55,902 bases of DNA from the NCBI GenBank assembly GCA_017399145.1, contig JAFQEG010000028.1:1-55902 (forward strand). The letters run 5' to 3'. A model generated the notes under the pieces. That model was not told where the DNA came from. It worked only from the letters and a program-made list of their open reading frames with translations, and did not search any database. The position numbers and the translations under genes were made by a program. The DNA comes from Clostridia bacterium. GTDB taxonomy: Bacteria; Bacillota; Clostridia; Oscillospirales; CAG-272. Below, in pieces: positions 1-55,902 of this stretch (position 1 is the stretch's first letter; every line of letters starts with the position of its first letter).

Positions 1-103
1 TAAGTTGATAAGGTCCCTTGTAGACTACAAGGTTGATAGGTCGGAGGTGTAAGTACAGTAATGTATTCAGCTGACCGATACTAATAGACCGAACGCTTGA
101 ACT
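1..103 (+). rRNA. 23S ribosomal RNA, 3' end only
   Basis: The first ~100 bases match the universally conserved 3' terminus of bacterial 23S rRNA, including CTTGTAGACTACAAG, GGTTGATAGGTC and CTGACCGATACTAATAG. The gene starts left of the window. The exact 3' end is placed at about 103 by analogy with other Firmicutes. No 5S rRNA follows before the terminator at 207. Confidence 0.95.
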
Positions 104-206
104 ACTTTGTATTCGATTCTTTCAATACATTGTTGAGTTTATCTTTCATCTTAATTATTTGTTTCTCACTTATCTCTTTGTTCGGTTTTTAATGAGCATT
201 TTAAAA

Positions 207-233
207 GGCACACCAAACGGTGTGCCTTTTTTT
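207..233 (+). terminator. Terminator of the rRNA operon
   Basis: An 8-bp GC-rich stem (GGCACACC/GGTGTGCC) with an AAAC loop is followed by seven T. It closes the rRNA transcript about 100 bases after the 23S end. Confidence 0.85.
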
Positions 234-260
234 GTTACTTATTTTAACTTTTCAACAAAA

Positions 261-288
261 AAAGACCAACGACTTTTCGTTGGTCTTT
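261..288 (-). terminator. Terminator of the sugar-kinase gene
   Basis: A 12-bp stem (AAAGACCAACGA with its complement) and 4-base loop lies just after the stop of the minus-strand kinase gene. On the minus strand it runs into a T-rich tract (plus-strand A run at 257-263). Confidence 0.8.
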
Positions 289-292
289 CATA

Positions 293-1378
293 TTACTTAA
301 CGTATTTTTGAATAATTGCTCTCATTTCGTCAAGCTTTGCTTCCATTAGCTTTACAAGCTTGAGTTGAGTCCTTGTCCTATCAAGATTGTGTCCTTCACG
401 GTGGATTCTAAAGTATGTATCACCATTTAAGTGGTCAGTTAAGAATCTCATACCACATTCAAGGGTGAGCATAATTGATGCATAGGGAAGCATTTCGATT
501 TCAACAGAGGTTAAGGAATCCTTGCATTGACTCAAATAACCCTTAGCGAAAGATTCGTAAAGTCCCAAATCAAAATCAACTAAATCAAGGTTTTGCTCAT
601 CCTCGGCTGCATGTGTAGCACCTGAACGAATAGCATCGCCAAAATCGTATAGATATGAGCCAGGCATTACAGTATCAAGGTCGATTACAGCCGCAGGCTC
701 GCCTGTTTCTTCGTCGAAAAGAATGTTGTTAAGCTTTGTATCATTGTGAGTAACTCTTAGGGGAAGTGAGCCATTTTCAAGCTTGTCAACAAACAATGAC
801 ATAAAGTCCTTGCGTTCTCTAATAAATGCAATCTCGTTTTCGACCTCACTCGCTCTTTTAGAGATGTTATCTGAAACTGCCTTTTCAAAATCTAGATATC
901 TTGAAGCAGTATTGTGGAAATTCTTAATTGTTTCAACAAGTAAGCTTGCATCAAAATCACTAAGAAGCTTTGCAAAGTTACCAAAGGCAACACCGGCAGA
1001 GTAGAAGTGCTCAGGATTTTCCATCTTTTCGATAGTAAATACCTTGTCGATATATTCATACATTCTGTATGCCTTGTCTTCTATCATTACATATCTCTTG
1101 TTTTCAGGACCTGGCAAAAATCTAAGAGTAGCCCTTTGTGGGTCGGTGCCGTAATTGCGTGCCTTTTTTCTCAAGAAATGTGTAACACTCTGAATATTTG
1201 ACATAAGACCATCAACATCCTTAAAAATGTTAGTGTTGATTATTTGAAGAGAATATTGTCCTTTGTCTGTCGTAACTAAAAAAGTAGAATTAATATGACC
1301 ATTTCCAAGATTTTCACATGAAATAAATTTTTCATCTGGAAGAAATGTATTAACCGCTTTAATAATATTATTATTCAT
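293..1378 (-). CDS. APH-fold kinase, N-acetylhexosamine 1-kinase (NahK) type
   Basis: A 361-residue cytoplasmic kinase of the aminoglycoside-phosphotransferase/choline-kinase fold. The catalytic loop reads THNDTKLNNILFD (about residues 210-222) and the metal-binding segment reads VIDLDTVMPG, followed by YDFGDAIR. These wordings are characteristic of N-acetylhexosamine 1-kinases, which phosphorylate GlcNAc or GalNAc at C1 for salvage of host glycans, rather than of true aminoglycoside kinases. The length fits NahK (about 360). The ATG start has AGGAG seven bases upstream and its own promoter and terminator, so the gene is monocistronic. No lacto-N-biose phosphorylase or epimerase gene is adjacent, so the substrate is inferred from motifs only; another sugar or amino alcohol is possible. 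Confidence 0.75.
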   Translation of the reverse strand: MNNNIIKAVNTFLPDEKFISCENLGNGHINSTFLVTTDKGQYSLQIINTNIFKDVDGLMSNIQSVTHFLRKKARNYGTDPQRATLRFLPGPENKRYVMIEDKAYRMYEYIDKVFTIEKMENPEHFYSAGVAFGNFAKLLSDFDASLLVETIKNFHNTASRYLDFEKAVSDNISKRASEVENEIAFIRERKDFMSLFVDKLENGSLPLRVTHNDTKLNNILFDEETGEPAAVIDLDTVMPGSYLYDFGDAIRSGATHAAEDEQNLDLVDFDLGLYESFAKGYLSQCKDSLTSVEIEMLPYASIMLTLECGMRFLTDHLNGDTYFRIHREGHNLDRTRTQLKLVKLMEAKLDEMRAIIQKYVK

Positions 1379-1430
1379 TTTTGCTCCTAAAATTATAAAT
1401 TATCATATGACTTTTCGTCAACCACTAAGC

Positions 1431-1459
1431 ATTTTAACATAATTTAGTTTAAATGTAAA
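1431..1459 (-). promoter_or_regulatory. Sigma-A-type promoter of the kinase gene
   Basis: On the minus strand, TTTACA (1454-1459) and TAAAAT (1431-1436) are separated by 17 bases, about 50 bases upstream of the ATG at 1378. Confidence 0.5.
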
Positions 1460-1476
1460 GAAATTTTGTTAAAATA

Positions 1477-1505
1477 TTGCAAAATAGTCTTAATTATAGT
1501 AAAAT
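1477..1505 (+). promoter_or_regulatory. Sigma-A-type promoter of yfmF-yfmH-lgt-folD
   Basis: TTGCAA (1477-1482), a 17-base spacer and TAAAAT (1500-1505) precede the GAGGAG ribosome binding site and the ATG at 1535. Confidence 0.5.
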
Positions 1506-1534
1506 AAATAAGAAATAAAAGAGGAGACGGAAAA

Positions 1535-2809
1535 ATGGTAGATTGTATTTATGAAATTGCAAATGGTGTACACTTAAATTACATCGAAACAAAAAAATTT
1601 AAAACTAACTATGTATCATTTAACTTTATAGCTCCGTTATCAGAAAAGACAGTACATTATAATGCCCTACTTCCATTAGTACTAACAAGAGGGACTAGCA
1701 AATATCCTACACAAATGGAATTAAGTAAAAGATTGCAATACTTGTATTCAGCGGATGTGGGAGTATCAAATAATAAATATGGAAGCTGTCAGGTATTTGG
1801 ACTCAAGGCAAATATGCTCAACAATCGCTTTGCAAACGATATTGACATAAATCAAGAAACAATAAAGTTGATTTGCGATATGATTTTTGATCCATACTTA
1901 GAGAATGGAGTGTTTTCTAAAGCATACGTAAAAGGTGAAAAGCAAACACTTATTGACGGCATAGAGGCACAAATCAATAACAAGGGTAGCTATGCGTTTG
2001 ACCGTATGATAAGCGAAATGTGCAAGGGAGAGGCATTTAGCATACCAAGACTTGGTAGACTAGAAAATGTCAAAAGAATCACCTCAAAATCCTTATATGG
2101 CGCTTATAAAAGAGCGATAGAGCAATATCCAATAGAGATTTACGTAGTTGGTGATTGTGATATTGAGACATTTGCTAACGAGCTAAAATCACGATTTGTA
2201 GATATCAAGAGAAAGCCAATTGATATTTCATTCGAGCCTATAAAGGAAAATGTTGAATCGGTTAAGCAAATAGTTGATTATGAAAAGGTAAAGCAAGGCA
2301 AGCTTGTTTTAGGCTTCCGTACTGGCTATAATTACACTGAAAATAAATATCACTTAATTCAGTTATTTAACGAGATATATGGTGGGTCACCAACCTCTAA
2401 GCTATTTATGAATGTTAGAGAAAAAATGAGTCTTTGCTATACTTGTCGCTCAACTGTTTCCCAGGTAACTGGCATGATGGGAGTTAACTCGGGTATTGAA
2501 TTTGACAAAAAAGAGATTGCAGAAAAGGCAATTATTGACCAGCTTGAGGATATCAAAAAGGGGAATATAACAAAGGAAGAGTTTGAAAGTGCTAAAAAGT
2601 CCATTATAAATGGCTATAAGTCTATTTATGATAGCCAAAGTGCGATGGCAAATTGGGTGTTTTATAGGTCCCTTTGTGGTATAAGCACAACTCCACTTGA
2701 AGAATGTGAAAAGATTGAGAAAACAACTATTGCACAAATTCAAGAGATAGCTAATAGAATTAAGCTTGATACTGTTTATTTCTTAAGAGGGGAGGATTCC
2801 AATGATTAA
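1535..2809 (+). CDS. yfmF: M16-peptidase-like protein YfmF (EF-P modification associated)
   Basis: A 424-residue protein of the M16 (pitrilysin/insulinase) fold. It lacks the zinc-binding HxxEH motif in its N-terminal half, as expected for the inactive partner of an M16 heterodimer. It pairs with YfmH, the next gene, which has the motif. In Bacillus the pair is linked to 5-aminopentanol modification of elongation factor P; that role is from the family, not from this sequence. GAGGAG ends about nine bases before the ATG. The gene overlaps yfmH by 8 bases, implying translational coupling and equal output. Confidence 0.85.
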   Translation: MVDCIYEIANGVHLNYIETKKFKTNYVSFNFIAPLSEKTVHYNALLPLVLTRGTSKYPTQMELSKRLQYLYSADVGVSNNKYGSCQVFGLKANMLNNRFANDIDINQETIKLICDMIFDPYLENGVFSKAYVKGEKQTLIDGIEAQINNKGSYAFDRMISEMCKGEAFSIPRLGRLENVKRITSKSLYGAYKRAIEQYPIEIYVVGDCDIETFANELKSRFVDIKRKPIDISFEPIKENVESVKQIVDYEKVKQGKLVLGFRTGYNYTENKYHLIQLFNEIYGGSPTSKLFMNVREKMSLCYTCRSTVSQVTGMMGVNSGIEFDKKEIAEKAIIDQLEDIKKGNITKEEFESAKKSIINGYKSIYDSQSAMANWVFYRSLCGISTTPLEECEKIEKTTIAQIQEIANRIKLDTVYFLRGEDSND

Positions 2810-4106
2810 GGATTTAGTTGTTACCGAAAGTCAATTGCTTGAAGAAAAGCATTATCGCTTTAAGCACAAATCAGGACTAGAGGTCTATGTTTTCCCAAAG
2901 GATTTGACAACCTCCTATGCTATTTTTGCAACAAGATACGGCTCAATGGATAACAAATTTAAGCTTAGCACAGATAAAGAATTTACAATCGTACCAGACG
3001 GAATTGCTCATTTTCTTGAGCACAAGCTATTTGAGTGCGAGGGTGGAATTGACGCATTTGAGCTTTTTGCAAAAACAGGTGCAAGTGCAAACGCATATAC
3101 CTCTAATACAATGACAGGATATTTATTTTCTGCAACGGATAATTTTTATGAATCTCTTGAGATTTTGCTTGATTTTGTTACACATCCATACTTTACAGAG
3201 GAAACCGTACAAAAGGAAATGGGTATTATCGGTCAAGAAATAGGAATGTACGAGGACAGACCAGGGTCAAGGCTTAATAAGGAGCTTTTAAAGGCACTTT
3301 ATAAAAAGAATAAGATTCGTATTGATATAGCAGGCACCTGTGAATCAATTGCCAAAATTAACGTCGATATTCTGTATAAATGCTATAATACCTTTTATAA
3401 CTTAAACAATATGACACTAGCTGTTTGTGGCGATGTTGACGTTGACAAGGTAAATGAAATCTGCGACAAAATTCTAAAAGTCGCTAAGCCAATCGAAATT
3501 ATAAGAGATTACGAGGATGATGACGAGCCAAAAGAGGTTAACAAGAAAAGAGCATATCTTCAAATGGATGTTTCTAAGCCAATCTTTTCAATAGGCATAA
3601 AGGATACTAATATTTCAAAATGTCCAAAAGAAAGAGCAAAGAAGTCTTATGCAACAGAAATTTTAAACGAGATGCTATTTTCACAATCCTCAAGCTTTTA
3701 TAATGAGCTTTATGATGCAAATCTAATTTCAATAGACTTTTCAAGTGGTTGTGAGTTAACTAAATATTATTCATTTAACGTTATTTCGTCAGAATCTAGC
3801 AATCCAGAGCTTGTATATAAAAAGTTTGTAGATTATGTTGAAGAAACAAAGAAAAAGGGACTTGATAAGGAAAGCTTCGATTTGGCAAAAAAGACAATTT
3901 ATTCGTCAAACATTAAGTCCTTTGACTCTACCGAGGAAATAGGTGATAAGTTAATATTTAACGTATTTGATGACTTTGATATACTAGACGCATCAGATGT
4001 AATAAACTCAATAACACTCGAGTACGTGAGCGACATATTAAAGGAGGGCTACAAAGAGGAATACTACACAATGGCAGTAGTAGAGCCTCTAGCCGATAAA
4101 AAATAA
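2802..4106 (+). CDS. yfmH: M16-family peptidase YfmH (active partner)
   Basis: A 434-residue M16 metalloprotease. The zinc motif AHFLEHKLFE (HxxEH, about residues 67-71) is intact, with the downstream glutamate region QEIGMYEDRPGS. It is thought to act with YfmF. The start overlaps the end of yfmF (ATGATTAA), and its stop overlaps the lgt start (TAATG), so yfmF, yfmH and lgt are read as one coupled unit. Confidence 0.88.
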   Translation: MIKDLVVTESQLLEEKHYRFKHKSGLEVYVFPKDLTTSYAIFATRYGSMDNKFKLSTDKEFTIVPDGIAHFLEHKLFECEGGIDAFELFAKTGASANAYTSNTMTGYLFSATDNFYESLEILLDFVTHPYFTEETVQKEMGIIGQEIGMYEDRPGSRLNKELLKALYKKNKIRIDIAGTCESIAKINVDILYKCYNTFYNLNNMTLAVCGDVDVDKVNEICDKILKVAKPIEIIRDYEDDDEPKEVNKKRAYLQMDVSKPIFSIGIKDTNISKCPKERAKKSYATEILNEMLFSQSSSFYNELYDANLISIDFSSGCELTKYYSFNVISSESSNPELVYKKFVDYVEETKKKGLDKESFDLAKKTIYSSNIKSFDSTEEIGDKLIFNVFDDFDILDASDVINSITLEYVSDILKEGYKEEYYTMAVVEPLADKK

Positions 4107-5146
4107 TGGGAAAGCTTTCATTTCCGGGACTTGGCATAGGTGAATTTGATATTAATTCCGTTGCCATATCCCTATTTAATGGCAAATTCGTAATAAACTG
4201 GTACGCATTGATTATAACCACAGGAATAGTTTTAGCCGCAATATATGTGCTAACTCGCTTTAAGGAAAATGGTTTAAAGGTTGATGATTTTCTCGACCTT
4301 GCGTTATGGGTAATAATTTGTGGAATAGTAGGTGCTCGCTTGTATTTTGTACTATTCAAGCTAGACGATTATATTATAACCAACCAAGGCAATTTCTTTA
4401 AAAACCTAGGTGCTTCCTTGCTTGAAATGATATCCGTTTGGAAGGGTGGACTTGCTATTTACGGTGGAGTTATAGCAGGCGGACTTGCTGCATTCTTTGT
4501 TGCAAGAAAAAAGAAACTAAATATCCTTCAAATCCTTGACTTTTTAGCACCACCCGTAATGATGGCACAATCCCTTGGTAGATGGGGTAATTTCTTCAAT
4601 ATAGAGGCATTCGGTAGCATAACCGCATCCCCATTTAGAATGTGCTCACCAAGTGCTATTAATTATCTTGTAAGGACTGGTCAACTAGAGAGTGGGTCTG
4701 AAACCTATCAACAAATGGTAGACGGCACACTTGGCGTACATCCAACCTTCTTCTATGAATCAATGTGGAATCTTTTAGGCTTCCTTGTATTGTGGCTTGT
4801 ATTCGTGCAAATCACAAAAACGAAAAAGCTTCATAAATTCCATGGTCAACTATTTTATTCCTACCTAATTTGGTATGGTCTTGGCAGACTTTGGATTGAA
4901 GGACTTCGTACAGATAGCTTATATCTAATACCAAACGTAATAAGAGTATCACAGCTTGTTGCACTTTTGTCCCTTGTAGTAGGACTTACCTTGATGATTT
5001 TAAGCTTCGTGCTTCTAAAAAAGGGCAAGGGCGGTAAGCTAGTACAGCTTGTTGACCACACGGGTGTAGATAATTACAGGGCAGATGTAAAGAAGCAAAG
5101 AGAGGCTAAAAAAGCCCAAAAAGAAAAAAACGGTAAAGGAAAATAA
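4106..5146 (+). CDS. lgt: Prolipoprotein diacylglyceryl transferase
   Basis: An integral membrane enzyme that transfers diacylglycerol from phosphatidylglycerol to the lipobox cysteine of prolipoproteins, the first step of lipoprotein maturation. Family signatures are clear: [15 protein letters not shown], the Lgt motif [13 protein letters not shown], and the C-terminal [15 protein letters not shown] segment. Several hydrophobic spans cover the first ~300 residues. The last ~45 residues are a charged, lysine-rich cytoplasmic tail that makes it longer (346) than many homologues. The start codon shares its A with the yfmH stop. Confidence 0.95.
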
Positions 5147-5148
5147 CT

Positions 5149-5997
5149 ATGGCACAAATTATAAACGGAAAGCTAGTTTCTCAAAACGTAAGAGAAGCAC
5201 AGAAAAAGGAAACAGAGGAGCTTTTTCAAAAATATGGAAAAAAGCCAGGACTTGCAGTTATAATTGTAGGTGAGGACCCAGCCTCTAAGGTTTACGTTGC
5301 AAATAAGGAAAAGGCTTGTATTGAGGTAGGATTCCATTCTGAGCTTTATAGAATGCCAGAAAATACCACAATCGAAGAATTACTTGCACTTATTGACAGA
5401 CTTAACAAGGATGACAAAATCCATGGCATTTTATGTCAATTACCACTTCCAAAGCATCTTGATGAGGAAAAGGTTATTTTAGCAATTGACCCTAACAAGG
5501 ACGTTGACGCGTTTCATCCTGTAAATACAGGCAAAATTATGATTGGAAATCATAGCTTTTTGCCTTGCACACCTGCAGGTGTTATGAAGCTTATCGAGTC
5601 AACAGGCACAAATATTTCAGGTAAGGAATGTGTTGTAATTGGTAGAAGTAATATAGTAGGCAAGCCCCAAGCAATGCTACTTTTACAAGCAAATGGCACA
5701 GTAACAATCTGCCATTCAAGGACAAAAAATCTAAAGGAAGTTACAAAGAGGGCAGATATATTGGTTGTTGCAATTGGTAAGGCTGATTTTGTAACAGGCG
5801 ATATGATAAAAGAAGGTGCCGTTGTTATTGATGTAGGTATGAATAGACGTGCAGACGGCAAGCTAACCGGCGACGTAGATTTTGAAAGTGCGGAGAAGGT
5901 TGCATCCTATATCACACCAGTGCCTGGTGGAGTAGGACCAATGACTATAACAATGCTACTTCAAAACACGTTAACTGCGTTTAAACAAACCTTATAA
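5149..5997 (+). CDS. folD: Bifunctional methylenetetrahydrofolate dehydrogenase/cyclohydrolase
   Basis: FolD (282 residues, normal length) interconverts 5,10-methylene-, methenyl- and 10-formyl-tetrahydrofolate in one-carbon metabolism. The catalytic Tyr/Lys pair lies in YVANKEKAC, the substrate loop in CQLPLPKH and DVDAFHP, and the Rossmann NADP site in [14 protein letters not shown]. The PGGVGPMT motif is near the end. It follows lgt after 2 bases and is the last gene before the hairpin at 6003. Confidence 0.97.
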
Positions 5998-6002
5998 AAG
6001 AC

Positions 6003-6030
6003 AAAAACGAGTGCATCAGCACTCGTTTTT
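6003..6030. terminator. Bidirectional terminator shared by folD and the symporter gene
   Basis: A 12-bp stem (AAAAACGAGTGC/GCACTCGTTTTT) with loop ATCA has A and T runs on both sides. The stop codon of the minus-strand gene (TGA, plus 6016-6018) sits in the loop, so one hairpin serves both converging genes. Confidence 0.88.
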
Positions 6031-7275
6031 CGTTTCTTTAAAAAGAATGATAAGAAAGATAAGATTAAAAATAGTCATAAGGGCTAAAATCAGGTCGGAA
6101 ATCTCCCACATAAGCGACATTGGAATTACAGCACCCAAAACGGTTACAAGGGCAAAAATGATGGTATATACAACTGATATACCCCTTGATTTAGTCATAA
6201 AGGAAAGAGACTCGCTACCATAAAAGTATTGTGTGCAAATTGTTGCAAGGGCAAAGAGAATACAAGATATTGAAACAAAATATCTTCCGAAGCTACCTAA
6301 AAAGCACTCAAATGCAGAAATGACCATATTCATTGCATTTTCCTCGGGAGATTTATTTGATAGAATAATCACAAAGGCAGTAAGAGTACAAAGTAAAATA
6401 GTGTCAATAAATACCTCGAAAATTCCAAGACAGGCTTGCTTGTGTGGACTATTAGCATTTGATGACGCGTGTGCACAGGGTGAGGTGCCACAGCCTGCCT
6501 CGTTTGATAATATACCTCTTGAAACACCATATCTTATGGCCCTTGAAAAGCCAAAGCCTAAAAATCCATAGCTAGCCGACTTAAAGGAAAATGCATCTTT
6601 AAAAATCAATTCAACAACGCTTGGTATTTCTTTGAAATTTAAAACTATAATACCTAAGCAAACAAAAACGTATAAAAAGGACAAAATTGGAATTAGAATA
6701 GAGTTAAAGCTAGTTATCCTTTTCTTGCCACCTAAAATAATCACAAGAGAAAGAATAGCAAACCCTATTCCAAAAAACAAATTAGGCACAGGTGAAAGAG
6801 AAGCAATCCCATTTATTTGCACCAAATTTCCAGTTGACAGAGAGTTTAAAATACAAAAAACTGAGAAAACACTACCAAAGAAAAAAGCAATATTTTTGCC
6901 AAGCTTATTTTTGAGTCCGTTTTGTATGTAAAATGGTGCACCACCAAAATATCCAAATTCGTTTCTTTGTCTGTATTTTAAAGCAAGCTTAACCTCGGCA
7001 TACTTCAAGGACATAGCAAAGATAGCGCTTATCCACATCCAAAATATAGCACCATAGCCACCATAATAAATAGCCCCTGCAACCCCGACTATATTTCCAA
7101 TCCCTAAGGTGCCGGCAAGAGCAAGAAAAAGGGACTTAAATCCACCATTGTTGCTAAGTATATCCTTTAGTAGCTTAACGGGATGGAAAATATAAAAAAG
7201 CTTGTAGCTTAAACCAAAACCAAGACCTGTAAAAATCAATATTGAGGGCAATAGAACGCCACATAAAAAATTCAA
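6016..7275 (-). CDS. Sodium:alanine symporter (AGCS family)
   Basis: A 419-residue, largely hydrophobic transporter with about ten membrane spans. The AGCS signature is visible in ALAGTLGIGNIVGVAGAI followed by GGYGAIFWMW (about residues 53-81); SNEAGCGTSPCAHA resembles the conserved motif of AlsT/DagA transporters. It imports alanine or glycine with Na+. The start is TTG at 7275, supported by GAGGTG seven bases upstream; no ATG fits better. The gene is divergent from groES. Confidence 0.9.
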   Translation of the reverse strand: MNFLCGVLLPSILIFTGLGFGLSYKLFYIFHPVKLLKDILSNNGGFKSLFLALAGTLGIGNIVGVAGAIYYGGYGAIFWMWISAIFAMSLKYAEVKLALKYRQRNEFGYFGGAPFYIQNGLKNKLGKNIAFFFGSVFSVFCILNSLSTGNLVQINGIASLSPVPNLFFGIGFAILSLVIILGGKKRITSFNSILIPILSFLYVFVCLGIIVLNFKEIPSVVELIFKDAFSFKSASYGFLGFGFSRAIRYGVSRGILSNEAGCGTSPCAHASSNANSPHKQACLGIFEVFIDTILLCTLTAFVIILSNKSPEENAMNMVISAFECFLGSFGRYFVSISCILFALATICTQYFYGSESLSFMTKSRGISVVYTIIFALVTVLGAVIPMSLMWEISDLILALMTIFNLIFLIILFKETKNEC

Positions 7276-7375
7276 AAAATATCACCTCACAGAAAAAATA
7301 TATTCTCATAAAACCTCAATAATTACAGGCTTTCAAGTCAATTGTTAATATTTTGTGAACAATGTTCTATAACCC

Positions 7376-7404
7376 TTGAAATTTAATATAATAGGTTATA
7401 GAAT
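7376..7404 (+). promoter_or_regulatory. groESL promoter
   Basis: TTGAAA (7376-7381), a 17-base spacer and TAGAAT (7399-7404). The predicted transcription start falls at about 7411, directly at the CIRCE operator. Confidence 0.75.
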
Positions 7405-7412
7405 ATAACGTG

Positions 7413-7439
7413 TTAGCACTCTTCGACTTTAAGTGCTAA
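7413..7439 (+). promoter_or_regulatory. CIRCE operator (HrcA binding site)
   Basis: TTAGCACTC, nine bases, AAGTGCTAA. This is the CIRCE inverted repeat (consensus TTAGCACTC-N9-GAGTGCTAA) with one mismatch in the right arm. It lies in the groES leader, so HrcA repression of the chaperonin operon is expected. hrcA itself is not in the window. Confidence 0.93.
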
Positions 7440-7462
7440 AATTATTTTGGAGGTAATAAAAA

Positions 7463-9390
<1,928 letters not shown>

Positions 9391-9397
9391 AAAACCA

Positions 9398-9428
9398 AGA
9401 GACTGTCACCATGACAGTCTCTTTTTTA
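9398..9428 (+). terminator. Terminator after groEL
   Basis: An 11-bp stem (AGAGACTGTCA/TGACAGTCTCT) with a 3-base loop is followed by a T run. It lies between groEL and the NADAR-like gene. Confidence 0.88.
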
Positions 9429-9444
9429 TACGAAGGAGTTAAGA

Positions 9445-9888
9445 ATGGAAATTATAGATATTCACAGTAAAAAGCAAGGTAAGGCGCTTTCCAATTTCTA
9501 CCCTCATTCCTTTGAAATTGACGGAATTGAATGCAATAGCATGGAAGGCTTTTTACAATCACTAAAATATAGAAATCCCAAAAAACAAGTAAAAATTTGC
9601 ACATTTGTGGGGACTGAAGCTAAAAACAAGGGTAAATTTAAGTTTTGGTGGAGGTTAAGTGGCAATATTTATTGGCAAGGCAAAAAGATAAAAAGAGTAA
9701 GCAAGGACTTTGATTTGCTAATTGAGAGAGCCTATAATTGTCTTTTTCAAAACGAAAATTTTAAAAAATCTCTTTTAGAAACGAAGGGTAAACTGCTATG
9801 CCATACCATAGGTAAGCATAACAAAATGGCAACAATTTTAACCGAAGAGGAATTTATTTCTAATCTCAATCGCTTAAGAGATAATTAA
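9445..9888 (+). CDS. NADAR-like (YbiA/RibX superfamily) protein
   Basis: A 147-residue soluble protein. The N-terminal LSNFYPHSFEIDGIECNSMEGFLQSLK matches the NADAR layout (LSNFYP, an aromatic-rich loop, then E-x-F-L-Q-x-x-K). A WWR segment and YWQGKKIKR follow, and TIGKHNKMATILT near the C-terminus resembles the G-x-N region. NADAR proteins bind or hydrolyse ADP-ribose-type N-glycosides; the substrate here is unknown. AAGGAG is a good ribosome binding site. No promoter is visible between the groEL terminator and the start, so expression may depend on read-through from groESL. Confidence 0.65.
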   Translation: MEIIDIHSKKQGKALSNFYPHSFEIDGIECNSMEGFLQSLKYRNPKKQVKICTFVGTEAKNKGKFKFWWRLSGNIYWQGKKIKRVSKDFDLLIERAYNCLFQNENFKKSLLETKGKLLCHTIGKHNKMATILTEEEFISNLNRLRDN

Positions 9889-9915
9889 AAACGCACCTAA
9901 CTTTAGGTGCGTTTT
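9888..9915. terminator. Bidirectional terminator between the NADAR-like gene and the zinc-ribbon gene
   Basis: The stem AAAACGCACCTA (9888-9899) pairs with TAGGTGCGTTTT (9904-9915) around loop ACTT. Flanking A and T runs make it usable on both strands. Confidence 0.85.
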
Positions 9916-10654
9916 ATATATAAACAATATCTATATGCTTAAGGTCGTTGAAAACAAACATTTCCTTGTCAAATTTTACATTTTTGCCAACGTATATTTT
10001 TTTCAAATTAAATGGATATCTAAAGGCAGATTTTTCAATACTTGTTACATAAGATGGGACCCTGTATTCCTCTTCTTTTTTATAGTTAGGGTAGAAAAGA
10101 AGAGTCCTTTTGTCCTTTGTAAAAAGAACGTTGTCCTCACAATAATAGTAAGGATTAGCGCTGTGTACAGACAAATACCTTATGCTATTTCTTAACAGGT
10201 GATTATTTTCAATCCTGCATCTGGGTCCTAAAAATAAAATCTTAACCTGGGATTCATCAAGTAAATTACTTGTGATTTCATCGACGTTTACAATTAAGGC
10301 CTTTGTCTTGTCAAATGCCAAAATTCCATCATCAGCTACACAGGGTCTATTACCTGTAAGCTCAACTAGTGAAAGGCCACGACCACCATAAGCACCCTTT
10401 ATGTAAATTTCCTTATTAGACGGGTTATCAACAATGTCTAAGGTGTCGGGAGTATATGGAATTTTCCCATAAAAAACAGATTTTGTAAACTTATAAAGAG
10501 AGAATAAAAGGTCATTTTCATATTTTTCGTAAAGGTCACGACTTTCCTCAAAATAATCAACCTCTTTTATAAAGTCGGTAAAACCACAGTCACATTTTTC
10601 AGGCTTGCTTTCGTATTCCTTGTAGCATACAGGACAGCAAAAAAGCTTTTTCAA
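9914..10654 (-). CDS. Unknown protein: zinc ribbon plus BspA-type leucine-rich repeat
   Basis: 246 residues, function not recognised. The N-terminus has a four-cysteine ribbon: CCPVCYKEY then CDCGF (about residues 6-24). The C-terminal part (about 185-235) reads VPSYVTSIEKSAFRYPFNLKKIYVG..., which has the spacing of BspA-like LRR_5 repeats (VTSIGxxAFxxCxxLxxIxIP). The middle carries short hydrophobic beta-like stretches (KALIVNVDEI, VKILFLGP). No signal peptide, so it is probably cytoplasmic. The start is TTG, overlapping the stop of the GNAT gene (TTGA); it is the last gene of the long lon-led run. Confidence 0.6.
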   Translation of the reverse strand: MKKLFCCPVCYKEYESKPEKCDCGFTDFIKEVDYFEESRDLYEKYENDLLFSLYKFTKSVFYGKIPYTPDTLDIVDNPSNKEIYIKGAYGGRGLSLVELTGNRPCVADDGILAFDKTKALIVNVDEITSNLLDESQVKILFLGPRCRIENNHLLRNSIRYLSVHSANPYYYCEDNVLFTKDKRTLLFYPNYKKEEEYRVPSYVTSIEKSAFRYPFNLKKIYVGKNVKFDKEMFVFNDLKHIDIVYI

Positions 10655-11031
10655 TGGTTACCACATCCCCCATAAAATTTTTTAAGGTCAACTGCGTATT
10701 CGCCGTTTTCATTTTTTAAATAGCCTGACATATTAAGTAGCTTGTCAGTAGTAGCATTAGGCTTCATTATGGACCTTGATAGACCACACCTATGCATAAA
10801 GCTCATTGTAGCCCTTAGCATAATAATCATAGCCTCAGAGTCGTCCATATTAGGCGCATAAGCAAGATTTTCTATGTAGCCTACGTCATTTATAAAGGTA
10901 AACTGACAAATGCCGATAAAATCGTCATCGTCAGCCCTATAACAAAAGCCCTCAATTAAATATTCAACAGAGCAGAGCTTGCAAAGCTCCTCTTGCTCAC
11001 TCTTAGATTGAATAGGTAATACAGTAAGCAT
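10651..11031 (-). CDS. GNAT-like N-acetyltransferase
   Basis: A 126-residue protein with the GNAT pattern in reduced form: FIGICQFTFINDVGYIENLAYAPNMDD (strands 3-4), then an alpha-helix SEAMIIMLRATMSFMHRCG and a C-terminal MSGYLKNENGEYAVDLKKF. The first strand-helix unit is short. Acceptor unknown. It is coupled to the zinc-ribbon gene by a 4-base overlap and follows rluB by nine bases. Confidence 0.6.
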   Translation of the reverse strand: MLTVLPIQSKSEQEELCKLCSVEYLIEGFCYRADDDDFIGICQFTFINDVGYIENLAYAPNMDDSEAMIIMLRATMSFMHRCGLSRSIMKPNATTDKLLNMSGYLKNENGEYAVDLKKFYGGCGNH

Positions 11032-11040
11032 AATAACTCC

Positions 11041-11769
11041 TTAAATAGTATCTCTTTTTCCGTATAAATAGTCAACCTCAGCCTGAGTTAGCTCACGCCA
11101 CTTGCCACGTTCAAGCTCACCAAGCTTTAGCTTGCCAATCGCAATTCGTGTAAGACGCATAATTGTAAGCCCACACTCGTCGCACATTTTTCTAATTTGT
11201 CTGTTTCTACCCTCATTCAATGTAAAAATAGTGTTAGTGCCACCATTTTTTTGAGAAACAATCCTGACCTTGACAGGCTTTAGCTTGTAGCCGTCAATTT
11301 CCATAGGAGAATTAAGGGTATGTAAAGCGTCGGGAGAAACATCTCCCTTTATAATAACGCTGTAAATTTTAGGCATATCACCCTTAGGATGAGTTAATCG
11401 ATTAGTCAACTCACCATCGTTAGTTAAAAGTAAAAGTCCCTCGGAATACATATCAAGCCTACCAACAGGATAAACTCTTTCGCCCACCTCGGAAACTAAG
11501 GATAAAACGGTTTCGCGACCCTTTTCGTCAGAGGTGGTAGTAACATAGCCCAAGGGCTTATTAAGCATAATATATCTTTTTTTCTCAATAATAGGCTTAA
11601 TTACCTTCCCATTAAAGGTTACTACATCATTTTCAGGGTCAACCTTGTCGCCAAGCTGTGCAATAGCACCATTAATCTTAACATTGCCAGCTAAAATAAC
11701 CTTTTCACTTGCACGTCTTGACATTATTTTATTATCAGTAAAAAACTTTTGAAGTCTAATTTTTTCCAT
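11041..11769 (-). CDS. rluB: Pseudouridine synthase, RsuA/RluB family
   Basis: An S4 RNA-binding domain (about residues 1-60, MEKIRLQKFF...SRRASEKVILAGNVKING) is followed by the RsuA/RluB catalytic domain with the nucleophile in GRLDMYSEGLLLLTNDGEL. RluB-type enzymes modify helix 89 of 23S rRNA. NEGRNRQIRKMCDECG is the family C-terminal signature. I place the start at the ATG at 11769, four bases after the dacF stop; an in-frame TTG at 11793 has no ribosome binding site. The gene order scpA-scpB-...-dacF-rluB is common in Clostridia. Confidence 0.9.
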   Translation of the reverse strand: MEKIRLQKFFTDNKIMSRRASEKVILAGNVKINGAIAQLGDKVDPENDVVTFNGKVIKPIIEKKRYIMLNKPLGYVTTTSDEKGRETVLSLVSEVGERVYPVGRLDMYSEGLLLLTNDGELTNRLTHPKGDMPKIYSVIIKGDVSPDALHTLNSPMEIDGYKLKPVKVRIVSQKNGGTNTIFTLNEGRNRQIRKMCDECGLTIMRLTRIAIGKLKLGELERGKWRELTQAEVDYLYGKRDTI

Positions 11770-11773
11770 TATT

Positions 11774-12892
11774 TCAACCGAATATTCTTTCAAAAATAGA
11801 TTTTTTATATCTTATATCCTTAACAGTATTTAGTGCATAAAGAGGTAAGGTGCCAATTTCCTCATTATCATTATAAAACACGACTCTACCAACATAATCA
11901 CCTTGATTGACTGGTGCACATAAAAGCCTGTTTACCTCAAGTCTAGCAGAAATATTGATATTTTCCTTGGGCAATACAACAGATAGCTTGTGATGATTTG
12001 TTACTAGGGCAACAGGACTTTTGCCATTGATTACATCAAGCTCTAAAATGTAATCACCACTATCGGCAAGGTCAATACATTCGTACCTAGAAAGTCCGTA
12101 TTCAAGCATGCTTTTGTGGTCTTGCCAATCGTTAGGCGCATTAAGAGTTACACAAATCATACTAACCCCGTCAACCTCGGCAGAGGAAACAAGACAGCGA
12201 CCACATTTTTTAGTAAAGCCTGTTTTAATACCATTTGCACCATCGAAGGAGCGAAGTAGCTTATTGTGGTTTACTAAAAGGCGAGTACCCTCACCATTAT
12301 TTAGTGGAATAGTAGTCTTATAGGTGCTAACAATTTCCCTAAATACAGGATTTTCCATAGCATAAGAGGCAATAACACCAAGCTCGTATGCAGTAGTGTA
12401 GTGCTCGTCGTCATCAAGTCCATGAGGATTTGTAAAATGCGTAGATTTTAGCCCTAATTCATTTGCTTTTTCATTCATTAAATAAACAAAATCCCCTAAG
12501 CTACCACAGGTAGCATAGGCAAGGGCGACGGCAGAATCATTTGCACTTTCAAGCATAAGTGCATATAAAAGCTCTTTACAGGTAAGAATCTCACCCTCTT
12601 TTAAATATATGCTTGATCCCTCAATGTTAGTTGCTTCAATAGGTATAGTAAATTTGTCCTCAAGAGAGCAATTTTCAATCGCTACTATGGCAGTCATTAT
12701 TTTTGTTGTACTAGCCATAGGTAGGACTAAATCCTTATTCTTTTCAAAAACGACTGAGCCGCTATCAGCCTCAATTAAAACTGCACCCTTTGCCGAAATA
12801 TCCCCAATGTCCAAAGCCTTAGCAAATAGGCAAGGACAGAGAAAAAGTGATAGAAAAACGCAAAAAAGTGCAAAGCAAAGCTTTTTGTACAT
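11774..12892 (-). CDS. dacF: D-alanyl-D-alanine carboxypeptidase, DacF type (S11)
   Basis: A secreted penicillin-binding protein that trims the terminal D-Ala of peptidoglycan stems. A signal peptide (MYKKLCFALFCVFLSLF...) is followed by the serine active-site motifs STTK (SxxK), SAND (SxN) and KTG (in GIKTGFTKKCG). The C-terminal ~100 residues match the PBP5-like beta domain. The start is set at 12892 because AAGGAG lies just upstream; a longer reading to 12925 lacks a site. In Bacillus dacF acts in the forespore. It follows gerW. Confidence 0.92.
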   Translation of the reverse strand: MYKKLCFALFCVFLSLFLCPCLFAKALDIGDISAKGAVLIEADSGSVVFEKNKDLVLPMASTTKIMTAIVAIENCSLEDKFTIPIEATNIEGSSIYLKEGEILTCKELLYALMLESANDSAVALAYATCGSLGDFVYLMNEKANELGLKSTHFTNPHGLDDDEHYTTAYELGVIASYAMENPVFREIVSTYKTTIPLNNGEGTRLLVNHNKLLRSFDGANGIKTGFTKKCGRCLVSSAEVDGVSMICVTLNAPNDWQDHKSMLEYGLSRYECIDLADSGDYILELDVINGKSPVALVTNHHKLSVVLPKENINISARLEVNRLLCAPVNQGDYVGRVVFYNDNEEIGTLPLYALNTVKDIRYKKSIFERIFG

Positions 12893-12950
12893 AAAAATAC
12901 TCCTTTTTAAAAATATTATGCACAAAAAGCAAGCTTATATAAATGGCTAA

Positions 12951-13370
12951 TTATTCGCCTTCTGCCTCTTTTTTCTTGTCATTTTTTGAAAACAACTGCT
13001 TAAATCTTTCAATAAGCTCAGGAGAATTTTCAATAAAGTCTAAAATGTAGGAAACAGTGTCCTTTGGCTGGTCCTTTTGGCTTAAATTCAAAAGGTCAAC
13101 CTTTCCTAGCTTATCAATTACAAGAAAGCCAACTGGTGAAACAGTAACACCAGTACCGCCACCACCACCGAAGTTTTTGTCAGTAGTAGCCTTTTTACCA
13201 AAATAGTCAACACCACCGGTTGCGAGACCTACAAATACCTTTGAAATAGGAATAATAATAGTACCGTTGTCAAGGTTGATAGGTGTACCTGTAACAGTGT
13301 TTGAATCTACCATTGTTTTAACATTTTCAAGGGCAGTTTTAATGATTTCGCTTTGCTTAGATTGTTCCAT
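12951..13370 (-). CDS. gerW: Spore germination protein GerW (YtfJ family)
   Basis: A 139-residue protein. It carries the YtfJ/GerW core: VTGTPINLDNGTIIIPISKVFVG, then a glycine-rich loop FGGGGGTGVTVSPVGFLVI, then LLNL. The family is needed for normal germination of spores in Bacillus. It overlaps the DUF2953 gene by 14 bases, the same pairing as ytfI-ytfJ in B. subtilis. Its presence supports a spore-forming host. Confidence 0.93.
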   Translation of the reverse strand: MEQSKQSEIIKTALENVKTMVDSNTVTGTPINLDNGTIIIPISKVFVGLATGGVDYFGKKATTDKNFGGGGGTGVTVSPVGFLVIDKLGKVDLLNLSQKDQPKDTVSYILDFIENSPELIERFKQLFSKNDKKKEAEGE

Positions 13371-14001
13371 CTTCTAAATCCTCCTCGTTAAGCTTAATTT
13401 TATAAATGAGCTTAATAATTTTTTTAAGTATAGTAAGCAAGGGAAGTACACGGCAGTAAAGCACCACCTTTCCCTCAAATAGCGATTCCTCGGAAAGAAA
13501 ATTTGCTTGTACGTTTATGTCCGAGAAACGTGATATATCAACGTTGGAAATCTCTTCAAGTAAAGAGATTAGACAAGCAACAGCGCTACAAACACCAGAA
13601 TAAGCAAGGGCAGTTGTTGCTGCATTGTCGGTGCCAACTAAAATATTTAGCTTTGCAAATTTAAAGTGTAGCTTACCTAAGGCACACTCTAAAATATCGA
13701 AAATAATACTTCTAAATTTAATCAGCTTAGATAGGACAGAGGGAGGTTTTTTCTTTTTTTCCTCTTTTTTCTCTTCCTTTTTTACATCGTTGCTAGTAGG
13801 TGCTTTTTTTGAATCTGTTTTCTTTTTAGATTTTTTCTTCTTTTTCTTTTCCTCATCCTTAAAAAGAGGAAACTTAAAGCAAAGCACCTGTATATGGGCA
13901 GAGAATTCGCCCTCATAAGCCAATACAAGCTTGACCTTCAAGGCAAGAATAATAGCAACAAGAAGGACTAAGCCAATTATTACATATACAAAAGGTGGCA
14001 T
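13357..14001 (-). CDS. DUF2953 membrane protein (YtfI type)
   Basis: 214 residues: one N-terminal membrane helix (about 5-23), a highly charged lysine/glutamate-rich low-complexity linker (about 50-87), and a C-terminal domain typical of DUF2953. Function is unknown; conserved next to gerW in spore formers. The ribosome binding site AGGAGG overlaps the region after scpB. Overlap with gerW implies coupling. Confidence 0.85.
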   Translation of the reverse strand: MPPFVYVIIGLVLLVAIILALKVKLVLAYEGEFSAHIQVLCFKFPLFKDEEKKKKKKSKKKTDSKKAPTSNDVKKEEKKEEKKKKPPSVLSKLIKFRSIIFDILECALGKLHFKFAKLNILVGTDNAATTALAYSGVCSAVACLISLLEEISNVDISRFSDINVQANFLSEESLFEGKVVLYCRVLPLLTILKKIIKLIYKIKLNEEDLEDGTI

Positions 14002-14020
14002 TTTGTCCTCCTTAATCTAA

Positions 14021-14743
14021 TTATTCCTCGTCGCCCTCGTCGTCTGGTGTGTCGTCTTGGTCACCCTCGATAGCCTCGCCATTGTCAGGCTTGTCGTCAG
14101 CGACCTCGTTTCCAACAACGTTAGCCTCGTCCTCGGGATTTTCACCATCCTCAGGCATATCAATTTCCATAGGAATAACAATGCCCTCAGGCTGAGAAAC
14201 AGGCAATTCAACATAAGGCAATTGCTCAAGAGTTTCAATACCGAAAACACGCATAAACTTGGAGGTTACTCTATAAATATGAGGTCTACCAGGCGCATCG
14301 AGTCGTCCATAAGGCTCGATTAATTCCTTTTCGCAAAGAGAAGCTACTATGTATGCACTATCAACCTTTCTTACAGCATCAATATAGGCTCTTGTTACAG
14401 GGCGAATATTTGTGTTGTAAGCGATTATAGCCAAAACCTCAAGAGATGAGTTTGATAGGTTTCCACCCTTTTTAAGACCAAGCGCTTCCTTTATGTAGGG
14501 TAAATATCTTTCCTTAGTGCAAAGCTGACATCTGTCATCAAAGCACAAAAGCATAATACCCTTTTTGTCATCCTCATTATATTTTTCGCTAAATTCCTTA
14601 ACCTTCTTTTTAACCTTGTTTTCAGTCAAGGATAGCACCTCAGCAAGCTTAGAATAGAGCATAGGGTGACCTGCAGCGAAGAGGATAGCCTCAATAGCAC
14701 TTTCAATATATTTACTATCAAGCTTTTCAAGATTATTGTCCAT
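14021..14743 (-). CDS. scpB: Segregation and condensation protein ScpB
   Basis: The winged-helix kleisin-associated subunit of the SMC-ScpAB condensin. SAIEAILFAAGHPML at the N-terminus and VLAIIAYNTNIRPVTRAYIDAVRKVDS in the second wing are characteristic, as is the GRPHIYRVTSKFM segment. The C-terminal ~65 residues are an acidic Asp/Glu-rich tail. The start ATG at 14743 has GGAG nine bases upstream; an in-frame TTG at 14767 would place that site inside the gene. It lies 45 bases after scpA. Confidence 0.95.
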   Translation of the reverse strand: MDNNLEKLDSKYIESAIEAILFAAGHPMLYSKLAEVLSLTENKVKKKVKEFSEKYNEDDKKGIMLLCFDDRCQLCTKERYLPYIKEALGLKKGGNLSNSSLEVLAIIAYNTNIRPVTRAYIDAVRKVDSAYIVASLCEKELIEPYGRLDAPGRPHIYRVTSKFMRVFGIETLEQLPYVELPVSQPEGIVIPMEIDMPEDGENPEDEANVVGNEVADDKPDNGEAIEGDQDDTPDDEGDEE

Positions 14744-14788
14744 TATTTTACACTCCGTATTCAACAATAGTTAGTCAATTTAATAAAA

Positions 14789-15565
14789 TTACTGATTTTC
14801 CTCACTAACCTTAATTTTGCCAGTGTACATATCAATATAAACGCCATTACAAAGGGTAATAACACCCTCTTCGTCAATGAATTCAGTCTCTCGAATGGTA
14901 ATTCTACCAGCCTTGAGCATTTCTAAAAGTGCCATAAAGGTAGCAACAGCCTCATGCTTAGTATAAATACCAAGGAAGCAACGTGTAACCTCTACACTAC
15001 CACCATTCATAATAAGAGTCCTCAAAATAGAGAATACCTTTTCACCAACGGAAACAGTACGAGTACTAATAAGAGGCTTAATGTTTGCAGAGGCCTCCTC
15101 GTCAGAGGCTTCAATATTACTCATAACCCTTAAAAGTGCAGCACTAAGTAATCCAACCTCATGGTCGGTAACAAAGGACCTATCGGGAGAAATCTCGTCT
15201 GTGTCCTTTTCAAGTCTGCCCTTAAAGACAGAATATAGCTTACCAAGCTCACCAGATACCTGCTTAGTAACCTGATGCTCAAGCAATATACGTTGTAATT
15301 CAATCAAGTCCTCGTCAGGTGGTGCTGATGGTGGACGTGGTAGTAGCATCCTACTTTTTAAAAGCATAAGATGGGATGCCATAACTAAAAAGTCAGAGGA
15401 TAAGTCTATATCCATAGATTCCATAGATGCAATATACTCAAGGTATTGGTCGCAAATTATAGAAATCTTAATATCAAGAATATCCATCTTATTTTTAGAA
15501 ATAAGACTCAACAAAAGGTCCAAAGGACCCTCGAAGGTTTCTATTTTATAAATAATTGGTTCCAT
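14789..15565 (-). CDS. scpA: Segregation and condensation protein ScpA (kleisin)
   Basis: A 258-residue kleisin that bridges the SMC heads. FEGPLDLLLSLISKNKMDILDI at the N-terminus and MASHLMLLKSRMLLP are the family hallmarks; the C-terminal winged helix ends near VITLCNGVYIDMY. AGGAG lies five bases before the ATG and overlaps the end of the upstream M50 gene. Confidence 0.96.
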   Translation of the reverse strand: MEPIIYKIETFEGPLDLLLSLISKNKMDILDIKISIICDQYLEYIASMESMDIDLSSDFLVMASHLMLLKSRMLLPRPPSAPPDEDLIELQRILLEHQVTKQVSGELGKLYSVFKGRLEKDTDEISPDRSFVTDHEVGLLSAALLRVMSNIEASDEEASANIKPLISTRTVSVGEKVFSILRTLIMNGGSVEVTRCFLGIYTKHEAVATFMALLEMLKAGRITIRETEFIDEEGVITLCNGVYIDMYTGKIKVSEENQ

Positions 15566-15573
15566 TTAAGCTC

Positions 15574-16254
15574 CTAGAAGAAAATTAAAGTAAAGGGCAT
15601 AACAAATATGTCAAATATCCAATTAACCGCAACTGATAAAAAATACGTTATATAACCACCTAAAATTCTGGTATCAAGCAAAAGAATAACAAAAAATGCA
15701 AGAGAAATATAATGCTGATACTTGCGAATTACAGCAAGGGCTGACTCCGGCAGGAATGAGAATAGAATATTCGACCCGTCAAGTGGTGGTATAGGTAGTA
15801 GATTAAATATTGCAAGTGAAATGTTTAGGAAAACAAAATAATAGCTAAAGTTTACCCAAATTAAGCAAATAATGTGTAAAAAACCCTCATCAGGTGCAAA
15901 ATTGCCAACGTAAACTGATAAAACGTAGAAGAAAGCACCAACAAAGGCAAGAATTAGGTTAGATAATGGTCCTGCAAAAGAGGTGAGTGCCATATAAAGA
16001 CGAGGTCTTTTGAAATACCTTGTATTTACAGGCACAGGCTTAGCCCAACCATATCTAAAAAGTAAAAGACAAATAGCACCGATGGGGTCAAGATGCTTTA
16101 AGGGATTAAGCGTAAGACGACCTGCATATTTTGCAGTTGGGTCCCCAAGCCAATAAGCGCAAAGACCGTGACATAGCTCATGCACAGTCAGTGCAATAAG
16201 CACAACAGGTGCTGAAATAGCTAATTCAAAAAGGAAATCAAGCAACCAATCCAT
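15574..16254 (-). CDS. Site-2 protease family protein (M50, YwhC type)
   Basis: A 226-residue membrane zinc protease. The catalytic HELCH (HExxH) lies in the first long hydrophobic segment, and the third ligand is in PPLDGSNILF. About five membrane spans are visible. It has no PDZ domain, so it belongs to the small YwhC-like group rather than RseP. Substrate unknown. It is commonly adjacent to scpA-scpB in Firmicutes. Confidence 0.9.
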   Translation of the reverse strand: MDWLLDFLFELAISAPVVLIALTVHELCHGLCAYWLGDPTAKYAGRLTLNPLKHLDPIGAICLLLFRYGWAKPVPVNTRYFKRPRLYMALTSFAGPLSNLILAFVGAFFYVLSVYVGNFAPDEGFLHIICLIWVNFSYYFVFLNISLAIFNLLPIPPLDGSNILFSFLPESALAVIRKYQHYISLAFFVILLLDTRILGGYITYFLSVAVNWIFDIFVMPFTLIFF

Positions 16255-16274
16255 GAAAGGTGTCCTTTCTTTAA

Positions 16275-16874
16275 TTACTCTGAATATTTAATAATCGAGT
16301 CCCACACGTCATTTTTTCCCTCCTTGCTTTCAGAGGAGAAGAGAATAATTTGAGTGCCTGGTAAAATTGCAGGGTGGGTAACAAGTGATTTAACCGATTT
16401 TTCTCTTTCGGTTTTGTTAAGCTTGTCAGTCTTTGTTGCAACAATGATATATGGAATTTCAGCCTCATTTAAGAATGAAACCATATCAACGTCGTCCTTA
16501 GTCAATCCTATGCGTGAATCAACAAGCTGTACAACAAGCCTTAATAGGTCAATGTTAGGGTTGTTAGTAAAATAACCATCAACAAGCATAGACCACTTCT
16601 TTTTTTCATCATAGGTACGCTTAGCATAGCCGTAGCCAGGTAAATCAACTAGGAAAAGCTTGCTATCAACATCATAAAAGTTGATAGTAATAGTCTTACC
16701 AGGGGAAGCACTAACTCTTGCCATAGACTTTCTGTTAAGAAGAGTATTGATAAGAGAGCTTTTACCTACGTTTGACCTTCCAGAAAACGCAATCTGTGGT
16801 AAAGCAGAGCGAACAAACTGAGAGGGATGACCGGCACTAATCTTAAGCGAAACATTATTAACATTTATTTTCAT
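16275..16874 (-). CDS. ysxC: Ribosome-biogenesis GTPase YsxC/EngB
   Basis: A 199-residue TRAFAC GTPase acting in late 50S subunit assembly. G1 GRSNVGKS (32-39), G3 DLPGYG (77-82), G4 TKTD (147-150) and a G5-like FSSES are all intact. It overlaps the end of lon by 17 bases, matching the conserved lon-ysxC pair of Firmicutes. Confidence 0.97.
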   Translation of the reverse strand: MKINVNNVSLKISAGHPSQFVRSALPQIAFSGRSNVGKSSLINTLLNRKSMARVSASPGKTITINFYDVDSKLFLVDLPGYGYAKRTYDEKKKWSMLVDGYFTNNPNIDLLRLVVQLVDSRIGLTKDDVDMVSFLNEAEIPYIIVATKTDKLNKTEREKSVKSLVTHPAILPGTQIILFSSESKEGKNDVWDSIIKYSE

Positions 16875-19248
16875 TTTTAATCAGTCCTTTGACATTGTTT
16901 ATAATTGCGACAAAATCTTCATTCACTAGTGCAGCGTCAAGAACATCAAAAATATTACTACAAGGAACAAACTTAACGTTTTCTCTTACAACAGGATCAA
17001 TATCAGCTAAATCCTTTTCGTTTTTCTTAGGAATGATAATAGTTGTAACACCTGCTGCATATGCACTAAGAGTCTTTTCCTTAAGACCACCAATAGGCAA
17101 CACCTTACCGCGAAGAGTAATTTCGCCAGTCATGGAAACGTCACGTTTTACTCGGCGTCCTGTAAGGATACTTACAAGGGCAGTAGTAATAGTAACGCCT
17201 GCACTAGGTCCGTCCTTAGGCACAGCGCCCTCGGGCACGTGAATGTGAATATCGTTTTGTGAATAGAAATCAGGCGAAACACCAAGCTTTTCTGCGTTTT
17301 CACGAATAAAGCTTACGGCAATCTCACAGGATTCCTTCATAACCTCGCCAAGCTTACCAGTGAGCTGAAGCTTTCCATTACCCTTCATAACAGAGGCTTC
17401 AATCTTTAAAAGGTCACCGCCAACAGAGGTATAAGCCATACCGTTTACAACACCGATTTGATTTTCGTCGTCTATTTTTTCACTTTCATATTTATAAGTA
17501 CCAAGGTATTTGCTTATATTATTGGCACTTACAGTCACTGATTTTACACCGTTTTCAACAATTTCCTTAGAAGCCTTTCTGCAAAGTGACGCAATCTCTC
17601 TTTCTAGGTTACGCACACCCGCCTCGGCGGTATAGGAATCAATAATCATGAAAATAGCATCGTCAGTTATTTTCAACTGTCTTTTTGTAAGACCATGAAG
17701 CTTTAATTGCTTAGAAATTAAGTGGTTTTTAGCAATGTTAAGCTTTTCATTTCTAGTATAAGAATTAAGCTCAATAACTTCCATTCTATCAATCAATGGT
17801 GATGGAATAGAGTCAAGGGTATTTGCAGTTGCAATAAACATACAGCGAGACAAATCAACGTCAAGCTCAATAAAATGGTCTCTAAATGATTTGTTTTGCT
17901 CACTATCAAGGACCTCAAGCATAGCAGACGCAGGGTCGCCACGTGAGTCGGAGGTCATCTTATCAATTTCGTCAAGCACCATTAAAGGATTAGAGGTTTT
18001 GCACTCGCAAAGAGCATTGATAATTCGACCAGGCATAGCACCAATATAGGTTTTTCTATGGCCTCTAATATCAGCCTCATCTCTTATACCACCAAGAGAA
18101 ACACGTACGTATTTTCTCTTAAGGGCTTTAGCAATAGACGCGCAAAGAGAGGTCTTACCAACGCCGGGAGGGCCTACAAGACAAATAATTTGATTCTTAA
18201 CGTCGGGCTTTAGCTCCTTAACTGCAATAAATTCAAGGATTCTTTCCTTGACCCTTTCAAGTCCATAGTGGTCCCTGTCAAGAATGCGTCTTGCGTTTGC
18301 AACGCTAGTTTCATCGTTAGAGAATTTATTAAATGGCACCTCAAGACAGGTTTCAATGTATGTACGCAAAACTGCAGCCTCAGGTGAGCCAAAGGGCGCC
18401 TTATTAAATCTATTAAGCTCTTTAACTAGCTTTTCGGTAACATATTTAGGGAAGCCCTTCGCCATTATTTTCTCGTAAAGCTCCTCAGCCTCGCTTTGAG
18501 AATCGGTACCAAGCTCTGCTTGAATAACCTTAAGCTGTTCTCTTAGATAAAACTCCTTTTGGTTTTCTTCAATTTTTTTGTTAGTCTTTCTCTTGATTGC
18601 TGACTCAAGCTTTATTACCTTAGCCTCATTATCCAAAAGGGCAGAGGCAGCAATAGCACGATGGAAAGGATGATATTCCTTCAAAATGCTATATCTGTCT
18701 TCAACCTTAGTTAACACCAAGGCACCACACAAATCTGCAAGTGCACCTAGGTCGCTTGTTGAATCAATCATATTCAAAAGCTCATTAGATGGAGAAGAAA
18801 ACATAGAAACAGCAGTTCTGGCTTGGTCCTTTAGCGCTCTTAAAAATGCTTCCTTTTCCTCGTATGTAGAGTCCTTGTCCTCAATCATAGGCACAACAAC
18901 CTCACACATATAGTGCTTGTCTTGCTTCACTATCGATTTGTGCTCAGCACGTGCAATGCTTTCAATAGTTGCAATTGCCTTTTTTGGACCTTTTTTTGTA
19001 ATCTGCTTAACCCTAGCAACTGTACCTACTGAATAAAGGTTTTTGATATCTAGCTTTTCGGCAAATGGGTCGCTTTGAGTAACCACGTAAACCAAAAAGT
19101 CGTTGTTTTCTGCATATTCAATAGCACACTTGTTTTCAGGGGAAGAAATATCAACGGTTATAGGGAAATTAGGAAAGGCGAATACTAAGCCATTTAGTGT
19201 AACTAATGGAAGAGTACGCGTCTCAAAATATTCGTGTAAATTTGCCAT
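16858..19248 (-). CDS. lon: ATP-dependent protease Lon
   Basis: A 796-residue cytoplasmic AAA+ serine protease. The N-terminal LON domain covers about residues 10-200, then a coiled coil (about 205-245), the Walker A GPPGVGKT at 359-366, Walker B LDEID, and the protease domain with catalytic Ser682 (in KDGPSAG) and Lys723 (in GGLKEK). All key residues are present. It heads a run of 11 closely spaced genes. GAGGACAATA precedes the ATG. Confidence 0.98.
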   Translation of the reverse strand: MANLHEYFETRTLPLVTLNGLVFAFPNFPITVDISSPENKCAIEYAENNDFLVYVVTQSDPFAEKLDIKNLYSVGTVARVKQITKKGPKKAIATIESIARAEHKSIVKQDKHYMCEVVVPMIEDKDSTYEEKEAFLRALKDQARTAVSMFSSPSNELLNMIDSTSDLGALADLCGALVLTKVEDRYSILKEYHPFHRAIAASALLDNEAKVIKLESAIKRKTNKKIEENQKEFYLREQLKVIQAELGTDSQSEAEELYEKIMAKGFPKYVTEKLVKELNRFNKAPFGSPEAAVLRTYIETCLEVPFNKFSNDETSVANARRILDRDHYGLERVKERILEFIAVKELKPDVKNQIICLVGPPGVGKTSLCASIAKALKRKYVRVSLGGIRDEADIRGHRKTYIGAMPGRIINALCECKTSNPLMVLDEIDKMTSDSRGDPASAMLEVLDSEQNKSFRDHFIELDVDLSRCMFIATANTLDSIPSPLIDRMEVIELNSYTRNEKLNIAKNHLISKQLKLHGLTKRQLKITDDAIFMIIDSYTAEAGVRNLEREIASLCRKASKEIVENGVKSVTVSANNISKYLGTYKYESEKIDDENQIGVVNGMAYTSVGGDLLKIEASVMKGNGKLQLTGKLGEVMKESCEIAVSFIRENAEKLGVSPDFYSQNDIHIHVPEGAVPKDGPSAGVTITTALVSILTGRRVKRDVSMTGEITLRGKVLPIGGLKEKTLSAYAAGVTTIIIPKKNEKDLADIDPVVRENVKFVPCSNIFDVLDAALVNEDFVAIINNVKGLIKNENKC

Positions 19249-19347
19249 TATTGTCCTCGCAAAAAATATTAATATTGAGGCAAAAAGCCTCTTAGAAAAT
19301 GTTTAATTTATGGAATAGGTGCACAAGGCACTACTAAACTAGATTAC

Positions 19348-19376
19348 AGTATAACACAAATTGAAAGGGATTTCCA
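19348..19376 (-). promoter_or_regulatory. Promoter of lon and the downstream run
   Basis: On the minus strand: TGGAAA (19371-19376), 17 bases, TATACT (19348-19353) with an extended TG just before it. The leader is about 95 bases and contains a small hairpin (GAGGC-TTTTT-GCCTC, about 19275-19291). Confidence 0.55.
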
Positions 19377-19415
19377 CATTTATTTAAAAAAAGTTATAAA
19401 TAATTAATAAAATAT

Positions 19416-19444
19416 TTGACTTGGGAGTGGATTTGTAGTAAAAT
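19416..19444 (+). promoter_or_regulatory. Promoter of rqcH
   Basis: TTGACT (19416-19421), a 17-base spacer and TAAAAT (19439-19444). The predicted transcript begins at about 19451, which rules out the in-frame ATG at 19447 and supports the start at 19480. Confidence 0.7.
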
Positions 19445-19479
19445 GAATGAAAGTAGTATTAAGAAGGGAGAAAATACAA

Positions 19480-21231
19480 ATGGCACTTGATGCGGGAATG
19501 TTAAATTGTATTGTAAGAGAAATACAAGACTTAAATCAGTCAAGAATAGAGAAAATACATCAGCCTTCACAGGATGAATTTGTAATTATCCTTCATTCTG
19601 CTAAGACAAAGGCTAGAATCCTTATAAACGTTGGGTCAAACAACCCAAGAATAAACCTAACGCAAAGCACACAGGAAAATCCTCAAAAGGCGCCAATGCT
19701 TTGTATGCTTTTGCGTAAGCACTTAAATGGTGGAAAGCTATTAAATGCATATTGCGAGGGCTTTGAAAGAGTCTGTAAGCTTGAATTTGAGTCTTACGAC
19801 GAGTTAGGCTTTAAATCAAGCAAATTCTTAATTTGTGAGCTAATGGGTAAATACTCAAACCTAATCTTAACCGATGCAAATGGTAAAATTTTAGCACTAA
19901 CTAGAAGTATTGACTTTTCATCAAACGCACAAAGACAATTGCTTGTTGGAATGAAATATGAATTGCCACCAAGCCAAGACAAGCTTGATACTGCAAGGGT
20001 GACAAGGGAGCAATTTTTAAGTGTATTTCAAAACGCATCACAGGGAATGAAAATTGATAGATTTATAACAACCAATTTTTCAGGAATTGCCCCCTCAAGT
20101 GCAAGACAGATTGCATATAAGCTAACGGGAAATATAGATGCTACCCTTGAAAATGTAAATAAAGAAAATCTAGCAAACCTTTTCTTCGAAATCATTGACA
20201 GCATAAAGGAAGGCAGGGCCTGTCCTTACCTTTTGTTAAACGAAAGAAAGGAGCCACAGGAATATTCCTACATTCCAATAGAATATTTTGGCAAAAGCTA
20301 TGAAAATGTTAAGCTTGATAGCTTCGGCGAGCTACTTGATGCTTTCTTTACTAAAAAAGGAAATAACGAAAGAATTCGCCAAAAATCAACTGATATTTTA
20401 AGACTTTTAACTAATGCTGAGAGTAGAATTGTAAGAAAAATTGCAATTCAAAGGGAAGAATTAAAGGAATGCGACCGACTAGACGAATATCGCATAATGG
20501 CAGACCTTATAACTGCTAATCTATATGCGATAAAAACCGGTATGCAATCAGTAGAGGTAATTAATTATTACGATGAAAATATGTCTATGGTAAAAATTCC
20601 TCTTGACAATAAAATTAGTCCATCTCAAAACGCACAAAAGTATTACAAAAAATATACCAAGCTAAAGAAAGCAAAGGAAGAATTAGTTAAGCAAATCGAC
20701 CTAGCAGAAAAGGAGCTTGAATATATTTCAACCGTATTTGAATCACTAACTAAGGCAGAGGGCGAAAGCGACCTTAACCAAATTCGTGACGAGCTTTATC
20801 ATAGTGGTTATGCTTCAAGAATGAAAAATTATAGTGCACAAAAGAATCAAGCCCCAAAGCCACTTAAATTTAAAACTAGTGGTGGTTACACGCTTTTGTG
20901 TGGAAAAAACAATGTGCAAAACGACTATATAACTACTAAGCTAGCAGAGAAAACAGACTGGTGGTTTCACGTTAAAAATCTTCCTGGGTCTCACGTATTG
21001 ATGCAATGTGGCAAGGAGGAGCCCAGCGAAATAGACTTTACCGAGGCTGCCGAGGTTGCGGCATACTATTCAAAGGCTGAGGGAAACAACGTGGCAGTTG
21101 ACTATACAAATGCAAAGCACGTAAAAAAACCAACTGGGTCAAAGCCAGGATATGTAATTTACCACGTAAACTGGACGGCATACGTGACTCCTGATGAAAA
21201 GAAAATAAAGTCAATGCAAATAAAAGGGTGA
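19480..21231 (+). CDS. rqcH: Ribosome quality control factor RqcH (NFACT family)
   Basis: A 583-residue NFACT protein (once called fibronectin-binding protein FbpA). It binds obstructed 50S subunits and directs alanine tailing of stalled chains. The N-terminal domain shows MLLRKHLNGGKL and ELMGKYSNLIL; a long coiled coil spans about residues 380-440; the C-terminal NFACT-R domain carries DWWFHVKNLPGSHVLMQ. GGGAG nine bases upstream supports the ATG at 19480. Monocistronic. Confidence 0.95.
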   Translation: MALDAGMLNCIVREIQDLNQSRIEKIHQPSQDEFVIILHSAKTKARILINVGSNNPRINLTQSTQENPQKAPMLCMLLRKHLNGGKLLNAYCEGFERVCKLEFESYDELGFKSSKFLICELMGKYSNLILTDANGKILALTRSIDFSSNAQRQLLVGMKYELPPSQDKLDTARVTREQFLSVFQNASQGMKIDRFITTNFSGIAPSSARQIAYKLTGNIDATLENVNKENLANLFFEIIDSIKEGRACPYLLLNERKEPQEYSYIPIEYFGKSYENVKLDSFGELLDAFFTKKGNNERIRQKSTDILRLLTNAESRIVRKIAIQREELKECDRLDEYRIMADLITANLYAIKTGMQSVEVINYYDENMSMVKIPLDNKISPSQNAQKYYKKYTKLKKAKEELVKQIDLAEKELEYISTVFESLTKAEGESDLNQIRDELYHSGYASRMKNYSAQKNQAPKPLKFKTSGGYTLLCGKNNVQNDYITTKLAEKTDWWFHVKNLPGSHVLMQCGKEEPSEIDFTEAAEVAAYYSKAEGNNVAVDYTNAKHVKKPTGSKPGYVIYHVNWTAYVTPDEKKIKSMQIKG

Positions 21232-21250
21232 ACTGAGTTCACCCTTTTTT
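21222..21250. terminator. Bidirectional terminator between rqcH and the S-layer-homology gene
   Basis: The stem AAAAGGGTGAAC/GTTCACCCTTTT with a 3-base loop is flanked by A and T runs. The rqcH stop codon lies within the stem. Confidence 0.87.
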
Positions 21251-21251
21251 C

Positions 21252-22526
21252 TTATTTAATTTTACCTCTAAATTCTAATAATGACATTAAGATTTTTGCA
21301 GTTTGGGCACGGGTAAGTGGTGTATTTGGAAGAATTTTACCATCGGTTTTTGAAAGAATTCCAAGATCACAGAGTGCCTTAATAGATGCTTTTGCCTCGG
21401 CAGGAATTTCACTATCATCTAAGAAAACATTTGTTGTAAGCTTTTCCTCGGCACCGATAATTCTGTTTATTATTATAGCTGCATCGGATACTGTAACCAC
21501 ACCACGAGGGTTGAAGTATAAGCCGTCATTTTTTATCTCACCGGATATAATTCCTAGGCTGATAGCACTTTCGATGTAACCCTTGTATTCCTTTGAAATA
21601 TCCCTGTCGTCTGCAAACCTAGTTTTTTCAAGATTAGGCACGTTTTTCGCACCCATTGCTCTCATAACAAGGACCAGAAATTCCTCGCGAGTTATTTCCT
21701 CGTCTGGCTTAAACAGTTGAGTACCATTATTACCCTCAAACAAAGACATAAGACCGTGATTTTTCATAACCATTATTGCATTTAAGTATCTTTCATCGTC
21801 TAAATCTGCAATGACAGGCTTTGCAGATATATTTTCGATTTTAATAGTCACGAGGCAGGTCTCTGAGTATTCACCATAGCTATCTCTTACTTTGTATGTA
21901 AAGCTATCTGTACCTTTAGCATTTGTGTAAGGCACGTATCGGTAGTCACCCTCGGATTTATTGTTCAAATAAATAATGCCTTTAGTAGGATAAGAGCAAA
22001 TTTCATATTTTAAGCTATCACCCTCAGGGTCGTATCCTTTTAAAACACCATAATATGAGGTGTTTTGATTTGTCCATGCAGATACATCTGCACCGTTTGT
22101 TGCAACAGGGGATAGGTTTACACTCTTCAAGGATTTTAATTCACATTTGATAGAGTAATTGCCACCCTTAGGCTTAAATGTAAAGAAAACCTCTTCGTCT
22201 GACTCGGCAGTGCTTACATACTTCAACATAGAAAAATCGGTACGACTAATTACTTGGTTTTCGAGCACATACAGATTGTCAAGCATTAATCTGCCATTTT
22301 CCTCGCTAGGCAGAGAGGTGATTGTAATACCTTGCACGTTTGTGCCAAGCACGGAGTCAAAATCGTCAACATCAAAATTTAATTCGCCATTGAATAAAAC
22401 ACCCGCTTTAACCATGGAATTTTCATAAGCTAGCACATCAATTGCTGGTGAAAGCTTATTAGTTGCACAAACGCTTAGCGAAAGGAAAAAGGTCGAAAGA
22501 ATGATAAATAATAAAAACTTCTTCAT
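21252..22526 (-). CDS. Secreted protein with cadherin-like and S-layer-homology domains
   Basis: 424 residues. A signal peptide (MKKFLLFIILSTFFLSLSVCA) is followed by a region of unknown fold (about 25-150), an Ig/cadherin-like domain (about 150-235: GYDPEGDSLKYEI..., GTDSFTYKVRDSYGEYSE), and two or three SLH repeats to the end (FKPDEEITREEFLVLVMRAMG, FNPRGVVTVSDAAIIINRIIG, ILPNTPLTRAQTAKILMSLL). SLH repeats anchor proteins to cell-wall polysaccharide. GGAG six bases before the ATG at 22526 decides the start. Role unknown; probably a surface protein. Confidence 0.88.
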   Translation of the reverse strand: MKKFLLFIILSTFFLSLSVCATNKLSPAIDVLAYENSMVKAGVLFNGELNFDVDDFDSVLGTNVQGITITSLPSEENGRLMLDNLYVLENQVISRTDFSMLKYVSTAESDEEVFFTFKPKGGNYSIKCELKSLKSVNLSPVATNGADVSAWTNQNTSYYGVLKGYDPEGDSLKYEICSYPTKGIIYLNNKSEGDYRYVPYTNAKGTDSFTYKVRDSYGEYSETCLVTIKIENISAKPVIADLDDERYLNAIMVMKNHGLMSLFEGNNGTQLFKPDEEITREEFLVLVMRAMGAKNVPNLEKTRFADDRDISKEYKGYIESAISLGIISGEIKNDGLYFNPRGVVTVSDAAIIINRIIGAEEKLTTNVFLDDSEIPAEAKASIKALCDLGILSKTDGKILPNTPLTRAQTAKILMSLLEFRGKIK

Positions 22527-22622
22527 AAACATCTCCAAATAAATTCTTAATAAATGCTATGCAAATAAAAGCAAAAAAATTACTCAAAAAGTACAAAATT
22601 CAATTCTTCCAAATATTGTTCC

Positions 22623-22652
22623 TTGCACAAAACGGATATACGAATATATAAT
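22623..22652 (+). promoter_or_regulatory. Promoter of mecA
   Basis: TTGCAC (22623-22628), an 18-base spacer and a perfect TATAAT (22647-22652). The short leader carries GGAGG and fits the ATG at 22672. Confidence 0.6.
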
Positions 22653-22671
22653 GGTAGTGGAGGAATTAACA

Positions 22672-23235
22672 ATGGAATTTATGAAAATAGGAGATAAATC
22701 CTTAAAAATTAGTCTAAACGCAAAGGAAAGTAAGCTTTATGGCTTAGACGAAAGCACCGAGATTAACACCGATGATATGAAGGGGTCGTTTTCAAAATTG
22801 CTATCAAGAGCAAAAAAAGAGGTGGGATATAGCTTTTCGGGCGAAAGAGTAGTTGCGGAAATATTCAACTCTAAAAATGGTGGGTGCGAAATATTTCTTA
22901 CTTACGGTGAGAAAGAAGTAGATGGAAGGTCTAAAAATAATGTAAAAAGGTCTACGAACGGAATTTCAATATTTTCAATAAACGACCTAAATGGAGTGAT
23001 AAATATAATTAGAAGTCTTTTATCAAAGGGGTATAACGGAAAAAGCTCCTTGTATTATGATAACGACCAAAAAAATTACTATCTGTTACTAGATGAAATA
23101 TCAACTAAGAACCCCAAATATTATTTTATGGGTGAATATGCACGACAACTAAGACAAAATAGTCAAGGCTACATAAAAGAGCATTGCAGATGCATATGCA
23201 AAAAAGATGCGATTCAAATAATGTTCAAAATTTAA
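22672..23235 (+). CDS. mecA: Adaptor protein MecA
   Basis: A 187-residue adaptor predicted to hand substrates to ClpC/ClpP. The N-terminal domain begins MEFMKIGDKSLKISLNAKE (MecA pattern of two strands and a helix). The C-terminal domain has FSINDLNGVINIIRSL, then LYYDNDQKNYYLLLD and GEYARQLRQNSQGYIKEHCR, matching the MecA C-domain order. The acidic linker seen in Bacillus MecA is short. GGAGG lies eight bases before the ATG at 22672. Monocistronic with its own terminator. Confidence 0.82.
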   Translation: MEFMKIGDKSLKISLNAKESKLYGLDESTEINTDDMKGSFSKLLSRAKKEVGYSFSGERVVAEIFNSKNGGCEIFLTYGEKEVDGRSKNNVKRSTNGISIFSINDLNGVINIIRSLLSKGYNGKSSLYYDNDQKNYYLLLDEISTKNPKYYFMGEYARQLRQNSQGYIKEHCRCICKKDAIQIMFKI

Positions 23236-23258
23236 AAAAGCGGTTAAACCGCTTTTTT
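23234..23258. terminator. Bidirectional terminator between mecA and the spoIIP-like gene
   Basis: An 11-bp stem (AAAAAAGCGGT/ACCGCTTTTTT) with a TAA loop. Both converging genes end in or beside it. Confidence 0.85.
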
Positions 23259-24363
23259 ATTCGATTATTTTTTTAAAGCAGTCTACAAAAAGAGAAGTGG
23301 TATTGCATGCCTCCTCATATGTATTTGCGTAGCTACCTATTTCCAAATTAAAGCATACAGGGTCTATATTTTGGGATAATTCAAATCTAGATATTTCAGT
23401 GCTTTTTACAAAACCCTGATGTTGAGAATTTAGTTGCTTTGCAAGGTTATCGACAAAAAGAATATTCTTTTCTTGCAAATCTGTAATTTCCTCGTAATTA
23501 GTACCGACTGTAAGTGTAATTTGCGCACATTGCGTTTCATTGCTTAAAAAAGAGTATTTAGTCATAGTCATATCGTCGTTTACGGTTATATCTCTAGAAA
23601 CGTTAATAACATAAGCTATACTAGGATATGCCTTTAAGGTCTTCTTTAATGATTCCTCATATTCATCACGAGAAGAGTAGATAGCACCCGAGGAATAAAC
23701 CTCGTTTAAATGAATTGCATTGATTCCAATGGAATTAAAAGTGGTAGTCATTAACTCGCCAATAGAACCTATATTTTTCTCATTTGAATAAAAAACTCCC
23801 TTGGGAGTGTATGATTTTCCATTAGAATAACATTCTCTTGATGCAAAGTGTGTTATTAAAATTACAGGTGCACCTGTACCATATATTTCGTATATATCAT
23901 TAACTTGTTTAGAGGTGAAATCCTTTGAAAAATCTATTTCACAAGCACTATTGTTTACAAGCTGATGCTGTGCCTCAGCATTTACAATAGCAAAATGCCC
24001 GTCTGGTAAGACACTTTCTGTCTCATCTTGTTGAGGAGGTGCATCTGGATTGTTTTGAGTATTATCATTATCAATATCATTGTTGCCATTGTTAGTGGAA
24101 TCGTTATTGTCGTCCTCTTGTTGATTGTTATCGGCACTTTCGTTGGGGAGAGTGTCTGAATTTTCGGGAAAACTAATGCTTGGTAGCTTGATATTTTTCA
24201 CATATGGATATACCTTGATGCCAACGACGAATAATCCAATTAATACCATAAGAGCAATGAGCTTTCTTGCAATCCCCTTGTGCTTTCTTCTTTTTCTTTC
24301 TAGCTTTATTCCTTTGCTTTTTAGGTTGTCAACCATGTCTAGTTTTATTAAATCACTTGCCAT
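23257..24363 (-). CDS. SpoIIP-like sporulation protein with altered active site
   Basis: 368 residues: a basic N-terminus, one membrane anchor (about 33-53), an Asn/Asp-rich linker (about 65-115), and a C-terminal domain laid out like stage II sporulation protein P, the amidase that degrades septal peptidoglycan in engulfment. Matching landmarks are VILITHFASRE (usual IYHTHTSE), the long mid-region ending AYPSIAYVINVSRD (usual ...PSIKYVIDVHRD) and FNLEIGSYANTYEEA (usual LEVGG/S-x-N-T-x-E-E). The His of the HRD motif is Ser256 and one His of HTH is replaced, so zinc binding may be impaired. AGGAGG precedes the ATG. It could be an active but divergent enzyme or a pseudoenzyme. Confidence 0.75.
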   Translation of the reverse strand: MASDLIKLDMVDNLKSKGIKLERKRRKHKGIARKLIALMVLIGLFVVGIKVYPYVKNIKLPSISFPENSDTLPNESADNNQQEDDNNDSTNNGNNDIDNDNTQNNPDAPPQQDETESVLPDGHFAIVNAEAQHQLVNNSACEIDFSKDFTSKQVNDIYEIYGTGAPVILITHFASRECYSNGKSYTPKGVFYSNEKNIGSIGELMTTTFNSIGINAIHLNEVYSSGAIYSSRDEYEESLKKTLKAYPSIAYVINVSRDITVNDDMTMTKYSFLSNETQCAQITLTVGTNYEEITDLQEKNILFVDNLAKQLNSQHQGFVKSTEISRFELSQNIDPVCFNLEIGSYANTYEEACNTTSLFVDCFKKIIE

Positions 24364-24384
24364 TTTTATTCCTCCTTTTTTAAA

Positions 24385-24413
24385 AGTGTATTCACTTAAT
24401 TAACTTCGTATTA
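24385..24413 (-). promoter_or_regulatory. Candidate sigma-E promoter of the spoIIP-like gene
   Basis: On the minus strand: TAATACG (24407-24413), 14 bases, AATACACT (24385-24392), compared with the sigma-E consensus KMATATT-N14-CATACAHT (5/7 and 7/8 matches). It lies 22 bases upstream of the ATG, and spoIIP is a sigma-E gene in Bacillus. Confidence 0.45.
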
Positions 24414-24440
24414 CTAAAAAGCACTTGTAAAAAATTTTTG

Positions 24441-24469
24441 TTGCTAAATTTAAAATTGTGTGCTATTAT
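24441..24469 (+). promoter_or_regulatory. Promoter of the DUF4364 gene
   Basis: TTGCTA (24441-24446), 17 bases, TATTAT (24464-24469) with an extended TGC before it; 34 bases upstream of the ATG at 24504. Confidence 0.6.
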
Positions 24470-24503
24470 ATCAATACCGATAAATTTACAAGGAGATGTA
24501 GAC

Positions 24504-25046
24504 ATGGATAAAAACGAACTTAAGGTGTTCATTCTTTATTTGATGGACAGAATTGGCTATCCCTTGAATTGTAATGATATATGTACAATTTTAAAGCAAG
24601 AGGAGGTAGTTTCCTATTTTGAATGTGGAGATTGTTTAGCTGAATTGATTGAGGCTAAGCACGTGTCCGAGGTTGGTATAGACGAAAAGGGAGAGAAAAC
24701 CTATGTTGTGTCACCATCCGGTAAGCAAATAGGGACTGCACTTAGCGATCAAATTTCGCCAACAATTAAGGATGCTAGCTATCGTAGCGCAATTAGATAC
24801 CTGTCATTTGAAAAGAGAGGCGCATCTATTGATTGCTATAAAACAGAATTACCAAATGGTAAATATAGTGTGCATTGCGAAATTGCAGAAAAGGGCAGGA
24901 AGATTCTTGAAATAAACATTGACGTTGATAGCAATACTGAGGCTGAAAAAATGCTTTTCAACTTCAAGCGAAGACCGGAAATTGTTTATCAGGGCACTAT
25001 GGCACTTGTTTCTGGTGACAAAAACTATATTTTTGCAAAGAACTAA
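24504..25046 (+). CDS. DUF4364 family protein
   Basis: A 180-residue soluble protein. The N-terminal part (ELKVFILYLMDRIGYPLNCNDICTIL..., then a second helix and YVVSPSGKQIGTAL) reads as a winged-helix fold, and the C-terminal half is mixed alpha/beta. This architecture is that of DUF4364, a Clostridia family annotated as a putative DNA-binding protein; no function is established. AAGGAGAT six bases before the ATG sets the start at 24504 and excludes an upstream in-frame ATG at 24438 that lies in the promoter. Confidence 0.85.
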   Translation: MDKNELKVFILYLMDRIGYPLNCNDICTILKQEEVVSYFECGDCLAELIEAKHVSEVGIDEKGEKTYVVSPSGKQIGTALSDQISPTIKDASYRSAIRYLSFEKRGASIDCYKTELPNGKYSVHCEIAEKGRKILEINIDVDSNTEAEKMLFNFKRRPEIVYQGTMALVSGDKNYIFAKN

Positions 25047-25086
25047 CTAAAAAAATTTAACTTTCTAATCGCAAACAGGTTAAAAT

Positions 25087-25141
25087 GTGCACTTTTTACA
25101 AAAAAATGACTCAAAACTTCCTCAATTTCTCAAAAGTGCAC
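25087..25141. repeat. Perfect 10-bp inverted repeat upstream of the sigma-factor promoter
   Basis: GTGCACTTTT (25087-25096) and AAAAGTGCAC (25132-25141) are separated by 35 bases. Each arm contains the palindrome GTGCAC. The right arm ends nine bases before the -35 box at 25151. It may be a paired operator; the loop is long for a terminator and no T run follows. Confidence 0.7.
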
Positions 25142-25150
25142 AAAAAGTTC

Positions 25151-25179
25151 TTGACAAACACAATAAATTTTGTTATAAT
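25151..25179 (+). promoter_or_regulatory. Consensus sigma-A promoter of the sigma-factor operon
   Basis: TTGACA (25151-25156), 17 bases, TGTTATAAT: both boxes match consensus exactly and an extended -10 is present. The leader is about 97 bases. Confidence 0.85.
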
Positions 25180-25282
25180 TAATTAACAATTGATTTTGTG
25201 TACTATTTTGTGGTGATTTGGATAGTTTACTAACTAAAAGATAGCCGTATTGGGCTAAATTTAAGATTTAAGGTATGGTTTA

Positions 25283-25840
25283 ATGAAAAATCTAAATAAT
25301 CTTGAAGATTTGCTTTTGGCAGTAAAATCTGGCAACGATAGTGCATACGAGAAGCTATGCAAGGACTATCTCGGCTTGGTCATTACATTGACAGATAAAT
25401 ACTATGTAATGTGCCAAGGTAACGGTGCAGAAAGAGAAGAGTTTCTACAAGAGGCAAAATATGCTTTATACAAAGCCGCTCTTAGCTTTAAGCTTGACAA
25501 TGGACGAGTGACCTTTGGCAATTATGCTAAGAGATGTGTAAGGAATAAGTTGATTTCCCTTGTTAGAAAGTATAAGTCAAAAAAGCGTTCGTTGATAGTT
25601 GTTACCCCACTAGATGAGAGAAAGGGAGGCAGTGCTTCAAATTTCAATTGTGATGAACTTGGTGACACAATGACAGCTTTGGCAGATAAAAATTTATCTG
25701 CATTTGAAAAAACAGTTTTTTCAATGTATTTGGTTGGTATGAAGGGTAAGGAAATTTCTAAAAGATTAAAAATCGAGCAGAAATCCGTAAACAATGCGAT
25801 ATACAGGGTCAAGGTTAAGCTCAAGGGCATAGATAAATAG
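25283..25840 (+). CDS. Sigma-70 family factor, SigH-like
   Basis: A 185-residue RNA polymerase sigma factor. Region 2 runs from about 50 to 105 (EFLQEAKYALYKAALSF, VTFGNYAKRCVRNKLISLVRKY) and region 4 from about 140 to 182 (LSAFEKTVFSMYLVGMKGKEISKRL...SVNNAIYRVKVKLK). The region 4 wording (KGKEI, KSVNNAIYRVKVKL) resembles SigH. The location near rlmB agrees, since rlmB and sigH are neighbours in many Firmicutes. It is shorter than typical SigH (about 210-220). It could drive early sporulation genes. Confidence 0.75.
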   Translation: MKNLNNLEDLLLAVKSGNDSAYEKLCKDYLGLVITLTDKYYVMCQGNGAEREEFLQEAKYALYKAALSFKLDNGRVTFGNYAKRCVRNKLISLVRKYKSKKRSLIVVTPLDERKGGSASNFNCDELGDTMTALADKNLSAFEKTVFSMYLVGMKGKEISKRLKIEQKSVNNAIYRVKVKLKGIDK

Positions 25841-25896
25841 ATACTAAGCGCAAGCTATGTATAAATCTGTTAAATCAAACAAAGAGGAGAGAAAAA

Positions 25897-26172
25897 ATGT
25901 TTGAGGAAAAAACATTAATCTGCAAGGATTGTGGAGAAGAATTTATTTTCACAGTAGGCGAGCAGGAGTTCTTTGCATCAAAGGGACTTGAAAACGAACC
26001 AAAGAGATGCAAAAAGTGCAGAGATGCTAAGAGAAATGCAGCAAAGACTCCAAGAGAATTCTTTACAACCGTTTGTGCAGAATGTGGAGGGGAAGCTAAG
26101 GTTCCTTTCCAGCCCAATAACGAGAAGCCTGTATATTGTAGTGAATGCTTTGCTAAGAAAAACCAACAGTAA
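25897..26172 (+). CDS. Small zinc-ribbon protein (CxxC-x17-CxxC type)
   Basis: 91 residues with two zinc-binding modules: CKDCGEEF ... CKKC (about 9-42) and CAEC-x17-CSEC (about 60-84; the spacing counts to exactly 17). Such proteins are common in Firmicutes and of unknown function. GAGGAGAG precedes the ATG. It lies 56 bases after the sigma gene and likely shares its transcript. Confidence 0.85.
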   Translation: MFEEKTLICKDCGEEFIFTVGEQEFFASKGLENEPKRCKKCRDAKRNAAKTPREFFTTVCAECGGEAKVPFQPNNEKPVYCSECFAKKNQQ

Positions 26173-26198
26173 TCTACATAAATAGTATTTGAGTTAAA

Positions 26199-26238
26199 AA
26201 ATAAACCTCTAACCAAGTGTTAGGGGCTTATTTTTTTT
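26199..26238 (+). terminator. Terminator after the zinc-ribbon gene
   Basis: The stem AATAAACCTCTAAC pairs with GTTAGGGGCTTATT (with G-U pairs) around loop CAAGT, followed by a long T run. Confidence 0.8.
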
Positions 26239-26267
26239 TAAATTTAAAAAAATTATTTTAAAATAAC

Positions 26268-26296
26268 TGTACAAAAATAAATATATATGTTAAAAT
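26268..26296 (+). promoter_or_regulatory. Promoter of rlmB and downstream genes
   Basis: TGTACA (26268-26273), 17 bases, TAAAAT (26291-26296), between the preceding terminator and the TTG start at 26331. Confidence 0.5.
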
Positions 26297-26330
26297 AAGA
26301 TGAATATGCGTAAGTGAGAGGTGTATTGCT

Positions 26331-27152
26331 TTGAAGAATAAAAGTTACGATAAAAACAATTTCAAAAATAAAGAATTTAACAAGAATAATGACTATAAAA
26401 GAACAGAACAAAACGAAGATAGTGGTACTGTCGTAGGCAGAAATGCTGTAAGGGAGCTTCTAAAGAGTGATAGGACAATAGAAAAAATCTATGTAAAAAA
26501 GGGTGGGGCTCATGAGGGCTCAATTACTGTCCTAGTTGCAGAGGCGATTTCTCGTGGTATTCCAATTTCTGAGGTCGAGCAACAAAAGCTTGACTTTTTG
26601 AGTGGTGGCGCTAACCATCAAGGAATTATTGCGATTGCATCAATGAAGGAATATTCAAGCATGGACGATATGATTGCTTTAGCACAAGAGAGAAACGAAA
26701 AGCCACTTATTGTTATAGCCGATTCTATTGAGGACCCTCACAATCTAGGTGCACTTATTAGATGCGCAGAGTGTGCTGGTGCTCACGGCTTAATAATACC
26801 TAAAAGACGTGCTGTGGGAATCACCTCAACAGTATATAAATCATCTGCTGGCGCAATCGAGCATATGCTTATCGCTAAGGTATCCAATATTGCAACAACA
26901 ATAGAGGAATTAAAGAAGAAGGGACTTTGGATATTCACCTCCGAGGCAGGTGGTACACCATATTACGAGACAGATTTCAACTGTGCTTGTGCAGTTGTTT
27001 TAGGGTCTGAGGGAAATGGTGTTTCAAGACTTGTTAAGGATAGAAGTGATTATATAGTATCTATACCAATGTATGGAAAGGTTAACTCACTAAATGTTTC
27101 GACTGCAGCCTCTGTAATTCTTTGTCATGTAGCAAGAATGCAAAGAAGCTAA
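26331..27152 (+). CDS. rlmB: 23S rRNA (guanosine-2'-O)-methyltransferase RlmB (SpoU family)
   Basis: A 273-residue SPOUT methyltransferase acting on the 23S peptidyl-transferase region. The N-terminal L30e-like substrate domain has VVGRNAVRELL; the knot motifs are DPHNLGALIR (motif 1), VVLGSEGNGVSRLV (motif 2) and PMYGKVNSLNVSTAASV (motif 3). The first ~30 residues are a low-complexity Lys/Asn stretch. The start is TTG with GAGGTG seven bases upstream. It leads an operon with the next three genes. Confidence 0.95.
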   Translation: MKNKSYDKNNFKNKEFNKNNDYKRTEQNEDSGTVVGRNAVRELLKSDRTIEKIYVKKGGAHEGSITVLVAEAISRGIPISEVEQQKLDFLSGGANHQGIIAIASMKEYSSMDDMIALAQERNEKPLIVIADSIEDPHNLGALIRCAECAGAHGLIIPKRRAVGITSTVYKSSAGAIEHMLIAKVSNIATTIEELKKKGLWIFTSEAGGTPYYETDFNCACAVVLGSEGNGVSRLVKDRSDYIVSIPMYGKVNSLNVSTAASVILCHVARMQRS

Positions 27153-27180
27153 AAAATAAGACTATGGAAAGGAAATAGCT

Positions 27181-29256
27181 ATGGAAGAAAAGAAGGAAAT
27201 AGAATTTGATGACCAAAATCAAGATAAGAATGCTGAGCCTCATGGTATTTCTATTAATATAACACCCGACGATGATATTAACGAGGACGATTTTGTCTCG
27301 CCAAATAAGGAAATATTTCAAAAGGTTGCAGGGGATATTAGTGGCTCGGGTAACTTGTTTTACTGGCATAGTCGTGATAAGGAAAAAACAGGCGACTTTG
27401 AATTAAACGAGGCATACTCCCGTACTGCACAAACTGACAAAAGGTTTAATGAGGCCTTTGGTCAATCTATACATGCTGTGTCTGATAAACAGTCTGACGA
27501 CGACCAAAATGATGATGACCAGGTTGATTATGAATATAATGACCGTCTTCAAAGAAAAGAAATTATTGGTATGTACAAGTATGCAAAGAGTAGCTTGAAA
27601 ACCAAGCTGATTCTATCTAGCATATTTGCAATCGTTATATTTTTAGTCGAAAATCTGACTATATTAATACCTAATGCACCTACAATTTGGGAATATTTTG
27701 ATATATACAAGCACCCATATATTCACACAATCATAAGCTTAATTGCTTTAGTTGCATGTGCTTTGTTTGCTTACGAACAGCTTTATCACGGAATAAAATC
27801 TATCTTTAAGAGGAATTTCATTCCTGAATCAGTTGCAGGTATTGCACTTGGTATTGCATTAATTAACAATCTTTTTCAGTTCATTTCAGTATCAGTATTT
27901 CACCAACCCCCGGCACTCTACAATTTCCCAGTTGCTATTATAATTGTAACAACCATTATGTACTCATACATAAACGTTGCAAGAGAGCGCTTTGGCTTCG
28001 GTGTAGTTTCATCAAAGAATTCAAAATTCTTTCTTGAAAGGGTATTTGAAAGTGATGCTGAGGCAGAGTTTGATACATTTACATCAACCTCAAATGGAGA
28101 ATTTAAGGGTGAGATTGCTCGCGTAGGAAGGACAACCTTTGTAAAGAATTATTTTGCGAATACAAATGCACCAGTTAATCTAAAAGGTTTTTTAAAGATT
28201 TATTACTTCTTTGTACTTATAGTATCCTTGGTGTTTGCGGTTGTGGCAATGTTTAAGAATTACAACCTTGCTGACTCCCTTACTTATTTTTCAATATGTG
28301 CACTTATGCTTTTACCTGTTGGTACGCTTTTTGCATATAGCATACCATTCTATTTTGGAAATAAAACCCTCTACGATGATGAGGTTTCCATAATTGGTGA
28401 AAATGCAATAGACGATTTTTCAAAAATGGACGTTGTAGCTGTTAACGATACATCTGCATTTCCACCATCAAATGTTAAGCTTACTTACTTCAATGTGTAT
28501 AACAATTTCACAATGGAGGATGTTATTTATTACGCAGCAAGTGGTTTTTCTGTTGTTGGTGGACCACTGGCTGAGGTATTTGATGCTGCAACTAATAACG
28601 CAGTAGCTAAGAGTAAGCAGGTTAAATTCACATGTGCAGGAAGAAGCTATCTATGTGTTAGCATTGATGGACATAATGTTATTTTTGCCGATAAATTCGG
28701 CATGACAGCCCAAGGAATTGAGGTTGGTGCAGAAAGAGATGATGTTGAGGATGTATCTGTAATGTATACTGCGTGCGACGGCGTGCTTTGTGCAAAAATG
28801 TACATCAAATATCAAATCGACGAGGAATTTGTTAAAACTGCAATAAGCTCCAATAAAAATGGTTTAATTATTGGAATAAGGACCTTTGACCCTAATATCA
28901 GTAATGATTTGCTTGCTAAAATTACAGGTTTTGAGAAGCACGATGTTAGAGTTATTAAGCTATCAAATCCTAAGGAGGTGCCAACACACACACCTAAAAA
29001 GGATGCAAGAATAGTTTCAAAGGGACGCTCTAGTGCACTATTAAAGGCAATCCCTGTATGTAAAAGAATTTCAACAATTAGAAAGGTAATTAAGGCACTT
29101 AAGATAGTAGCATCGGTGTTGGGTGGCACTTATATAGGATTATGCATTTTTGGTGTGCTAGGACTTTTACCATCAGTAGCAATCGTCCTATACTATCTTG
29201 CATTTTTCGTAATTATGCTACTTTTGACCATCATAATGTTGCCTAAAAAGATATAA
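27181..29256 (+). CDS. P-type ATPase-like membrane protein lacking catalytic motifs
   Basis: 691 residues, not a recognised named family. The first ~130 are acidic and soluble. Eight hydrophobic spans are grouped four (about 141-265), two (about 340-392) and two (about 640-687), the layout of heavy-metal P-type ATPases. Between them: ARVGRTTF and NTNAPV where the actuator domain ends; ALMLLPVGTLFAY where CPC sits in M4; VSIIGENAIDDFSKMDVVAVNDTSAF (about 402-427) where the usual ILIKGGEALE...VDTVVFDKTGT sits; AASGFSVVGGPLAEVFDAA like the AASLExxSEHPLA segment; and VMYTACDGVLCAKM...NGLIIGIRTFDP like the pre-hinge region. The phosphorylated Asp is Asn422, TGES and GDGxND are absent. Its stop overlaps the next start (TAATG). 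Role unknown; a pseudoenzyme by inference. Confidence 0.7.
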   Translation: MEEKKEIEFDDQNQDKNAEPHGISINITPDDDINEDDFVSPNKEIFQKVAGDISGSGNLFYWHSRDKEKTGDFELNEAYSRTAQTDKRFNEAFGQSIHAVSDKQSDDDQNDDDQVDYEYNDRLQRKEIIGMYKYAKSSLKTKLILSSIFAIVIFLVENLTILIPNAPTIWEYFDIYKHPYIHTIISLIALVACALFAYEQLYHGIKSIFKRNFIPESVAGIALGIALINNLFQFISVSVFHQPPALYNFPVAIIIVTTIMYSYINVARERFGFGVVSSKNSKFFLERVFESDAEAEFDTFTSTSNGEFKGEIARVGRTTFVKNYFANTNAPVNLKGFLKIYYFFVLIVSLVFAVVAMFKNYNLADSLTYFSICALMLLPVGTLFAYSIPFYFGNKTLYDDEVSIIGENAIDDFSKMDVVAVNDTSAFPPSNVKLTYFNVYNNFTMEDVIYYAASGFSVVGGPLAEVFDAATNNAVAKSKQVKFTCAGRSYLCVSIDGHNVIFADKFGMTAQGIEVGAERDDVEDVSVMYTACDGVLCAKMYIKYQIDEEFVKTAISSNKNGLIIGIRTFDPNISNDLLAKITGFEKHDVRVIKLSNPKEVPTHTPKKDARIVSKGRSSALLKAIPVCKRISTIRKVIKALKIVASVLGGTYIGLCIFGVLGLLPSVAIVLYYLAFFVIMLLLTIIMLPKKI

Positions 29257-31103
29257 TGCAAAACATAAGCGCAATTTTAAAAAATGTTTCTAAGCCTGGT
29301 AGATACACAGGTGGAGAATACGGACAAATAATAAAGGACAAAAGCAAGGTAAAGGCAAGAGTGGCCTTTTGCTTTCCAGACACTTACGAAATAGGAATGT
29401 CAAACCTAGGAATGAAAATTCTTTATGGTGCATTAAATCAGCTTGATGACGTTTGGTGCGAAAGAGTATTTGCACCTTGGACGGATATGGAAGAAAAGAT
29501 GCGCAAATATAACATTCCACTTTTCGCCCTTGAAAGCAAGGATGAAATCAAGAAATTTGATTTTATGGCAATGTCCTTACAATATGAGCTTTGCTATACA
29601 ACTGCAATCAATATGATTGATTTAGCTGGCTTAAATATTTTTGCAAAAGACAGAAATGAAAGTGACCCAATTCTTTTAGGTGGTGGTCCTTGTGCCTATA
29701 ACCCTGAGCCAGTTGCCGATTTCTTCGATATCTTCAGCATAGGTGAGGGCGAGGAAGCACTTTGCGAGCTTGTTCAACTATATATTGATATGAAATCAAA
29801 GGGAAGCTATTCTAAAAAGGCATTTTTGAGAGAGGCATCTCACCTAGAGGGCTTCTATGTACCATCACTATATGATGTGGAATATAACGAGGACGGCACA
29901 ATCAAAAGCTTTGTGCCTAAATATGAAGATGTACCTAAAAGAGTAATAAAAAGGGTAATAAGCGACCTAAATACCTCTTATTTCCCTACAAAGCCTGTTA
30001 TGCCATACATAGAAACAGTCCACGACAGAATAATGCTTGAAACCTTCCGTGGCTGTATTAGAGGCTGTCGCTTCTGTCAGGCAGGAATGGTATTCCGTCC
30101 TGTACGTGAAAAGAGTGCCGAGGTTTTAAATGCACAAGCTAAGGAATTGTATAAAAACACGGGTTATAATGAGATTTCATTGACATCACTTTCAATTAGT
30201 GATTACTCATGCCTACACGAGGCAACTGATAGCTTACTTGAATGGACGAATGAAAAGAAAATCAATTTGTCCTTACCATCTTTACGCGCAGATAGCTTTA
30301 CTAAGGAATTGATGGAAAAAGTTTCTTCAATTCGTTCAAGCGGACTTACCTTTGCACCTGAGGCGGGTACACAAAGGCTAAGAGATGCTATCAATAAGAA
30401 TCTTTACGAAAAAGACCTTTTAAATGCAGTAAGCCTTGCATTTAGAGGCGGAAAAAGTATGGTTAAGCTATACTTTATGAATGGCTTACCTACAGAAACC
30501 TACGAGGATATTGAGGGTATTTCAACTCTTGCATCTTTGGTTGTTGACGAGTTTTATAAAACACCAAACAGACCAAGAAAGCCACTTACAGTTACTGTAA
30601 GCGTGTCTTGCTTTGTACCAAAGCCTCACACCCCATTCCAGTGGGAGCCACAAAATTCCTTGGAAATGCTTTGTGATAAGCAAAAATTCTTAGCTGAAAA
30701 AATTACCGATAGAAAGGTAAGATATAATTGGCACGAGGCAAAGGTGTCTCGACTAGAGGCGATTTTCTCTAAGGGAAACAGACGTTTGTCTAAGGCAATA
30801 GCACAAGCGCAAGCCGAGGGAATGGTGTTTGATGCTTGGGAAGAGTATTTCGATTACGATAGATGGATGGAAATATTTGAAAAATGTGGTATTGACCCCA
30901 ATTTTTATGCAAATCGTCGTATTCCATTTGACGAAATTCTTCCTTGGGATGTTATTGACATTGGAGTAAATAAATCATTTATGATAAATGAAAACAAAAA
31001 GGCATATGAAAGCTTAACCACACCTAACTGTAAGGAAAAATGCTCAGGCTGTGGCGCTAATCGTCTTGGAAAGGAGCTAACATGGTGTCCCAACAAGAAG
31101 TAA
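29256..31103 (+). CDS. TIGR03960 family B12-binding-like radical SAM protein
   Basis: 615 residues. The N-terminal half (about 35-240) resembles a cobalamin-binding Rossmann domain (VAFCFPDTYEIGMSNLG, LGGGPCAYNPEP). The radical SAM cluster is C267-x3-C271-x2-C274 (RGCIRGCRFCQAG). The C-terminus has CSGCG. The reaction is unknown; the gene is nearly always followed by a TIGR03936 gene, as here (22-base overlap), and often lies near rne/rplU-rpmA, which are absent in this window. Confidence 0.93.
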   Translation: MQNISAILKNVSKPGRYTGGEYGQIIKDKSKVKARVAFCFPDTYEIGMSNLGMKILYGALNQLDDVWCERVFAPWTDMEEKMRKYNIPLFALESKDEIKKFDFMAMSLQYELCYTTAINMIDLAGLNIFAKDRNESDPILLGGGPCAYNPEPVADFFDIFSIGEGEEALCELVQLYIDMKSKGSYSKKAFLREASHLEGFYVPSLYDVEYNEDGTIKSFVPKYEDVPKRVIKRVISDLNTSYFPTKPVMPYIETVHDRIMLETFRGCIRGCRFCQAGMVFRPVREKSAEVLNAQAKELYKNTGYNEISLTSLSISDYSCLHEATDSLLEWTNEKKINLSLPSLRADSFTKELMEKVSSIRSSGLTFAPEAGTQRLRDAINKNLYEKDLLNAVSLAFRGGKSMVKLYFMNGLPTETYEDIEGISTLASLVVDEFYKTPNRPRKPLTVTVSVSCFVPKPHTPFQWEPQNSLEMLCDKQKFLAEKITDRKVRYNWHEAKVSRLEAIFSKGNRRLSKAIAQAQAEGMVFDAWEEYFDYDRWMEIFEKCGIDPNFYANRRIPFDEILPWDVIDIGVNKSFMINENKKAYESLTTPNCKEKCSGCGANRLGKELTWCPNKK

Positions 31104-31768
31104 TTCCAATAAGAATAAAATTTTCTAAAACAGGAAACTTAATGTATATATCTCACTTAGACCTAGCAAGGACAATGCAAAGAATTATAACACGTGCAGG
31201 TATTGATATTTGGTATAGTGAGGGCTTTAACCCTCAACCAAGGCTTACCTTTGCTGTGCCACTTCCAGTTGGAGTAGAGAGTAATTGTGAGCTTCTTGAT
31301 TTCAAAATCAATTCATATATGTCATGTGAAGAAATTGCTAAAAGACTAAGCGATAGCTTTCCAGAGGAAATGAAGGTAATTTCTGTATATGTCCCCGAGC
31401 AAAAATTCAAGAATATAGGATATATAGACTATACAATAAATCTATTTTCTAGTAAGCTAACAGAAGAAAGCTGTGAGATTATAAAGGATTTGTTTTCAAA
31501 GGAATGTGTAATCACCAAAAAAACAAAAAGTGGGGAAAAGCAAGTAGACATTAGCAATTACATAAAGCTAGTCGAAGCAGAAAAGATTGACGGTGGTATA
31601 TCAATTCATACGATTTTAACGGCAGACAACGAAAATTATTTAAACCCTGAATATTTTGTCAGCGCCATTAAAAACAAATTGAGCATACTACAAGACAACG
31701 AGGTTAACGAGTATTACACTATAACAAGAAACAATATGCTAGACCTCGATATGAAGGGATTTATCTAA
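31082..31768 (+). CDS. TIGR03936 family radical-SAM-associated protein (DUF2344)
   Basis: 228 residues. The core IRIKFSKTGNLMYISHLDLARTMQRIITRAGIDIWYSEGFNPQPRLTFAVPLPVGVES is the DUF2344 signature. It is the constant partner of the preceding radical SAM protein, fused to it in some genomes. GGAG precedes the ATG inside the end of the upstream gene. Function unknown. Confidence 0.93.
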   Translation: MVSQQEVIPIRIKFSKTGNLMYISHLDLARTMQRIITRAGIDIWYSEGFNPQPRLTFAVPLPVGVESNCELLDFKINSYMSCEEIAKRLSDSFPEEMKVISVYVPEQKFKNIGYIDYTINLFSSKLTEESCEIIKDLFSKECVITKKTKSGEKQVDISNYIKLVEAEKIDGGISIHTILTADNENYLNPEYFVSAIKNKLSILQDNEVNEYYTITRNNMLDLDMKGFI

Positions 31769-31770
31769 AC

Positions 31771-31797
31771 AAAAAGCACGGATTTCCGTGCTTTTTT
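31771..31797 (+). terminator. Terminator of the rlmB-TIGR03936 operon
   Basis: An 11-bp stem (AAAAAGCACGG/CCGTGCTTTTT) with an ATTT loop and T run. Confidence 0.87.
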
Positions 31798-31805
31798 GTA
31801 TAAAA

Positions 31806-31882
31806 AAACAGACACTCTCTGTCCCATAAAACTCAAAGCTTGAGAAAATCCATATGGATTTTTGTCGGTAGAGTGTCTGTTT
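31806..31882 (-). terminator. Compound hairpin, probable terminator of the exonuclease operon
   Basis: A perfect 13-bp outer stem (31806-31818 with 31870-31882; AAACAGACACTCT) encloses two further dyads: CTCAA/TTGAG (31832-31844) and the perfect 18-bp palindrome AAAATCCATATGGATTTT (31845-31862). On the minus strand a T7 run follows the outer stem, as for a terminator, but the nested form is unusual. Confidence 0.6.
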
Positions 31883-31884
31883 AT

Positions 31885-32991
31885 TTAATAATTAGTAGGT
31901 CTTTTAAACCTAAGGAAAGCGAGCTTGCTTCTGTCAAGCACCTTCAAATCATCTTCTTGGACTCCAAGTATTTTGAAAAGGTCGGAAATATCCATAGTGT
32001 CAATTATTTTGCCTTCCTCTCGAGCAATATCAACCTTTTTTTGGCGATAACAAGTATAAGGCACGCCTTGCTTACCATTAAGCTGATAAGAGACAAATAT
32101 ATCGCAATAAAAAGCATTTCGTGAATATTTCGCACCATTCTTTGCGAGTAGAGAAACAATATTCATCATTTCGTTAAAATGATATTCCTCATATAAAGAG
32201 CTTATACAAACTCTTTTTCCAGAAAGAGCAGAGGTAGAGTTTTTTTCTATAAATACTCTTTTGAAATAATTACAAAATTCCACATTGTTTTCTTCGTTAG
32301 TATGTAGCCAATTGCTACGCTTACTTCCGGTAAGCTTTTCCATTCTAGAAAGCTTTTGCGCCTTTAAGGCTTCCTTATACTTTAAGTATTCGGATTCAAT
32401 CGCACCATTTACGCATTTACATTTGCAATGAGGGAATTTTTCAATAACATCTATTGCACTAAGCCCTAATTCCTGACAAATTCCCTTCATAACACGCATA
32501 GTGAAGTAGGAATCATCATCGCTTTTATGTACGTCTTGACTATCGGTAACACCGTATTCATGAGCACATTTTATAAGTCCAGGCGTGTTTTCAAGCTCCT
32601 TAAACTCTGTATAAATTCTTTGTACATCAATGAATGAATAGTCAAATTGCTCTCGTGAAAATCTTTCACACTCACTTTGAATAAAGCCAGCATCGGAAAG
32701 GACGGCAAATCCAAAGTTAATTGTATTTGGTCTTGTAAGAAGAGAGCGAATAGTTTTGTAATAATAATTAAAGTCAGGTGAGTGCTTAAATGTAGCATAA
32801 TCGTAGCCTAGTGAAATACCAGGCTGATTTTTGTGACCAAAAAGGTGAAATTTTGAATGAGGATTAATAAGAATATCGTTTTTTTCTAAAACGTTGAAGC
32901 GTTCATCGGTAATTACATAGCCGAAGGAGCAAATTTTACCTTTACCTTGAAAGCAATTTGCACATTCAATGTCAAAAAATAAATATTCCAT
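31885..32991 (-). CDS. DEDD-family 3'-5' exonuclease with BRCT-like C-terminal domain
   Basis: 368 residues. The exonuclease domain starts FFDIECANC (motif I, Asp-x-Glu), with FGFAVLSDAGFI (motif II region) and DVHKSDDDSYFTMRV (motif III, DEDDh-like His and Asp). The segment from about 245 to 320 (LSGKRVCISSLYEEYHFNEMMNIVSLLAKNGAKYSRNAFYCDIFV) reads like a BRCT domain. A cysteine/histidine cluster HCKCKC lies between. It is placed 20 bases after recR and likely cotranscribed with dnaX-ybaB-recR, suggesting a role in DNA repair or proofreading. Substrate not established. Confidence 0.75.
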   Translation of the reverse strand: MEYLFFDIECANCFQGKGKICSFGYVITDERFNVLEKNDILINPHSKFHLFGHKNQPGISLGYDYATFKHSPDFNYYYKTIRSLLTRPNTINFGFAVLSDAGFIQSECERFSREQFDYSFIDVQRIYTEFKELENTPGLIKCAHEYGVTDSQDVHKSDDDSYFTMRVMKGICQELGLSAIDVIEKFPHCKCKCVNGAIESEYLKYKEALKAQKLSRMEKLTGSKRSNWLHTNEENNVEFCNYFKRVFIEKNSTSALSGKRVCISSLYEEYHFNEMMNIVSLLAKNGAKYSRNAFYCDIFVSYQLNGKQGVPYTCYRQKKVDIAREEGKIIDTMDISDLFKILGVQEDDLKVLDRSKLAFLRFKRPTNY

Positions 32992-33011
32992 TGTAAATTC
33001 CTGTCATAAAA

Positions 33012-33611
33012 TTAAATATCGTGTCGTCCTTGAATAGCACGGAAGAGAGTAACGGAATCGGCATACTCTAGGTCTGCACCAACTGGCAAGCCGTTTGCAA
33101 TTCTAGTTACCTTCACACCAAGAGGCTTAATAATCTTAGAAAGATACATAGCAGTTGCCTCACCCTCAACGGTTGTATTAGTAGCAACAATAACCTCTTT
33201 AATGTCTTCGTTATTTATTCTAGCTAATAATTCCTTAATTTTTAGCTTATCAGGACCGATTCCCTTCATAGGGGAAATAGTGCCGTGAAGCACATGGTAA
33301 ACACCCTTGTATTCCTTAACCTTTTCAAGTGCAATTACTGCTTGATAATCGGAAACCACACAAACAGTTGTATGGTCTCTTGAATCAGATGCACAAATAG
33401 GGCAGACGGCCTCACTTGCAAGATTTTGACAGATGGTACAAAGACCAACTTGAGTTTTTGCATCAAGGATAGCCTGTGCAAATTCACAAGCCTCTTCTGT
33501 TGTCATATCGAGCAAGGAGAATGCCATTTTCATAGCACTTTTTCTGCCAACACCATCAAGAGAACGGAATTTTTCAACAAGGTCTTGTAATGGCTTGATT
33601 AAATTATCCAT
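33012..33611 (-). CDS. recR: Recombination mediator RecR
   Basis: A 199-residue protein working with RecO/RecF to load RecA at gaps. Helix-hairpin-helix (FRSLDGVGRKSAMKMAF), a four-cysteine zinc finger (CTICQNLASEAVCPIC) and a Toprim domain (VCVVSDYQAVIALEK, VIVATNTTVEGEATAMYL) are in the standard order. The start overlaps the ybaB stop (TAATG). Confidence 0.97.
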   Translation of the reverse strand: MDNLIKPLQDLVEKFRSLDGVGRKSAMKMAFSLLDMTTEEACEFAQAILDAKTQVGLCTICQNLASEAVCPICASDSRDHTTVCVVSDYQAVIALEKVKEYKGVYHVLHGTISPMKGIGPDKLKIKELLARINNEDIKEVIVATNTTVEGEATAMYLSKIIKPLGVKVTRIANGLPVGADLEYADSVTLFRAIQGRHDI

Positions 33612-33955
33612 TAAAATACCCCTGGAAATCCACCAAGACCACCCATGCCACCGGTGATTTTGCCCATTTCAGCCTCAGTTGTTGCATCAACCTTCTTAAT
33701 AGCCTCGTTAACAGCAGCTACGAGAATATCTGAAAGAGTTTCAATATCATCAGGGTCAACTATTTCTGGGTCTATATCAATGCTTAAAATTTGTCTTTTA
33801 CCGTTGATTTTGAGCTTAACAACTCCACCACCAGCTTGAATATCATACTCTCTTGCTTCAAGCTCGGCTTGCTTTTCTTGCATATCCTGTTGCATTTTTT
33901 GTGCTTGTCTAAGCATTTCATTCATGCTAGGACCCTTTGGAACGTTTGCTTTCAT
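33611..33955 (-). CDS. ybaB: YbaB/EbfC nucleoid-associated protein
   Basis: A 114-residue small DNA-binding protein that forms tweezers-like dimers. MLRQAQKMQQDMQEKQAELEAREYD is the family N-terminal helix and VVKLKINGKRQILSIDIDPE the strand region. AAAGGTGG seven bases upstream sets the start at 33955; longer readings overlap dnaX and have no site. The dnaX-ybaB-recR order is conserved across bacteria. Confidence 0.96.
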   Translation of the reverse strand: MKANVPKGPSMNEMLRQAQKMQQDMQEKQAELEAREYDIQAGGGVVKLKINGKRQILSIDIDPEIVDPDDIETLSDILVAAVNEAIKKVDATTEAEMGKITGGMGGLGGFPGVF

Positions 33956-33968
33956 ACTTATACCACCT

Positions 33969-35522
33969 TTAAAATTCGTCAAGGTCATTCTTTTGAGACC
34001 TTGCATTTTTGTATACAAATTCAATTTGTGACATCGAATTAATGTCAACGTCACAGCATACCATTGCGTCAAAAATTACCTTTTTGTTCTTTTCAGTGCT
34101 TAGCATAGTTACGGTAATTTGAGCAGTAGAGCTTATATAATATTTATTGTTTTTCTTTGAATAAGAGGGAACACAGTTTTTTAAAAAGCTACCTATGGAA
34201 ACGTTAAGCTGACTTACCTTGCTTACAATTTCATCCCAGTTATCAACAAAGCTTGAGCTATCACTAGCAGTAGGATTTACAGATGCCGGCTCTATTTCTG
34301 GCTTTACTTCCTTTTCTTGAGGCTTTGACTCTGGGACTTTAGGTTCAATATTCATAACAGGAGTTACACCCTTTGAAAGTAAAACAAGCTTGTCCTCAAG
34401 AGTAGAAAGTCTTGACAAAATAGCCTCATTTGATCCACTTAGCTTAGGGTCACACATTTTCATAAGTGTAACCTCGGCACAAAGTCTTTTTCCACCTGGA
34501 TTTCTCATCATTGAGGAATAAGCCTCGTCAAGCAAGGAGGTGTGATAAATTAATGTAGACATATTGAAAAGAGAAGCGGTTTTCTCAAGTGCATCATTTT
34601 CTGCGGGCAATAGGTCCAAATAATCACTATTTAAAGATGATTTTTTTACCATCATATCTCTGTAAAATGAGGTTAAATCGGCAAAAAACACCATTATATC
34701 CTTAGAAGAAACAACAACCTCATTTACAGTATCAAATAAAGCTCCATAATTCTTTTCTGCAATGTATTTAGCTACGTTACACATTTTTTCATACGAGCTT
34801 GTACCTAGAATTTCATTAACTAAAGAATCGGTAATAGTCTTATGAGGACCAGCGCAAAGCTCCATTAGGCTAATTGCATCACGCATACCACCTTGTGCAG
34901 TTTTTGCAATAAGCTTAGCTCCCTCTTCTGTTAGGTCAATTTTTTCGCAGGATGCAATATACATAAGCCTTTTAACAAGAGAATTGAGAGAAATTCTACG
35001 AAATTCAAAGCGCTGACATCTTGAAATAATAGTAGCGGGAATTTTGTGTTGCTCGGTTGTAGCAAAAATGTAAATTACGTGCTCGGGAGGCTCTTCAATT
35101 GTCTTTAATAGAGCATTGAAGGCGCTATCTGAAAGCATGTGGGCCTCGTCAATTATGTAGACACGTTTTTTTAGCATAGCAGGTGTAAACATAACGCTTT
35201 CTCTTAATTCACGAATATATTCTACACCAGTATTTGTAGCTGCGTCCATTTCAATAACATCAGTAGTAGTACCTTGGTCAATAGCGACACAGTTTTCACA
35301 GCAGTTACAAGGGTTTCCGTCCTTAGGATTGAGACAGTTTACACTTTTAGCAAGAATTTTAGCACAGGTTGTTTTTCCAGTACCACGTGAGCCAGAGAAC
35401 AAGTATGCGTGAGAAACAGAGTTGTTTAGTGCCTCTTGACGCAATATAGAGGTAATGTGGTCCTGTCCATACACATCATTAAAGTTAGATGGACGATATT
35501 TTCTGTATAATGCCTGATGCAT
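33969..35522 (-). CDS. dnaX: DNA polymerase III subunit gamma/tau
   Basis: 517 residues. The clamp-loader AAA+ domain has Walker A GSRGTGKT (44-51), a zinc module at Cys63/72/75/78, the DEAH box IDEAHMLS and the sensor SRC (ISRCQRFEF). Domain III follows to about 370; the tau-like tail has a Pro/Glu/Ser linker (about 385-430) and a C-terminal domain. No slippery A-run for a gamma frameshift is obvious. It lies directly downstream of the SRP RNA. Confidence 0.97.
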   Translation of the reverse strand: MHQALYRKYRPSNFNDVYGQDHITSILRQEALNNSVSHAYLFSGSRGTGKTTCAKILAKSVNCLNPKDGNPCNCCENCVAIDQGTTTDVIEMDAATNTGVEYIRELRESVMFTPAMLKKRVYIIDEAHMLSDSAFNALLKTIEEPPEHVIYIFATTEQHKIPATIISRCQRFEFRRISLNSLVKRLMYIASCEKIDLTEEGAKLIAKTAQGGMRDAISLMELCAGPHKTITDSLVNEILGTSSYEKMCNVAKYIAEKNYGALFDTVNEVVVSSKDIMVFFADLTSFYRDMMVKKSSLNSDYLDLLPAENDALEKTASLFNMSTLIYHTSLLDEAYSSMMRNPGGKRLCAEVTLMKMCDPKLSGSNEAILSRLSTLEDKLVLLSKGVTPVMNIEPKVPESKPQEKEVKPEIEPASVNPTASDSSSFVDNWDEIVSKVSQLNVSIGSFLKNCVPSYSKKNNKYYISSTAQITVTMLSTEKNKKVIFDAMVCCDVDINSMSQIEFVYKNARSQKNDLDEF

Positions 35523-35554
35523 AATAATTCCTCCTTTTGAAAATAGATAAAAAA

Positions 35555-35857
35555 CAAGCTGTCATATAAGATCATACACCCAAGCTTCGAATTACCCTTA
35601 CATGCGCTATCCACTAGTCTTTGCTCGAGACAAGCACCCTCGCGGCACATCATCACAACCGCTTAGTGCTGCTTGGTCCCCCATCTGACACGGTTCACAG
35701 CCGACAATTGCGCAAGACTCATCTGTCAACACATCAACTAATGGTGCTGACCACACAAGAATAACCCTCAAACTGGGAATTCATCCCTGCATATAGCGGA
35801 TTTCAGGTGCAGGGTACCGCTAACACCCCAACTAGTATGACCTTATATCACAACTTG
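35555..35857 (-). ncRNA. ffs: Signal recognition particle RNA (long, Bacillus type)
   Basis: About 300 bases. The conserved apical domain is on the minus strand at about 35665-35690: GUCAG, a stem capped by a GGGA tetraloop, then AGCAGCACUAAGCGGUU, matching the helix 8 signature bound by Ffh. The 5' and 3' ends pair over 23 positions (35835-35857 with 35555-35577). The 5' part has room for an Alu domain, as in spore-forming Firmicutes. The location upstream of dnaX-ybaB-recR matches B. subtilis scr. It is the RNA scaffold for cotranslational targeting to the membrane. Confidence 0.93.
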
Positions 35858-35876
35858 TTATTTCTTAAACAAAAGT

Positions 35877-35906
35877 AGTATACCACATACAACTACAAAA
35901 AGTCAA
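35877..35906 (-). promoter_or_regulatory. Promoter of the SRP RNA
   Basis: On the minus strand: TTGACT (35901-35906), 18 bases, TGGTATACT (-10 at 35877-35882 with extended TG). The start is predicted near 35870, about 13 bases before the paired 5' end of the RNA. Confidence 0.8.
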
Positions 35907-35975
35907 GTATAATATAAAATTCTTTTATTATATATGAATTTTCTAGCTGTAATATACCCAAAATGGTACATTAAG

Positions 35976-36005
35976 AGGGCTTGCGTAAATTTTTACGCAA
36001 GCCCT
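35976..36005 (-). terminator. Stem-loop after eno
   Basis: A 13-bp stem (AGGGCTTGCGTAA and complement) with an ATTT loop just after the eno stop. The T tract on the minus strand is poor (TCTTAATG), so termination may be partial. Confidence 0.6.
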
Positions 36006-36009
36006 ACCT

Positions 36010-37251
36010 TTATTTTTGATATAATTCCTCTTCAATTTTGAGCAGACGGTTATATTTTGAAACACGGTCCATTCTACAAGGGGCACCAGTTTTAATGAAT
36101 CCTGCATTTGTAGCAACTGCAATGTCAGCAATGTAGGTATCATCTGTTTCACCCGACCTGTGAGAAATAATTGTAGCATAGGTGTGCTTTTTGGCAAGTC
36201 TTATTACTTCAAGAGTCTGGGAAAGAGTACCTATTTGATTAGGCTTGATTAAAATCGAATTTCCCATTTTTTCACTAATTCCCTTATGCAATCTATCTGT
36301 GTTAGTAACAAACAAATCATCACCAACTAATAAAACCTTATTTCCTAATCTTTCTGTGATTTTTCGCCAACCATCGTAATCCTTTTCGCCAAGAGGGTCC
36401 TCGATAGAGAATATAGGATATTTCTCGATTAAAGCTTCCCATTTGTCAATTAATTCTTCTGATGAATAGGTCGTACCATTCTTTGGTAGAGTATATTTGC
36501 CCTTACCAATCCACCATTCGCTTGAAGCAATATCTAAAGCTATTTTTATTGACCCAGTGTCGTAATTTGCTTTATTGATGGCTTCTATAATAAGTTCAAT
36601 TGCCTCGCATTCATCCTTTAAATTTGGGGCAAAGCCACCCTCATCACCTACGGATACAGATAAATGCTTAGCTTTTAAAATTTTCTTTAATGATTGATAT
36701 ACCTCGCACCCTGCACGCAATGCTTCCTTAAAGGATGAGAAGCCACAAGGCACTATCATAAACTCTTGTATATCTAAATTATTTGATGCGTGCGCACCAC
36801 CATTTAAAATATTCATAAAAGGGATAGGAAGCTTATTTCCAAATATTCCACCTAGATACTTATATAGCGGTTGATTATAAAAGCTAGCATTAGCCTTTGC
36901 AAGGGCAAGGGAGACTGAAAGAGTAGCATTAGCACCTAACTGTGATTTATTGCTAGTAGGGTCTAGGCTAGTCATAGCCTTGTCAATTAAGAGAATTTCC
37001 TCACAGTCTCTATCAACTAGATAAGGTGCAATTTTATGATTTACGTTTTCTACTGCCTTTAAAACTCCTTTTCCAAAATATCTTTTCTCGTCATCATCTC
37101 TTAACTCAATTGCTTCATAAACACCGGTTGAGGCACCGGAGGGGACAGATGCGACCCCTGTTTTTCCATTGTTTAACTCAACCTCGGTTTCAATAGTAGG
37201 GTAGCCTCTTGAATCAATTATTTCTCTTGCCTTTATAGATTTTATTTTCAT
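36010..37251 (-). CDS. eno: Enolase
   Basis: A 413-residue glycolytic enzyme that dehydrates 2-phosphoglycerate. Landmarks present are [39 protein letters not shown], the metal ligands in ALDIAS, IEDPL and VGDDLF, the catalytic Lys in [10 protein letters not shown], and SHRSGETDD. It is about 15 residues shorter than usual bacterial enolase, and [13 protein letters not shown] and [12 protein letters not shown] are less common wordings, pointing to a divergent branch. GAAAGGA precedes the ATG. Confidence 0.95.
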
Positions 37252-37336
37252 TTGTTATTCCTTTCGTTTTTTTCTTATTATTGCCAATATAACAAGAAAT
37301 AAAACCAAAAAGCTTACCCTGTGTCTAAATTAACAG

Positions 37337-37365
37337 AAAAATCAGGCATAAAATGCCTGATTTTT
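37337..37365 (-). terminator. Terminator of the AI-2E-type transporter gene
   Basis: The stem AAAAATCAGGCAT/ATGCCTGATTTTT with an AAA loop; A and T runs on both sides. Confidence 0.85.
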
Positions 37366-37372
37366 TTAGATA

Positions 37373-38626
37373 TTAGCTTTTAGCACCGCTTGAAGGGTTG
37401 TCGTCTGCACCAGTTGGTATATCCTTGTAAATATCAGGTGAGGCATAATGTCCTTCATCAATTGGCATATTCTTTTTACGAAGTCTTTTGTTAATAATGC
37501 GTGAGAAAATATAACAAACAACTGCGCATAGAGGTACACCGATTACCATACCTACAAATCCAAATAGATGCGAGCATAGTGTGGTAGCTGCGATTACGCC
37601 GATTGGTGTAAGACCAGTTGAAGCACCGTGAATGTGAGGTGCAATTAGGTTACCATCTATTTGTTGAATGATTAGAATAATTAATGCAAATAGTACAACC
37701 TTCCAAATATCGCCAGTTGCAATTAAAATCAATACAGCAGAAGGGATTGAACCGATAAATGGTCCAAAGAATGGAATAATATTTGTAACACCACAGATTA
37801 CACCGATAAGTGCTGCAAATGGGAATCCACATGCCCAAAGCACAAGACCTATAACAATTCCAACAAGAATTGAGTCTAGAATTGCGCCTACAATGTATCT
37901 TGCAAATGTATTATTTGTGTAATTTGCAAAGTCCATTATTCTTTCATAGTTCTTTTGCTTGAAGATTGCACAGAGAAGTCTCTTAGTGCGTCTAATAATT
38001 GATTCCTTATAAATTAAGAAGTAGATTGAAAGAATAATTCCAACTATAATTGAAAAAGCGTGTGAGCCGATTGTAATAACAATATGAATTATAGTTGTTG
38101 CAACTGACCCAAGCATCCCTGCAATATCGGAGGTGGCAGAATCAGATGAAAAATAATCAGTTATTTGTTGGAGTGTAACATTAGGGTCCTCAACTCCTGG
38201 GATTTTAGAAAGTATATCTAAAAGTGAGGCTTTGATTGACTGCACGTATGCAGGAAACTTTTCTGCAAGTGTTTTAACGTTATCAACAATGTTAGGTACT
38301 ACAAGCCAAATAAACAATGCAATAATTGCAGCAATTGTAATATAAGCTAGGATAAGAGAGAATGCCTTTCTTAGCTTATGATGCTCCTTTTTCTTTTCAA
38401 CAAACTTAAAAACGTGCTTGTGATACTTCTTATAAAGAGGATTGATTAAAAATGCAAAGACAAATCCATAAACAAAGGCGGACATTGCATCAACAATACC
38501 AGAAATTACACTAGTAATGTCAGAAAACTTGATAATTGCAAAAATCAATCCAACGAGTAAAGCACCGACTATAAATGCAATAGCACCATAGCGAAAATAC
38601 TTATTTTCCTTGAATTTTTTAAACAT
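37373..38626 (-). CDS. AI-2E family transporter
   Basis: A 417-residue membrane protein with about eight spans in the AI-2E (YdiK/TqsA/PerM) arrangement: two N-terminal spans, one span near residue 95-110, a soluble segment (about 115-180), then a hydrophobic C-terminal half. The family motif region GVTNIIPFFGPFIGSIPSAVLIL and QQIDGNLIAPHIHG is well conserved. Despite the name, members export varied small substrates or act in sodium/proton exchange; the substrate here is unknown. Own promoter and terminator. Confidence 0.9.
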   Translation of the reverse strand: MFKKFKENKYFRYGAIAFIVGALLVGLIFAIIKFSDITSVISGIVDAMSAFVYGFVFAFLINPLYKKYHKHVFKFVEKKKEHHKLRKAFSLILAYITIAAIIALFIWLVVPNIVDNVKTLAEKFPAYVQSIKASLLDILSKIPGVEDPNVTLQQITDYFSSDSATSDIAGMLGSVATTIIHIVITIGSHAFSIIVGIILSIYFLIYKESIIRRTKRLLCAIFKQKNYERIMDFANYTNNTFARYIVGAILDSILVGIVIGLVLWACGFPFAALIGVICGVTNIIPFFGPFIGSIPSAVLILIATGDIWKVVLFALIILIIQQIDGNLIAPHIHGASTGLTPIGVIAATTLCSHLFGFVGMVIGVPLCAVVCYIFSRIINKRLRKKNMPIDEGHYASPDIYKDIPTGADDNPSSGAKS

Positions 38627-38661
38627 TTAGCAAAACCTACCCAAATTAAATTATCATTATC

Positions 38662-38690
38662 ATTTTATACCAAAAAAAATTATAAGTCAA
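38662..38690 (-). promoter_or_regulatory. Promoter of the AI-2E-type transporter gene
   Basis: On the minus strand: TTGACT (38685-38690), 17 bases, TAAAAT (38662-38667). Confidence 0.65.
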
Positions 38691-38712
38691 TAGACAATTG
38701 AATTTTTATGCA

Positions 38713-38741
38713 ATAAAAAGGGCAATCGATCGATTGCCCTT
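38713..38741 (-). terminator. Terminator of guaB
   Basis: AAGGGCAATCGA/TCGATTGCCCTT is a perfect 24-base palindrome (38718-38741) followed on the minus strand by a T run. Confidence 0.85.
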
Positions 38742-38748
38742 AATATAA

Positions 38749-40248
<1,500 letters not shown>

Positions 40249-40259
40249 TTATTTTTTTA

Positions 40260-40288
40260 ATTATAAAACGAAAAAAACAATTTGTCAA
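40260..40288 (-). promoter_or_regulatory. Consensus promoter of guaB
   Basis: On the minus strand: TTGACA (40283-40288), 17 bases, TATAAT (40260-40265), both perfect, 33 bases upstream of the ATG. Confidence 0.85.
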
Positions 40289-40304
40289 CAAAAAAACAGA
40301 AAAT

Positions 40305-41201
40305 TCAAATGGTTTTACATAAAAAAGCACGAATTGAACAATTTTTTAAAGCATTATATGCTTTTATTTGTGATTTTTCATTGTCAAATATGCCGAAAAC
40401 AGATGGTCCACTACCACTCATAAGAGTGCCAATGGCACCATTTTCTAAAAGTATTTTCTTAATTTTAGAAATGCTTGGTATTTCTGGTATAATTACATTT
40501 TCAAATTTGTTGTAAAGAAGGGCAGAAACACCTTCAATATCGCCATTTTCGATAGCATTTTTCATATCGTCTAGCTTGCCATAGGGCAGAGGTGAGGTGC
40601 CATATTTTGAATCAAGCATCGAGAAGGCAACAGGTGTTGACACGCTTGAATTGTCAATAGCACAAACTAAAAGCATTTCCCGAGTGGGTGAAAGCCTTGT
40701 AATTTCTTCGCCAATTCCCCTGCAAATACAAGTGCCACCGGTTAAGCAAAAGGGAATATCAGCACCGATTTTTGCGCCAATTGTACAAAGGTCATCAAGG
40801 GAAAACGGTGTGCCAAAATACTGATTTAATAGCTTCATAGCAGTAGCGCCATCACTACTGCCACCTGCCATTCCTGCCGAAATAGGAATGCTTTTTTCTA
40901 TTTCGAATGTTATGTGCTTGCCGGAAATATTAGCCTTTTCAAGAAAAGCACTTGCGGTTTTATAAACTAGGTTACCCTTATCGTTTGGAATTACTGCACA
41001 GGCAGTTTTAATCTCAATTTGATTTTCACCCTCAATATCAACAACCTCAAGGGTTATTTTGTCACTTAACGAAACGCTTTGCATAACGGATTCAATATAG
41101 TGATAGCCATTTTCCATTTTGGAAAGGACATCAAGATAAAGATTAATCTTGCCATAGGCTAGAGCTGATATTTTATTTTGCATCATACCAGGTTTTACCA
41201 A
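40305..41201 (-). CDS. ispE: 4-diphosphocytidyl-2-C-methyl-D-erythritol kinase
   Basis: A GHMP kinase of the MEP isoprenoid pathway. AYGKINLYLDVL at the N-terminus, the ATP loop PISAGMAGGSSDGATAM and the C-terminal LMSGSGPSVFGIF are all present. Two starts are possible: TTG at 41201 with GAGG six bases upstream (298 residues), or ATG at 41186 with no obvious site but coupled to the polA stop. I keep the first because of its ribosome binding site. It overlaps the end of polA. Confidence 0.94.
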   Translation of the reverse strand: MVKPGMMQNKISALAYGKINLYLDVLSKMENGYHYIESVMQSVSLSDKITLEVVDIEGENQIEIKTACAVIPNDKGNLVYKTASAFLEKANISGKHITFEIEKSIPISAGMAGGSSDGATAMKLLNQYFGTPFSLDDLCTIGAKIGADIPFCLTGGTCICRGIGEEITRLSPTREMLLVCAIDNSSVSTPVAFSMLDSKYGTSPLPYGKLDDMKNAIENGDIEGVSALLYNKFENVIIPEIPSISKIKKILLENGAIGTLMSGSGPSVFGIFDNEKSQIKAYNALKNCSIRAFLCKTI

Positions 41202-43707
41202 CAGCTACCTCGGCTGTAAGTGGCACTATAAGCTTTTGTGCCCCCTCCATTTCTGTTTTTAGTATTTCAAGGGCCTTTTCATAGCAATCCTTATGTGCCT
41301 CAACAATCAATTCGTCGTGGACCTGAAGAATTAATCTTGCATCAATTCCAGATTCCTTTAGTGCTTTATCAACATTTATCATAGCAATTTTAATAATATC
41401 GGCAGCAGTGCCTTGAATAGGGCTATTCATCGCAACCCTTTCGCCGAATGCTTGACGCATTTTATTCTTTTCTCTTAATTCAGGAATATAACGAATTCTT
41501 CCAAGCATTGTTTTTGCATAGCCAGTCATTCTAGCCTCGCTAATAAGGTGCTGAATATATTCATGAATTTGTGGATAAGTCGCAAAGTAGGAATTGATAT
41601 ATTCCTTAGCCTCAGCCTTTGAAATGTGAAGGTCCTTGCCAAGAGAGAAGTCGCCAATTCCGTATACAATACCGAAGTTTACTGCCTTCGCTCTTTTTCT
41701 CAATTCAGCGGTTACGTCCTCGGGCGCAACATTGAAAACTAGGGAAGCGGTCATTGTATGGATGTCCATACCAGTTTTGAAGGCATGAGTCATATTTATA
41801 TCTTGGGAAAGATGCGCAAGCACCTTCAACTCAATTTGAGAGTAGTCGGCATCAATCAATACGTAATCGTCATTCTTAGTTGTGAAATATTTACGAAGAT
41901 TTTTGCCAAGGTCGGTCCTAATAGGAATGTTTTGTAGGTTTGGCTCAGTTGACGAAAGCCTACCAGTTACTGCAACTGTTTGATTAAAGGTTGTATGAAT
42001 AATCCCGTTTTCATCGGCAACCTTCATAAGCCCAATACAATAGGTGCTATTTAGCTTAGCAACCTTTCTGTATTCCAAAACCTGTTCAACTATTTCGTAT
42101 CTTTCAGCTAAATCCTCAAGCACGTCAGCGCTAGTTGAATATCCGGTTTTAGTTTTCTTTCCGTGGGGAAGTCCCAGCCTGTCAAAAAGCACCTCTCCAA
42201 GTTGCTTAGGTGAATTAATATTAAACTCAACACCACTTAATTGATAAATTCTTTCCTTATATTTGTCCTCTAGCTGAGTAAGAATTTTAGAGTACTCCGA
42301 AAGTCCATCTAAATTAACCTTAAAGCCTTCCTTTTCCATAGAGTGGAGCACTCTTGCAAGAGGAATTTCAATATCGGTAAGAATATGAAGTGTTTCATCT
42401 CGTTCAAGTCTACGCTTCATTTCAGTATAAAGCTTGAATATAATTTGAGCGCCATATTTTTCCTCAAATACAACGTCAAGATAAGAAATTGCAAGGGTAG
42501 GAAGGTCGTATGACGAATCCGATGGTGAGATTACATAGCCTGCAAGCATAGTATCAAATACACAGCAAATATCACACTTTGAAAGAAGACTCTTTAGGTC
42601 ATGACAAATAACAGGACTATAGGTTAAAAATTCAGTCAAAAGGTCTACTTTACACTGATATACAAGACCATTTGCAGTACAAATCTGTGCCTCATCTCCA
42701 ATGAAGTAAACGGCACAGGGCACATTTTGAAATGGTGGTGCTTCATAAATTATGTCTTGTGAAAAGGTGACAGACTCAACAGGAATATCAAAGCCAATTT
42801 GCTCCATTTCAGCAAAGGGGTCAATTCCAACCTGTTGTGCTTCCTCAACCTTGTCTAAGCCAAATTTTTTAATTAAGGAAGAAAACTCATACTTGGCAAA
42901 TTCACGGCGAAGATTTGCAGAATCTACGCCCTTGTTGGTTAGGTCTTCAATTTGCTTTTCAATTGGCACGTCTAAAACGATTGTAGCAAGAAATTTTGAG
43001 GTGAATGCCATATCCTTGCTATTTGTAAGCTTGTCCTTCATTCCTTGAGAAAGAGAAGAGGACTCATATTCCTCATATAGCTTTTCCAAGCTACCATACT
43101 CGGAAATTAGCTTAAAGGCACCTTTTTCGCCTATACCTGCAACACCAGGAATATTATCAGAGGAATCACCCATAATCGCCTTTACATCAATATATTGAGT
43201 AGGTGTAACCCCATATTCCTCTATAAATTTTTCAGGGTCGTAAACAACGTCCTCTTTAGTTTTAACTAAAATAACGGAGGTCTCGTCGTTTATTAGCTGA
43301 AGAGAATCACGGTCACCGGTTAAAACGTATGAATGCACGTCCTCGCCTGGGATTCTTGAAACAGTACCGATTATATCGTCAGCCTCGTAGCCCTCTAATT
43401 CAATAAGGTTAAAGCCAAGCATCTTTGTAAGTGTCTTAGCGATTGGAAGCTGTATTGCCAAGTCCTCTGGCATTGGTTTTCTGTTAGCCTTGTAAAAATC
43501 ACAAGCCTTATGTCTAAATGTCTTGACCTTCAAATCAAAGGCAATAACTGCATACTCTGGCTTAAGATTATCAAGATGCTTTTTAAGAATGTTCATCATT
43601 CCGTATAGTGCATTAGTAGGAGTGCCGTCCTTAGTTGTCAAGTTATGCACACCATAAAAAGCCCTATTAAGAATGCTGTTACCATCAACAATTAATAGCT
43701 TTTTCAT
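41173..43707 (-). CDS. polA: DNA polymerase I
   Basis: 844 residues. The 5'-3' exonuclease domain (about 1-290) has VDGNSILNRAFYG, AFD and EGYEADDIIG. The middle 3'-5' exonuclease-like domain (about 300-460) lacks the DxE motif (the position reads YFIGDEAQ), so proofreading is predicted lost, as in Bacillus. The polymerase domain has motif A DADYSQIELKVLAH, motif B RAKAVNFGIVYG and motif C QVHDEL. It starts directly at the stop of the TSCPD gene, whose last codons supply its GGAG. Confidence 0.97.
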   Translation of the reverse strand: MKKLLIVDGNSILNRAFYGVHNLTTKDGTPTNALYGMMNILKKHLDNLKPEYAVIAFDLKVKTFRHKACDFYKANRKPMPEDLAIQLPIAKTLTKMLGFNLIELEGYEADDIIGTVSRIPGEDVHSYVLTGDRDSLQLINDETSVILVKTKEDVVYDPEKFIEEYGVTPTQYIDVKAIMGDSSDNIPGVAGIGEKGAFKLISEYGSLEKLYEEYESSSLSQGMKDKLTNSKDMAFTSKFLATIVLDVPIEKQIEDLTNKGVDSANLRREFAKYEFSSLIKKFGLDKVEEAQQVGIDPFAEMEQIGFDIPVESVTFSQDIIYEAPPFQNVPCAVYFIGDEAQICTANGLVYQCKVDLLTEFLTYSPVICHDLKSLLSKCDICCVFDTMLAGYVISPSDSSYDLPTLAISYLDVVFEEKYGAQIIFKLYTEMKRRLERDETLHILTDIEIPLARVLHSMEKEGFKVNLDGLSEYSKILTQLEDKYKERIYQLSGVEFNINSPKQLGEVLFDRLGLPHGKKTKTGYSTSADVLEDLAERYEIVEQVLEYRKVAKLNSTYCIGLMKVADENGIIHTTFNQTVAVTGRLSSTEPNLQNIPIRTDLGKNLRKYFTTKNDDYVLIDADYSQIELKVLAHLSQDINMTHAFKTGMDIHTMTASLVFNVAPEDVTAELRKRAKAVNFGIVYGIGDFSLGKDLHISKAEAKEYINSYFATYPQIHEYIQHLISEARMTGYAKTMLGRIRYIPELREKNKMRQAFGERVAMNSPIQGTAADIIKIAMINVDKALKESGIDARLILQVHDELIVEAHKDCYEKALEILKTEMEGAQKLIVPLTAEVAVGKTWYDAK

Positions 43708-43965
43708 TTATTCTCCTTGCTCTAAAAGAGCCTTTTCAATAGCAATAGCAAGCTGGTCGGCACAGGAGGTATTCTTAAATCCACAAATGTTGCCCTTAAG
43801 AATTTCCACAACCCTTTTACCTTCCATTCCTTCAACAAGCTTAGATACAGCCTTTAGGTTGCCATTACAGCCACCTCTAAAGGAAACGTTGGAAACAATG
43901 CCGTCATTTAGCTCAAATTCGATTACAGAGGCACAAACACCCCTTGTTTTGTAAGTGTAACTCAT
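43708..43965 (-). CDS. TSCPD domain protein (TIGR03905 family)
   Basis: An 85-residue protein with the TSCPD signature near the C-terminus in the form NTSCADQLAIAIEKAL, and an N-terminal region GVCASVIEFELNDG...FRGGCNGNLKAVSKLVEG typical of the TIGR03905 family. The TSCPD domain is also found at the C-terminus of some ribonucleotide reductases; the free-standing version has no assigned function. It is cotranscribed with polA and ispE. Confidence 0.9.
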   Translation of the reverse strand: MSYTYKTRGVCASVIEFELNDGIVSNVSFRGGCNGNLKAVSKLVEGMEGKRVVEILKGNICGFKNTSCADQLAIAIEKALLEQGE

Positions 43966-44077
43966 AAATTTCTCCTATTTTACAAAAAAAGACTACAAAT
44001 TTTGAAATATGTGTGCTAAAATACATATCAAGTAGCTTATTGCTTCTATTTTATCAAAAAACGGAGAAAAATTCAAT

Positions 44078-44815
44078 ATGAGAATGAAAAAAAAGAAGCA
44101 TGGACAAGAAAGATTAAAGCTTTTGTCAATGCTAACAGTACAAAATGTAGAGGCCTTTGCACAAAATCCTAATTCTTACTATGACTGCGAAAGACCTCTT
44201 CGCATAGAAATCGGTTGCGGAAAGGGCGATTTTGTTTGTGGAAAGTCTAAGCAAGAGCCAGACTATAACTATTTAGCAATTGAAAAAATTGCAGACGTTT
44301 GCACCCTTGCAACAGAGAATTACGCAATTCAAAGAGGCCTTGGCGACCTTGCACCCAACGGAGGATGGAAGCGTGCTGACGGAAAGGTTTTCCCACTTGG
44401 TGAGGTTGTGGAGTTTGAAAAGAACCAGCTTGGTAATGTAAGATTTACAGTAGGCGATGCTAAGGAATTGCTTTCTTGCTTTCCTGACAATTCAGCTGAT
44501 GCAATCTTTATAAACTTCTGTGACCCTTGGAGTAAGAAGGGACATACGAAGAGAAGACTAACATATATTGAGTTTTTGAAAATGTACTCAAGAGTATTAA
44601 AACCAGACGGTAAACTATATTTCAAGACAGACAACAGACCTCTTTTTGATTTCTCACTTGAAGAGGTTGAAAAATCTCCTTTTACATTAGAATTTCATAC
44701 CTTTGATTTGCACAATTCAGAAATGGATAGCATCAATATTAGAACCGAATACGAAAGAAATTTTAGTGCAAAGGGCTTTACTATAAATATGCTAATTGCT
44801 AAGAATAATAAATAG
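44078..44815 (+). CDS. trmB: tRNA (guanine-N7)-methyltransferase TrmB
   Basis: A 245-residue SAM-dependent enzyme forming m7G46. LRIEIGCGKGDFV is the SAM motif, NFCDPWSKKGHTKRRLT the conserved catalytic segment and LYFKTDNRPLFDFS the later motif. Between residues ~90 and ~122 there is an insertion (about 30 residues, GLGDLAPNGGWKRADG...VVEFEK) relative to the common form. GGAG lies 11 bases before the ATG. Confidence 0.95.
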   Translation: MRMKKKKHGQERLKLLSMLTVQNVEAFAQNPNSYYDCERPLRIEIGCGKGDFVCGKSKQEPDYNYLAIEKIADVCTLATENYAIQRGLGDLAPNGGWKRADGKVFPLGEVVEFEKNQLGNVRFTVGDAKELLSCFPDNSADAIFINFCDPWSKKGHTKRRLTYIEFLKMYSRVLKPDGKLYFKTDNRPLFDFSLEEVEKSPFTLEFHTFDLHNSEMDSINIRTEYERNFSAKGFTINMLIAKNNK

Positions 44816-44827
44816 TCATTGGTTTTA

Positions 44828-44876
44828 CCCTCGCATATAATGAAAATGAGAAGAAATTCTCAATAATTTATGAGGG
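44828..44876 (+). promoter_or_regulatory. dpaA leader: hairpin masking the ribosome binding site, with a candidate sporulation -10 box
   Basis: CCCTC (44828-44832) pairs with GAGGG (44872-44876), extended by ATA/TAT. GAGGG is the dpaA ribosome binding site (six bases before the ATG at 44883). An inner hairpin TGAGAA-GAAA-TTCTCA lies at 44847-44862. CATATAAT (44834-44841) in the left arm matches the -10 of sigma-E/sigma-K promoters at 7 of 8 positions; the -35 is weak. Confidence 0.45.
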
Positions 44877-44882
44877 AAAGCA

Positions 44883-45623
44883 ATGAAAATAAGTATTGTA
44901 TCGCAAGATAAAAGATATATAGAGTTAAATGAAATATTGTTGTCTAACGGATATGATTCAAAGATTTGCACAATAGATAATATTGGGTCTACTGATATTT
45001 TAATATTGTCCGTTAGAAGAGAGCTTGATGATAGCGAATTAAAGGTGCTTTTGTCAAAAATACCAAGGGACACACTCGTTTTATCTGGCAACAAAAATAA
45101 AATAAAAGAATATTTTGACGGCAGAGTTGTTGACTATTCGGCTAGTGAGGAATTTTTAGAAAAAAATGCTTATCTTACTGCCGAGGCAACCGTTTCTGTG
45201 CTTCACTCACTTTTGAAAAGAAGTTTAAAGGACTTAAAAATTTTTGTGTGTGGCTATGGACGGATAGGAAGGCATCTTTGTCGTATTTTTTCGTCACTAG
45301 GTGCTAAGATGTATGCATATGCACGAAGAGAAGAGATAAGAGATAAAATTAAAAATGACGGATATATAAGCAAGCCTCTTGAGTTTTCGTCATCGTGTAA
45401 TGTAGTGCTAAATACTGTACCATCAATTATTTTTAGTAAAGAAATGATAGACAATATCTCGTCTAACACTTGTATTATTGAGCTTGCCTCACAGCCTGGT
45501 GGATTTGAGGATGCTTCAAGAGTATATACAGCATCTGGCTTGCCTGGTAAGATTTTTCCCAAAAGCTCTGCCGAAATTATATACGATACAATTAAAAATC
45601 TTTTCCCTTATAGGAAAGGATAA
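44883..45623 (+). CDS. dpaA: Dipicolinate synthase subunit A
   Basis: A 246-residue Rossmann protein. The nucleotide site is LKIFVCGYGRIGRHLCRIFSSLGAKMYAYARR (about residues 119-150), followed by NVVLNTVPSIIF and ELASQPGG, the DpaA pattern. With DpaB it makes dipicolinic acid, the calcium chelator of the spore core. It is about 45 residues shorter than typical DpaA at the N-terminus. A candidate mother-cell promoter overlaps its leader. dpaB follows after six bases. Confidence 0.88.
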   Translation: MKISIVSQDKRYIELNEILLSNGYDSKICTIDNIGSTDILILSVRRELDDSELKVLLSKIPRDTLVLSGNKNKIKEYFDGRVVDYSASEEFLEKNAYLTAEATVSVLHSLLKRSLKDLKIFVCGYGRIGRHLCRIFSSLGAKMYAYARREEIRDKIKNDGYISKPLEFSSSCNVVLNTVPSIIFSKEMIDNISSNTCIIELASQPGGFEDASRVYTASGLPGKIFPKSSAEIIYDTIKNLFPYRKG

Positions 45624-45629
45624 TGTCAT

Positions 45630-46190
45630 ATGATAGGATACGCATTTTGTGGCTCCTTTTGTACACACAAGCAAAGCCTTGACAAGCTGACAGCACTGAA
45701 AAGTGATGGTTATGATATACTACCAATAATGAGCGAAAACGTATATACAACGGATACTCGTTTTGGCAAGGCTTGCGATTTAATAAATAAGGTAGAAGAC
45801 ATAACCAAAAGCAAGGTTATACACACCATTGTAGAGGCTGAGCCTTTAGGACCTAGAGTTAAGCTTGATGCCTTAGTTATTGCGCCCTGTACGGGAAACA
45901 CTCTTGCTAAGATTGCAAGAGGGATAACCGACACCCCAGTAACAATGGCAGCTAAAGCACATCTAAGGTCAGATAGACCAACCGTAATAGCATTATGCTC
46001 AAATGATGCATTATCTGCTAATTTGCAGAATATAAGCATTTTATTAGAAAGAAAAAACGTATTTTTTGTACCTATGAAGCAGGACGACCCTAAAAATAAG
46101 CCTCATTCACTCGTATGCGATTTCTCTCAATTAGAGGAAACCCTTAAGCTTGCACTTGTAGGAAAGCAATTACAGCCTTTATTTAAATGA
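45630..46190 (+). CDS. dpaB: Dipicolinate synthase subunit B
   Basis: A 186-residue flavoprotein-fold subunit. GYAFCGSFCTHKQSLDKLTAL, LDALVIAPCTGNTLAKIARGITDTPVTMAAKAHLR and VFFVPMKQDDP are characteristic of SpoVFB/DpaB. AAAGGA precedes the ATG. Together with dpaA this marks the organism as spore-forming. Confidence 0.93.
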   Translation: MIGYAFCGSFCTHKQSLDKLTALKSDGYDILPIMSENVYTTDTRFGKACDLINKVEDITKSKVIHTIVEAEPLGPRVKLDALVIAPCTGNTLAKIARGITDTPVTMAAKAHLRSDRPTVIALCSNDALSANLQNISILLERKNVFFVPMKQDDPKNKPHSLVCDFSQLEETLKLALVGKQLQPLFK

Positions 46191-46208
46191 GAGAAGTGAG
46201 GAAGTAAA

Positions 46209-47708
46209 ATGAAAAGGATATTAAAGCTACTAACCAGTCGACTGGTACAGACGGGAATAAGTATTTTCCTACAAATACTAATAATCGTTGCAATAAGCAT
46301 AATAGCAAACGAGATATTTGTTTACTATTACTTGTTTTGTTTTATAGTAGGCTGTATTTTTTCTGTATATGTTATTAACACAAGCAGTAATGCAAGCTAT
46401 AAAATTGCGTGGATTTTGTTACTTCTCGTCGTACCAATGATTGGTGTAGGAATGTATATAATTCTTAGTGGCAGATTGTTGTCTAAAAGAAAAGCAAAAA
46501 AGATGATGTCTATTACTCAAAGCATAAAGGACAAGCTAGATGCAGAGAAAATCGAATTTGATGACGATTGTGCAAAGGGACAGTCACAGTATATAAAAAA
46601 CTTTTCCTATTCACCACCTGTCTTAAATACAAGTGCAAAATACTTTTCTTGCGGTGAGGAGTATTTTAAAAGCTTAATTGATGATATTGAGAGGGCAGAG
46701 AAAAGTATATATCTAGAATACTTTATAATCAAGCCAGGCTTTATGTGGTCAACTATTAAAGAAAAATTAATAGAGAAATCAAGGGACGGGGTAGATATAA
46801 GGCTTATTTATGATGATTTTGGGTGCATAGATAAAATTACCATAAGAGAAATCAGGTCATTAAGTAGATATGGAATAAAGGCAAGACCATTTAATGTTTT
46901 TGTACCCGTGCTTGATGTTATAATCAATAATAGAGACCATCGAAAAATATGCGTAATAGACTCAAAAATAGCATATACTGGTGGAATTAACATAGCTGAT
47001 GAATATATAAATAAAAAAGAACGATTCGGCTATTGGAAGGATTGTGGAATTGCACTATATGGAGAGGGTGCATTTTCAATGGAAGTGTTTTTTATTAGTA
47101 TGTGGGAGCACATAACTAAAAGCGAATTAAAAATTTCTAAGCCTCGATATCTACAACCATCAGACGGAATATTCCAACCATATACAGACAGTCCTATTGA
47201 TAACGAGCAGGTGGGCGAGAATGTGTATATAAATATGATTTCATCTGCAAAAAAATCAGTATATATTAGCACTCCATATTTCGTTGTAGATGATGAAGTG
47301 CTAAGGACAATTACTAATGCATCTAAAAGAGGTGTTGATATAAGAATTGTGGTACCAGGAATACCTGACAAGAAAATCGTTAATCAGGTTACAAAATCAA
47401 ACTATAAAAGACTGATTGAGGCAGGCGTTAAGGTATATGAATATAAAAAAGGCTTTAATCATTCGAAAATTGTTGTAGTAGACGAGGATTTTGCAACAAT
47501 CGGTAGTGTAAACTTTGATTATAGAAGCTTTTATCTAAGCTTTGAATGTGGCGTTTGGATTTATAAGTCAAGTGTAATCCAGGACATTTCAAAAGATATA
47601 AATACAATGATAAGTCAAAGCAACCAAATATCAATACAGGACTGTAGAGTTAATATATTTGTAAGGATATTGAGAGGGATTCTTTCTACGATTGCACCAC
47701 TTTTTTAA
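46209..47708 (+). CDS. cls: Cardiolipin synthase
   Basis: 499 residues with two or three N-terminal membrane spans (about 15-32, 37-55, 66-86) and two phospholipase-D catalytic motifs: HRKICVID (244-251) and HSKIVVVD (418-425), each with the downstream GxxN pattern. It condenses two phosphatidylglycerols to cardiolipin at the membrane. It lies 18 bases after dpaB with GAGGAAG upstream, so it is probably in the same operon, which would link cardiolipin synthesis to sporulation. Confidence 0.93.
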   Translation: MKRILKLLTSRLVQTGISIFLQILIIVAISIIANEIFVYYYLFCFIVGCIFSVYVINTSSNASYKIAWILLLLVVPMIGVGMYIILSGRLLSKRKAKKMMSITQSIKDKLDAEKIEFDDDCAKGQSQYIKNFSYSPPVLNTSAKYFSCGEEYFKSLIDDIERAEKSIYLEYFIIKPGFMWSTIKEKLIEKSRDGVDIRLIYDDFGCIDKITIREIRSLSRYGIKARPFNVFVPVLDVIINNRDHRKICVIDSKIAYTGGINIADEYINKKERFGYWKDCGIALYGEGAFSMEVFFISMWEHITKSELKISKPRYLQPSDGIFQPYTDSPIDNEQVGENVYINMISSAKKSVYISTPYFVVDDEVLRTITNASKRGVDIRIVVPGIPDKKIVNQVTKSNYKRLIEAGVKVYEYKKGFNHSKIVVVDEDFATIGSVNFDYRSFYLSFECGVWIYKSSVIQDISKDINTMISQSNQISIQDCRVNIFVRILRGILSTIAPLF

Positions 47709-47795
47709 ATCAACAAAATATCATTTGTTTGTTGTTCAAATTTGTTTTTTTGATAGCGTAAAATGAACTTGTAAAAAAACAGGAGGAATGATAAA

Positions 47796-48146
47796 ATGAA
47801 CACAAACAAAATTTACGCAGAATCAATCGCAAAGGAGTACGCACCTAAGGACGACTCAAAGGTAGTTGCCTTACGTAAGCTTGACAGAAAGGCAAAAATG
47901 CCTGCAACAATCTTTACCTATACCTTTGGAATTATTTCCACGCTAGTGCTAGGTGTTGGAATGTGCTTTTCTATGGGTGTCTTAGCCGAAGGAAGCTTAT
48001 TTATTCTAGGCGTAGTCTTAGGAATTTTAGGCTTAGTAGGTGCTGGAGTTAATTATCCAATCTACAAAAAGCTACTAGCCAAAGGAATGGAAAAGTATTC
48101 TTATGAAATCGTTGAGCTTGCACGTCAAATAAGCGAAGAAGAGTAA
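47796..48146 (+). CDS. Small two-span membrane protein of unknown function
   Basis: 116 residues: a soluble N-terminal ~35 residues, two membrane spans (about 39-60 and 68-90), and a charged C-terminus (EKYSYEIVELARQISEEE). Similar proteins are frequent in Clostridia and sometimes carry the misleading name dihydropteridine reductase. AGGAGG precedes the ATG. It is 20 bases upstream of a TetR regulator and may be its target or partner. Confidence 0.75.
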   Translation: MNTNKIYAESIAKEYAPKDDSKVVALRKLDRKAKMPATIFTYTFGIISTLVLGVGMCFSMGVLAEGSLFILGVVLGILGLVGAGVNYPIYKKLLAKGMEKYSYEIVELARQISEEE

Positions 48147-48166
48147 TATCTCTGAAAGGAGAAAAA

Positions 48167-48775
48167 ATGAACAAGAACGAAAGCAAATATTTTAACACAG
48201 CTATAAAAATGAATAAGGCGTTAATTTACTTGCTTGGCAAAAAGGACTTTGAGTATATTTCTATCAAGGAAATATGCAGCGAGGCAAAGGTAAACAGGTC
48301 AACCTTTTATCTTCATTATGAAAATACTCGTGACCTTTTAGAGGAAACTGTAAAATACATTACAAATGGTTTTCTTGAATATTTTGATGTAAGCTTTAAT
48401 GATGTTAAGGACAGATATTCAAGCCTTGAATTAAAAGAGCTATGCTTTTTAACGCCTGAGTATTTAGTGCCATATCTAAAGTACATCAAGGAAAATCAAG
48501 TAGTGTTTAAAACAGCATTAAAGATTTTTGATGCAAGTAGAGCAGGACGAATTTATGGTCAGCTATTTAAATACGTATTTGATCCAGTGCTTGAAAGATT
48601 TAATGTTACACAAAATGAACGAGAATATGTAATGAAATTTTATCTTTCTGGCATTATGGCAATAGTGACGGAATGGCTTAATAAAAATTGTAGTGATGAG
48701 ATAGAATACATTTGTGAGGTTATAAACAGATGTGTTTTTGGCACTATGGAAAACAATCCATATAAAAGGAAATAA
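48167..48775 (+). CDS. TetR/AcrR family transcriptional regulator
   Basis: 202 residues. The N-terminal HTH reads FEYISIKEICSEAKVNRSTFYLHYENTRDLLEE (about 25-57), the usual TetR form. The C-terminal ligand domain resembles the DhaS/TetR_C_7 group (FYLSGIMAIVTEWLNKN). Probably autoregulates this two-gene unit; ligand unknown. Confidence 0.88.
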   Translation: MNKNESKYFNTAIKMNKALIYLLGKKDFEYISIKEICSEAKVNRSTFYLHYENTRDLLEETVKYITNGFLEYFDVSFNDVKDRYSSLELKELCFLTPEYLVPYLKYIKENQVVFKTALKIFDASRAGRIYGQLFKYVFDPVLERFNVTQNEREYVMKFYLSGIMAIVTEWLNKNCSDEIEYICEVINRCVFGTMENNPYKRK

Positions 48776-48801
48776 AACGGATGCAGTTGCATCCGTTTTT
48801 T
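48774..48801. terminator. Bidirectional terminator between the TetR gene and trmL
   Basis: The stem AAAACGGATGC/GCATCCGTTTT with an AGTT loop and flanking A/T runs. Confidence 0.85.
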
Positions 48802-49275
48802 CTATTTATAGCTTTGTTGCATTCCCTCAAAGCCCTTTTGCCTAAAATATTCATAGGTTGCGATTGCAACAGAATTAGACTGATTAAGAGACCTAAGACC
48901 TGTGCGCATAGGAATTCTTAATGCGTTTTCCTTATGCTTTTCAATAAAGTCTTCTGGTAAGCCACAGCTTTCTTTTCCAAAAATAAAATATACGTTGTCA
49001 CCATAGGAAACATCGGTATAGCATTTAGATGCCTTTTTAGTAAAGCAATAAAGCTCACTATTTGGATTTTTAGAAAAGAAATCATCAATTCCGTCATAAA
49101 AGCTAATATCTAAATGAAACCAGTAATCCATGCCTGCACGCTTAAGCTTGGCGTTATTAATTTCAAAGCCAAGTGGTCTAATTAAGTGAAGCCTTGCACC
49201 AACTGCGGCACAGGTGCGCGCTATGTTTCCCGTGTTTTGTGGAATTTCAGGCTCTAGTAAAACAATATTAAGCAT
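48802..49275 (-). CDS. trmL: tRNA (cytidine/uridine-34-2'-O)-methyltransferase TrmL
   Basis: A 157-residue SPOUT enzyme methylating the wobble ribose. LLEPEIPQNTGNIARTCAA, FIFGKESCGLPEDF and RIPMRTGLRSLNQSNSVAIATYE are the three knot motifs. The ATG at 49275 has GAGG five bases upstream; the in-frame GTG at 49281 lies within that site. Monocistronic. Confidence 0.95.
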   Translation of the reverse strand: MLNIVLLEPEIPQNTGNIARTCAAVGARLHLIRPLGFEINNAKLKRAGMDYWFHLDISFYDGIDDFFSKNPNSELYCFTKKASKCYTDVSYGDNVYFIFGKESCGLPEDFIEKHKENALRIPMRTGLRSLNQSNSVAIATYEYFRQKGFEGMQQSYK

Positions 49276-49375
49276 AAACACCTCGTAAAAAGTCGTATAT
49301 TGCTATTGTAATACCAAATTAGCAAAAAATCAACGAAAAATTAGGTGAAAATCTTATGAAAATTTATTGTAAGTA

Positions 49376-49404
49376 TAGATTTTTATAAAATTTTATAGTA
49401 TAAT
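49376..49404 (+). promoter_or_regulatory. Likely promoter of secA
   Basis: A perfect TATAAT (49399-49404) with a weak -35 (TAGATT, 49376-49381) at 17 bases, 42 bases upstream of the ATG. Confidence 0.45.
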
Positions 49405-49445
49405 TAAGCTGAATAACTATGGAAGGAAGCCGAGAGGCTATTAAT

Positions 49446-52193
49446 ATGGGAATTTTTTCAAAAATATTTGGGTCATATAGTGACCGTCAAATCAAAAAAA
49501 TAATACCAATTGTTGACAAAATAGAATCTTATGCAGAGAAGTACTCTTCAATGAATGATGAGGAATTGAGAGGACAGACGGCTATATTCAAGGAAAGACT
49601 TAAAAATGGTGAAACTCTTGACGATATTTTGCCAGAGGCGTATGCAACTGTTAGAGAGGTTGCGGACAGAGTCCTTGGCAAGCGTCCATTTAGAGTACAG
49701 CTTATGTGTGGTATTCTTTTGCATCAAGGTAGAATTGCCGAGATGAAAACTGGTGAGGGTAAAACGTTAGTAGCTGTTTTACCATCTTATCTAAATGCAC
49801 TAACAGGCGAAGGCGTACACGTTGTTACCGTCAACGATTATCTTGCGCGCTTAGGCTGTGAGGAAATGGGCAGAATTCATGAGTTTTTAGGTCTTACGAC
49901 TGGACTTGTAATTCATGGACAAACAAGGGCAGAAAAGCAACATGCGTATAATTGCGATGTTACCTATGGCACAAATAACGAGTTTGGTTTTGACTATCTT
50001 CGCGATAATATGGTTATCTACAAAAAAGATATGTCTCAAAGAGGTCATATCTTTGCAATCGTCGATGAGGTTGACTCAATTTTAATTGACGAGGCAAGGA
50101 CTCCGCTTATTATTTCTGGTGCTGGCAGAAAGTCAACTGACCTTTATGACAAGGCAGATGCTTTTGTAAGTAAGCTAAAAAAGCACGTAATTAAGGAGCT
50201 TGACTTAAAGGTAGAGCATGACGATATAGAGGAGGACTATATTCTTGACGAAAAATCAAGAACAACAACTCTTACAAAGCATGGTGTTGCAAAGGCTGAA
50301 GCATTTTTTAATGTGGAAAATCTAACTGCACCAGAGAATAATGAGTTATATCATCATATTCAACAGGCACTTAAGGCAAGAGGCCTAATGCAAAGAGACA
50401 CAGACTATGTAATTAAGGACGGCCAGGTTGTAATTGTTGATACCTTCACAGGTCGTTTAATGCCTGGTAGAAGATATTCTGATGGTTTGCACCAAGCTAT
50501 CGAAGCTAAGGAAAAGGTTAAAATCCAAAGGGAAAATAGAACTATTGCCACGATTACCTTTCAAAACTACTTTAGAATGTATAAAAAGCTTTCCGGTATG
50601 ACAGGTACTGCCTTGTCAGAGGAAAACGAATTCCGAGAGATATATAATCTTGACGTTGTTGTTGTGCCAACTAACAAGACAATGATTAGAAAGGACCACA
50701 ACGACGTGGTTTATAAGACGGTTGCAGGTAAGGACAGAGCAATTATAAATCAAATTAAAAAATGTCACGAAAAGGGACAACCTGTCCTTGTTGGTACTGT
50801 CTCAATCGAAAAGTCTGAGGCACTTTCAAGAAAGCTTAAGGGCGCTGGTATTCCTCACACGGTTTTGAATGCTAAATATCACGAAAGAGAAGCTGAAATT
50901 GTAGCACAAGCAGGTAAATTTGGTGCGGTAACTATCTCTACCAATATGGCGGGACGTGGTACCGACATTATGCTTGGTGGTAATGCAGAATACTTGGCTA
51001 AAAATCACATGCGTAAGAACGGATATACCGAGGATATTATCGCACTTGCTACTGGTAGCTCAATGTCTGTAAGCCAAGAAGCCCTTGATGCAAGAGCCGT
51101 TTTTGCCGATTTATACAAGAAATTTAAGGAAGAAATTGAGCCTGAGGCGCAAAAGGTAAAAGAAGCTGGTGGACTTTTCATAATTGGTACAGAAAGACAC
51201 GAGAGTAGACGTATTGACAACCAGCTAAGAGGACGTTCAGGTCGTCAAGGCGACCCTGGTGAATCAAGATTTTTCATTTCACTTGAGGATGACCTTATGC
51301 GACTTTTCGGTAGCGAAAGAATAATGAGCGTTGTATCAAGACTTGGTCTTGACGAGGACACACCTATTGACGCTAAGATTTTGTCTGGACAAATTGAAAG
51401 TGCTCAAAAGAGACTTGAGGATAGAAATTTCTCGAGCAGAAAGCATGTCCTTTCCTACGACGACGTCATGAATCAGCAAAGAAACGTTATTTATTCACAA
51501 AGACAAGACGTTTTGAATGGTGTTGACTTAAAGGAAAAGATTGAGGATATGATAGTTTCAACCGTCAACGATTCAGTTGATAGCTTTACTCAAGGCGAAA
51601 GAAGTGAGTGGAATCTTGATGGTTTGAAGAATAAATATCTTGGTAGCTTGTGTCAGTCTGATGACTTTAAGGATGAAAAGTTAAGTGTAAATGAAATTAA
51701 GGATATCCTTGTTGAAAGGGCGTTAAAGCTTTGGAAAAGCAAGGAAGAGTTGTTTACAGAGGAGGGAATGCGCGAGGTAGAAAGAGTAATTCTTCTTCGT
51801 AACGTTGACGAAAAGTGGATGGACCACCTAGAGGCAATGGATGACCTTCGTGATAGCATAGGCTTACAGGCCTACGCACAAAGAGACCCACTATTGCAAT
51901 ATAAATTTGCCGGTGCTGAATTATTTGACGAAATGATTTTGTCAGTAAGAGATGACACAGTAAGAGGTATTTTACTAGCGATTCCAAGAGAAAAGCCTAT
52001 CGAAAGAGTACAGGTTGCAAGACCTACCGATGAGGGCTTTGTGAAGCTTGGTCAACGCAGAGTAGAGACAAAAAAGACAAATGTACCTATTGTCAATAAG
52101 GATAAGGTGCAAAGAAATGACCCATGTCCTTGTGGAAGTGGCAAAAAGTACAAAAAATGCTGTGGTGCCTTAAAAAATACAGGTGAAGAATAA
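49446..52193 (+). CDS. secA: Preprotein translocase ATPase SecA
   Basis: A 915-residue motor that pushes preproteins through SecYEG. Walker A is EMKTGEGKTLVA, motif II DEVDSILIDEARTPLIISG, and NMAGRGTDIML and the arginine-finger region RRIDNQLRGRSGRQGDPG are intact. The C-terminus has the zinc-binding SEC-C tail DPCPCGSGKKYKKCC. The ATG at 49446 is preceded by GAGAGG; the longer reading from 49419 lacks a site. Its stop overlaps the start of the next gene (TAATG). Confidence 0.98.
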   Translation: MGIFSKIFGSYSDRQIKKIIPIVDKIESYAEKYSSMNDEELRGQTAIFKERLKNGETLDDILPEAYATVREVADRVLGKRPFRVQLMCGILLHQGRIAEMKTGEGKTLVAVLPSYLNALTGEGVHVVTVNDYLARLGCEEMGRIHEFLGLTTGLVIHGQTRAEKQHAYNCDVTYGTNNEFGFDYLRDNMVIYKKDMSQRGHIFAIVDEVDSILIDEARTPLIISGAGRKSTDLYDKADAFVSKLKKHVIKELDLKVEHDDIEEDYILDEKSRTTTLTKHGVAKAEAFFNVENLTAPENNELYHHIQQALKARGLMQRDTDYVIKDGQVVIVDTFTGRLMPGRRYSDGLHQAIEAKEKVKIQRENRTIATITFQNYFRMYKKLSGMTGTALSEENEFREIYNLDVVVVPTNKTMIRKDHNDVVYKTVAGKDRAIINQIKKCHEKGQPVLVGTVSIEKSEALSRKLKGAGIPHTVLNAKYHEREAEIVAQAGKFGAVTISTNMAGRGTDIMLGGNAEYLAKNHMRKNGYTEDIIALATGSSMSVSQEALDARAVFADLYKKFKEEIEPEAQKVKEAGGLFIIGTERHESRRIDNQLRGRSGRQGDPGESRFFISLEDDLMRLFGSERIMSVVSRLGLDEDTPIDAKILSGQIESAQKRLEDRNFSSRKHVLSYDDVMNQQRNVIYSQRQDVLNGVDLKEKIEDMIVSTVNDSVDSFTQGERSEWNLDGLKNKYLGSLCQSDDFKDEKLSVNEIKDILVERALKLWKSKEELFTEEGMREVERVILLRNVDEKWMDHLEAMDDLRDSIGLQAYAQRDPLLQYKFAGAELFDEMILSVRDDTVRGILLAIPREKPIERVQVARPTDEGFVKLGQRRVETKKTNVPIVNKDKVQRNDPCPCGSGKKYKKCCGALKNTGEE

Positions 52194-52828
52194 TGGGCTT
52201 TGGATTAATGTTTATTGGCTATTTTGTAGCCTATCTAGGTGCTTTTATATCTGAAATTTCCGTATTTACGTACATTTTGGGTGTCGGCATAATTATTTTG
52301 TCCTTGCGCAAGCTTATTTTCGAAAACAAGCTATTCCTTGTGTCCTCTATAATTGCAATTTTACTTGAAATTTCAAGTATTGCAGTTGCTATAATGGGAT
52401 TTATGGGTACAAGTCAATCCCATATTGCTTATTTAATATTTGGTCAAGCATATCAGTGGGGGGCGCATCTACTCAATATAATGTTAATGTTATCAATCTT
52501 TGTAATTGCAAAAGAGGTTGATGTTTTGAAAATCAAGGTAATGTCCTTGATAAATACAGGCTTTATTGGTATATGTGTTGGCTTCTTGATTGCATATCTT
52601 GCTATAAGTGACCAATTCGCAAAGGAAAGGATAATGTTTGTTATTATGCTTTTACAGGTAATCTTTGCGATTTTAGGGCTTTTAACGGTATTTAATTGTT
52701 ATATGAAGATTTGCTATGAGGACGACAAAAATATGGAGAAGGAAACAGGTAATCCTGTTATTGACTTTCTTAATCGTCAGCTTGATAACCCATTTAACAG
52801 AAAGAATAAACCAAAGGGAAAGAAATAA
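52193..52828 (+). CDS. Unknown six-span membrane protein coupled to secA
   Basis: 211 residues, not recognised. Hydrophobic spans at about 4-20, 22-38, 46-70, 85-103, 112-134 and 145-168, then a ~40-residue basic cytoplasmic tail ending in KPKGKK. The start codon shares its A with the secA stop, and its own stop overlaps the next gene in the same way, so it should be made in step with both neighbours. No enzymatic motif is visible. Confidence 0.7.
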   Translation: MGFGLMFIGYFVAYLGAFISEISVFTYILGVGIIILSLRKLIFENKLFLVSSIIAILLEISSIAVAIMGFMGTSQSHIAYLIFGQAYQWGAHLLNIMLMLSIFVIAKEVDVLKIKVMSLINTGFIGICVGFLIAYLAISDQFAKERIMFVIMLLQVIFAILGLLTVFNCYMKICYEDDKNMEKETGNPVIDFLNRQLDNPFNRKNKPKGKK

Positions 52829-54159
52829 TGAAACGTATTTATCTAATAATTTCAGCAATATTTTTGTTTAATCCCGTATTATCAAATCTAGACGTTTTAC
52901 CTGATTTTATTGGCTATTTCTTAATAATGCTTGCGTTGTCACAGGCAACATATACAAACGAAAATGCACAGGATGCCTATAACTCTGCAAGGAAATTGCT
53001 AATAATATCAATTGCAAAGACCTTCAGCCTATTGCTTGTGTCGTCAACAGACGTTACAATGTCGCTTCTGCTATCTTTCTCATTCATGATAATCGAGTTG
53101 ATTTTTGGTATACCATTTATCTTAAAGCTATTTAACTATTTATCAAAACTAGCGCTTTCTTGTGATAATGGCAAGGAAGCAGAGAATTGTACAAAAATCT
53201 CATATTTTACAATTGCTGTAACGATTGCGAGACTAGTTATAGCAATGCTACCTGATTTAACTGCACTTACATTAAATAACGGAGTCGATACAGACGTTTT
53301 ACCCGTTTTGACAGGCTTTAGACCGATGCTATTTATAGTAACTGGTACGTTTTCCTTTATTGTTTGTGCTATTTGGCTTGTAATTGTTGAAATTCATTTC
53401 TGTAAGCTTATTAATAAGGAAGTAGAAGAGAAATGCAAAAGTGACTTTATAAATCAAGTCAAGGATAATAAGCCACTTTTTGAAGCAAAGAATTGTATCG
53501 CTTTGATGATAATTTTTGCAATCGCGTCTGCATTTGTCTTTGATTTTAGGTATTTGGATTATTCTATTATACCAGATGCTTTAATGACTCTTGCTTTTGT
53601 GTGCGGATTTGCATTTATGCTTATTAAGGGCTACCAAAAGCTATCATTTTTGCACATTGGACTTGCACTATCCTTTGTAGGACAAGCTATTTTCTTTGCT
53701 TTAGAAACTAAGGCAACCTACGATTTTTATAGTGCTTACTCATTAGCTCAAATTGGAGAAAAAGGTGTTTTATCATTATACAATAAAATTTCCTTGTGGA
53801 GTGGAATATCCTCTATATTCTTTGTTTTATCTATAGCTTTCATAATGCTTACACTAATTGTAAGTGGAAAAAACGCACTAATAAAAAACAGAGAATTGTT
53901 TGATGGATGCGATTTTTCGTATCAATTAGAGGAATATAAGAAAAAATCAAAAATTAATTTCTTAATAGTATGTATATTGTCTCTAGCTTGTGGTGTAGTA
54001 CACTTTATAATGATATATAACAAGCCATATAATCAAGATTTCATAATGATAAACGATATTGTAAGGGTAATTTTTATAGTATTTTTGATTAAATCAATTT
54101 TGTACATTCATGATGAAATCTATAAGCGAATTTATTCATATTCTTTAGTGAAAATTTAG
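52828..54159 (+). CDS. Unknown polytopic membrane protein
   Basis: 443 residues with roughly eleven membrane spans. The N-terminus reads LFNPVLSNLDVLPDFIGYFLIMLAL, a pattern seen in uncharacterised Clostridia membrane proteins. A soluble loop near 195-220 and another near 350-375 are charged. It is coupled to the preceding gene by TAATG and ends the secA unit. No transporter signature was recognised. Confidence 0.7.
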   Translation: MKRIYLIISAIFLFNPVLSNLDVLPDFIGYFLIMLALSQATYTNENAQDAYNSARKLLIISIAKTFSLLLVSSTDVTMSLLLSFSFMIIELIFGIPFILKLFNYLSKLALSCDNGKEAENCTKISYFTIAVTIARLVIAMLPDLTALTLNNGVDTDVLPVLTGFRPMLFIVTGTFSFIVCAIWLVIVEIHFCKLINKEVEEKCKSDFINQVKDNKPLFEAKNCIALMIIFAIASAFVFDFRYLDYSIIPDALMTLAFVCGFAFMLIKGYQKLSFLHIGLALSFVGQAIFFALETKATYDFYSAYSLAQIGEKGVLSLYNKISLWSGISSIFFVLSIAFIMLTLIVSGKNALIKNRELFDGCDFSYQLEEYKKKSKINFLIVCILSLACGVVHFIMIYNKPYNQDFIMINDIVRVIFIVFLIKSILYIHDEIYKRIYSYSLVKI

Positions 54160-54160
54160 T

Positions 54161-54192
54161 AAAAAAAGGTGCTGATAACAGCACTTTTTTTG
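54161..54192 (+). terminator. Terminator of the secA operon
   Basis: The stem AAAAAAAGGTGCTG/CAGCACTTTTTTTT with an ATAA loop (one G-U pair) and T run, directly after the stop. Confidence 0.85.
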
Positions 54193-54228
54193 ACTTTTAA
54201 AATAAATTTTAAAAAATGCAAAAACTAC

Positions 54229-54257
54229 TTGTTATTTTAATACAACTGTGCTACAAT
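54229..54257 (+). promoter_or_regulatory. Promoter of the MATE transporter gene
   Basis: TTGTTA (54229-54234), 17 bases, TACAAT (54252-54257) with an extended TGC. Confidence 0.65.
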
Positions 54258-54295
54258 AACCTCGAAAATAACAATTGATAATCCGAGGCAAATAA

Positions 54296-55711
54296 ATGAC
54301 TCAAAAAATAGATATGTTGAATGGGGGACTATTTAAGAAAATAGTTTTATTTACAATCCCCATTATGCTACAAGGCTTACTTCAAAGTCTATACAATTCA
54401 GCGGACTTGGTTGTAGTAGGTCAATTTTCTGGTGATATTGCACTTTCCGCAGTTGGTGCGACTTCAAGTATATTTAATGTTTTAGTTGGCTTGTTTATGG
54501 GCTTTTCTGCAGGAGTTGATGTTACGTCGTCTCATGCGTTTGGTAAGGGAGACTACAAGGCTGTTAAAAGAATAATAGATACCGCAGTTATAACAGCACC
54601 ATTTCTTGGTTTAATAGTCACAATTTTTGGTGCGATTGTAGCAGGCCCGGTTCTTGCGATAATGGATACACCGGTTGAGGACGGTGTATTGGCACAGGCA
54701 ACTACATATCTTCAAATTTTAATGATAGGTGTACCATTTACAATGCTGTTTAACTTTTGCGCTGCAGTGCTTCGTACCTCGGGAGAAACAAACAAGCCGT
54801 TCATTTATCTTGCCACCTCGGGACTCATTAACGTACTTTTGAATCTATTATTTTGCGGTGCGTTTAGTATGGGTGTTGTAGGTGTAGCTGTCGCTACTGT
54901 CATTTCTCAAGTAATATCTGCTATTATGATTTTAATTAACTTGTTAGTTAATAAAGGACTATTTTCCTTTTCGTTTAAAAGCATTGAGTTTTCTTGGAAA
55001 TCATTAGGAAAAATTACTGCAATAGGATTGCCGTCAGGATTGCAAAGCTCTGTATTTAGCCTTTCAAACGTTTTCTTGCAGACGGGTGTAAACTCTTTCG
55101 GTAAAGATGCAATTGCAGGTAGTACAGCTGTTAGTACGGTTGAGGGACTCATGTGGGTAACTCTTACGTCGTTCTTAAATGCTACAACTACCTTTGTAAG
55201 CCAAAACATCGGTGCAGGTAACTTAAAAAGAGCAAGAAAGGTTGTAAGATACACACTATTAATGACCGCAATTCTTGGACTGGTTTTAGGTTTAAGTGCC
55301 TTTTTTGCTAAGGAATTAATTCTAGCAATATTTATAAAGGATAATCCAGTTGCTGTGCAATACGGAATAGAAAGATTAACCTTTACATTCCCAATATATT
55401 TTCTTGCTGGAATAATGGGTGTTTTGCCAGGAGCAATTCGTGGACTAGGGTACAGTGTAAGCCCTACTATAATATCCTTAGTTGGCGTATGTGGTATGCG
55501 TATTTTATGGGTTTATACAGTGTTTCCAATTTTTAATAATCTAGCAATGCTATACTTAATTCATCCAATAACCTGGGTGCTTTCCTCAACTGCACTATTT
55601 ATCAATTACTTTATAGCCCTACATCTTCGCAAAAAGAAAATGGGCGAATCAAAACCTAAAGAAGAGGAAACAACAGAACAAGAATTTCCGCCAAGAGCTG
55701 CAAAAATATAA
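54296..55711 (+). CDS. MATE family efflux transporter
   Basis: A 471-residue transporter with twelve predicted spans in two six-helix halves. The N-terminal half has IPIMLQGLLQSLYNSADLVVVGQFSG, the MatE signature region; the second half repeats the pattern from about residue 235 (GLPSGLQSSVFSLSNVFLQTGVNSFG). It exports drugs or metabolites in exchange for Na+ or H+; specificity unknown. GAGG seven bases before the ATG. The C-terminus is a charged tail. Confidence 0.92.
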   Translation: MTQKIDMLNGGLFKKIVLFTIPIMLQGLLQSLYNSADLVVVGQFSGDIALSAVGATSSIFNVLVGLFMGFSAGVDVTSSHAFGKGDYKAVKRIIDTAVITAPFLGLIVTIFGAIVAGPVLAIMDTPVEDGVLAQATTYLQILMIGVPFTMLFNFCAAVLRTSGETNKPFIYLATSGLINVLLNLLFCGAFSMGVVGVAVATVISQVISAIMILINLLVNKGLFSFSFKSIEFSWKSLGKITAIGLPSGLQSSVFSLSNVFLQTGVNSFGKDAIAGSTAVSTVEGLMWVTLTSFLNATTTFVSQNIGAGNLKRARKVVRYTLLMTAILGLVLGLSAFFAKELILAIFIKDNPVAVQYGIERLTFTFPIYFLAGIMGVLPGAIRGLGYSVSPTIISLVGVCGMRILWVYTVFPIFNNLAMLYLIHPITWVLSSTALFINYFIALHLRKKKMGESKPKEEETTEQEFPPRAAKI

Positions 55712-55760
55712 AATGCAGAGAAGTGGACAAATCAACATATAAAACAAAAAGCACTCCTCT

Positions 55761-55902
55761 TGTGAAGTGAACCCCAAATAGTTCACAAAAAAATAAAAAG
55801 CATGACAAAGAACAGGAAGAGGAAATCACCTTTTCCTGTTTTTTAATCGAGTTGTATTGTAAAAAATCAGCCAATCTTCAACAAGGGATAGAAATTCTTG
55901 AA
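55761..55902 (-). mobile_element. End of an IS3-family insertion sequence (partial)
   Basis: TGTGAAGTGAACCCC at 55761 has the TG-led, CCCC-containing look of IS3-type terminal repeats (the IS150-like group). It contains GTGAAC/GTTCAC as a small dyad. A transposase reading frame enters from the right on the minus strand and stops 65 bases inside this end. A hairpin (AACAGGAA/TTCCTGTT, 55811-55840) with a T run could block plus-strand transcription from outside. The other end is beyond the window. Confidence 0.65.
55826..55902 (-). CDS. IS3-family transposase, C-terminal fragment (runs off the window)
   Basis: The last 24 residues of a minus-strand frame read EFLSLVEDWLIFYNTTRLKN then RKR and stop. 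The W-x-x-FYNTTRLK pattern is the C-terminal helix of IS3 OrfB integrases (usually YIxFYNxxRxK). Only this tail lies in the window, so catalytic residues cannot be checked. Confidence 0.65.
   Translation of the reverse strand, partial: QEFLSLVEDWLIFYNTTRLKNRKR

Follow-up and report, generated by a model that had tools for sequence, protein, structure and literature searches.

The locus and the encoded protein

The window analyzed here is the whole stretch of 55,902 nucleotides of a Clostridia bacterium contig (JAFQEG010000028.1). It contains a 691-aa frame at 27181-29256 on the + strand, with an ATG at 27181 and a stop codon at 29254-29256. The reverse strand across 27181-29256 has no long frame, the longest one listed inside it encoding 105 aa. 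The end of rlmB at 27152 is located 28 bases 5′ of the ATG, and the stop codon overlaps the start of a radical SAM gene as TAATG. The neighboring products were assigned to RlmB (TIGR00186), TIGR03960, and TIGR03936, each above its cut-off. The features are as follows.

25283-25840, + strand: sigma-70 family factor, located 5′ of rlmB in the window's genus
26331-27152, + strand: rlmB, the upstream neighbor order-wide
27181-29256, + strand: predicted P1B-type pseudo-ATPase, 691 aa, single copy, of a family kept across the order (open reading frame, profile searches, and hhalign)
27181-27573, + strand: acidic N-terminal extension, ~residues 1-131, of lineage-specific length, containing the well-conserved E118
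27598-27981, + strand: spans 1-4, ~residues 140-267, corresponding to MA, MB, M1, and M2 of P1B (alignment and hydropathy)
27982-28185, + strand: A-domain remnant, ~residues 268-335, about half the canonical length, without TGES
28186-28350, + strand: spans 5-6 (M3/M4), ~residues 336-390, with LPV (378-380) replacing CPC
28444-28464, + strand: residues 422-428, N-D-T-S-A-F-P, replacing DKTGTLT; family motif x-D-x-[DET]-x-F-P
28468-28815, + strand: N-domain remnant, ~residues 430-545, of canonical length, with GGP replacing EHP
28882-28896, + strand: residues 568-572, T-F-D-P-N, counterpart of the TGD motif
28996-29001, + strand: ~residues 606-607, the point where the P-domain GDGxND segment is missing
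29095-29241, + strand: final two spans (M5/M6), ~residues 639-687
29256-31103, + strand: TIGR03960 B12-binding radical SAM protein, a neighbor in the window's family
31082-31768, + strand: TIGR03936/DUF2344 radical SAM-associated protein

Hydropathy analysis of the window protein showed hydrophobic spans in a 4+2+2 layout. The peaks were located near residues 152, 189, 227, and 252-258, then at 349 and 375-379, and residues 639-687 formed a single hydrophobic block with room for two spans. This agrees with the eight grouped spans of the original prediction, whose soluble landmarks (ARVGRTTF; LPV for CPC; AASGF...GPLAEVFDAA; ACDGVLCAK...GLIIGIR) are also present. A motif check likewise confirmed that the protein is without DKTGT, TGES, and GDGxND. 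The predicted acidic N-terminus of ~130 residues was found in the window protein, where residues 1-130 include 34 acidic and 15 basic ones, but it is not a family constant, as its length varies.

Across members, between 20 and 906 residues precede the residue-140 column, and the extension differs in sequence also. Nine members of ~545 aa, the smallest form and all belonging to family f10 (L181, L182, L184, L185, L186, L188, L189, L191, and L192), have almost no extension, indicating that the fold does not depend on it. A pattern like SLDDILAEF recurs among the 117 members outside the genus, 36 of which have it (e.g., residues 15-21 of L049). It was matched by 0.04% of shuffled tails and by 2 of 960 other frames; its definition came from the very sequences used for the count. 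At the DNA level, a search of 10 genomes found it at four places, three in the pseudo-ATPase gene and one a reverse-strand chance match. Perhaps this pattern serves as a docking motif.

P1B ancestry and maintenance across the order

The window protein alone had no match in Pfam and nothing over the cut-off in NCBIfam (best E=0.013), and its best match among solved structures (PDB) was CopA at E=0.022. We then used a family profile (alignment A1) of 31 members, excluding the split genes L035 and L038. This profile matched LpCopA (3rfu) at E=4.6e-31 and other solved P1B pumps at E from 7e-22 to 1e-12, the first unrelated match being at 0.0078. Individually, 14 of the 31 members matched TIGR01525 at E≤0.01 (best 1.1e-11) and 13 matched CopA (PRK10671) at the same threshold; the window protein itself matched neither. 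Furthermore, hhalign was used to compare A1 with 12 intact P1B pumps from within the order, each carrying DKTGT, CPC, and a GDGxND motif; this gave 99.9%, E=1.6e-35, and 516 columns at 13% identity.

An unrelated membrane protein could resemble P1B pumps by chance, as might be suggested by the lack of a significant Pfam, NCBIfam, or PDB match for the window sequence alone and by the fact that only 2 of the 31 members matched Pfam E1-E2_ATPase even at E≤1. However, the profile and profile-profile comparisons were decisive, with the domains in the right order, and chance resemblance was rejected on the evidence of A1 and hhalign, so that we give it next to no weight. From these matches and their domain order we infer P1B ancestry, as originally predicted. 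At the sequence level, the similarity across the membrane, P, and N domains is decisive in marking the predicted product as a diverged P1B-type ATPase. In common with CopA/LpCopA (3rfu), the family has the domain order, the 4+2+2 spans, the N-domain length, remnants of motif I and TGD, and the Pro of CPC. Unlike these pumps, it is without DKTGT, TGES, GDGxND, CPC, and the HP His, has an A domain of about half the length and a P domain ~30-35 residues shorter, and in many members carries a long acidic N-terminus.

With the window protein as the query, 50 of 57 related genomes gave a match at E≤0.001. Among the 57, G007, G016, G021, G026, and G037, which are 53-75% complete, had no member even by profile. 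In a phylum sample of 398 genomes, a full match was obtained in seven of seven genomes of the order, its own included (E 9.7e-238 to 1.4e-72). None of the 391 other phylum genomes had a full member at an order-level E-value; two best candidates per genome were scored, and this count rests on the best E-value of each. The best match outside the order (7.4e-39) was a canonical-type partial match, and among the non-order matches listed, most covered the P/N part of canonical pumps. Within the order, exactly one match at E≤1e-45 was observed in 112 of 117 genomes and in 68 of 71 genera, which bears out the prediction that the family is fixed.

Five genomes of the order are without a member, and at least two of them look like contig ends: in G451 the contig breaks off ~0.4 kb past rlmB, within an acidic frame that is perhaps the 5′ end of the pseudo-ATPase gene, and in G514 a contig ends at the expected locus start. 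The remaining three, G479, G502, and G537, had neither a family member nor RlmB over the family cut-off, and this double absence could result from joint loss or from an assembly gap affecting both.

We also considered whether the gene is a decaying pseudogene of a P1B pump. Its catalytic motifs are lost, and it is split in two frames at L035 (4164-6557) and L038 (5221-7445), as either decay or an assembly error would produce. In contrast, dN/dS was 0.041-0.138 in five pairs (synonymous change being near saturation in four), the gene is an uninterrupted frame at nearly every locus, and it is present in 112 of the 117 order genomes. Decay was thus rejected on the purifying selection across the order, and we regard it as extremely improbable. 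For comparison, dN/dS was 0.034-0.123 for rlmB and 0.016-0.032 for the radical SAM gene, in four pairs each. The median identity across 93 loci was 17% for the pseudo-ATPase vs. 46% for rlmB, and the divergence of the former tracked that of the latter (r=0.70, 93 loci, with 0 of 999 permutations as high). This fast divergence also fits a loosely constrained role.

Loss of the catalytic residues

P-type ATPases are defined by a phosphorylated Asp. Motifs were counted in 142 distinct members from 160 loci, identical aligned rows being counted once; these include 25 members of the window's genus, and the split L035 and L038 were kept as fragments. DKTGT was found in 0 of 142, as was GDGxND, the P-domain segment carrying it being deleted. 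CPC in M4 was also absent from all 142, with Cys at 378 in five and at 380 in two members, and the Pro of CPC was retained in 110. The HP-motif His at column 461 was observed in none of the 142, and five have a His one column earlier. TGES does not occur at the A-domain site in any of the 142, its sole occurrence being residue 153 of L010, in the N-terminal extension.

Some other residues of the P/N head are common among the members. The TGD counterpart keeps T/S568 in 116 and D570 in 138 of the 142 members, with the Gly lost; N572 is found in 114 and Y544 in 131, and the N-domain glycines and the Met following them are still common in the family. Domain lengths were compared with canonical spacings of ~128, 93, and 149 residues, counted by eye on the hhalign alignment. 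The A-domain stretch is 46-81 residues long in 140 members vs. the canonical ~128 of L051, so that most of this domain is deleted. After TGD, the P domain has 53-70 residues in 140 members vs. ~93 canonically, a shortening by ~30-35 residues, and the P+N part has 143-164 residues in 140 members, close to the canonical ~149. The deletions in the A domain and in the GDGxND part of the P domain, together with the loss of the catalytic motifs, were thus found throughout the family as foreseen from the single protein.

Residue 422 aligned with the phosphorylated Asp in phmmer, hmmsearch, hhalign, and the canonical P1B HMM, in accordance with the position proposed for Asn422. The Asn, however, is not fixed among orthologues as had been supposed: column 422 has N in 29, S in 27, D in 22, T in 22, and R in 11 of the 142 members, followed by others. 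The 22 members with Asp in this register are without the Lys, TGT, the His, and GDGxND. The conserved acid is mostly Asp423 instead (D in 117, E in 8, A in 11, and S in 6). Column 425 has D in 81, E in 25, and T in 24, the window's genus having T, S, or A there, and F427 and P428 are found in 122 and 115 members. Thirteen members have D at 422 without D at 423, and four have no acid at either position. Of all members, L165 lies nearest to canonical P1B. Judging from the aligned residues, an acid appears to be kept near the old active site, while DKTGT is not. We considered a one-position shift, with D423 as the phosphorylated Asp; this was unsupported, as the four alignments put D423 at the Lys register without a gap. 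Taken together, the protein is almost certainly a P1B descendant without the catalytic set, and, as far as its residues tell, it appears similar to kinase-like and HAD-like pseudoenzymes, in which the fold and the selection on it are kept and the catalytic residues are lost.

Gene neighborhood and the possible role

Neighbors were counted at 100 loci with flanks, one per genome, of which 95 had a readable preceding frame. As predicted, the position behind rlmB is conserved, since 93 of the 95 have rlmB as that frame, in the same orientation. One exception is L035, where the preceding frame is the front portion of the split gene itself. At L050 (3137-4498, + strand, genome G034), an ObgE GTPase gene precedes the member, not rlmB. 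The downstream genes vary between loci, rlmB being the constant neighbor. The proposed coupling to the radical SAM gene holds in the window, by the TAATG overlap, and in its family, but not order-wide. The radical SAM pair is found downstream in the window's genus and some relatives, and a constant radical SAM partner was rejected because only part of the order has it as the following gene. At L071 (8120-9964), the downstream radical SAM gene is broken in two frames. In 28 of 100 loci, one of the next two genes downstream is EF-G-like and has the same orientation (e.g., L178, 7701-9749, + strand). An intact P-type pump was not seen as a constant neighbor in the flanked loci.

All five f19 genomes, as well as G044 of family f12, encode a P2-like ATPase of 736-818 aa immediately 5′ of rlmB, giving the gene order P2-like, rlmB, P1B-like. 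These genes are located as follows.

L178, 2540-4747, + strand: P2-like dead ATPase
L183, 8171-10378, - strand: P2-like dead ATPase
L190, 8054-10261, - strand: P2-like dead ATPase
L156, 2091-4538, + strand: P2-like dead ATPase
L166, 8325-10778, - strand: P2-like dead ATPase
L038, 1970-4408, + strand: P2-like dead ATPase

The P2-like proteins resemble the P1B-like family in being without TGES, GDGxND, and DKTGT at its site (the L178 protein has the letters DKTGG elsewhere in its chain) and in lying beside rlmB. They differ in their P2-type descent and in their confinement to two families. Aligned by hhalign to five intact P2-type pumps, the five f19 proteins gave 100%, E=6.7e-40, and the f12 protein had matches to the intact P2 HMM (6.9e-28) and to TIGR01522 (8.5e-20). 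Within the searched genomes, the gene is confined to f19 and f12, at 6 of 100 flanked loci. A wider search with one P2-like protein found close relatives in f19 only; by length and coverage the remaining matches, not all of which were checked, looked like ordinary pumps.

The genome of the window encodes three P-type ATPases of its own with DKTGT, TGES, and GDGxND, indicating that the pump function is covered elsewhere. For the pseudo-ATPase, we favor, as on balance probable, a sensor or scaffold function in the membrane over that of a pump. In the ancestor of the order, a P1B metal pump would have lost ATP-driven transport and been retained for another job. The protein would sit in the membrane, and its reduced P/N head would act as a binding module. 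The former active-site acids, mostly D423 and D/E/T425 together with D570 and N572, may form a new site for a cation, a nucleotide, or a partner, although placing this site at D423/D570 is a guess from residue conservation. Binding would be signaled to, or read from, the intact membrane helices, and the acidic N-terminal tail may dock a partner. Since rlmB is the constant neighbor, this partner would most likely be linked to ribosome maturation or translation. Gene order by itself is no proof of such a link, and the neighbors other than rlmB vary; we regard the link as plausible but somewhat doubtful.

Other roles were weighed against that of a sensor or scaffold. The bundle might conduct a metal or another small solute without ATP, passively or coupled to an ion, with the P/N head as its gate. 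The retention of all eight spans in the 4+2+2 layout, and of the CPC proline by 110 of the 142 members, would suit such a transporter. We consider it unlikely, however, as the metal-site Cys residues are gone from all but a few members and no conserved charged residue stands out in the spans, where mainly P, G, and aromatics are conserved. A subunit regulating another P-type pump, paired with a live or a second dead one, would be in line with the six genomes of two families that have the P2-like gene upstream of rlmB. Its rarity among the flanked loci and the inconstancy of intact pumps as neighbors make this distinctly unlikely.

An enzyme of changed chemistry was also considered. A D-x-D/E motif works in HAD-superfamily phosphatases, and, outside the genus, the majority of members combine D423 with D or E at 425, with T/S568 and D570 kept. 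In contrast, no member retains the GDGxND acids (HAD motif IV), the alignments put D423 in the Lys register and not that of the Asp, and the window's genus has T/S/A at 425. Phosphatase-like chemistry is thus very improbable.

Returning to the sensor or scaffold, a broader reading is that a P1B pump became a fixed single-copy membrane receptor or scaffold at the rlmB locus, with a new acidic site, and that in two families a P2-type pump was independently killed and came to lie at the opposite side of rlmB. This combination is tentative and, taken as a whole, somewhat unlikely; if true, dead P-type ATPases would have been recruited twice to the same ribosome-maturation locus. No described bacterial P-type pseudo-ATPase was found in the titles and abstracts of the open-licence literature, which leaves subscription papers and preprints mostly outside, and the passages found by word search in a review of P-type ATPases (PMC10654040) describe no such bacterial family. 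This is weak evidence that an order-wide P-type pseudoenzyme family is novel.

Single-sequence annotation misses such proteins, as the window protein falls below the Pfam and NCBIfam cut-offs. The order-wide loss of the catalytic set beside rlmB suggests that a pump scaffold is usable as a non-transport module, and the family would be a clean case for the role of the membrane and N domains without ATP. For common gut bacteria, it also points to a membrane partner in translation or the maturation of ribosomes.
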